Origin: a bacterium
GTDB lineage: Bacteria; Sysuimicrobiota; Sysuimicrobiia; Sysuimicrobiales; Segetimicrobiaceae
Assembly: GCA_035307765.1 (NCBI GenBank)
Contig: DATGHU010000037.1
Span: forward strand, 1 to 35,559
Length of the DNA: 35,559 nt
Direction: 5' to 3'
In this document: positions 1-35,559 of the stretch, piece after piece
Numbering within the stretch: the first letter of the stretch is position 1
Layout: each line of letters opens with the position of its first letter
The notes under the pieces: model-generated
Seen by the model: only the letters and a program-made list of their open reading frames with translations
Databases searched by the model: none
Told to the model about the DNA's origin: nothing
Made by a program: the position numbers and the translations under genes

Positions 1-21
1 AACGCTGTCCTCGAGGGTCAT
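1..21 (-). CDS. 5' end of an unidentified leftward gene (partial)
   Basis: On the minus strand an ATG at 21-19 opens a frame MTLEDSV that runs off the window edge. It is preceded by a purine-rich Shine-Dalgarno stretch (AAGGGGGGAGA, about 5 bases before the ATG). Only seven codons are visible, so the product cannot be named. The gene would be divergent from the DNA ligase gene. Confidence 0.4.
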
Positions 22-91
22 GCCTGTCTCCCCCCTTCCGAAGGTTGCGAGCCCTCGGTTGGAGATTTCGGAGGCAGAGGCGTGACCCTCT

Positions 92-120
92 TTTCATGAG
101 GAGACCTCCATCAGTGTCAA
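92..120 (-). promoter_or_regulatory. possible promoter for the divergent leftward gene
   Basis: On the minus strand a perfect -35 TTGACA (120-115) is followed after 17 bases by ATGAAA (97-92), a poor -10. Position and direction fit the partial gene at the left edge, with a leader of roughly 65 bases. The weak -10 keeps confidence low. I found no comparable promoter reading toward the ligase gene in 1-207. Confidence 0.3.
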
Positions 121-207
121 CACTACATCCAAACAGGACACTCTAGGGCGTCCTTCCCGGAGGCTCGGACCCGAACACACCGCGCGCGCGTCCCGCCGCG
201 TCGTGGG

Positions 208-1911
208 TTGCCTGACCGCTTCATGACGTCCTCCGCGTTTTCCGCGCTGGCGCAGACCTTAGAGGATGTGTCGGGGGTCTCGTCCACCTCGGCGAAAATC
301 GAGCGGCTCGCCGCCTACCTCACAACCCTGGACGACGACGACCTCCGGCGGGCCTGTCCCTACCTCACCGGCGCGGTGTTCCCGCCAGGCGATCCGCGCC
401 GCCTCCAGGTTGGCTGGGCGCTGATCGCCGATGTCCTGACGGGGTTGACGGGAGCGAGCGAGGACGAGCTTCGCCGCGTCTACCTGGCCCACGGCGACCT
501 CGGCGAGACCGCGAGCGCGCTGGTGTCGCGCCGCCCTCCGTCCCCCTCGTTGTTTCCCCGCCCGCTGACGCTCGGCGCGGCGGCGGAGGCGTTTGCCGCC
601 ATCGCCGCCGCGCAGGGTCCTGCGTCCCGCCGGATCAAGCATGAGGCGCTGCGGGCGCTGTTCCGAGATGCGACCCCGGCCGAGGTCAAGTTCCTGGTGA
701 AGATCCTCACCGCCGACCTGCGGATCGGGCTGCGGGGAGGTCTGCTCCTGCCCGCCATCGCGCGCGCCTTCGGCCGCGCGCCGGAGGCGGTGCGGCAGGC
801 CGCGCTGCTGATCGCCGACCCGGGGGAGGTGGCGGTTCGCGCGCGCGCGGACACCCTGGACCGCGTCACGCTGGCGCCGGGGTCTCCGTTTCGCTTCATG
901 CTCGCGGGATCGATCGCCGCGATCGACGAAGCGTTTGTCCCGGGCGCCCCTCCGCTCCTCGTGGAGGACAAGTACGACGGCATCCGGGTCCAGATCCACC
1001 GCACCGCCGATCGGCTGGTCGTCTACTCGAGGACGCTCGACGACGTGACCGCGGCCTACCCCGAGCTCCACCCGGGCCTCTCGGCCCTCGCCGCCACCTA
1101 CCTGCTCGACGGCGAGATCGTCGCCTGGCGGGGGGACCGGCCGCTGCCCTTCGCCCGGCTCCAACGCCGGCTGGGGCGGCAGAATCCGGGGGCGCTGGCT
1201 CAGGAAATCCCCGTCGTCCTGATGACGTTCGACCTGCTCCACCTCGATGGGCGCGATTTGTTGCGCGACCCGCAGGAGGGACGGCGGGCGGTGATGGCCG
1301 GCCTGGGGTGGGGCGACACCGTGCGGATGAGCCGGGCCACCCTCGCCGCCACCCCCGCGGAGGCGGAGGTCAGGTTCCGACAGGCCCGCGAGGCGGGGCA
1401 CGAGGGGATCGTTCTGAAGCGGCCCGACGGGCCCTACCAGCCCGGCCGACGGGGGCGCTGGTGGCTGAAGTGGAAGCCGGGGTTGGCCACCCTCGACGTG
1501 GTCGTCGTGGCGGCGGAGTACGGGCACGGCAAGCGGGCGCGGGTGCTGTCCGATTATACTTTTGCCGTGCGCGACGGGAGCCGGTTGGCCACCATCGGCA
1601 AGGCCTACTCGGGGTTGACCGACGCGGAGATCGGCCGCCTGACGCAGTGGTTCCTCGCTCACACGGTCAACGATCTCGGCCGCGTCCGGTTGGTCGAGCC
1701 GCGGATCGTGCTGGAAGTGGCGTTCGACAAGATCATGGCCAGCGCGCGCCACACCTCAGGGTTCGCCCTCCGCTTTCCGCGAATCGTCCGCCTCAGAGAC
1801 GACAAGCCCCCCGAGGAAATCAACACGCTGGACGATGTGCGCGATCTCTGCCGCCGGAGCGGAGGCGAGGACGGCGGGCGGGGAGGAAAGGAGCGCCGTT
1901 CCGAGGCGTAG
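208..1911 (+). CDS. lig: ATP-dependent DNA ligase (archaeal/LigB-like type I)
   Basis: Seals nicks in duplex DNA through an enzyme-AMP intermediate. The adenylation lysine is in motif I, EDKYDGIR, at residue 255 counting from the TTG at 208. Motif III-like YLLDGEI, motif IV EGIVLK and motif V WWLKWKP follow in order. An all-helical DNA-binding domain fills about residues 1-220, and the OB domain ends in the EEINTLDDV tail usual for this family. Length (567 aa) is normal for the three-domain ligases of archaea and some bacteria. In bacteria these are usually accessory to the NAD-dependent LigA, which is not in this window. The start is uncertain: TTG 208 or ATG 223, neither with a good ribosome site. 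nfeD begins 11 bases downstream, so co-transcription is likely. Confidence 0.93.
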   Translation: MPDRFMTSSAFSALAQTLEDVSGVSSTSAKIERLAAYLTTLDDDDLRRACPYLTGAVFPPGDPRRLQVGWALIADVLTGLTGASEDELRRVYLAHGDLGETASALVSRRPPSPSLFPRPLTLGAAAEAFAAIAAAQGPASRRIKHEALRALFRDATPAEVKFLVKILTADLRIGLRGGLLLPAIARAFGRAPEAVRQAALLIADPGEVAVRARADTLDRVTLAPGSPFRFMLAGSIAAIDEAFVPGAPPLLVEDKYDGIRVQIHRTADRLVVYSRTLDDVTAAYPELHPGLSALAATYLLDGEIVAWRGDRPLPFARLQRRLGRQNPGALAQEIPVVLMTFDLLHLDGRDLLRDPQEGRRAVMAGLGWGDTVRMSRATLAATPAEAEVRFRQAREAGHEGIVLKRPDGPYQPGRRGRWWLKWKPGLATLDVVVVAAEYGHGKRARVLSDYTFAVRDGSRLATIGKAYSGLTDAEIGRLTQWFLAHTVNDLGRVRLVEPRIVLEVAFDKIMASARHTSGFALRFPRIVRLRDDKPPEEINTLDDVRDLCRRSGGEDGGRGGKERRSEA

Positions 1912-1922
1912 AACAGCACCCC

Positions 1923-3287
1923 ATGTTGCGGCTCGCCCGGGTGGGCGCCGGTCTCCAAAGCTTCATCTTCGTTGTTCCGATCGTCTTGACGCTGTGGGCC
2001 GCGTCCGCCGCCCCCGGGGCGGGGAGCCCGTCCGCCTCTTCCGCCCAGTCCTCGGTCGTGGACGTGGTCCATCTGGTCGGCGTCGTCTCGCCCTCCACGG
2101 CCCGGTACGTCATCCGCGGCATCCGGGAGGCGGAGCAGAGCGGTGCCCAGGCCCTGCTCATCGAGGTGGACACTCCCGGCGGGCTGCTGAAATCCATGGA
2201 CGACATGACCCGGGCGATGCTGAACGCCAACGTGCCGACGGTGGTCTATGTCTATCCCAGCGGGTCCCGCGCCGCCTCCGCCGGCGTCTTCATCAGCTAC
2301 GCGGCCACCATCGCCGCGATGGCGCCGACCACCCACCTGGGCGCGGCGCACCCCGTGGGGGTCGGCAACGGGGGGACGAGCCCCGAGGGCAAGACGCTCA
2401 TCGCCAAGGTGACCAACGACGCGGTGGCGCAGATTCGGGGGTTCGCCGAGCGGCGCGGCCGCAATGCGGACTGGGCGGAGAAGGCGGTCCGCGAGAGCGT
2501 GTCGATCACCGAGACCCAGGCGCTCCACCTCCACGTCATCGACCTCATCGCCGATACCCCGGGAGATCTGCTCGCCAAACTTGACGGGCGGGAGGTCGAG
2601 ACCGCCTCGGGCAAGCGCCGCCTGCACACCCTGGGGGCACGGCTGGTCGATGTGCCGATGGACGTGACCGAGCAGTTTCTCGGGCTGCTGAGCGACCCGA
2701 ACATCGGGTTCATCCTGATGACGATGGCGATCTATGGGATCATCTTCGAGCTCAGCAACCCGGGATCGGTGTTCCCCGGCGTGATCGGCGGGCTCGCCCT
2801 CATCCTCGCCTTGGCATCGTTTGCGGTGCTCGAGGTGAACGTGGCGGGGCTGTTCCTGATCGGGTTCGCGCTGATCCTGTTTATCGCCGACATCAAAGTG
2901 CCGAGCCACGGCGTCCTGACCGCGGGGGGCCTGGTGTCATTTGTGCTCGGGTCGCTGCTCCTCACCGAGCGCCAGGCGCCGTTTCTGAGAATCAGCCTGA
3001 CCCTGATCCTCTCGATGGCCGCGGTCACCGGTGGGTTCTTCGCCTTCGCGGTCGGCGCCGGGATCCGGGCGCAGACGCGGAAGGTGCAGACCGGCCGGGA
3101 AGGGCTGGTCGGCGCGACCGGCGTGGTGCGCAGCGACCTCAACCCGTCCGGGACGGTGTTCGTGCAGGGCGAGTTGTGGAGCGCCGAGAGCCTTGATGGG
3201 TCCATCCCCGTCGGCGGCCGGGTGCGGGTGGCCCGCGTCGACGGGCTGCGCCTGCAGGTGAAACGGGAGGAGGCGTCCGCGCCATGA
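1923..3287 (+). CDS. nfeD: NfeD-family membrane-bound ClpP-class serine protease (long form)
   Basis: 454 aa. Order: signal peptide/TM (about residues 1-30), ClpP-like protease domain (45-230), four or five membrane segments (about 255-390) and a C-terminal OB-fold domain. The predicted Ser/Lys dyad is S119 in AASAGVF and K162 in IAKVTND, matching the spacing known in Pyrococcus 1510-N (S97/K138). Proteins of this class cleave membrane or stomatin-type partners. The next gene is such a partner, overlapping by ATGA. The start ATG 1923 was chosen because it opens directly onto the signal peptide; longer in-frame starts lie inside the ligase gene and give arginine-rich nonsense. Exact physiological role in bacteria is not settled. 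Confidence 0.93.
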
Positions 3288-4063
3288 CCATCCTCGGGTT
3301 CGTGGGTCCGGTGATCATCATCCTCGTGATCGCCTTCTTCTCCCTGCTGTCCTCGGTGGTCAAGATCGCCCGGGAGTACGAGCGCGGCGTCATCTTCCGG
3401 CTCGGCCGGCTGCTCCAGGCCAAGGGACCGGGGGTGATTCTCCTGATCCCGATCGTCGACCGCATGATCAAGATCGACCTGCGCGTGGTGACCCTGGACG
3501 TGCCCCGGCAGGAGATGATGACCCGAGACAATGTCCCGGTGACCGTGGATGCCGTCGTCTACTTCCGGGTGGTGAACCCCGAGGACGCGGTGGCGAAGGT
3601 GGAAAACTTTTCCAAGGCCACGTACCTCGTCGCCCAGACCACCCTGCGCAGCGTCCTCGGGCAACACGAACTCGACGAGCTGCTCAGCCAGCGCGACCGG
3701 ATCAACCTGCAGCTGCAGCAGGTGATCGACGTCCAGACCGAGCCCTGGGGGATCAAGGTCGCCCTCGTCGAGGTCCGGGACGTGATCCTCCCCGATACGA
3801 TGAAGCGGGCGATGGCGAAACAGGCGGAGACCGAGCGGGAGCGGCGCGCCAAGGTCATCAACGCCGAGGGGGAATTTCAGGCCGCGGAGCGGCTCGTCCA
3901 GGCGGCGGAGAAGATCTCCACCCAACCGGTGGCCCTTCAGCTCCGCTTTCTTCAGGCGCTCACCGAGGTCGCGGCGGAGCACAACTCGACGATCATCTTT
4001 CCCGTCCCGATCGACCTCATCACCCCTTTCCTGAAGAAAGCCCAAGACGACCGGCGCACCTAG
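3284..4063 (+). CDS. slipin / stomatin-like SPFH protein
   Basis: 259 aa. One N-terminal membrane segment (about residues 4-22) is followed by an SPFH/Band 7 domain with the family hallmarks [12 protein letters not shown] and [13 protein letters not shown] charged helical region (about 180-225, rich in E, R, A) suits the coiled-coil oligomerisation segment. Slipins form membrane scaffolds and are the usual partner of the long NfeD protease. The overlap ATGA (3284-3287) with nfeD shows tight translational coupling. A role in membrane organisation or protease targeting follows from the family; the substrate is unknown. Confidence 0.94.
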
Positions 4064-4080
4064 CCGGGCCCGAGGCGCGC

Positions 4081-4608
4081 ATGGGAGGATCCCGGGCCGG
4101 AGGCACGCCGGCCCCCGACGCCGCGTTGGTAATCTGCACGCACAGCGCCGAAGAGACCCAGCACGTCGGCGAGGCCCTAGGGGTGGCGCTGCGGGGGGTC
4201 GCGGCGGGGGAGGCGGCCGTCCTGGCGCTCGGCGGTCCCCTCGGAGCTGGAAAGACCTGCCTCGTGCAGGGCCTCGCCCGCGGGCTCGGAGTTTCGGGCG
4301 CGGTCCGCAGCCCAACCTTTACGCTGATCCACGAACACCGGGGGGCGATCCCGCTCGTGCACGTCGACCTCTACCGGCTGGACGCGCCCGACCTGGAGGG
4401 GTTGGGCCTTGAGGAGCTCCTCGACCGTCCCGGCGTTGTCGCGATCGAGTGGGCGGAACGGGCAACCGGCGTGCTCCCTCCGGCGCACCTCCTGATCGCG
4501 CTGAGCTTCGGAGGCGGGGACTCCGACCGGTGCCTGCGCCTCCGCCCCTTCGGTGGGCGCTACGAACGGCTGGTGGCGGCGGTTCGCGGATGCGGCTCCT
4601 GGCGATAG
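4081..4608 (+). CDS. tsaE: tRNA t6A37 biosynthesis ATPase TsaE
   Basis: 175 aa P-loop ATPase that works with TsaB and TsaD to transfer threonylcarbamoyl to A37 of ANN-decoding tRNAs. Walker A is GGPLGAGKT (residues 51-59). Family motifs SPTFTLIHEH, HVDLYRLD and AIEWAER follow. It is about 20 residues longer than typical TsaE because of an N-terminal extension rich in G, A and P; a shorter start inside that extension is possible. It overlaps tsaB by 19 bases and sits first in a tsaE-tsaB-rimI-tsaD group, a common bacterial order. Confidence 0.95.
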   Translation: MGGSRAGGTPAPDAALVICTHSAEETQHVGEALGVALRGVAAGEAAVLALGGPLGAGKTCLVQGLARGLGVSGAVRSPTFTLIHEHRGAIPLVHVDLYRLDAPDLEGLGLEELLDRPGVVAIEWAERATGVLPPAHLLIALSFGGGDSDRCLRLRPFGGRYERLVAAVRGCGSWR

Positions 4609-5303
4609 AGACCGCCACCTCGGTGGCGAGCGTCGCCGTCGTCGACGACTCCGGGGTGCTCGCCGAGGCGGTGCTGCGCTCGCCGATGCGCCACCTGGAA
4701 TGGCTGCTCCCGGTCGCCGGCCAGCTCCTCGAACAGCTCGACCTCGAGCCGGCGGCGATTCAGGGGCTCGCGGTCAGCCGCGGCCCCGGGGGATTCACCG
4801 GGCTCCGGATCGGGATCGCCACCGCGGCGGGCTGGGCGAAGGCCGGCCGGGTCCCGCTCGTCGGCGTGGACACGCTGGAGGCGCTTGCCTGCGTCCCGGG
4901 CGTTCCGGGGTTGATCCTCCCGGTGCTGGACGCGCATCGTGGTGAGGTCGCCGGCGCGCTCTATCGCCTGGAGCGGGCCGGCCGCCCGGTGTGCCTCCTT
5001 CCGCCGCTCGTGGCGTCGCCCGAGGCGTTCGCGGCCGAGGTCGCCGCGCACACCGGGCCGCTGCTGCTCGTCGGGGACGCGCTCGCGCGGTACGGCGCGA
5101 GGCTTCGCGCCGCGCTGGGAGATCGTGCGCGGGCAGCGGCGGCGGACGTGCACCCGCGTGCGGCGGCGGTGGGGGTGCTGGCCCTCCCGAGGCTCTCCCG
5201 CGGGGAGCGCGTCGATCCGGACACGCTCGCGCCCGTCTACGGCCGCCGTCCGGTGGTGTGGCCGAGGCAGGAAACGCCGGGGAGGGGGGGAAATCCCCCG
5301 TGA
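4590..5303 (+). CDS. tsaB: tRNA t6A37 complex subunit TsaB
   Basis: 237 aa, ASKHA-fold, the non-catalytic dimerisation partner of TsaD. The N-terminus MRLLAIETATSVASVAV and the RGPGGFTGLRIG loop identify the family. The start ATG 4590 lies within the end of tsaE (19-base overlap); starting here leaves the conserved N-terminus intact. The C-terminus is degenerate, ending in a G/P-rich tail whose codons also form the hairpin in front of rimI. Confidence 0.94.
   Translation: MRLLAIETATSVASVAVVDDSGVLAEAVLRSPMRHLEWLLPVAGQLLEQLDLEPAAIQGLAVSRGPGGFTGLRIGIATAAGWAKAGRVPLVGVDTLEALACVPGVPGLILPVLDAHRGEVAGALYRLERAGRPVCLLPPLVASPEAFAAEVAAHTGPLLLVGDALARYGARLRAALGDRARAAAADVHPRAAAVGVLALPRLSRGERVDPDTLAPVYGRRPVVWPRQETPGRGGNPP
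5286..5299 (+). promoter_or_regulatory. G5/C5 hairpin over the rimI ribosome-binding region
   Basis: The last codons of tsaB contain five G (5286-5290), an AAAT loop and five C (5295-5299), which can form a short all-GC hairpin. The G-rich side is the only Shine-Dalgarno-like sequence ahead of the rimI ATG at 5305. A ribosome finishing tsaB at 5303 would melt the stem, so the arrangement looks like a translational coupling device. The structure is visible; the function is inferred. Confidence 0.4.
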
Positions 5304-5304
5304 C

Positions 5305-5826
5305 ATGGTGATCACCAACCAAGTAACCATTCGGCCGATGCGGCTGGAGGACATCGGGGGAGTGCTCGAGATCGAGCAGATGTCCTTTTCGGTGCCGTGG
5401 CCGCGCGATGCCTATCGCAACGAACTGCAGGAGAACCGCCTCGCCTTCTACTTCGTCGCCCGCGAGATGCACCGGACCGTCGGATACGCGGGGATGTGGG
5501 TGATCCTGGACGAGGCGCACGTCACCACGATCGCGGTCGATCCGCTCTATCGGCGCCAGCGCATCGGGGAGCGGCTCCTCGTCACCCTGATCGACGAAGC
5601 GCTGCGGCGGGGGGCGCGCTGGATCACGCTCGAAGTCCGCAAGTCCAACCTGGGCGCCCAATACCTCTACCGGAAGTACGGGTTCAAGGACATCGGCATT
5701 CGCAAGGGATACTACAGCGACAACCACGAGGACGCCATCGTGATGTGGACCGGAAACCTCTTGGAGGAGGCATTCCAGGGGCGGTACCGCACCCACCGCG
5801 CCGGTTTGGATCTGGAGTCGTCCTGA
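5305..5826 (+). CDS. rimI: ribosomal-protein-alanine N-acetyltransferase RimI (GNAT)
   Basis: 173 aa GNAT acetyltransferase. The acetyl-CoA binding motif A appears as VDPLYRRQRIGERLL, and the C-terminal signature as LEVRKSNLGAQYLYRKYGF, both characteristic of RimI. E. coli RimI acetylates the N-terminus of ribosomal protein S18. Its placement between tsaB and tsaD is conserved in many bacteria. Start ATG 5305 is one base after the tsaB stop; the second codon is GTG and could also serve. The tail beyond about residue 150 is longer than in short RimI proteins. Confidence 0.93.
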   Translation: MVITNQVTIRPMRLEDIGGVLEIEQMSFSVPWPRDAYRNELQENRLAFYFVAREMHRTVGYAGMWVILDEAHVTTIAVDPLYRRQRIGERLLVTLIDEALRRGARWITLEVRKSNLGAQYLYRKYGFKDIGIRKGYYSDNHEDAIVMWTGNLLEEAFQGRYRTHRAGLDLESS

Positions 5827-6893
5827 CCGCTCCGACCTCTTCCCGGCCGAGGTGCGTCCTCGGCATCGAGACGTCCTGCGATGAAACCTCGGCGGCCGTG
5901 CTGGTGGACGGCCGGCTGCGGGCGAACATCGTCGCCTCCCAGGTCGATCTCCACGCGCGCTACGGCGGCGTCGTCCCGGAGCTGGCCTCGCGCCGCCACC
6001 TGGAACGGCTCGGCCCGGTCATCGATGAGGCGCTGGCCGCCGCCGGCCTCGCACTGGATGCGATCGAGGCGGTCGCGGTCACGTGCGGGCCCGGGCTCGC
6101 CGGGGCGCTCACCGTGGGGGTCGCCGCGGCGAAGGGCCTGGCGTTCGCCGGCGGCCGCTCCCTGATCGGGGTGAACCATCTCGAGGGGCACATCTACGCG
6201 GACTTCCTCGCCCACCCCGATCTCCCGCTCCCGGCGCTCGTCCTGATCGTGTCGGGCGCGCACACCGACCTGGTCCTGATGGCCGGTCACGGCCGCTACG
6301 AGGTGCTCGGCCGGACCCGGGACGACGCGGCGGGCGAGGCCTTCGACAAGGTGGCGCGGGCGCTCGGGCTGGGGTACCCGGGAGGGCCGGCGATCGACCG
6401 GCTGGCCAGGGCGGGGCGGCCGGATGCGGTGAAGCTTCCGCTGCCCTTTGCGACGGAGGCGAGCCTCGACTTCTCGTTCAGCGGGCTCAAGACGGCGGTG
6501 GTCCGAACGCTCGCCGCTCGGGGAGAGGGTCCGCTGCCGGACGGATTTGCCGCGGATGTCGCGGCCGCGTTTCAGGGGAATCTCGTGGAGGTGCTGGTGG
6601 CGAAGACCACCCGGGCGGCACGGGGACGGGGGATCCGCGCGATCCTCCTCGTTGGCGGTGTCGCCGCAAACTCGCACCTCCGCTCCCGGATGGCCGACGC
6701 CGCATCGCGCCTCGGGGTTCCGTGCTACGTTCCCCCGGCCGGGCTGTGCACCGATAACGCCGGGATGATCGCGGCGGCGGGGGCCAGCCGGCTGGCGCGT
6801 GGGCTCCGGTCGTCGTGGCGGCTCGGCGCCTACGCGGATCTGGAGCTCGACCGCGAGACGCCCGAGACCGAGGAGCTCCTTATTTCTCAGTAG
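5823..6893 (+). CDS. tsaD: tRNA N6-adenosine threonylcarbamoyltransferase TsaD, probable CTG start
   Basis: 356 aa from CTG 5823. Catalytic subunit of the t6A complex. Visible motifs are GIETSCDETSAAV near the N-terminus, the metal-binding HLEGH, the nucleotide-binding GAHT and the late GGVAANSHLR. No in-frame ATG, GTG or TTG lies between GTG 5745 (deep inside rimI) and a GTG beyond the essential GIETSCDET motif. CTG 5823 has GGAG (5814-5817) five bases upstream and overlaps the rimI stop as CTGA, the same geometry as ATGA junctions. CTG is therefore the best start; GTG 5745 would add 26 unusual residues. Confidence 0.93.
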   Translation: MTAPTSSRPRCVLGIETSCDETSAAVLVDGRLRANIVASQVDLHARYGGVVPELASRRHLERLGPVIDEALAAAGLALDAIEAVAVTCGPGLAGALTVGVAAAKGLAFAGGRSLIGVNHLEGHIYADFLAHPDLPLPALVLIVSGAHTDLVLMAGHGRYEVLGRTRDDAAGEAFDKVARALGLGYPGGPAIDRLARAGRPDAVKLPLPFATEASLDFSFSGLKTAVVRTLAARGEGPLPDGFAADVAAAFQGNLVEVLVAKTTRAARGRGIRAILLVGGVAANSHLRSRMADAASRLGVPCYVPPAGLCTDNAGMIAAAGASRLARGLRSSWRLGAYADLELDRETPETEELLISQ

Positions 6894-6897
6894 CCTT

Positions 6898-6919
6898 ATC
6901 CGCGGGATCGGCGGATTTC
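6898..6919 (+). terminator. weak terminator-like hairpin after tsaD
   Basis: ATCCGC (6898-6903) pairs with GCGGAT (6911-6916) around a seven-base loop, followed only by TTC. The stem is short and the T-run poor. It begins four bases after the tsaD stop, so it may slow or end read-through into groESL. Confidence 0.35.
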
Positions 6920-6949
6920 GGGCAAATGTTCCGTCCAATGGAAACTTCG

Positions 6950-7015
6950 AATTGGGCGCGTGCGGACGCGTCCGGACGAGAATTAGGGGGGGTATCTTCG
7001 ATTCTCCGCCCAATT
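6950..7015. repeat. 9-bp inverted repeat upstream of the groES promoter
   Basis: AATTGGGCG (6950-6958) and its exact reverse complement CGCCCAATT (7007-7015) flank 48 bases that include a 12-bp perfect palindrome CGGACGCGTCCG (6963-6974). The right arm ends five bases before the -35 of the groES promoter. It could be an extra operator or an upstream structure; no known site is recognised. Confidence 0.45.
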
Positions 7016-7020
7016 TGGGG

Positions 7021-7050
7021 TTGCTTGGGTATCGCGTGTTTCCCTATAGT
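7021..7050 (+). promoter_or_regulatory. groESL promoter
   Basis: -35 TTGCTT (7021-7026), 18-base spacer, -10 TATAGT (7045-7050). The expected transcription start near 7057 falls just before or within the CIRCE operator, the usual position for HrcA repression. Confidence 0.7.
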
Positions 7051-7059
7051 GAGAGGAGA

Positions 7060-7086
7060 TTAGCACTCCAGAGGAGTGAGTGCTAA
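7060..7086. promoter_or_regulatory. CIRCE operator (HrcA binding site)
   Basis: TTAGCACTC (7060-7068), nine-base spacer, GAGTGCTAA (7078-7086): a perfect match to the CIRCE consensus in both arms and spacing. CIRCE is bound by the heat-shock repressor HrcA. hrcA is not in this window, so it should be found elsewhere in the genome. Confidence 0.96.
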
Positions 7087-7108
7087 GACTTTCGTGGAGG
7101 AGGAACGT

Positions 7109-9045
<1,937 letters not shown>

Positions 9046-9091
9046 TCATTCGGCCACGGCAGGGGTCCCGATCGCTGGGATCCCAGGAGAT

Positions 9092-9134
9092 GCGCGGGGA
9101 GGCGAAGACCGCCTCCCCGCGCTTTCCGTTTCCC
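9092..9134 (+). terminator. strong intrinsic terminator after groEL
   Basis: A perfect 13-bp stem, GCGCGGGGAGGCG (9092-9104) with its exact complement at 9110-9122, closes a five-base loop AAGAC. It is followed by TTTCCGTTTCCCC. The stem is very stable; the T-tract is interrupted. It isolates groESL from the glycosyltransferase gene that starts at 9140. Confidence 0.85.
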
Positions 9135-9139
9135 CGGCG

Positions 9140-10651
9140 ATGAACGCAGCCATCGGATCTCAGGCGACAGGCCGCGGGGATCATCCCTCCTCCCGCCCCC
9201 CATCCTCGGCGGCAGGCGAGCGAGGATGGTCGCCCGCCGCCAAGTGGTTGGCGGCAGGCGTGGGGGCGCTTGCCCTCCTCCGGATCGTGGTCGCCGCGCA
9301 CACACCGATCATCGACGACGAAGGGTACTATTGGCTCTGGTCGCGTCACCTCGCCCTCTCCTACCTCGACCATCCGCCGCTGGTGGCGTGGTTGGACGCG
9401 GCGACCACCGCGGGGGGAAGAGCGGAGTGGCTGCTGCGGCTCCCGGCGATGCTGGCGACGGTCGGGACCACGCTCGTCCTTTACCTCCTCGGCCGCGATC
9501 TGTTCGATCGGCGGTCGGGGCTCCGCGCCGCCGCGCTGCACCTGGCCGTCCCGGTCTTCGCGCTGCAGGCGATCGACGCCATCCCCGACCCGCTGCTGTA
9601 CATCTGGTGGACGCTGGCGATGTGGGCCTTCTGGCGGGCCGTGCGCGGGGACCGCTGGGGCTGGTGGGCGTGCGGCCTCGCGCTCGGCCTTGGGATGTTG
9701 AGCAAGGAGTCGATGGCCGTGCTCCCCATCGCGTTCCTTGGGGTGCTGGCCCGGCCGTCGGAACGACGCTGGTGGCGGACGTCCGGCCCCTATCTCGCCG
9801 CGGCGCTCGCGGCGGCGCTCGCCGCCCCCATCGTTTTCTGGAACGTCCAGCACGGGTGGGCCTCGCTCCGCTTCTGGCTGCACGTCGGCGGGTCCGGAGG
9901 CCCCCCGGCCGGCAACCCGCCGGGGTGGGGGGTGCTCGCCAACGCCGCGGTGCAGTTCGCGTACGGCGGCCCGCTCCTGTTCCCGATGATGATGTGGGCG
10001 CTGTGGCGGGCATGGCGCCTCGGGCGCGGCGACGAGCGCTACGCCTTTCTCGTCCTGGCGAGCGTGCCGACCCTGCTGCTGGTCGCGCTGGCGGCGGCGC
10101 TGGGCGTCGATCGGGCCAATTGGGCGGCGCCCGCGTATCTCGCGGCGGTGGTGGCGTTGGGGGCGCTGTGGCCGGGCCGCGCCGCCGCGGCGGCGATGGT
10201 CAGTTCCCTGGCACTGTCGTTGGTCGTGCTGGTGCTCGTCGCGGCGATCCCTTGGCTCCCGGCGCCCCTGCGGTGGGATGAGCTGTACGGGTGGCGAGAA
10301 GTGACGGCGGAGATCGTGCGCCGCGCCGGCGCGCTCCACGATCCCGGGCGGGTGCTGCTGTTGGGGCAGCGGTACAACCAGGCGAGCTACTTCGGCTACT
10401 ACGCCGCGGATCGGATGCCGGTGAGCACGGGTCGGACGAGCGAGTTTGCCTTCTGGGCTCCGCCCGACCGGTTCGTCGGCTGGCAGGGGATCGCGGCCAT
10501 CGACGCCCGCGAGGCGGTGGGGGCGCTCCGCGGGGACTGCACGCGCCTGCTCGAGCAGCTGCCGTATAACGTGACCTTTCCGGGAGGCGGCACGAGGACG
10601 TTTCGCATTTTCCGCTGTGTGGGGTTTCGCGGGACCCCACGCGTCCCGTAG
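9140..10651 (+). CDS. membrane glycosyltransferase, GT39/GT83 (PMT_2, ArnT-like) family
   Basis: 503 aa. Polytopic protein with about ten or more hydrophobic segments between residues 35 and 385 and a soluble C-terminal part. The family hallmark is the acidic motif DDEGYYWLWS (D59-E61) in the first periplasmic loop, followed by YLDHPPLVAW; KESMAVLP near residue 190 is also typical. Members transfer sugars from polyprenyl-phosphate donors to lipid A, protein or other lipids at the outer face of the membrane. Acceptor and donor cannot be told from sequence alone. There is no convincing ribosome site before ATG 9140, which lies about 17 bases after the groEL terminator stem, so its own promoter is unclear. 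Confidence 0.85.
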   Translation: MNAAIGSQATGRGDHPSSRPPSSAAGERGWSPAAKWLAAGVGALALLRIVVAAHTPIIDDEGYYWLWSRHLALSYLDHPPLVAWLDAATTAGGRAEWLLRLPAMLATVGTTLVLYLLGRDLFDRRSGLRAAALHLAVPVFALQAIDAIPDPLLYIWWTLAMWAFWRAVRGDRWGWWACGLALGLGMLSKESMAVLPIAFLGVLARPSERRWWRTSGPYLAAALAAALAAPIVFWNVQHGWASLRFWLHVGGSGGPPAGNPPGWGVLANAAVQFAYGGPLLFPMMMWALWRAWRLGRGDERYAFLVLASVPTLLLVALAAALGVDRANWAAPAYLAAVVALGALWPGRAAAAAMVSSLALSLVVLVLVAAIPWLPAPLRWDELYGWREVTAEIVRRAGALHDPGRVLLLGQRYNQASYFGYYAADRMPVSTGRTSEFAFWAPPDRFVGWQGIAAIDAREAVGALRGDCTRLLEQLPYNVTFPGGGTRTFRIFRCVGFRGTPRVP

Positions 10652-10776
10652 CGCAGCCAGCGCACCGTTGCCGAAAGCGGGCGAGCGCACCGGGTGATGG
10701 TGCTGGCCGATGAGCCGCTGGCTGGTGCCCAGGGCACGGGCCGGCGGCGTCGGGTGTTGCGGGTGCTTGGTCCTGT

Positions 10777-11745
10777 TCAGTAGTCGCGGTGAACGGCGAC
10801 CGCGGAGACGATCAGCCCGACGCCTAGAAGCTCGGTCCAGGAGGGGAACTGGGCGAGCACGAGGATGCCGATAGTGGTGGCGGTTGCGGGAAGGAGCGAG
10901 ACCATCAACGAGTAGGTGGCTCGCTTGAGTCGGGCCATCGCGAGCTGGTCGCAGACGTAGGGAATGACCGAAGAGGTGATGCCGACGCCGATCCCGGCAC
11001 CGATCGCGACCGGGTCGAGTATCGCCTTCGCAGCGCCGAAGCCGCCGATCGGCGTGATCGCGGCGGCGGCGATCAGCATCGCCGCCGCCAGCCCGTCGAG
11101 CCGGTTGAGGGCTTCGTTGCGCGAGACGCGGTGGGCGAGGATGATGTAGAGTGCGAACAGTACCGCGTTGGCGAAGGCGAAGGCGACTCCGAGCGGCTCC
11201 GTGGCGAGCCGGACGTTGGTGAGGACGTAGACGCCGAGAACCGCGAGTGCGAGCGCGACGCCGTTGCGGGGCGTGCGCACGCCGAGGGCGGCGAGTAGGA
11301 TCACGGGCAGGAACTCGATCGCGGCGACCGTGCCGAGCGGCAGGCGAGCGATCGCGAGGTAGAAGCAGCTGTTCATGACGGCGAAGACGGCGCCGAGTCC
11401 CAGAAGCAGTCGCCGCGTCTCCCGGTCGAGCCCGACGATTCGTCGCCATGGCTTGCGCCAGATCGCGAAGACGGCCGCAGCGCTGACGATGCGCAGCCAG
11501 GCAACGCCGAGGGGGTCGGCGCGGGCGAAGAGCTCCACCGCGAATGCGGGGCCGAGGTAGTGGAAGATCGCACTGCCGACGAAATACGCGTGCGGCGGCA
11601 GGCGCTGTCCCGCCGCCCGCAGGTTGAACAGCCGCGGTCGGCCGCCCCGACCCGCCGAAGCTGGTTTCGCGCTGGCGCCCGCGGACCGGTGTTCAGAGGG
11701 ATGCCGTGAACCCGTCCGTGCCGGACCACTCAGACCTCGAACCAT
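10777..11745 (-). CDS. EamA/RhtA-type amino-acid or metabolite exporter
   Basis: 322 aa from ATG 11745 (334 aa if the in-frame ATG at 11781 is used). Ten hydrophobic segments form two EamA repeats, ending in the typical GVGLIVSAVAVHRDY. The middle resembles RhtA threonine/homoserine exporters: GTVAAIEFLPVILLAALG and SSVIPYVCDQLAMARL. The first ~50 residues (R, S, G, A-rich) do not look conserved. ATG 11745 is preceded by TGC-GATCAT and six bases, a leaderless-like geometry. It is divergent from an Lrp/AsnC gene, a common regulator-exporter pairing. Substrate not determinable. Confidence 0.88.
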   Translation of the reverse strand: MVRGLSGPARTGSRHPSEHRSAGASAKPASAGRGGRPRLFNLRAAGQRLPPHAYFVGSAIFHYLGPAFAVELFARADPLGVAWLRIVSAAAVFAIWRKPWRRIVGLDRETRRLLLGLGAVFAVMNSCFYLAIARLPLGTVAAIEFLPVILLAALGVRTPRNGVALALAVLGVYVLTNVRLATEPLGVAFAFANAVLFALYIILAHRVSRNEALNRLDGLAAAMLIAAAAITPIGGFGAAKAILDPVAIGAGIGVGITSSVIPYVCDQLAMARLKRATYSLMVSLLPATATTIGILVLAQFPSWTELLGVGLIVSAVAVHRDY

Positions 11746-11780
11746 GATGCTATGATCGCAGGTACTTGACTGACGGTCCA

Positions 11781-11789
11781 TGCTATAAT
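11781..11789 (+). promoter_or_regulatory. extended -10 promoter of the Lrp/AsnC gene
   Basis: TGC-TATAAT (TG at 11781-11782, perfect -10 at 11784-11789) is an extended -10 element. The expected start of transcription is at or next to 11796, which is the G of an in-frame GTG. No good -35 is seen at 17 bases. The site overlaps the 5' end of the divergent exporter gene, where the regulator could act on both. Confidence 0.7.
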
Positions 11790-11795
11790 TACGGT

Positions 11796-12305
11796 GTGGC
11801 CGGCAAAGTTACTGGAAAACGTAATGAGATACCGAAGAAGACCTTACAATCCAAGAACTCAATCCTCGATCAGATCAACGTGCGGCTGCTCCGCGAACTG
11901 CAGCGTGACCCGCGCGTGCCGATGGCCACGCTGGCGCGGCGTATCCGGATGTCGGCCCCAGCCGTCACGGAGCGGGTCAAACGTTTGGAGGAAGCAGGTA
12001 TCATCGCCGGATACCGAATGGACGTGAGCCCTAGGGCGCTTGGCCTGCTCGTGAGTGCATACGTGCGCATCCGACCTGCACCTGGCCAACTGGCAAAAAT
12101 CGCCGAACTTGCGGAGCGGGCCTCAGAGGTTGTTGAGTGTCACCGGATCACCGGGGAGGACTGCTTTCTGGTGAGGATTTACGTTTCGGACATGGAGGAA
12201 CTGGAGTCAGCCCTCGACCGTTTCTTGGCGCTCGGGCAGACCACAACGTCGATCGTCCAGTCCTCCCCCGTGCCGCCGCGAAACCTGCCGCTGCCCGACA
12301 AGTAA
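11796..12305 (+). CDS. Lrp/AsnC-family transcriptional regulator
   Basis: 169 aa from GTG 11796. N-terminal winged HTH (ILDQINVRLLRELQ, then LARRIRMSAPAVTERVKRLEEAGII) and C-terminal RAM/AsnC ligand-binding domain (AYVRIRPAPGQL ... ITGEDCFLVRIYV). Such proteins sense amino acids and often regulate a neighbouring transporter, here the divergent EamA protein. GTG 11796 lies six bases after TATAAT with no room for a ribosome site, so translation is probably leaderless. TTG 11766 would be upstream of the promoter. The first 30 codons are clearly less GC-rich than neighbouring genes, which may reflect transfer or the overlapping control region. Confidence 0.92.
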   Translation: MAGKVTGKRNEIPKKTLQSKNSILDQINVRLLRELQRDPRVPMATLARRIRMSAPAVTERVKRLEEAGIIAGYRMDVSPRALGLLVSAYVRIRPAPGQLAKIAELAERASEVVECHRITGEDCFLVRIYVSDMEELESALDRFLALGQTTTSIVQSSPVPPRNLPLPDK

Positions 12306-12448
12306 CCGATAACCGCAGGCGTGCCGCGTCGTATTTCGCTTCCTCGATCGCACTAAACTGCCGTCCCAGGGTACCGTTACCTTCCCCAAGATTCGCAGTT
12401 CATCGTCAAATCGGGAATCCGGTGTTGCCTGCGCCGGCAGAGACGGCG
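12306..12448. other. convergent spacer between lrp-type gene and plsX
   Basis: 143 bases between two converging genes. I see no gene, no clear terminator hairpin with a T-run and no repeat. Base composition is slightly less GC-rich than the flanks. Confidence 0.6.
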
Positions 12449-13483
12449 CTAGCGCGTCTCGACCGGCCGGCTGAGGTGCTGCCGGGTCTGGTCCAGGGCC
12501 ACCCGCAGCTTCTCGACAAACTCGCTCTGCACCGCGCGGGCGGCCTGCCCGATCGCCGCCAGGATGGCGCGGCGGTCGGAGGCGCCGTGGGCCATCACGA
12601 CGTTTCCGCGGATCCCCAACAGCGGCAGGCTCCCGTGCAAATCGATCTGGTTGGTCGTCTCGACCAACCAGACGGCGAGGTCCTCGATGCGCTGCGGGGG
12701 GAGCTCCCCGCGCACCTCCCGCCGCAGCCACGCCGCGAGTTCGCGCCCCAGCCCTTCCACGGTTTTGAGCGTCACGTTTCCCACAAACCCATCGCACACC
12801 ACGACGTTGGCGGCGCCGCTCATGAGATGATGGCCCTCGATCGACCCCACAAACCGCAGGCCGCTGCGCCTCAGGAGGTCGGCGGTCTCCTTGACCACGC
12901 GGTTGCCCTTTCCCGCCTCGCGCCCGTTGCTGAGCAGCGCCACGCTGGGCTCGGAGATCCCGCAGAACACCCGCATGTACGTGGCGCCGATGACGGCAAA
13001 CTCCAGCAGGTGGCGGGGCTCGACATCCATCGTCGGCCCCAGGTCGACGAGAAATGTCTCCGGGTGCAGCCCGAGGATCTGGCGGCCGACACAGGCCCGC
13101 CGGACTCCCTTCAGCATGCCGATCTCGCGGACCGCGGCGAGCAGGGTGGGGCCGGTGCTGCCGGCGCTGACCGCTGCCTCCGCCCGCCCCTGCGCCACCT
13201 GCCGCATCGTCACTGCCATCGACGCGTTGGGGGTCGCCCGAAGCGTGGCCAGGGGGGGGGCGCCTTCGGGGATCGGGCCGCCGCTCGGGACGACCTCGAC
13301 CCGCCCGGCGCGCAGCGCGTCGGGGGGCACGAGCGGGGCGAGGGCCTCGGGCACGCCGACCAGGAGAATCCGCAGGGACTCGTCCCGGCAGGCGGTCAGG
13401 GCGCCGTGGACGATCTCCGTGGGAGCCTGATCACCCCCCATGCAGTCCACGGCGATGCGGATCCTACGGCCGTCCCCGCCCAT
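12449..13483 (-). CDS. plsX: phosphate acyltransferase PlsX
   Basis: 344 aa. Makes acyl-phosphate from acyl-ACP for PlsY, the first step of phosphatidic acid synthesis in most bacteria. The N-terminal IAVDCMGGDQAP, the SAGSTGPTL loop and the late CDGFVGNVTLKTVEG are PlsX signatures. Peripheral membrane enzyme. The ATG (13483-13481) overlaps the stop of the preceding dehydrogenase as ATGA, and it is the last gene of the leftward cluster. Unlike the usual plsX-fabD-fabG-acpP-fabF order, no fabD or acpP is present here. Confidence 0.95.
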   Translation of the reverse strand: MGGDGRRIRIAVDCMGGDQAPTEIVHGALTACRDESLRILLVGVPEALAPLVPPDALRAGRVEVVPSGGPIPEGAPPLATLRATPNASMAVTMRQVAQGRAEAAVSAGSTGPTLLAAVREIGMLKGVRRACVGRQILGLHPETFLVDLGPTMDVEPRHLLEFAVIGATYMRVFCGISEPSVALLSNGREAGKGNRVVKETADLLRRSGLRFVGSIEGHHLMSGAANVVVCDGFVGNVTLKTVEGLGRELAAWLRREVRGELPPQRIEDLAVWLVETTNQIDLHGSLPLLGIRGNVVMAHGASDRRAILAAIGQAARAVQSEFVEKLRVALDQTRQHLSRPVETR

Positions 13484-14250
13484 CAGACCATCGTCAGCCC
13501 GCCGGAGACGCTCAGCACCTGCCCGGTGACGTACCGGGAGGCGTCGGAGCAGAAGAACGCCACGGCCTCGGCGATCTCCTCGGGCTGGGCCACCCGCCGC
13601 ATCGGGATGAGGCGGATCATGCGCTCGATCCGCGCGGCACGCGCGGGATCGGCCCGGTTCTCGGCGAGCACCTCGGTTTCGGTCGGGCCCGGACTGACGC
13701 AGTTGACGCGCACGCCGCGGGACGCGGCCTCACGCGCCAGGGACCGCGTGAGGGCGATCACCCCACCCTTGGCGGCCGAGTACACCGCCTCGCCCCCCGT
13801 GCCGACCCGCCCGGCGTCGCTCGCGACGTTGACGATCACCCCGCCGCCGTGCTCCGCCATCCACTCCAGCGCCACGCGCGAGCAGTAGATCACCCCCCAC
13901 AGGTTGGTGTCGATGACCCGCCGCCAGTACTCCTCGGTCTCCTCCAAAAACGGGGTGGTGAGCGTCCACCCGGCGTTGTTGACGAGGATCTCGATCCCCC
14001 CGAGCGTGCCCCGGGCGGCGTCGATCCCGGTCCGGCACGCGGCGTAGGTGCGGAGGTCCGCCGGGATGGCGACCCCGCGGACGCCGTGTGATCCGATCTC
14101 TCCCGCCACGCGGTCGATCTCCGCCCGGGTCCGCGCGAGCACCGCGACGTCGGCGCCGAGCAGCGCCAAGCGGTGGGCGATCGCTCGGCCGATGCCGCGG
14201 CCGCCGCCGGTAACCACCGCCCGGCGCCCGCCCAACGGCTTCGAGGGCAT
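13483..14250 (-). CDS. short-chain dehydrogenase, BadH/FabG-like
   Basis: 255 aa, classical SDR. NAD(P) site TGGGRGIG (residues 14-21), NNAG at 91-94, catalytic S144 in NVASDAGRVG, Y157 and K161 in YSAAK. The run ASDAGRVG-GGEAVY and the ending TGQVLSVSGGLTM recall 2-hydroxycyclohexanecarboxyl-CoA dehydrogenase (BadH) more than housekeeping FabG, from memory. A 3-hydroxyacyl-CoA or -ACP dehydrogenase is therefore likely. Overlaps both neighbours by ATGA (14250 and 13483), so it is translated together with the CoA-transferase and PlsX. Confidence 0.85.
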   Translation of the reverse strand: MPSKPLGGRRAVVTGGGRGIGRAIAHRLALLGADVAVLARTRAEIDRVAGEIGSHGVRGVAIPADLRTYAACRTGIDAARGTLGGIEILVNNAGWTLTTPFLEETEEYWRRVIDTNLWGVIYCSRVALEWMAEHGGGVIVNVASDAGRVGTGGEAVYSAAKGGVIALTRSLAREAASRGVRVNCVSPGPTETEVLAENRADPARAARIERMIRLIPMRRVAQPEEIAEAVAFFCSDASRYVTGQVLSVSGGLTMV

Positions 14251-15095
14251 CAGTGCCGGCGCCGCGGCCACGCCGCGTGGAGGGTCTGCCGCTCGCGCTC
14301 GTAGATGGCCGCGAACTTTTCCGCGGCGTCCTTCCCCGAGAGCAGCTCCAGTTTGCGCACCTCCAGCGGGTCGGCGGCGTGGATGATCGCGATCTCGTGG
14401 GCGGTGGGGGGCGTCGTGACGGACAGCGCCGACGGAATCTCGAGCGGGAACCCGGTGCGCTCCCGCACCTGGTCCGCCCCCACCCCCGGGTGCAGGCTGC
14501 GGGGGACCATCCGCCCCGTCGCCGGGTTCCAGCCGAACACCCCGAGGTCGGTCACGAGGCAGGTCGGGGCGCCGTGGGCGCCCAACCACTTCGCCCGTTC
14601 GTCGGTGTATCCGACGCCGCTGATGAAGTCCACCTGCGCGATCACCGTCCGCGGCGAATGCGACGTGAGATAGTAGAGGCCCTGCGAGAGGTGGCTCGTG
14701 TCCTCCGGGATCCCGCGCGAGCCCACCAGGGCGACCTTCGGGCGTTCCCACTGGCCGATCACCGAGATGTTGACGTTCCCGTGCTGATCGATCTGGGCGG
14801 GGTTGATCCAGATGCGGAACCGATCGGTGAAGATCGCGTCGAAGATGTCCTCCATGCTGAGCGGGATCGCGCGCTGGTTGTCGGTGAGGAACTGGCCGAG
14901 CGAAAGCGTCGGCATGGGGATCGCGTCCATCCCGGACTCCGGCGTGGAGAGCACCGCCAGATCCGGGGCGTGGGTGCTCTTCGCCAGGTGCGCCGCCAGC
15001 GCCCCCAGGGCGGTGACGGAGCTGACGAGGACCTCGCCGCGCAACTCCCGGGCCATGCAGGTGATGATCAACTCGTCGATGGTGTAGTCCGGCAT
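14250..15095 (-). CDS. CoA-transferase family I, beta subunit (GctB/IpdB-like)
   Basis: 281 aa. Class I CoA-transferase small-subunit fold: MPDYTIDELIITCMARELRG, then APDLAVLSTPESG. The glutamate of PESG is residue 53, close to E54, the catalytic glutamate of glutaconate CoA-transferase GctB, so genuine CoA transfer is plausible. The related IpdB of steroid degradation differs at this point (from memory). AAGGAGAG lies seven bases before ATG 15095. The alpha subunit is directly upstream (29-base gap). Substrate unknown. Confidence 0.85.
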   Translation of the reverse strand: MPDYTIDELIITCMARELRGEVLVSSVTALGALAAHLAKSTHAPDLAVLSTPESGMDAIPMPTLSLGQFLTDNQRAIPLSMEDIFDAIFTDRFRIWINPAQIDQHGNVNISVIGQWERPKVALVGSRGIPEDTSHLSQGLYYLTSHSPRTVIAQVDFISGVGYTDERAKWLGAHGAPTCLVTDLGVFGWNPATGRMVPRSLHPGVGADQVRERTGFPLEIPSALSVTTPPTAHEIAIIHAADPLEVRKLELLSGKDAAEKFAAIYERERQTLHAAWPRRRH

Positions 15096-15124
15096 GCCGC
15101 TCTCCTTCGCGCGCCGCTCGGCGC

Positions 15125-15988
15125 CTAGACTCTGAGACGTTCTCCCAGCGACCGCTCGTTGCCGAGCGCCTGAAGGTACTCCCGCTCGCCCACGTAGATG
15201 TACCGCTCCAGGTACTCGTGCCACGCCGCGCCGTCCCGGGCCGCGGCCAGGTATTCCTGGACGTGCTGGAGGTCCGCCCGGTAGTCGGGCGCGCACCCGG
15301 TGAAGTGCGCTCCCCACGGGGCTTCGACCACCCCGGTCACGAGCGTGCGCAGGATCCGCACGTCGTGCCCGTAGGTCTGGAGCCGCTCGGGGAGCAGGAT
15401 CTGCTCGGCGGAGAGAAAGGTCTGCCGCGCGGCCTTGGCACACAGCGCGTCCATGTGCCCATCCCCGAGGATCACGCCGTTGCCCTGCGGGTCCGCGAGG
15501 TTGACGTGGATCAGCGCCACGTCCGGCTTGAGGCTGGGCACGGCGACGAGGGTCTGCCCTTCAAACGGATCCTGAAAGGTGCGGAAGGCGGGGTTGACCT
15601 TCAGCAGGTCGGTGCCGAGCCCGGCGTGGGTCGGCAGGAACGGCACCCGCTTGATCGTCGCGTCCAGCCCCGCCATCACGGTGAACTCGGTCCATTCCTG
15701 AAACCGCACCGACCCTTCCTGCCTGGCGCGCCGGAAGTGGGGCGCGAGGCCCATCACCTCGAACCCGACGAACGCGTAGATCAGCTCGGCGATCTTCCCC
15801 GTGCCGATCAGCAGGTCGACCTCGGGGCCGCCCACGTTGACGATGAGCTTGAGGTTCTTGCGGTCGCTTCTGGCCAGCGCGCGCACGAGCGTCATGGGCT
15901 TGCGCGACAGCGAGGAGCCGCCGATGGCGATCGTCGCCCCGTCGTGGATCTCCCCGATCACGTCCTCGCACGTGCTCACTTTGTTCAT
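15125..15988 (-). CDS. CoA-transferase family I, alpha subunit (GctA/IpdA-like)
   Basis: 287 aa. The N-terminal [25 protein letters not shown] is split by the family GG-x(5)-KPM signature; [13 protein letters not shown] and [18 protein letters not shown] follow. These features are shared by glutaconate CoA-transferase alpha and by IpdA, the ring-opening hydrolase subunit of cholesterol catabolism. The ATG (15988-15986) overlaps the stop of the upstream reductase as ATGA. Together with the beta subunit it would form an alpha/beta heterodimer or heterotetramer in the cytoplasm. Whether it transfers CoA or hydrolyses a C-C bond cannot be decided from sequence alone. Confidence 0.85.
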
Positions 15989-16794
15989 GCGCGTCCCTCC
16001 CCTCGACTGCGGAACGCCTCGAACGGCGCCGCGATCAGGCTGAGTCCGCCGTCGACCACGATCGTCTGCCCCATCACGTACCGCGCGGCGGGCGTGCAGA
16101 GGAAGGCGACGACCGCCGCGACGTCCTCGGGGGTGCCCATGCGGCCCCGCGGGGTGTACGTGGAGACCAGCCGGTCGAACTCCGCAAACCGATCCCCCCC
16201 GTAGAACCGCGCCGAATCCGTCAGGATCACCCCGGGGCTGACGCAGTTGGCGGTGACGCCGTCGCGCGCCAGCTCGTAGGCGAGGTAGCGCGTCCAGGTC
16301 TCCATCGCCCCCTTGGCGGCGGCGAGCACCGCATAGTTGGGCAAACACTCCACGGTGCCCTGCCCGCCGATGGTGACGATCGCTCCGCCCCGTCCCTTCA
16401 TCAAAGGGACCGCCCGCTGCACGCACAGCACCAGGGATCGGACGATCAGGTCAAAGGTCCGCTGGATGTGGTGGGGCTTGACCTCGAGCGTGGGCTTGAA
16501 CGCGGTGGCGGCGTGATTGGCGACGAAGATGTCGAGCGCGCCGAACTGCGATGCGATCTCGTCGAAGAGGCGGGTGATCTCCTCGGGCGCCTCGAGGTTG
16601 GCCCCCAGCGCCACCGCCCGCCGGCCGAGGCCCTGGATCGACCGGACGACCTCGTCGGCCATCGCCTGGTTGCGGTGGTAGTGGACCACGACGTCGGCGC
16701 CGCCCTGCGCGAAGGTGAGGGCGGTGGCCCGACCGATCCCCCGCGAGGCGCCGGTCACGAGCGCGATCCGATCGGTGAACGTGCCTGCGAACAC
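15985..16794 (-). CDS. fabL: enoyl-ACP reductase III-like SDR (FabL family)
   Basis: 269 aa. SDR with NAD(P) site TGASRGIG (residues 14-21). The active-site tyrosine and lysine are Y154 and K161, separated by six residues (NYAVLAAAK). This Y-x6-K spacing marks the enoyl-ACP reductases FabI/FabL, whereas FabG has Y-x3-[32 protein letters not shown] and GQTIVVDGG align with what I recall of B. subtilis FabL. It would reduce trans-2-enoyl-ACP (or -CoA) with NADPH. GTG start at 16794 with GAGGAGG eight bases upstream. Lies 33 bases after the ketoacyl synthase gene. Confidence 0.8.
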
Positions 16795-16827
16795 TTTCGA
16801 GGCCTCCTCAGCGTGATCCCGGGGGCG

Positions 16828-18066
16828 CTAGGCCCCCGGCGCGGCCCGGACCGCGACGACGCAGTTTTGCCCGCCGAACCCGAACGCGTTCGCCAGCGCG
16901 AGGCGGATCCGGGCCGATCGCGCCTGGCGGGGGACGTAGTCGAGATCGCAGACGGGATCGGGGGTCTCGAGGTTGATCGTCGGCGGGATCCGCCCGTCGC
17001 GGATCGCCAGCACCCCGACCAGAACCGCGAGCGCCCCCGCGGCTCCGATCAGGTGGCCGACCATGCTCTTCGGCGCGCTGACCGGTACCGTGCGGGCCCG
17101 CTCGCCGAGCGCGTGCTTGATGGCGCGCGTTTCCGATACATCGTTCAACGGCGTGCCCGTGCCGTGAGCGACGACCAGGTCCACCTCGGCCGGTCCCGCG
17201 CCGGCGCTCGTCAGCGCCAGGCGCATCGCCGCCGCCGCGCTCTCGCCTTCGGGCTGCGGGGCGGTCTCGTGGTACGCGTCGCTCGTCATTCCCGCCCCGG
17301 CGAGTTCCGCGTAGATGTGGGCTTCGCGACCGCGGGCGATCTCTTCGCGCTCTACGACAAAGACGACCGCCCCCTCGCCGTACACGAAGCCGTCGCGATC
17401 GCGATCGAACGGGCGGCTGGCGCGTTCCGGCGCGTCGTTTCGCGTGCTGAGGGCCTTCAGGGCGCAGAGCGCGGCCCAGACGGTGGGGGTGAGGCCGGCT
17501 TCGGTGCCCCCGGCGAGGACGTAGTCGGCCTCGCCCGCCTGAATCCACCGGCGGGCCTCGGCGAGCGCGATCGTGCCGCTGGCGCAGGCACCGACAGAGG
17601 TGTTCGAGGGCCCGCGGAGTCCGAAGTGGATGCTCACCGCGGAGGCGGCCATGTTGGCGATCAGCATCGGCAACAGGAAGGGCGTGACCCGCGTGGGGTG
17701 TTCGGCGAGGCGCGGCGCCTCGGCGTCGATGACGTCGATCCCCCCGAGCGCGGTGGCGATCGTCACCCCGAACCGATCGTGGATCGGGGGCACCGGGAGG
17801 AGCCGCGCGTCCTGCAGGGCCTCGTGCGCCGCCGCGATCGCCAGCTGGGCGAACCTGGCGGTCCGTCGTGCGCGCTTGCGGGTCATCACCGCGAGGGGAT
17901 CGAACCCTTGGACGTCCGCGGCGATCCGGACGGGGTACCCCGACGCGTCAAACCGCGTGAGCGGCCGGACCCCGCTGCGCCCCGCAAGCAGGCCGTCCCA
18001 GGTCGCCGGGGCCGATAGGCCGGCGGGGGTCACCGCTCCAATCCCTGTGATGACGGCTCGTGCCAC
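16828..18066 (-). CDS. fabF: beta-ketoacyl-ACP synthase II (FabF-like)
   Basis: 412 aa from GTG 18066. Claisen condensation of malonyl-ACP with acyl-ACP. Active site complete: C161 in VGACASGT, the first histidine in AHGTGTPLND, lysine and second histidine in APKSMVGHLIGAAGA. The C-terminal GFGGQNCVV is typical of KAS II. GTG 18066 follows GGGAGG by four bases and opens ARAVITGIGAVTP; an in-frame GTG at 18102 would add 12 residues without a ribosome site. First gene of the leftward cluster and divergent from purD. A role in ordinary elongation or in a dedicated acyl product are both possible. Confidence 0.93.
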   Translation of the reverse strand: MARAVITGIGAVTPAGLSAPATWDGLLAGRSGVRPLTRFDASGYPVRIAADVQGFDPLAVMTRKRARRTARFAQLAIAAAHEALQDARLLPVPPIHDRFGVTIATALGGIDVIDAEAPRLAEHPTRVTPFLLPMLIANMAASAVSIHFGLRGPSNTSVGACASGTIALAEARRWIQAGEADYVLAGGTEAGLTPTVWAALCALKALSTRNDAPERASRPFDRDRDGFVYGEGAVVFVVEREEIARGREAHIYAELAGAGMTSDAYHETAPQPEGESAAAAMRLALTSAGAGPAEVDLVVAHGTGTPLNDVSETRAIKHALGERARTVPVSAPKSMVGHLIGAAGALAVLVGVLAIRDGRIPPTINLETPDPVCDLDYVPRQARSARIRLALANAFGFGGQNCVVAVRAAPGA

Positions 18067-18155
18067 GACACCTCCCGCGGTCTGCCCGAGACTTTTCGCC
18101 ACGGGCGGAGCGTTTCCTACGACATTTCCCCGCAGTTTCGGCCTCGGGGACGCGT

Positions 18156-18168
18156 AAAACCGAACATT
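18156..18168 (+). promoter_or_regulatory. PurBox-like element 1
   Basis: The 13 bases match the Bacillus PurR PurBox consensus AWWWCCGAACWWT at every position. The element lies 10 bases upstream of the purD -35, between the divergent fabF and purD genes. The consensus is recalled knowledge; binding is inferred. Confidence 0.65.
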
Positions 18169-18178
18169 CTTGTCCCTC

Positions 18179-18207
18179 TTGGCAATTTCTTTCGCCTATG
18201 ATATAGT
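18179..18207 (+). promoter_or_regulatory. promoter of the purine operon
   Basis: -35 TTGGCA (18179-18184), 17-base spacer, -10 TATAGT (18202-18207): five of six matches in each box and ideal spacing for the main sigma factor. Transcription should start near 18214, leaving a leader of about 79 bases before purD. Confidence 0.8.
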
Positions 18208-18249
18208 GATTTCGCACTTCATCGTTCTTTTCAACGCAGCAGAAGTCGA

Positions 18250-18262
18250 AAAACCGAACGAT
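18250..18262 (+). promoter_or_regulatory. PurBox-like element 2
   Basis: Shares the 10-mer AAAACCGAAC with element 1 in the same orientation and matches the PurBox consensus in 12 of 13 positions. It lies about 36 bases downstream of the expected transcription start, in the purD leader. The two elements are 94 bp apart start to start, close to nine helical turns. Confidence 0.6.
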
Positions 18263-18292
18263 CGACGAGCCCCACCACGACGTGGAGCGTCC

Positions 18293-19606
18293 ATGAGAGT
18301 CCTTGTGGTCGGCGCGGGCGGGCGCGAGCACGCCCTGGTGTGGAAACTCCGCCAGGAGCACGGCGTATCCGTATTCTGCGCGCCGGGCAATCCGGGAATC
18401 GCCGAGATCGCAACCTGCCTGCCGCATCCTCCGCACGATCTCGACGCGCTCGCCGCGAGCGCCGAACATCACGCGATCGACCTGACCGTGGTGGGACCCG
18501 AGGCGCCGCTTGCGAGCGGACTGGTCGACGTGTTCGCCCGCCGCGGCCTCCCGGTCTTCGGCCCCACCCAGGCCGCCGCCCTTCTCGAATCGAGCAAGGT
18601 GTTCATGAAGATGCTCTGCCGCCGGCACGGCATCCCGACCGCCCCGTTTGCGATCTTCGAGGATCCCGGCGAGGCGATCGCCTCGCTGCGCCGCGCGGGA
18701 CGTCGGTGCGTGATCAAGGTGGACGGGTTGGCCGCCGGCAAAGGCGTGACCGTCGCCGCGACCGCGGAAGAGGCGGTGGCGGCCGTCGAAGCCGCGATGG
18801 TGGCGCGGCGCTTCGGCGAGGCCGGTGCGCGCGTCATCGTCGAGGAGGCGCTGGAAGGGGAAGAGGTGAGCGTGTTTGCGCTGTGCGACGGCGCGGCGCT
18901 CGCGACGCTGTTGCCCGTACAAGACCACAAGCGCCTCGCGGACGGAGACCGCGGTCCCAACACCGGCGGGATGGGGGCCTGCGCGCCGGTGCCGGCGGTG
19001 TCGCCGGCGACCCTCGATCGGATCACCGATGAGGTGCTGGAACCGATCGTGTGGGCGATGGCCCAGGACGGGCGCCCGTACCGCGGGGTGTTGTTTGCCG
19101 GGATCATGCTGACCGCGGACGGTCCCCGCGTGCTCGAGTTCAACGTCCGCTTTGGGGATCCGGAGACACAGGTGCTGCTGCCGCTGCTGGCGGGGGGACT
19201 GATCGACGCGTTCGACGCCGTGCTGGGCGGGCGCCTCGAGCGGTGGACCCCCCGCTGGCGTCCGGAGACCGCGGTATGCGTCGTCCTCGGCGCGGAGGGG
19301 TACCCCGAGCGGCCGGCGACGGGTCACCCGATCGCAGGCCTCCGGGAGGCGGCGGGCATCGACGGCGTGGAACTCTTCCATTCGGGGACGGCCGTCCGCG
19401 ACGGGACGCTGGTGTCGTCCGGCGGGCGGGTGCTCAACGTCGTCGGCGTGGGGGCGGGCGTCGACGAGGCGCGGGCCCGAGCCTACCGCGCCGTCGAGCG
19501 TGTGCGGTACGAGGGCAAGATCTTCCGCCGCGACATCGGAGCGCGCGCGGCGGCCCCGGTTCCCGGGAGGATGAGGAGCGGTGTGGGTTCGGGGGAGGCA
19601 CGATGA
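18293..19606 (+). CDS. purD: phosphoribosylamine-glycine ligase PurD
   Basis: 437 aa ATP-grasp enzyme for step 2 of purine synthesis (PRA + glycine + ATP to GAR). Starts MRVLVVGAGGREHALVWKL; VIKVDGLAAGKGV is the ATP-binding strand-loop, GPNTGGMGA and NVRFGDPETQ are catalytic/ATP-grasp motifs. ATG 18293 has GGAG six bases upstream; longer forms would start within or before the promoter. First gene of the purine operon. Length is normal. purE follows after 13 bases. Confidence 0.97.
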   Translation: MRVLVVGAGGREHALVWKLRQEHGVSVFCAPGNPGIAEIATCLPHPPHDLDALAASAEHHAIDLTVVGPEAPLASGLVDVFARRGLPVFGPTQAAALLESSKVFMKMLCRRHGIPTAPFAIFEDPGEAIASLRRAGRRCVIKVDGLAAGKGVTVAATAEEAVAAVEAAMVARRFGEAGARVIVEEALEGEEVSVFALCDGAALATLLPVQDHKRLADGDRGPNTGGMGACAPVPAVSPATLDRITDEVLEPIVWAMAQDGRPYRGVLFAGIMLTADGPRVLEFNVRFGDPETQVLLPLLAGGLIDAFDAVLGGRLERWTPRWRPETAVCVVLGAEGYPERPATGHPIAGLREAAGIDGVELFHSGTAVRDGTLVSSGGRVLNVVGVGAGVDEARARAYRAVERVRYEGKIFRRDIGARAAAPVPGRMRSGVGSGEAR

Positions 19607-19619
19607 GGAGGATGGATCG

Positions 19620-20171
19620 ATGACCGGTCGGAGCGGCGGCCCGCCGCTGGTGGGGATTCTGATGGGGAGCGACAGCGACCTCGCCACGATGGAGCAGGCG
19701 GCCCGGGTGCTGGAGGAGTTCGGGGTGGGGTACGAGATGACGATCGCGTCCGCCCACCGGTCGCCGGCCCGCGTGGAGCGGTACGCGGCCGAGGCGGAAT
19801 CGCGCGGGCTCCAGGTGCTCATCGCCGGCGCCGGCGCCGCCGCGCACCTTGCCGGCGTGCTGGCCGGGCGGACCGCGCTGCCGATCATCGGCGTGCCGCT
19901 CGCCGGGTCGTCGCTGGGAGGGCTCGATGCCTTGCTCTCGACGGTCCAGATGCCGGGCGGGGTTCCCGTGGCGACGGTCGGGATCGGGGGCGCGCGAAAC
20001 GCCGCACTGCTCGCCGTCCAGATTCTGGGCACGGCCGATCCGGGCCTGCGGGAGCGCTATCGGGCCTACAGGGCGCGGCTGGCGCGCGAGGTGGACGAGA
20101 AGGCGGCCCGGCTCGCCCCCCGGGGGGAGCCGGGGATGGTGCCGCCGACGGCGGGTGGGGAGGCGGGCTGA
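19620..20171 (+). CDS. purE: N5-carboxyaminoimidazole ribonucleotide mutase PurE
   Basis: 183 aa. Interconverts N5-CAIR and CAIR (step 6). MGSDSD (residues 15-20), SAHRSP (H46) and GAGAAAHLAG mark the family, and the VQMPGGVPVATV segment fits class I PurE, which normally needs PurK. No purK is in the operon. ATG 19620 follows GAGGAGGA by six to seven bases. The C-terminus extends about 20 residues beyond usual PurE in a G/P-rich tail. Its stop shares one base with the purA start. Confidence 0.95.
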   Translation: MTGRSGGPPLVGILMGSDSDLATMEQAARVLEEFGVGYEMTIASAHRSPARVERYAAEAESRGLQVLIAGAGAAAHLAGVLAGRTALPIIGVPLAGSSLGGLDALLSTVQMPGGVPVATVGIGGARNAALLAVQILGTADPGLRERYRAYRARLAREVDEKAARLAPRGEPGMVPPTAGGEAG

Positions 20172-21457
20172 TGCCGGTGACCGCGGTCGTCGGCGCGCAG
20201 TGGGGAGACGAGGGGAAGGGGAAGGTCGTCGACACGCTGGCCCGCCATGCCGACGTGGTGATTCGCTACAACGGGGGCAACAACGCCGGGCACACGATCC
20301 AAAACCAGCACGGCACATTCCGGCTGCACCTGCTGCCGTCGGGCATCTTTCACCCGGCCGCCCAGTGCGTGATCGGGCCCGGCGTCGTCGTGAACCCCGA
20401 AGTGTTCCTCGCCGAGGTGGCCGAGGTCGAGCGCGTCGGCATGCCGACGGTGGGGCGCCTCTGGATTTCCGACCGGGCCCACCTGATCTTCCCGCACCAC
20501 ATCCTCGTCGACGAGCTCGAGGAAACGGCGCGCGGCGGGAGGCCGCACGGGACGACCAAGCAGGGGATCTGGCCGGTCTACAGCGACAAGGCCGGCCGGA
20601 TCGGGATCCGCATGGGGGATCTTCTCGAGGAGGGCCATCTCGTCGAGCAGCTCCGGTTTCTGGCGGAGCGCAAGAGCGCCGTGCTGCAGGGGGTGTACCA
20701 CCACGAGGCGGTGGAGCCGGCATCGCTGCTCGCGGCGTGCCGACGGTGGGCCGATCGCCTCGGCCCGTACATTGCCGACACCCACCCCCTCGTCCAGGAG
20801 GCACTGCGGGCGGATCGCGCCGTGCTGCTGGAGGGGCAGCTGGGCGTGATGCGCGATCTGGACTGGGGGCTCTACCCGTTCGTGACCTCGTCCACCACCC
20901 TCCCCGGGGGGGCCAGCGCGGGGGCGGGCATTCCGCCGTATCGGATCACGCGGGTGCTCGGGGTGGCGAAAGCGTACACGACCGCGGTCGGGTCGGGCCC
21001 GATGCCGACCGAGTTGGAAGACGCGGTCGGCGACCGCATCCGCGACGTCGGGCAGGAGTTTGGCGCCACGACCCACCGGCCGCGCCGCTGCGGCTGGTTT
21101 GACGGGGTCGCGGCGCGCTTCGCGGCGGAGATCGCGGGGTTCACGCACCTCGCGGTGATGAAGGTCGACGTCTTCGACGCGTTCGAGACGATCCGGATCG
21201 CCGTCGCCTACCGGCTCGACGGCCGGACCCTGCAGACCGTGCCGCACACCGCGGCGATGGCGCGGGTCGAGCCCGTCTACGAGGAGCTCGCCGGGTGGCG
21301 CTGTCCCACCAACGGCGCGCGGCATCTCACCGACCTGCCGGTCGAGGCGCGGGGATTCCTGCGGCGGATCGAAGAGATCGTCGGCGTCCCGATCGTGCTG
21401 GTGGGGGTGGGGCCGGAGCGGCAGGACATCATCTACTGTCAGGAGGGGTGGGCGTGA
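20171..21457 (+). CDS. purA: adenylosuccinate synthetase PurA
   Basis: 428 aa. GTP-dependent conversion of IMP and aspartate to adenylosuccinate, the first AMP-specific step. GAQWGDEGKGKVVD (residues 8-21) is the P-loop and catalytic aspartate; NGGNNAGHTI follows. The switch-loop and C-terminal segments RRCGWFDGV are also present. Start ATG 20171 overlaps the purE stop by one base (TGATG). Placement of purA inside the de novo operon, next to purB, puts AMP formation under the same control. Confidence 0.97.
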   Translation: MPVTAVVGAQWGDEGKGKVVDTLARHADVVIRYNGGNNAGHTIQNQHGTFRLHLLPSGIFHPAAQCVIGPGVVVNPEVFLAEVAEVERVGMPTVGRLWISDRAHLIFPHHILVDELEETARGGRPHGTTKQGIWPVYSDKAGRIGIRMGDLLEEGHLVEQLRFLAERKSAVLQGVYHHEAVEPASLLAACRRWADRLGPYIADTHPLVQEALRADRAVLLEGQLGVMRDLDWGLYPFVTSSTTLPGGASAGAGIPPYRITRVLGVAKAYTTAVGSGPMPTELEDAVGDRIRDVGQEFGATTHRPRRCGWFDGVAARFAAEIAGFTHLAVMKVDVFDAFETIRIAVAYRLDGRTLQTVPHTAAMARVEPVYEELAGWRCPTNGARHLTDLPVEARGFLRRIEEIVGVPIVLVGVGPERQDIIYCQEGWA

Positions 21458-22800
21458 TCCCCCGGTACACCTCGCGCGAGATGGCCGCGCTGTGGAGCCC
21501 GGAGACCAAGTTCGACACCTGGCTGGAGATCGAACTGCTCGTCGCCGACGCGCAATCTCGCCTCGGGATGGTCCCCCCGGCCGCGGCGAGGCGCCTGCGG
21601 GAGCGGGCGCGGGTGACCAGCGTCGCGCGGATCGACGAGCTGGAGGAGCGGGAGACCCGGCACGACGTCGTGGCGTTCCTGCGGGTGGTCGGGGAGACGG
21701 TCGGCGACGACGCGCGCTACCTGCACCACGGTCTCGGGTCCTCGGATGTCGTCGACACGGCGCAGTCGGTACTGATGGTCCGGGCGGCCGACCTGATCGC
21801 GGCCTCGCTGGGGCGGCTGCACCGCGCCCTCGGCGGGCTGGCCAACCGGCACCGGTACACGGTGATGGCCGGGCGGACCCACGGCGTCCAGGCCGAACCG
21901 ATCACCTTCGGGCTCAAGGTGGCGCTGTGGTACGCGGAGGTGGGGCGGGGGCTCGACCGCGTCCGGCGCGCCCGCGAGGTGATCGCCGTGGGGAAGATCT
22001 CCGGCGAAGTCGGCACGTTCGCGCACAACCCCCCCGAGGTCGAGGCCGACGTGTGCGCCGCGCTCGGCCTCCGGCCGGCGCCGGCGTCTTCGCAGGTCCT
22101 GCAGCGCGACCGACACGCCGAGTATCTGAGCCATCTGGCGGTCGTCGCCGGGACGCTCGAGAAGATCGCCACGGAGATCCGCACGCTGCAGCGCACCGAG
22201 CTCCGCGAGGCGGAGGAGCCGTTCCGGGAGGGACAGACCGGGTCGTCGGCGATGCCGCACAAGCGCAACCCGATCATCTGCGAGCGCATCGCCGGGCTGG
22301 CCCGGGTGATCCGGGCGAACGCCGCGGCGTCGCTGGAAGACATCGCCCTGTGGGGGGAGCGCGACATCACGCACTCCTCCGTCGAGCGCGTGATCGTCCC
22401 GGACGCGACGTCCCTGCTCGACTACATGGCCCGCAAACTCGGCGACGTGATCGAAGGGCTGCGCGTGTACCCCGAGCGCATGCGCGAGAATCTCGACCGC
22501 ACCGGCGGCCTGGTGTTCTCTCATCGGGTGCTGCTCGCGCTGATCGACCGCGGGATGTCGCGCCAGGACGCGTACGGGATCGTGCAGTCCGCGGCGATGC
22601 GGGCGTGGGAGGGCGGGGCGCGGTTCCGCGACCTCATCCGCGAGGCGGGAGTGCTCCCGGAAGCGGAGCTCGCGGCGTGCTTCGACGCCTCGCACGCGCT
22701 GCGCCACATCGATGCGATCTTCGCCCGGGTCGGGCTTGGCGAGCGCCCGGCGGCCCAGGCTGCGGCGCAGGGCGACAAAGGAGGCAAGGCGGATGCGTGA
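21454..22800 (+). CDS. purB: adenylosuccinate lyase PurB
   Basis: 448 aa, fumarase/aspartase superfamily. Acts twice: SAICAR to AICAR (step 8) and adenylosuccinate to AMP. The lyase signature GSSAMPHKRNP lies around residue 265-275, and TRHDVVAFL plus the HHGLGSSDVVDT loop are typical. GTG start at 21454 overlaps the purA stop (GTGA), with AGGAGG seven bases upstream. It overlaps purC by eight bases. Confidence 0.97.
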   Translation: MIPRYTSREMAALWSPETKFDTWLEIELLVADAQSRLGMVPPAAARRLRERARVTSVARIDELEERETRHDVVAFLRVVGETVGDDARYLHHGLGSSDVVDTAQSVLMVRAADLIAASLGRLHRALGGLANRHRYTVMAGRTHGVQAEPITFGLKVALWYAEVGRGLDRVRRAREVIAVGKISGEVGTFAHNPPEVEADVCAALGLRPAPASSQVLQRDRHAEYLSHLAVVAGTLEKIATEIRTLQRTELREAEEPFREGQTGSSAMPHKRNPIICERIAGLARVIRANAAASLEDIALWGERDITHSSVERVIVPDATSLLDYMARKLGDVIEGLRVYPERMRENLDRTGGLVFSHRVLLALIDRGMSRQDAYGIVQSAAMRAWEGGARFRDLIREAGVLPEAELAACFDASHALRHIDAIFARVGLGERPAAQAAAQGDKGGKADA

Positions 22801-23713
22801 GATGGCGGTGGACGGACAACCCCGTCCGGCGGTGATGGAAACGGATTTGGCCCTGCCGCTGTTTTCGCGCGGCAAGGTCCGCGACATCTACGACCTGGAC
22901 GACCGGCTGCTCATCGTGGCCACCGATCGCCTCTCCGCGTTCGACGTCGTGCTGCCGACCGGGATTCCGGACCGGGGGCGGGTGCTGACGGGGCTCTCCG
23001 CGAGCTGGTTTCGGCGGCTGGGCCAGATCGTCCCGACCCATTTTCTCTCCGTCGATCCGGCGGCGTTCCCGGAGTCCCTGGGGGCGCAGCGCCGGGCGCT
23101 GGCCGGCCGGTCGATGCTCGTCCGCAAGCTCAGGCGGATCGACATCGAGTGCGTGGTGCGCGGCTATCTCGCCGGGTCGGCGTGGAAAGAGTACGAGGCG
23201 ACCGGGAAGGTGGGCGGGGTCGCGCTGCCGGCCGGGCTGCGGATGGGGAGCCGGCTCCCGGATCCGATCTTCACCCCCGCCACGAAAGCCGCCTCCGGGC
23301 ACGACGAGAACATCACCGTCGAGGCGATGGCGCGGGCCGTCGGGGTCGAGCTGACGCGGAGGCTCGAGAAGGCGAGCCTGGCCGTCTACCGTCAGGGGGC
23401 CGCGGTCGCCGAGCGGTGCGGCCTGATGCTGGTGGATACAAAGTTCGAGTTCGGCGTGGACGGCGAGGCGATCGTCCTGATCGACGAGGTGCTCACCCCC
23501 GACTCCTCGCGGTTCTGGGACGCCGCGGCCTACGCCGCCACCGGGTCGACGGAGAGCTACGACAAACAGATCGTGCGCGATCACCTGGAGCGGGTGGGCT
23601 GGAACAAGCGCCCCCCCGCCCCCGCGCTGCCCCCGGAGGTGGTCGCCGCCACCAGGGCGCGGTACCTTGAGGCGTACCGCCGGCTGACCGGCGAGCCGCT
23701 GGCGGAGGGGTGA
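22793..23713 (+). CDS. purC: SAICAR synthetase PurC (long form)
   Basis: 306 aa. ATP-dependent joining of CAIR with aspartate (step 7). FSRGKVRDIYDL, IECVVRGYLAGSAWKEY, GLMLVDTKFEFG and LIDEVLTPDSSRFW are diagnostic. The protein is nearer in length to the yeast Ade1 form (306 aa) than to the short ~240 aa PurC of E. coli and Bacillus. ATG 22793 has AAAGGAGG eight bases upstream and lies inside the purB end; ATG 22802 is an alternative. The purC stop is followed closely by purS. Confidence 0.96.
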   Translation: MREMAVDGQPRPAVMETDLALPLFSRGKVRDIYDLDDRLLIVATDRLSAFDVVLPTGIPDRGRVLTGLSASWFRRLGQIVPTHFLSVDPAAFPESLGAQRRALAGRSMLVRKLRRIDIECVVRGYLAGSAWKEYEATGKVGGVALPAGLRMGSRLPDPIFTPATKAASGHDENITVEAMARAVGVELTRRLEKASLAVYRQGAAVAERCGLMLVDTKFEFGVDGEAIVLIDEVLTPDSSRFWDAAAYAATGSTESYDKQIVRDHLERVGWNKRPPAPALPPEVVAATRARYLEAYRRLTGEPLAEG

Positions 23714-23718
23714 GCGAG

Positions 23719-23970
23719 ATGGGCACCGGACGGCCGAAAACGGTTCGCGTCGTGGTGACGCTCAAGCCCGGCGTCCTCGACGCCCCCGGGCAGGCGATCC
23801 GCCAGGGCCTCGACGCCCTGGGTCACGGGGGCGTCCGCGGCGTGCGCGCTGGGAAATACTTCGAGCTCGAGGTCACCGACGAGGGCCAGGTCGAGGAGCG
23901 GGTGCGGAAGATGTGCGAGGGCTTCCTCGCCAACACGTTGATCGAAGAATACCGCTACGACATCGTCTGA
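23719..23970 (+). CDS. purS: FGAM synthetase subunit PurS
   Basis: 83 aa from ATG 23719. Small structural subunit that joins PurL and PurQ and helps channel ammonia. VRVVVTLKPGVLDAPGQAI and GKYFELEV, ending EEYRYDIV, match the family. ATG 23719 has GGAGGGG eight bases upstream. A GTG at 23710 overlapping the purC stop as GTGA is the alternative (86 aa), but the ribosome site would then abut the start codon. Confidence 0.95.
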   Translation: MGTGRPKTVRVVVTLKPGVLDAPGQAIRQGLDALGHGGVRGVRAGKYFELEVTDEGQVEERVRKMCEGFLANTLIEEYRYDIV

Positions 23971-23981
23971 GGGAGGACCAC

Positions 23982-24704
23982 GTGGACGTCGGGATCATCG
24001 TGTTCCCCGGAAGCAACTGTGACGCGGACACCTTCCACGCCGTGGGCGAGCTGCTCGGGCACCGGGCGCGCTACGTCTGGCACGAGGAACAGACCCTCGA
24101 CGGGTTCGACGCCGTGATCCTCCCCGGCGGGTTCGCGCACGGGGACTACCTGCGGGCGGGAGCGATCGCCGCCACCTCGCCGGTGGTTCGGGCGCTGCGG
24201 ACCTACGCCGGAGCGGGGGGAGTGATCCTGGGCATCTGCAACGGCTTCCAGGTGCTGCTCGAGGCCGGCCTGCTGCCCGGGGCGATGCGCCCCAACGCCT
24301 GCGGACAGTTTCGGTGCGAGTTCGTCCACGTCCGCGTCGAGCGGGCGGACACCCCCCTCACCTGCGCGATGACCCCCGGCCAGGTCCTCCGCCTGCCGAT
24401 CGCGCACGCGGAGGGCAACTACTACGTCGACCCCCCGACGGCCGCGGTCCTGCGCCGCTACCGGCAGGTGGTCTTTCGGTACTGCGATCCCGCGGGGGCG
24501 GTGACGGCGGAGGCGAACCCCAACGGCTCCTGCGATTCGATCGCCGGGATCGTCAGCGAGCGCGGCACCGTGACCGCGTTGATGCCCCACCCGGAACGGG
24601 CGAGCGAGGGCCTGCTGGGGAGCGACGACGGCCGGCTGGTCTTCGATTCGCTCGACCGCTGGGTCGCCGCCCGGCGGGGGACGATCGGCGCGGGGGCGCG
24701 GTGA
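23982..24704 (+). CDS. purQ: FGAM synthetase glutaminase subunit PurQ
   Basis: 240 aa class I glutamine amidotransferase. The nucleophile is C86 in GICNGFQ; H203 and E205 in PHPER complete the triad. ILPGGFAHGDYLRAG is a PurQ signature. It supplies ammonia to PurL. GTG start at 23982 with GGGAGG (23971-23976) five bases upstream, giving DVGIIVFPGSNCD. The gap to purS is 11 bases. Confidence 0.96.
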   Translation: MDVGIIVFPGSNCDADTFHAVGELLGHRARYVWHEEQTLDGFDAVILPGGFAHGDYLRAGAIAATSPVVRALRTYAGAGGVILGICNGFQVLLEAGLLPGAMRPNACGQFRCEFVHVRVERADTPLTCAMTPGQVLRLPIAHAEGNYYVDPPTAAVLRRYRQVVFRYCDPAGAVTAEANPNGSCDSIAGIVSERGTVTALMPHPERASEGLLGSDDGRLVFDSLDRWVAARRGTIGAGAR

Positions 24705-24706
24705 CC

Positions 24707-26932
24707 ATGGCCGTCGAGCAGACGACGCGATCCGTCGATCCTTTCGCCGCCGCCGGGCTCACCGCCGCCGAGTTCGAAGAGATCTGCCGCCGACTCGCCC
24801 GGTCGCCGAATCAGGTCGAGCTGGCGATGTTCGGCGTGATGTGGAGCGAGCACTGCGCCTACAAGCACTCCAAGCTCGCCCTGAAACGCCTGCCCACGAC
24901 CGGCGGTCAGGTGCTCCGCGGCCCGGGCGAGAACGCCGGCGCGGTGCTGGTGGGGGATGGCTGGGCGGCGGTCTTCAAGATGGAGAGCCATAACCACCCC
25001 AGCGCGGTGGCCCCCTTCCACGGGGCGGCGACGGGGGTGGGGGGGATCATCCGCGACATCCTGGCGATGGGCGCTCGCCCCATCGCGCTGCTGGACTCGC
25101 TTCGCTTCGGCCCCCCCGAGGCGCCGGGGGTGCGCCCGATCCTGGACGGCGTGGTGGCGGGGATCGCGGCGTACGGGAACAGCATCGGGGTGCCCACGGT
25201 CGGCGGGGAGCTCTCCTTCGCCCCGTGCTATCGGTCCAACCCGCTCGTCAACGTGGCCTGCCTCGGGATCGCCCGCGCCGATCGGCTGGCCACCGCGCGC
25301 GCGGCCGGGCCGGGGAACCCCGTCGTCTATCTCGGGGCGCGCACCGGCCGCGATGGGATCCACGGCGCGTCCTTCGCCTCCGCGGAGCTGGGCGGAGATC
25401 CCCGCGACCGGTCGGCCGTGCAGATGGGGGATCCGTTCACCGGAAAGCTCCTCATCGAGGCGAGCCTGGATGCGCTGGCCACCGGCGCGGTGGTGGCGAT
25501 CCAGGACATGGGCGCGGCGGGGCTGACCTGCGCGGTGTCCGAGATGTCCTCGCGCGGCGGGGTGGGGATGGAGATCGATCTCAGCCTGGTGCCCCGGCGC
25601 GAGGAGGGGATGACGCCCGAGGAGGTGCTGCTCAGCGAGTCGCAGGAGCGGATGCTGCTGGTCGTCCAGGACGGGCGCGAGGACGAGGTGCTCCGGATCG
25701 GACGGCGGTGGGGGCTCCAGGCCGTGGTAATCGGCCGGGTGATCGGCGCGTCCCGGGTTCTTCTTCGCGAGGGCGATGCGGCCGTCGCCTCGCTGGATCC
25801 GCGCATCCTCACCGAGGCGCCGGTCTACGCCCCGCCGTCCCGGGAGCCGGCGTATCTGGCGGAGGTCCGCCGTGTCGATCCGTCGACGTTTCCCGTGGCG
25901 CCTCCCCACCCGACGCTCCTGGCGCTGCTCGCCGCTCCCAACGTCGCGGACACCCGCTGGGTGTTCCGGCAGTACGACCACATGGTGCAGACCAATACGG
26001 TGGTGCCGCCGGGGGCGGACGCGGCCGTGCTGCGCCTCAAGGACGCCTGCCCGCGCGGGCTCGCCCTCACCGCGGACGGCAACGGCCGGTACGGGCATCT
26101 CGACCCCCACCTCGGCGGCATGCTGGCCGTGCTCGAGGCCGCCCAGAACGTCGCCTGCGTCGGCGGGACGCCGGCGGCGGTGACCGACTGTCTCAACTTC
26201 GCCAATCCCGAGCGGCCGGAGGTGGTGTGGATGTTTCGCGAAGCGGTCGAGGGGATCGCCGGGGCGTGTGAGGCGCTGGGGATCCCGGTCGTGGGCGGGA
26301 ACGTCAGCTTCTACAACGAGGCAGACGGCGCCATCTTCCCCACCCCGATCATCGCGATGGTGGGCCTGCTCGAGGACGTCCGGCGCCACGCCACCCCGGG
26401 GTGGAAGCGCGAGGGGGACCTGATCGTGCTGCTGGGCGACGGCATCCCACAGCTGGAAGGGAGCGAGTACCTGGCCACGGTTCATGGGGTGGAGGCGGGA
26501 CGGCTGCGACACCCCGACCTCCCCGGGGTGGCGCGCCTGATCCAGTGCACGCGCGAGGCGGTGGCGCGCGGGCTCGTCTCCTCCGCGCACGATTGCGCGG
26601 GGGGAGGGATGGCGGTGGCGCTGGCGGAGTGCTGCATCGCCGGCGGCCTCGGCGCGGCGGTCGCGCTGCCGGTCGAGCGCGGCCAGCGGTCGGACGTGGC
26701 GCTGTTCGGCGAAGGCGTCGGTCGGATCCTCGTGTCGACCCAACCGTCGCATCTCACGGACCTCGTGCACCTGGCGGGGCGACTGGCGGTGTTCGTTCGG
26801 GTGCTGGGCTCCGTCGGCGGCGCGCGCCTGATCATCGGCGCCGACGGCGATCCCGCCCGGGGCCCGTGGATCGATGCGGGTGTCGAGGGGCTGGCCCGCG
26901 CCTGGCGGGGCAGGGAAGGGGGGGCGCGATGA
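24707..26932 (+). CDS. purL: FGAM synthetase subunit PurL (small type)
   Basis: 741 aa, the small PurL that needs PurS and PurQ, not the ~1300 aa proteobacterial form. Makes FGAM from FGAR, ATP and ammonia (step 4). WSEHCAYKHSK, KMESHNHPSAV with ATGVGGIIRD, and the second-half VSFYNEADG loop identify it. Start ATG 24707 lies two bases after the purQ stop; GTG 24701 (GTGA overlap) is equally in frame and cannot be excluded. Overlaps purF by ATGA. Confidence 0.97.
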   Translation: MAVEQTTRSVDPFAAAGLTAAEFEEICRRLARSPNQVELAMFGVMWSEHCAYKHSKLALKRLPTTGGQVLRGPGENAGAVLVGDGWAAVFKMESHNHPSAVAPFHGAATGVGGIIRDILAMGARPIALLDSLRFGPPEAPGVRPILDGVVAGIAAYGNSIGVPTVGGELSFAPCYRSNPLVNVACLGIARADRLATARAAGPGNPVVYLGARTGRDGIHGASFASAELGGDPRDRSAVQMGDPFTGKLLIEASLDALATGAVVAIQDMGAAGLTCAVSEMSSRGGVGMEIDLSLVPRREEGMTPEEVLLSESQERMLLVVQDGREDEVLRIGRRWGLQAVVIGRVIGASRVLLREGDAAVASLDPRILTEAPVYAPPSREPAYLAEVRRVDPSTFPVAPPHPTLLALLAAPNVADTRWVFRQYDHMVQTNTVVPPGADAAVLRLKDACPRGLALTADGNGRYGHLDPHLGGMLAVLEAAQNVACVGGTPAAVTDCLNFANPERPEVVWMFREAVEGIAGACEALGIPVVGGNVSFYNEADGAIFPTPIIAMVGLLEDVRRHATPGWKREGDLIVLLGDGIPQLEGSEYLATVHGVEAGRLRHPDLPGVARLIQCTREAVARGLVSSAHDCAGGGMAVALAECCIAGGLGAAVALPVERGQRSDVALFGEGVGRILVSTQPSHLTDLVHLAGRLAVFVRVLGSVGGARLIIGADGDPARGPWIDAGVEGLARAWRGREGGAR

Positions 26933-28398
26933 GGCGCTCGACCCGCGGCCCCCGCTCCGACCGATCCGCTCCCGCTCCGCTCGGTCCGGGCGGGGACAAG
27001 CTGCGCGAGGAGTGCGGGGTCTTCGGCATCCGCACCGAGGGTGCCGGTGCCGCGCCCTTCGTGCACCTCGGGCTGTACGCGCTTCAGCACCGGGGGCAGG
27101 AGAGCGCCGGCATCGCCACGCACGACGGCGCGCGCACGCACCTCGTCAAGCACATGGGGCTCGTCGCCCAGGTCTTTACCCCCGAACGCCTGGCGACGCT
27201 GCTCGGGCCCACCGGGATCGGGCACGTGCGCTATTCGACGATGGGCTCGGCCTCGCTGGAGAACGCCCAGCCGTTCCTGGAGCAGAGCCCGTGGGGGGTG
27301 CTCGCGCTCGCCCACAACGGCAACCTGGTCAACGCCCCGCTGATCCGACAGGATCTCGAGGCCGCCGGGCACTGCTTCCGCGCCACCTCCGACACGGAGG
27401 TGATCACGAAGCTGATCGCCACGTCCCGCGCCGAGACGCTGGAGGAGGCGATCGCGGGCTGCATGCGCCGGATCAGCGGCGCCTACACGGTCGTGGGGAT
27501 GGTGGGGGACGTGCTCGTCGCGTTCCGCGACGCGAACGGCATCCGCCCGCTCGCGCTGGGGCGGCTCGGCGGCGCCGCGGTGTTCGCGTCGGAGAGCTGC
27601 GCGTTCGATCAGATCGGCGGCGAGTACGTGCGCGAGGTCGGGCCGGGAGAGCTGGTGGTCGCGGACGCCGCGGGCGTCCGGTCGATCCAGGTGCTGCCGG
27701 TCGCCCGCCGGGCGTCCTGCGTCTTCGAATACATCTATTTCGCGCGCCCGGACACGGTGCTGGAGCACCAGAACGTCCACCAGGTCCGCCGGCGGATGGG
27801 GCGCCTGCTGGCGCGCGAGTATCCGGTCGAAGCCGACGCGGTGATCGCGGTCCCCGACTCCGGGACCTCCGCGGCGATGGGGTACGCCGATGCGAGCGGC
27901 ATCCCGTGCGAGGTGGGGTTGATCAAGAACCGGTACGTCGGGCGGACCTTCATCCAGCCCGATCAGGTATCGCGCGATTTCGGGGTGCGGGTCAAGCTCA
28001 ACCCCATCCGCGACGTCATCGCCGGACAGCGCATCGTGCTGGTCGACGACTCGATCGTCCGGGGCACGACCAGCCGGCAGATCGTCCGCATGCTGCGGCA
28101 CACCGGCGCCCGAGAGGTCCACGTGCGCATCTCCTCGCCCCCGATCCTCAACGCCTGCTATTACGGGATCGATACGAGCAGCCGCGGGGAGCTGGTCGCC
28201 TCCCGGTTGTCGGTGGAGGAGATCCGGACCTCGATCGAGGCCGACAGCCTCGGGTACCTGAGCCTCGCCGGGCTCGTCGAGGCGCTGGCGCTGCCGGAGC
28301 GGGCGTTGTGCCTCGCGTGTCTGAACGGCCGGTACCCCACCGAAACCCCCACCGAGGCCATGGCCGGCCGCTATGCGCTTGAGGCGAGGCGGACGTAG
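26929..28398 (+). CDS. purF: amidophosphoribosyltransferase PurF ([4Fe-4S] type)
   Basis: 489 aa. Committed step: PRPP + glutamine to phosphoribosylamine. A 28-residue propeptide precedes the nucleophile C29 in EECGVFGI, so self-cleavage is expected. Cysteines 264, 410, 461 and 464 become 236, 382, 433 and 436 after cleavage; the first two coincide with B. subtilis PurF iron-sulfur ligands (236, 382) and the last pair (CLAC) fits 437/440. The PRPP motif is VLVDDSIVRGTTS. A [4Fe-4S] enzyme is thus predicted, oxygen-sensitive in Bacillus. The start overlaps purL by ATGA. Confidence 0.97.
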   Translation: MRRSTRGPRSDRSAPAPLGPGGDKLREECGVFGIRTEGAGAAPFVHLGLYALQHRGQESAGIATHDGARTHLVKHMGLVAQVFTPERLATLLGPTGIGHVRYSTMGSASLENAQPFLEQSPWGVLALAHNGNLVNAPLIRQDLEAAGHCFRATSDTEVITKLIATSRAETLEEAIAGCMRRISGAYTVVGMVGDVLVAFRDANGIRPLALGRLGGAAVFASESCAFDQIGGEYVREVGPGELVVADAAGVRSIQVLPVARRASCVFEYIYFARPDTVLEHQNVHQVRRRMGRLLAREYPVEADAVIAVPDSGTSAAMGYADASGIPCEVGLIKNRYVGRTFIQPDQVSRDFGVRVKLNPIRDVIAGQRIVLVDDSIVRGTTSRQIVRMLRHTGAREVHVRISSPPILNACYYGIDTSSRGELVASRLSVEEIRTSIEADSLGYLSLAGLVEALALPERALCLACLNGRYPTETPTEAMAGRYALEARRT

Positions 28399-28407
28399 AG
28401 CGGGCGC

Positions 28408-29463
28408 ATGCGCCGTCCGCGCGCGTCTCCGCTGACCTACCGCCGGGCCGGGGTGGATCGCGACGCCAAAGACGCGATCCTGGCGGAGGCCATCTCCCGG
28501 ATCCGGTCGACCCACGGGAGTGAGACGCTGGGGGTGGGCGATACGTTCGGCGGGCTCTTCCGCCTGAGCGGGTACCGGTACCCGGTGCTGGTCAGCTCGA
28601 TCGACGGGGTCGGGACGAAAGTCCGGGTGGCCGAGGTCATCAACCGCTGGCAGGTCGTGGGGGGCGACATCGTCGCGCACGGCGCGAACGACGTCCTGTG
28701 CCAGGGGGCGACACCGCTCTTCATGCTCGACTACATCGCCGCCGCATCGCTCCGCCCGGGGGTCGTGACCGCGATCATCGACGGGATGGCGCAGGCCTGC
28801 CGCGAGCAGGGGATCGCCCTGATCGGCGGCGAGACCGCGGAGATGCCCGGCGTCTACGCGCCGGGAGGGAGCGATGTCGTCGGGTGCACGGTGGGCGTCG
28901 TGGAGCGCGACCGGATGATCACGGGCGATGCGATCCGGCCGGGGGACGCGATCGTCGGGCTGGCGAGCAACGGGCTGCACACCAACGGGTACTCGCTGGC
29001 GCGGGCCGCGCTGCTCCCAACGGGCCGCGCCGCCGCCCGTCGGGCGCTCGACCGGCGGCCGGGGGGGCTTGCGGAATCGCTTGCCGACGCGCTGCTCCGG
29101 CCTCACCGACCGTACGCGCGGGCGGTGCTGGCGCTGCGTGAGCGGACCGAGATCCACGGGATCGCGCACATCACCGGCGGCGGCCTCGCGGGCAACCTCG
29201 TCCGGATTCTGCCGCAGGGGTGCCGGGCGACGATCGTCCGCGGCCGCTGGTCCGTGCCGCCGATCTTCCCGCTCATCCAGCGGCGGGGCCGTGTCGACGA
29301 TGCCGAGATGTTCCGCACCTTCAATATGGGGTTGGGCATGCTCCTGGTCGTCCCCGGGGCGATGGGGGATGCGGCGGCGGCACACCTCGACCGTCTGGGG
29401 GAGCGGGCGTCGGTCGTGGGCGGCATCGCCGCGGGGCCGCGGGGGGTCGCGATCGGTGGCTGA
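28408..29463 (+). CDS. purM: phosphoribosylformylglycinamidine cyclo-ligase PurM
   Basis: 351 aa. ATP-dependent closure of FGAM to AIR (step 5), same fold as PurL. YRRAGVDRDAK, SSIDGVGTKV, HGANDVLCQGA, IGGETAEMPG and SNGLHTNGYSLAR are diagnostic, and FNMGLGMLLVV lies near the end. The first ten residues (MRRPRASPLT) are an unusual basic extension; the start ATG 28408 lies nine bases after purF and has only a weak ribosome site. Overlaps purN by eight bases. Confidence 0.96.
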   Translation: MRRPRASPLTYRRAGVDRDAKDAILAEAISRIRSTHGSETLGVGDTFGGLFRLSGYRYPVLVSSIDGVGTKVRVAEVINRWQVVGGDIVAHGANDVLCQGATPLFMLDYIAAASLRPGVVTAIIDGMAQACREQGIALIGGETAEMPGVYAPGGSDVVGCTVGVVERDRMITGDAIRPGDAIVGLASNGLHTNGYSLARAALLPTGRAAARRALDRRPGGLAESLADALLRPHRPYARAVLALRERTEIHGIAHITGGGLAGNLVRILPQGCRATIVRGRWSVPPIFPLIQRRGRVDDAEMFRTFNMGLGMLLVVPGAMGDAAAAHLDRLGERASVVGGIAAGPRGVAIGG

Positions 29464-30118
29464 GCCGCTCCGGGTGGGGGTCCTCGCCTCGGGCTCGGGC
29501 TCGAACCTGCAGGCGATCATCGATGCGTGCCGGGACGGTGCGGTCCCCGCCCGGGTCGTGGTGGCGATCAGCAACGTGCCGTCGGCGTTCGCGCTGGAGC
29601 GGGCCCGCCGGTGCGGCATCCCGGCGTACGCCGTCGATCACACCGGTTACCCCTCCATCGATCGGTTTGAGTCGGCCGTGCGGGAGATCCTCGAGGCTCA
29701 TCGGGTCGGATTGGTCTGCCTCGCCGGATTCCTGCGCATCCTTTCGCCCCGCTTCGTGGGGGCGTTCGCCGGCCGCATTGTGAACATCCACCCGGCCCTG
29801 CTGCCGGCGTTTGGGGGGAAGGGGATGTACGGGGAGCGGGTCCACCGGGCGGTCCTCGCCTCCGGCGCGCGGGTGAGCGGGTGCACGGTGCATTTCGTGA
29901 CCGCGGTGCCGGATGGGGGCCCGATCGTCGCGCAGGCCACCGTTCCCGTCGAGGAGGGGGACACGCCGGCGACGCTCGCGGCCCGGGTCGCCGGCGCGGA
30001 GCACCGATTGTACCCGGATGCCGTGCGGCTGTTTGCCGAGGGCCGGCTCCGGCTGGATGGCGACCGCGTGCGGGTCGGGCCTCCCACCGGACCCGGGCTG
30101 GTCCCGGAGGGACGATGA
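29456..30118 (+). CDS. purN: GAR transformylase PurN (folate-dependent)
   Basis: 220 aa. Transfers formyl from 10-formyl-THF to GAR (step 3). GVLASGSGSNLQAIIDAC binds the substrate phosphate; NIHPALLP carries the catalytic Asn and His; the catalytic Asp is in DGGPIVAQ. The loop after the catalytic motif reads AFGGKGMYGERVH, a known variant of FPGxxAxxQA. GTG start at 29456 lies inside the purM end. Overlaps purH by ATGA. The C-terminus extends about 15 residues beyond typical PurN. Confidence 0.96.
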   Translation: MAEPLRVGVLASGSGSNLQAIIDACRDGAVPARVVVAISNVPSAFALERARRCGIPAYAVDHTGYPSIDRFESAVREILEAHRVGLVCLAGFLRILSPRFVGAFAGRIVNIHPALLPAFGGKGMYGERVHRAVLASGARVSGCTVHFVTAVPDGGPIVAQATVPVEEGDTPATLAARVAGAEHRLYPDAVRLFAEGRLRLDGDRVRVGPPTGPGLVPEGR

Positions 30119-31668
30119 AGATCGCGCGAGCACTGCTCAGTGTCTGGGACAAGACGGGGGTCGTCGAGTTTGCGCGCGGGCTAACCGGCTTCGGCGTCGA
30201 GATCCTCTCCACCGGGGGCACGGCGACGGCGCTGCGCGGCGCCGGCGTCCCCGTGGTCGATCTGAGCGAGGTGACCGGATCGCCGGAGATTCTGGGGGGA
30301 CGGGTGAAGACGCTTCACCCGGCGGTGCACGGCGGGCTGCTGGCCGTTCGGGATGATCCCGCGCACATGGCGGAGTTGGACCGCCACGGGATCCGGCCGA
30401 TCGACCTCGTGGCGGTGACGCTGTACCCGTTCGAGGCGGCGGTGGCGGGGGGGGCGGGTCTTGCGGCGGCGATCGAGCAGATCGACATCGGCGGCGTGAC
30501 CCTCCTCCGAGCGGCGGCGAAGAACTTCGCCGGGGTGGTCGCCCTGAGCCGCCCCGCGCAGTACGCCGAGGTGCTGGCCGAACTCCGCGAGACGCGGACC
30601 GTGGGGCCCGAGACCCGTCTGCGGTTCGCCCGTGAGGCGTTCGCCCGAACGAGCGGATACGACGCGGCAATCGCCCGCTACCTGGGAGGGGAACCGTTTC
30701 CCGCGCAACTGCTCCTCGACTTCGAAAAGGTCCAGGACCTGCGCTACGGGGAAAACCCGCATCAGCGCGGTGCGTTTTACCGGGAGCCGGGATCGGTCGG
30801 CCCGTCGGTGGCGGCGGCGGTCCAGCTGTCCGGGAAGGCCCTTTCCTACAACAACATCTACGACCTCGACACCGCCCTCGAGATCGTGCGGGAGTTTGGC
30901 GACCCGGCGGCGGTGATCGTGAAGCACGCGATCCCCTGCGGGGTCGGCACCGGGGAGACGGTGCACGAGGCCTACCTGCGCGCGCGGGAGGGAGACCCAG
31001 TGTCCGCGTTCGGGGGCATCGTCGCCGTCAACCGCCCCGTCGATCGGGCGACCGCCGAGGCGCTGGCTGAAACGTTCTTGGAAGCGGTGATCGCTCCGGG
31101 GTTCGCGGAGGACGGCCGCGCCGTTCTCGCCGCGAAGAAAAACCTGCGGCTGATGGATACCGGGCCGTTCGTCCCGCGGCCGCCGGCTTCGGGCGGAGGG
31201 GGCGAGGCGTTTCCGATGGATCTCCGCCGCGTCCGGGGCGGCCTCCTCGTGCAGGAGCGGGACAGCGTGGACCTGATTGAAGAGACCCTCCGGGTCGTCA
31301 CCTCCCGGGCGCCGACGGCGCGCGAGTGGATCGACCTCCGGTTTGCCTGGACGGTCTGCCGGTACGTGCGCTCGAACGCGATCGTCCTGGCGCGCGACCG
31401 CCAGGTGGTCGGCATCGGGGCCGGGCAGGTGAACCGCGTGGAGCCCGTCCGCTTGGCGGCGCGCCAGGCCGGCCCGCGGGCCCGCGGCGCCGCCATGGCC
31501 TCGGAGGCGTTCTTCCCGTTCCCGGACGCGGTGGAGGAAGCGATCAAAGCCGGGGTCACCGCCGTGATTCACCCGGGGGGATCGATACGGGACGCCGCGG
31601 TCGTCGCCGCCGCCGAGGCGGCCGGGATGGCGATGGTCACCACGGGCGTCCGACACTTCCGGCATTGA
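30115..31668 (+). CDS. purH: bifunctional AICAR transformylase/IMP cyclohydrolase PurH
   Basis: 517 aa. Last two steps to IMP. The N-terminal cyclohydrolase (MGS-like) domain covers about 1-195, with SVWDKTG, STGGTA and RVKTLHP. The transformylase domain follows with [31 protein letters not shown] and [11 protein letters not shown], then [10 protein letters not shown] and HPGGSIRD near the end. Length matches the family. ATG 30115 with GGAGG four bases upstream overlaps purN by ATGA. It is the last gene of the operon. Confidence 0.97.
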
Positions 31669-31711
31669 TCGCGGGCAGCGCGACCCGGCTAAAGGGGGGC
31701 CCCCGGGCTGT

Positions 31712-31739
31712 TTGACTTTCCTATAAATAAGGGTATAAT
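31712..31739 (+). promoter_or_regulatory. strong promoter-like sequence downstream of purH
   Basis: -35 TTGACT (31712-31717), 16-base spacer, perfect -10 TATAAT (31734-31739), in an AT-rich island within very GC-rich DNA. It reads rightward, yet the next gene on that strand is almost 1 kb away and the next gene (DUF92) is on the other strand. Confidence 0.6.
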
Positions 31740-31745
31740 AGCAAG

Positions 31746-31818
31746 TAGCAGAAGCTGACCAGGCGAGTCCAATGGGGCAATGCTGCCGATTCTCGAAAGA
31801 GGTCGGCTTTGATATTTT
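31746..31818 (+). ncRNA. candidate small RNA of about 70 nt
   Basis: Bounded by the promoter-like sequence ending at 31739 and the terminator-like hairpin ending near 31818. It lies entirely in the spacer between purH and the 3' end of the DUF92 gene. A short frame of 18 codons (ATG 31772 to TAA 31828, MGQCCRFSKEVGFDIFQA) runs through it but has no good ribosome site. No RNA family is recognised. The alternative is that the hairpin simply ends the purine operon and the promoter match is chance. Confidence 0.35.
31785..31818 (+). terminator. intrinsic terminator with GAAA tetraloop
   Basis: GCCGA-TTCTC pairs with GAG-G-TCGGC (31785-31794 with 31799-31807) around a GAAA loop, with one bulged T and one T-G pair. 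TTTGATATTTT follows. On the minus strand no T-run follows, so it serves rightward transcription: the candidate small RNA, purH read-through, or both. Confidence 0.65.
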
Positions 31819-31824
31819 CCAGGC

Positions 31825-32541
31825 CTAATGCATCAGGACCACCACCACCCCCGCCCCCCACGCGGTGGCCAGCAGATTCACCGCTGAGTTGTCCACCCAG
31901 CGGCACCGACCCTCGATCGTGGCCCCCAAGAGGCTGTCCAGCATCGCACCGGAGAATCCCGCTACCAGGGTCGGCAGCCCGCCGCCGCGGCCCGGGCCGG
32001 CGGGGGCGAGGATCGCCGCGGCGGCGCAGATCAGTAGGGCGCCGGCCAAGGCGCCCGCGGTTCCGACCGGGGTAATGCCGCCCGACACCCCGTGGGGGAC
32101 GGGACGACCCGTCGTGATCAGGTGCGGCTTGGTGCGGCTCCAGCGGCCGACTTCCGTCGCCCATGTGTCCGCGGCGGCCGCGGCGATCGCCCCGGCCGCC
32201 GCGCTGAACGCCAGCGGCCAACCCCACAGCGCGTGGACCCCGGCGGCGAGCGTCGCGACGCCGCCGTTGGCGATGACCTGATCCCACCGCCGGCCGTTGA
32301 GATCGGACGACGGCCGCGCGACTCCGATCCCCTTCGGTTCCCAGCGGGTGAGGAGCGAAGACGTCGCGGAGAAGATTCCCACCAGGACCAGCCACCGCCA
32401 TCCCCCGCCGACGAAGAGCACCGTCCCCACCACGAGGGTCGCCCATGCCCCCGATGAGGTCAGCACCTTGAAGCGGGCGGCGGGGAGTGCGGCGGCGGCG
32501 CTCAGGGCCAGTCCAATGGCGATGGTGAGGGTCGTGGGCAT
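31825..32541 (-). CDS. DUF92 family integral membrane protein
   Basis: 238 aa with about six hydrophobic segments. DUF92 hallmarks are DTWATEVGRWSRTKPHLITTG and SGGITPVGTAGALAGA. The plant relative VTE6 is a phytyl-phosphate kinase, and a prenyl/phytyl-phosphate kinase-like role has been suggested for the wider family, but the bacterial function is not known to me. Start ATG 32541 opens directly onto the first membrane segment; no ribosome site is seen. Convergent with the purine operon and divergent from the repair genes. Confidence 0.85.
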   Translation of the reverse strand: MPTTLTIAIGLALSAAAALPAARFKVLTSSGAWATLVVGTVLFVGGGWRWLVLVGIFSATSSLLTRWEPKGIGVARPSSDLNGRRWDQVIANGGVATLAAGVHALWGWPLAFSAAAGAIAAAAADTWATEVGRWSRTKPHLITTGRPVPHGVSGGITPVGTAGALAGALLICAAAAILAPAGPGRGGGLPTLVAGFSGAMLDSLLGATIEGRCRWVDNSAVNLLATAWGAGVVVVLMH

Positions 32542-32667
32542 CGGTGTCGTGGTTCGGGACCGAGGGCGGAGCTCCTTGGCCGCGGGGCTGCGGATCGACG
32601 GTGTGGGGGCCGTCCCGTCTTGATGATCATGTCCGAAAACGGCGAGCCCGTCGACCGATGCGTGGAC

Positions 32668-32673
32668 TATAAT
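32668..32673 (+). promoter_or_regulatory. -10 box of the adaA-alkA gene, leaderless geometry
   Basis: Perfect TATAAT followed by exactly six bases and then GTG 32680, the in-frame start of the Ada domain. The same -10/N6/GTG arrangement is seen at the Lrp-type gene. No clear -35 is visible, as often in leaderless promoters or activator-dependent ones such as Ada-controlled genes. Confidence 0.6.
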
Positions 32674-32679
32674 GGGGTC

Positions 32680-34132
32680 GTGTTCCTCGAACCCGACACC
32701 TGCTACCGAGCGATGGCGACACGCGATGCCCGATTCGACGGGTGTGTTTTCGTCGCGGTATCTTCCACGGGCATCTATTGCCGACCGGTCTGCCCGGCCA
32801 AAATGCCAAAGCGCGAACACTGCACGTTCTTTTCGACCGCGGCCGCCGCGGAGGGCCATGGGATACCGGCCGTGTCTGCGGTGCCGGCCCGAACTGGCGC
32901 CGGGCCACGCCAGCGTCGACGCCGGCCATCGCCTTGCCCGCTCCGCGGCGAACCTCATTGCGGACGGCGCGGCGAACGGCATCGGCGTCGGCGGCGTGGC
33001 GAGGAGTCTGGGGGTGACCGCCCGCCATCTGCGCAGAGTGTTTCAGGGTGAATTCGGCGTGTCGCCGATCAGGTTCGCCCAAACCCAGCGGCTGTTGCTG
33101 GCGAAGCGGCTGCTGACGGACACGGCCCTCCCGGTGACCGAGGTCGCATTCGCCGCCGGGTTCAACAGCCTGCGGCGCTTCGACGGACTGTTCAAGGAGC
33201 GCTACCGCCTGAACCCGCAGCGCATCCGGAAGCCGCCCCGGGGTAACGCCCCGCCGGACGCGCTGACGTTCGAGTTGAGCTACCGGCCGCCCTATGATTG
33301 GCACGCGCTGCTGACATTTCTCGCCGCGCGGAGCGTCAGCGGCGTGGAGCGAGTCGAGGGATCCCGGTACCGCCGCATCGTCAGCATCGTGCAGAGCGGG
33401 CGGGCGCATACGGGATGGATCGAGATCGCGCCGCATCCCCGCAGGAGCGTCATGCGGGTGATGGCGTCCGCATCGATGGGGAAGGTGATTCCTGCTCTGC
33501 TGTCGCGGGTGACGCACCTGTTGGATCTGTCGTGCAACCCGACGCCGATCGCCGAGGCGCTCGGCCGACTGGCGGCGGCGAAACCGGGCCTGCGCGTTCC
33601 GGGGGCGTTTGACGGATTTGAACTCGCCGTCCGTGCGGTGCTGGGTCAGCAGGTCAGCGTCGCGGCCGCGCGCACGCTGGCCGGACGGGTGGCCGCGGCC
33701 TACGGCAGCCGCGCGGCGTCGCCGTTTGAGACGCTGTCCACGGCGTTCCCGCAGGCGGAGCAACTGGCGAGTGTGCGGGTGGCAGAGCTTGTCCGCTTGG
33801 GCATCCTGCGGTCGCGCGCACGGACGGTCCGTGAGCTGGCGAAGCTGGTCGCCGATGGGTCGATCGCCTTGACCCCGGAAACCGCGGTGGCGGAGACGAT
33901 CGAGAAGCTGCGGGCGATTGCCGGCATCGGCGGGTGGACGGCGCAGTACATCGCGATGCGCGCCCTGGCGTGGCCGGACGCATTTCCGCACACGGACCTG
34001 GGTGTCATGCGCGCGCTCGGAGAGCGGAACCCGAAACGGGTGCTGGCGGCCGCCGAAGCGTGGCGGCCGTGGCGGGCGTACGCGGTGATGCACCTGTGGA
34101 TGGCGGAGGGTAGCGGTGGAACTCTTCGTTGA
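32680..34132 (+). CDS. AdaA-AlkA fusion (methyl-sensing regulator + 3-methyladenine DNA glycosylase II), interrupted by a one-base frameshift
   Basis: About 483 aa if one extra G in the run 32853-32855 is ignored. Order: Ada zinc/methyl-acceptor domain, AraC-type HTH (about 100-180), AlkA N-terminal domain and HhH-GPD glycosylase with catalytic Asp in FPHTDLGV (codon 33995). Zinc cysteines C34 and C38 (IYCRPVC) are in the first frame; C65 and C68 (YRPCLRC) are in the second. Their 31-residue spacing equals that of E. coli Ada C38/C69, confirming the repair of the frame. Such fusions sense methyl phosphotriesters, activate repair genes and excise alkylated bases. The 3' part from about 32858 is open and could yield HTH + AlkA alone. 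Overlaps ogt by 17 bases. Confidence 0.88.
32853..32855 (+). other. frameshift site in adaA-alkA (extra G)
   Basis: GAGGGCC here; GAGGCC would give an unbroken AAAAEAMGYRPCLRC. The upstream frame runs on as arginine-rich nonsense to 33051. A GGAGGG stretch (32850-32855) lies at the slip point. Mutation, assembly error or programmed slippage would all look the same. Confidence 0.8.
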
Positions 34133-34625
34133 TCGAATGTCGTCGCCGATCGGTTCGCTTCTGTTGGTGTGGCAGCCCGATGCCCTGTGCGCCTTGAGCT
34201 TCTACGATCGCGAGGAGCGTCTGCGCCGACGACTGCGCGTTCACGACGGCCTGCTTCGATTGAAGACCGAGCGCGCGCCGGACGCCATTCGCGTCCCCAT
34301 CGAAGCTTATTTTCGCGGGGAGATCACGGCGATCGATCGGGTCCCGGTGCACGCGGACGGGACCCCGTTTCAGCGCCGGGTATGGGCGGCGCTGCGCGAG
34401 ATCCCGGCCGGCAGCACGACGACGTACGGCGCGCTGGCCACCCGCATCGGACGGTGCGGAGCGAGTCGCGCCGTTGGGTTGGCCAACGGCTCGAACCCGG
34501 TGGCGATCGTCGTCCCGTGTCACCGCGTGATTGGCGCGGACGGCACGCTGACCGGATACGGCGGCGGGATCGATCGCAAGCGGTGGCTGCTGGAGCACGA
34601 GCGCGGTGGCGTGCTGGGGATTTGA
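34116..34625 (+). CDS. ogt: methylated-DNA-protein-cysteine methyltransferase (Ogt/MGMT)
   Basis: 169 aa. Suicide repair of O6-methylguanine by methyl transfer to C135 in the PCHRV motif. The N-terminal domain (1-78) precedes the conserved FQRRVWAALREIPAGSTTTYG and the Asn-containing loop AVGLANGSNP; YGGGIDRKRWLLEHE ends the protein. GTG start at 34116 lies inside the end of the AdaA-AlkA gene (17-base overlap), so the two repair activities are expressed together. Complete and apparently functional even though its upstream partner is frameshifted. Confidence 0.96.
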   Translation: MELFVDRMSSPIGSLLLVWQPDALCALSFYDREERLRRRLRVHDGLLRLKTERAPDAIRVPIEAYFRGEITAIDRVPVHADGTPFQRRVWAALREIPAGSTTTYGALATRIGRCGASRAVGLANGSNPVAIVVPCHRVIGADGTLTGYGGGIDRKRWLLEHERGGVLGI

Positions 34626-34787
34626 CGCGGAGACGTTCGGCCGGGGCGGTCGCGACGTGCGCGGTGCCTCGTGGGGCTCAACCGAAGAACCGCGGGTGAA
34701 TTTGGCCCAGACGCCGCGCTTCTCTGCGGGCCGTCGGGGTCGATGCCATGAGCCCTGGTATCAGTCTCCGCGCCGGCGCGCCGCCTA
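34626..34787. other. spacer after ogt
   Basis: 162 bases between ogt and the first rRNA promoter. No gene, repeat or convincing terminator was seen; only short GC-rich inverted stretches such as CCGC/GCGG near 34714-34730. Confidence 0.5.
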
Positions 34788-34816
34788 TTGACAACCCCAC
34801 CCGGGGGCGATACATT
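34788..34816 (+). promoter_or_regulatory. rRNA operon promoter P1
   Basis: Perfect -35 TTGACA (34788-34793), 17-base spacer, -10 TACATT (34811-34816). It lies 168 bp upstream of a second TTGACA promoter, giving the tandem arrangement common for rRNA operons. Confidence 0.6.
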
Positions 34817-34955
34817 TAGGTTCGACGGTCCTCGCGGCACCTTCACAACAGGCGTCGAGCCACCACACGGTCTAGGTCCTCCAGGCATCCTCCTCATCGC
34901 CGCAGCGGTTTTCAGTCTCACGTCCCTCGTGGCGGTTTCGTGACGGGGGCGTTCC

Positions 34956-34985
34956 TTGACAAAGGTGACGCGAGGTTGGTATAAC
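34956..34985 (+). promoter_or_regulatory. rRNA operon promoter P2
   Basis: Perfect -35 TTGACA (34956-34961), 18-base spacer, -10 TATAAC (34980-34985). The expected start near 34992 leaves a leader of about 150 bases before mature 16S. Between P1 and P2 (34817-34955) no gene is seen. Confidence 0.75.
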
Positions 34986-35005
34986 TAGATGTCGTGGTCG
35001 GGGGG

Positions 35006-35062
35006 CCAGCCCTCAGGCTGGTTTGCCGACCGCGCCGATTCTCCAGCACCTTGAAAACTGCA
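35006..35062 (+). promoter_or_regulatory. rRNA leader antitermination region (boxB-like hairpin and boxA)
   Basis: CCAGCC (35006-35011), CTCA loop, GGCTGG (35016-35021) forms a small hairpin. CACCTTGAAAACTGCATAG (35047-35065) resembles the CTTTGAAAACT boxA found in Gram-positive rRNA leaders, where Nus factors assemble. Order and spacing fit a boxB-boxA antiterminator. Confidence 0.55.
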
Positions 35063-35106
35063 TAGTGGCAAGGGGAACGCGACAGAAGTTTCCACGTGAT
35101 TGGGGA

Positions 35107-35128
35107 CCGGAGGGGGAAACCCCTTCGG
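35107..35128 (+). other. hairpin at the 5' border of 16S rRNA
   Basis: CCGGAGGGG (35107-35115) pairs with CCCCTTCGG (35120-35128) around a GAAA loop, with one G-T pair. It ends 11 bases before the expected mature 16S 5' end and probably takes part in leader folding or processing. Confidence 0.5.
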
Positions 35129-35139
35129 GCCTGACAATT

Positions 35140-35559
<420 letters not shown>

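What the first reader, a model, noticed from the sequence alone, without database searches (positions are those of the whole stretch)
18156..18262. Two PurBox-like repeats bracket the purine operon promoter
AAAACCGAAC occurs twice in the same orientation, at 18156 and 18250, on either side of a TTGGCA-N17-TATAGT promoter. The first copy fits the Bacillus PurR consensus AWWWCCGAACWWT completely; the second has one mismatch. In Bacillus the two boxes are usually inverted and close together upstream; here they are direct and 94 bp apart, about nine helical turns, which would suit repression by looping. The upstream copy also sits in the divergent fabF control region, so purine and acyl synthesis could share a regulator.
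Basis: partly seen in the sequence, partly recalled or inferred. Interest (0 to 1): 0.72.

Follow-up and report, generated by a model that had tools for sequence, protein, structure and literature searches.

The report
Paired PurR operators flanking purine promoter
In a little-known bacterial lineage, the promoter of the purine-making genes sits between two same-facing copies of a likely purine-repressor site held about nine DNA turns apart, an arrangement that differs from the one known in Bacillus and suggests the repressor bridges or wraps the promoter.

Summary
Two 13-bp PurBoxes, same orientation, start 94 bp apart (18156, 18250) around a TTGGCA-N17-TATAGT promoter of a purD-E-A-B-C-Q-L-F-M-N-H cluster. 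The genome encodes a Bacillus-type PurR above its curated cut-off. Of 37 order genomes with a usable purD upstream region, 29 carry the direct pair: 26 at 93-96 bp and 3 at 84 bp, about nine and eight turns of 10.5 bp. Between families the DNA between the boxes is about as alike as shuffled DNA, and the promoter has slid by about one turn, yet within the 93-96 class spacing varies by only about 1 bp (sd). A pattern for the pair finds 21 places in 43 order genomes, 20 at purD, with 0 in the control; 32 PurR-bearing Bacillota show no excess. One genus of the order (and one further genome) has a Bacillus-like inverted pair instead. Best reading: PurR represses by joining the two boxes (loop or wrap) across the promoter, relieved by PRPP. 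Binding, sign of regulation and bridging are inferred, not shown. The shared-with-fabF idea is not supported. New variant of a known kind.

The parts
18156..18168 (+). Distal PurBox AAAACCGAACATT (13 of 13 consensus positions), 10 bp upstream of the -35
   Evidence: direct pair in 29 of 37 order genomes
18179..18184 (+). -35 element TTGGCA of the purD promoter
   Evidence: TTGGCA between the boxes in 10 of 12 genomes of family f1
18202..18207 (+). -10 element TATAGT, preceded by TG; start of transcription about 18214 is inferred
18250..18262 (+). Proximal PurBox AAAACCGAACGAT (12 of 13), in the expected 5' leader, same orientation, 94 bp downstream of the distal box
18187..18199 (-). Possible degenerate inverted half (ATAGGCGAAAGAA) at the Bacillus-like +31 offset from the distal box
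   Evidence: at least 4 of 6 core letters at +31/+32 in 9 of 12 f1 genomes and 3 of 17 others
18293..19606 (+). purD, first gene of the purine cluster
   Evidence: TIGR00877 over its cut-off; GARS_N/A/C
19581..20171 (+). purE (open frame)
   Evidence: TIGR01162
20171..21457 (+). purA
   Evidence: NF002223/TIGR00184
21295..22800 (+). purB (open frame; profile match starts at residue 55)
   Evidence: TIGR00928
22712..23713 (+). purC (open frame)
   Evidence: NF010568/TIGR00081
23913..24704 (+). purQ (open frame)
   Evidence: NF002957/TIGR01737
24314..26932 (+). purL (open frame; profile match starts at residue 149)
   Evidence: NF002290/TIGR01736
26401..28398 (+). purF (open frame; profile match starts at residue 205)
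   Evidence: TIGR01134
28408..29463 (+). purM
   Evidence: TIGR00878
28928..30118 (+). purN (open frame; profile match starts at residue 182)
   Evidence: TIGR00639
29881..31668 (+). purH (open frame; profile match starts at residue 79)
   Evidence: NF002049/TIGR00355
16828..18066 (-). Divergent fabF-like ketoacyl synthase; not considered part of the regulatory unit
   Evidence: PF00109 + PF02801; lineage-restricted

Best explanation
The two boxes are the operators of a Bacillus-type PurR encoded elsewhere in the same genome. A PurR dimer binds each box; the two complexes, held on the same face of the helix by a spacing of about nine (in one family eight) turns, join through a loop or through a wrapped PurR-DNA body and enclose the purD promoter, keeping RNA polymerase out when PRPP is low (or ppGpp high). 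Rising PRPP loosens PurR and opens the whole purine cluster. Shown: the sites, their conservation, orientation and spacing, the promoter-like sequence between them, and the presence of PurR with its effector loop. Inferred: binding, repression rather than activation, bridging, and the effectors.
For: PurR in the genome: 299.1 bits vs cut-off 258.7; winged-helix PF09182 + PRT domain PF00156; 43% identical to B. subtilis PurR over the part compared, PRPP loop DDF kept, B. subtilis Y102/F205/K207 aligned to F/F/R. Over cut-off in 39 of 43 order genomes. Direct pair in 29 of 37 genomes: 26 at 93-96 bp, 3 at 84. The strict pair pattern hits 21 places in 43 order genomes, 20 of them at purD, control 0. 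In 25 genomes of the 93-96 class box-box spacing has sd 0.97 bp while distal box to -10 has sd 4.9 (46-48 bp in f1, 37-38 in f2) and -10 to proximal box compensates (47-49, 56-58); over 28 genomes the proximal box lies 24-84 bp before the purD hit start. Inter-box DNA between families f1 and f2 is 0.49 identical vs 0.49 shuffled, so boxes and spacing are kept while the rest is not. Weak support from a second gene: G014 has a strict box and a 9-of-13 direct box 95 bp on, before an adenine/guanine permease. Published B. subtilis work (PMC8789054, passages read): each PurBox binds a dimer, six dimers can load, protection runs about 60 bp upstream and 20 bp downstream of the boxes, DNA is thought to wrap, binding causes positive supercoiling, PRPP induces and ppGpp counteracts it.
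Against: No binding, expression or footprint data. 8 of 37 genomes lack the strict direct pair: G031 has an 84-bp pair with a weaker distal box (9 of 13), five (G016, G023, G029, G035, G037) have an inverted pair, G014 one reversed box, G026 no clear pair. With the 84-bp class included the spacing sd is 3.3 bp. The eight-turn case is one family, so phasing rests on few independent events, and periods of 10.0, 10.5 and 11.0 fit about equally (vector length 0.845, 0.860, 0.866). The promoter score between the boxes is 9 or more in only 17 of 29 genomes. Loop formation over 94 bp of DNA is not proven by spacing. A degenerate inverted half-box exists at the Bacillus offset in 12 of 29 pair genomes. 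The G014 permease pair comes from a scan of nine sites that gave nine weak partners, most at unrelated distances.
Confidence: 0.65

Rival explanations
1. PurR acts as an activator from the distal box, as in Lactococcus lactis, and the proximal box only tunes or limits expression.
For: The distal box lies directly upstream of the -35 (10 bp in the window, 1-2 bp in family f2). PurR of L. lactis is an activator responding to PRPP (PMC3547956, passages read).
Against: The proximal box sits in the expected transcribed leader, a repressor-like place, and is kept at a fixed distance from the distal box rather than from the promoter. The distance from distal box to -10 differs by about 9 bp between f1 and f2. 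In L. lactis the box lies further upstream (recalled, from no call).
Confidence: 0.14
2. Two independent PurR sites: the distal one blocks polymerase binding, the proximal one is a roadblock; no interaction between them.
For: Each site alone could repress; single strict boxes precede gltB (three f1 genomes) and hpt (G038) promoters.
Against: Independent sites would not need a spacing kept within 93-96 bp while the promoter between them moves by about a turn, nor an 84-bp alternative without values between 84 and 93.
Confidence: 0.12
3. The distal box plus a degenerate inverted box in the -35/-10 spacer form the ordinary Bacillus operator, and the proximal box is an accessory third site.
For: At least 4 of 6 core letters lie inverted at +31/+32 in 9 of 12 f1 genomes and in 3 of 17 others, the three g11 genomes; mean core score at +31 is 2.9 against 1.56, sd 0.41, the top of 261 offsets. 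Genus g9 of family f6 has a clear inverted pair of outer length 35 bp, as in Bacillota, where 13 of 24 matches are 34-35 bp long.
Against: No such half-box in 14 of the 17 direct-pair genomes outside f1, nor in 3 of 12 within it, although they keep the direct pair.
Confidence: 0.08
4. Chance similarity; the boxes are not regulatory.
For: Counts within the window alone are not beyond shuffles.
Against: Conservation and zero control matches.
Confidence: 0.01

Closest known systems
B. subtilis pur operon control region (PurR / PurBox1-PurBox2)
   Same: Same regulator family, same kind of box with central CGAA, promoter of the purine operon, same expected effectors
   Different: There the 14-bp boxes are inverted, separated by 16-17 bp and just upstream of the -35 (PMC8789054, passages); here they are direct, 94 bp apart and flank the promoter
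Lactococcus lactis PurR regulon
   Same: Box AWWWCCGAACWWT upstream of purD, purC, purM, purH and others (PMC3547956, passages); PurBoxes can be single, and double ones are 'often' palindromic, so not always (PMC6377658, passages)
   Different: PurR activates there; no downstream partner at nine turns is described in the passages read
lac O3-O1 and gal OE-OI repression loops of E. coli (recalled, not tested here)
   Same: Two operators of one repressor flanking a promoter at about 90-115 bp
   Different: LacI/GalR family proteins with symmetric operators; unrelated regulator

Membership tests
PurR, Bacillus type (TIGR01743) | Score above the curated family cut-off | tested here: met
   299.1 vs 258.7 bits
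PurR, Bacillus type (TIGR01743) | N-terminal winged helix PuR_N plus phosphoribosyltransferase domain | tested here: met
   PF09182 82.4 bits, PF00156 49.8 bits
PurR, Bacillus type (TIGR01743) | PRPP/ppGpp pocket residues (B. subtilis D203, F205, Y102, K207) | tested here: met
   D and F identical; Y102 to F and K207 to R, both conservative; ligand binding itself not tested
Bacillus-type PurBox operator | Box sequence AWWWCCGAACWWT | tested here: met
   13/13 and 12/13; the order-wide form is, by eye, closer to AAANACGAACATT
Bacillus-type PurBox operator | Two boxes inverted with a 16-17 bp spacer | tested here: not met
   Boxes are direct, 94 bp apart; only a degenerate inverted half near the distal box. 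Met in genus g9 of the order
Bacillus-type PurBox operator | Bound by PurR | not testable with these tools
   No binding data
Repression-loop operator pair | Two sites flanking a promoter, on one face of the helix | tested here: met
   93-96 bp in 26 genomes, 84 bp in 3; mean phase -0.14 bp at 10.5 bp per turn, though 10.0 and 11.0 bp give similar vector lengths
Repression-loop operator pair | Sites bridged by one protein assembly | not testable with these tools
   Needs footprinting, tethered-particle or reporter spacing tests

The most novel reading that the evidence does not exclude
The direct boxes cap a PurR-DNA body of fixed size: PurR coats or winds about 107 bp of promoter DNA between two polar anchor boxes, in lengths quantised by the helix (nine turns, or eight in one family). 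This would be a further operator geometry for PurR and a natural ruler of how PurR wraps DNA, for which PMC8789054 (2021) says there is no structural information.
Probability: 0.3. Interest if true: 0.65.

Novelty: new variant of a known kind. Interest (0 to 1): 0.5.

Why it matters
How PurR represses is open: six dimers can load on a region with two boxes, the DNA is thought to wrap, and there was no structural information on PurR with DNA (PMC8789054, passages). An order in which the box pair is stretched to about nine or eight turns around the promoter, with one genus using the inverted Bacillus-like pair instead, gives natural constructs that separate orientation, spacing and helical phase. 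It also extends PurR control, by sequence, to a lineage that is probably the phylum Sysuimicrobiota (CSP1-3).

Tried and rejected
Chance: rejected by conservation. An RNA or translation element for the proximal box: its distance to the purD hit start ranges 24-84 bp while its distance to the distal box is nearly fixed, and at gathering scores Rfam finds only 16S rRNA in the window. Shared control with fabF. A wider habit of all PurR bacteria: the direct-pair pattern gives 6 places against 7 control places in 32 PurR-bearing Bacillota (frames around the six were read by eye, no pur gene recognised, no profile search) and, with a slightly stricter form, 11 against 29 in 248 genomes outside the order (for these 11 I saw positions and matched letters, not genes). 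Autoregulation: no box scoring 11 or more around purR in 12 order genomes; in the window's own genome one 11-of-13 site lies about 1.4 kb upstream of purR, inside an ispE-like frame, and one 10-of-13 site; not followed. A site pair at C13:68943 of the window's genome (104 bp, weak second box) shows no clear promoter and I treat it as probable chance.

Rows dropped: of 43 order genomes, six had no usable purD upstream region (G025 at a contig edge; G013, G017, G034, G039, G042 without a full purD start), leaving 37. The promoter table uses 29 pair genomes; the 25-genome spacing table leaves out three f4 genomes (84-bp class) and G032 (scan picked a promoter beyond the proximal box). The gene-start distances use 28 (G030 left out). 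Outside the order, PurR-bearing genomes were tested for 32 of the 77 non-order loci listed.

Literature: searches for PurBox alone (9 papers), PurR with direct repeat (2), PurR with DNA looping (21 papers with at least four of five terms, 10 listed), PurR with RegPrecise (8) and Sysuimicrobiota (5) showed no description of this arrangement in titles and starts of abstracts, nor in the passages I read; only held open-access papers were searched. The primary operator papers I tried (Saxild 2001, Sinha 2003, Bera 2003) are not held.

Full report
What is there. The window holds a purine cluster, purD-E-A-B-C-Q-L-F-M-N-H. Upstream of purD a strong sigma-70-like promoter (TTGGCA-17-TATAGT, 18179-18207) lies between two PurBoxes in the same orientation, 18156-18168 and 18250-18262, offset 94 bp. 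Within the window alone the box count is not significant (10 of 100 and 38 of 100 shuffles reach it); the case rests on comparison.

The regulator. The window's genome (G000, 3.82 Mb, 51 contigs, 96% complete) encodes one PurR above the curated TIGR01743 cut-off, with the PuR_N winged helix and a PRT domain, 43% identical to B. subtilis PurR over the stretch compared, with the DDF effector loop kept. An ispE-like frame (by eye) lies upstream of it. 39 of 43 genomes of the order have a PurR over the cut-off.

Conservation. Of 43 order genomes 37 had a usable purD upstream region. 29 carry two direct boxes (scores of at least 10 of 13): 93 bp in 6, 94 in 8, 95 in 9, 96 in 3, and 84 in 3; 14 genera and five families are represented. 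Of the other eight, G031 has an 84-bp pair with a 9-of-13 distal box; five (G016, G029, G035, G037 of genus g9, and G023) have an inverted pair offset by 32 bp; G014 has one reversed box; G026 has no clear pair. Permuted consensus sequences reached at most 17 genomes in 500 trials, mean 0.38, against 29. The strict pattern CGAACNWT-N65-95-AWWNNCGAACNWT over 43 whole genomes gave 21 places in 20 genomes, 20 of them at purD, and 0 for the reversed control.

Why the spacing is itself under constraint. In family f1 the -10 starts 46-48 bp after the distal box; in f2 37-38 bp. The distance on to the proximal box compensates (47-49 and 56-58). Over 25 genomes of the 93-96 class the sd is 4.9 bp for the first, 4.3 for the second and 0.97 for the sum; over 28 genomes the proximal box starts 24 to 84 bp before the purD hit start. 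DNA between the boxes is about as unlike between families as shuffled DNA (f1-f2 0.49 vs 0.49, f1-f5 0.50 vs 0.50, f1-f6 0.53 vs 0.50). The best promoter inside the pair scored 9 or more in 17 of 29 genomes, and in 0 of 87 equal windows further upstream. So promoter, leader and spacer have drifted; the box pair has not. 94.5 and 84.0 bp are nine and eight turns at 10.5 bp; the mean phase is -0.14 bp, but 10.0 and 11.0 bp periods give similar vector lengths, the 84-bp class is a single family, and with it the spacing sd over all 29 is 3.3 bp, so phasing is suggestive rather than proven.

Contrast with the known geometry. In B. subtilis the two boxes are inverted with 16-17 bp between them, just upstream of the -35 (PMC8789054, passages); elsewhere PurBoxes can be single and double ones are often palindromic (PMC6377658, passages). 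In 32 PurR-bearing Bacillota the inverted pattern gave 24 distinct places, 13 of them 34-35 bp long, which is that geometry (the total is no higher than the 29 control places; the signal is in the length). The direct pattern shows no excess there (6 vs 7 control), nor in 248 genomes outside the order (11 vs 29 control). Within the order the inverted 35-bp form occurs at purD in the four g9 genomes, with one further inverted match in G017 away from purine genes. The order thus seems to use the same regulator and box in two geometries. A degenerate inverted half at +31/+32 of the distal box is present in 9 of 12 f1 genomes and 3 of 17 others.

Other likely targets. Strict boxes (AAAWNCGAACAWT) number 23 places in 18 of 43 genomes, 0 in the control; 15 are at purD and 8 elsewhere. 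Of the 8, three precede gltB in f1 genomes including the window's own, 12-13 bp upstream of a TTGACA (profile match for G000 only, partial); the gltB leader that follows resembles a ykkC-class RNA (Guanidine-I 52-56 bits, under the gathering score of 63), and ykkC subtype 2a RNAs, found among others at glutamate synthases, are reported to sense ppGpp (PMC5912903, passages). One precedes hpt followed by a guaB3-like frame in G038. One in G014 precedes an adenine/guanine permease and has a 9-of-13 direct box at 95 bp; the same scan of nine sites gave nine weak partners, most at unrelated distances, so this is weak. The other three (G042, G024, G040) show no clear purine link. In the window's genome a looser pattern gives 6 places against 0 control: the purD pair, gltB, C13:68943 and two within genes.

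Mechanism. Most likely, PurR dimers at both boxes join across the promoter and repress; PRPP releases them. Repression is inferred from the B. subtilis homologue and from the box in the leader; the L. lactis homologue activates (PMC3547956, passages), so the sign must be tested. Bridging versus wrapping is open; the six-dimer loading, long protection and positive supercoiling reported for B. subtilis PurR favour wrapping.

Lineage. Three order contigs match, by length and by a PurR hit, records titled Armatimonadetes bacterium (JAIBHM010000011.1, VGFF01000039.1, MNEU01000005.1). Their placement in Sysuimicrobiota (CSP1-3) is recalled; the phylum paper (PMC11604079, passages) describes one class, one order and five families and separates it from Armatimonadota.

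fabF. A divergent fabF is found by motif in 8 of 12 f1 genomes and 0 of 25 others; the distal box is kept without it, so it serves purD. An effect on fabF in f1 is not excluded.

Noticed in passing
L024 (G000:C33:2488-2500, minus), L238, L239: A strict PurBox 12-13 bp upstream of a TTGACA promoter of glutamate synthase (gltB), followed in the leader by a ykkC-class RNA (Guanidine-I model 52-56 bits, below gathering 63), possibly a ppGpp riboswitch: PurR and an RNA that may sense related signals in one leader.
   Followed up: partly
L241 (G014:C5:71279-71291): Strict PurBox and a weaker (9 of 13) direct box 95 bp on, before an AZG1-like adenine/guanine permease: the same spacing at an unrelated gene, though weak partners were common in that scan.
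   Followed up: partly
L236 (G038:C286:8508-8520): Strict PurBox upstream of a TTGACA...TATAAT-like promoter of hpt, followed by a guaB3-like frame, downstream of pyrF/pyrE-like frames.
   Followed up: partly
L227 (G042:C86:12337): Strict box about 100 bp before a divergent frame that reads like a BMP-type substrate-binding protein; no profile search made.
   Followed up: no
L045, L048, L063, L042 (G018, G038, G030, G036): A further direct box 21 bp (two turns) upstream of the distal box in genera g11 and g20.
   Followed up: no
L231 (G024:C106:5498): Box-like AAATGCGAACAAT between tsaD-like and groEL-like frames; in G015 a groEL-like frame lies directly upstream of purD.
   Followed up: no
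L216 (G017:C569:3422-3456): An inverted PurBox pair of the Bacillus-like length (35 bp) between a parB-like frame and an HD-domain-like frame (read by eye).
   Followed up: no
window 35140-35559: 5' part of a 16S rRNA gene at the end of the contig.
   Followed up: no
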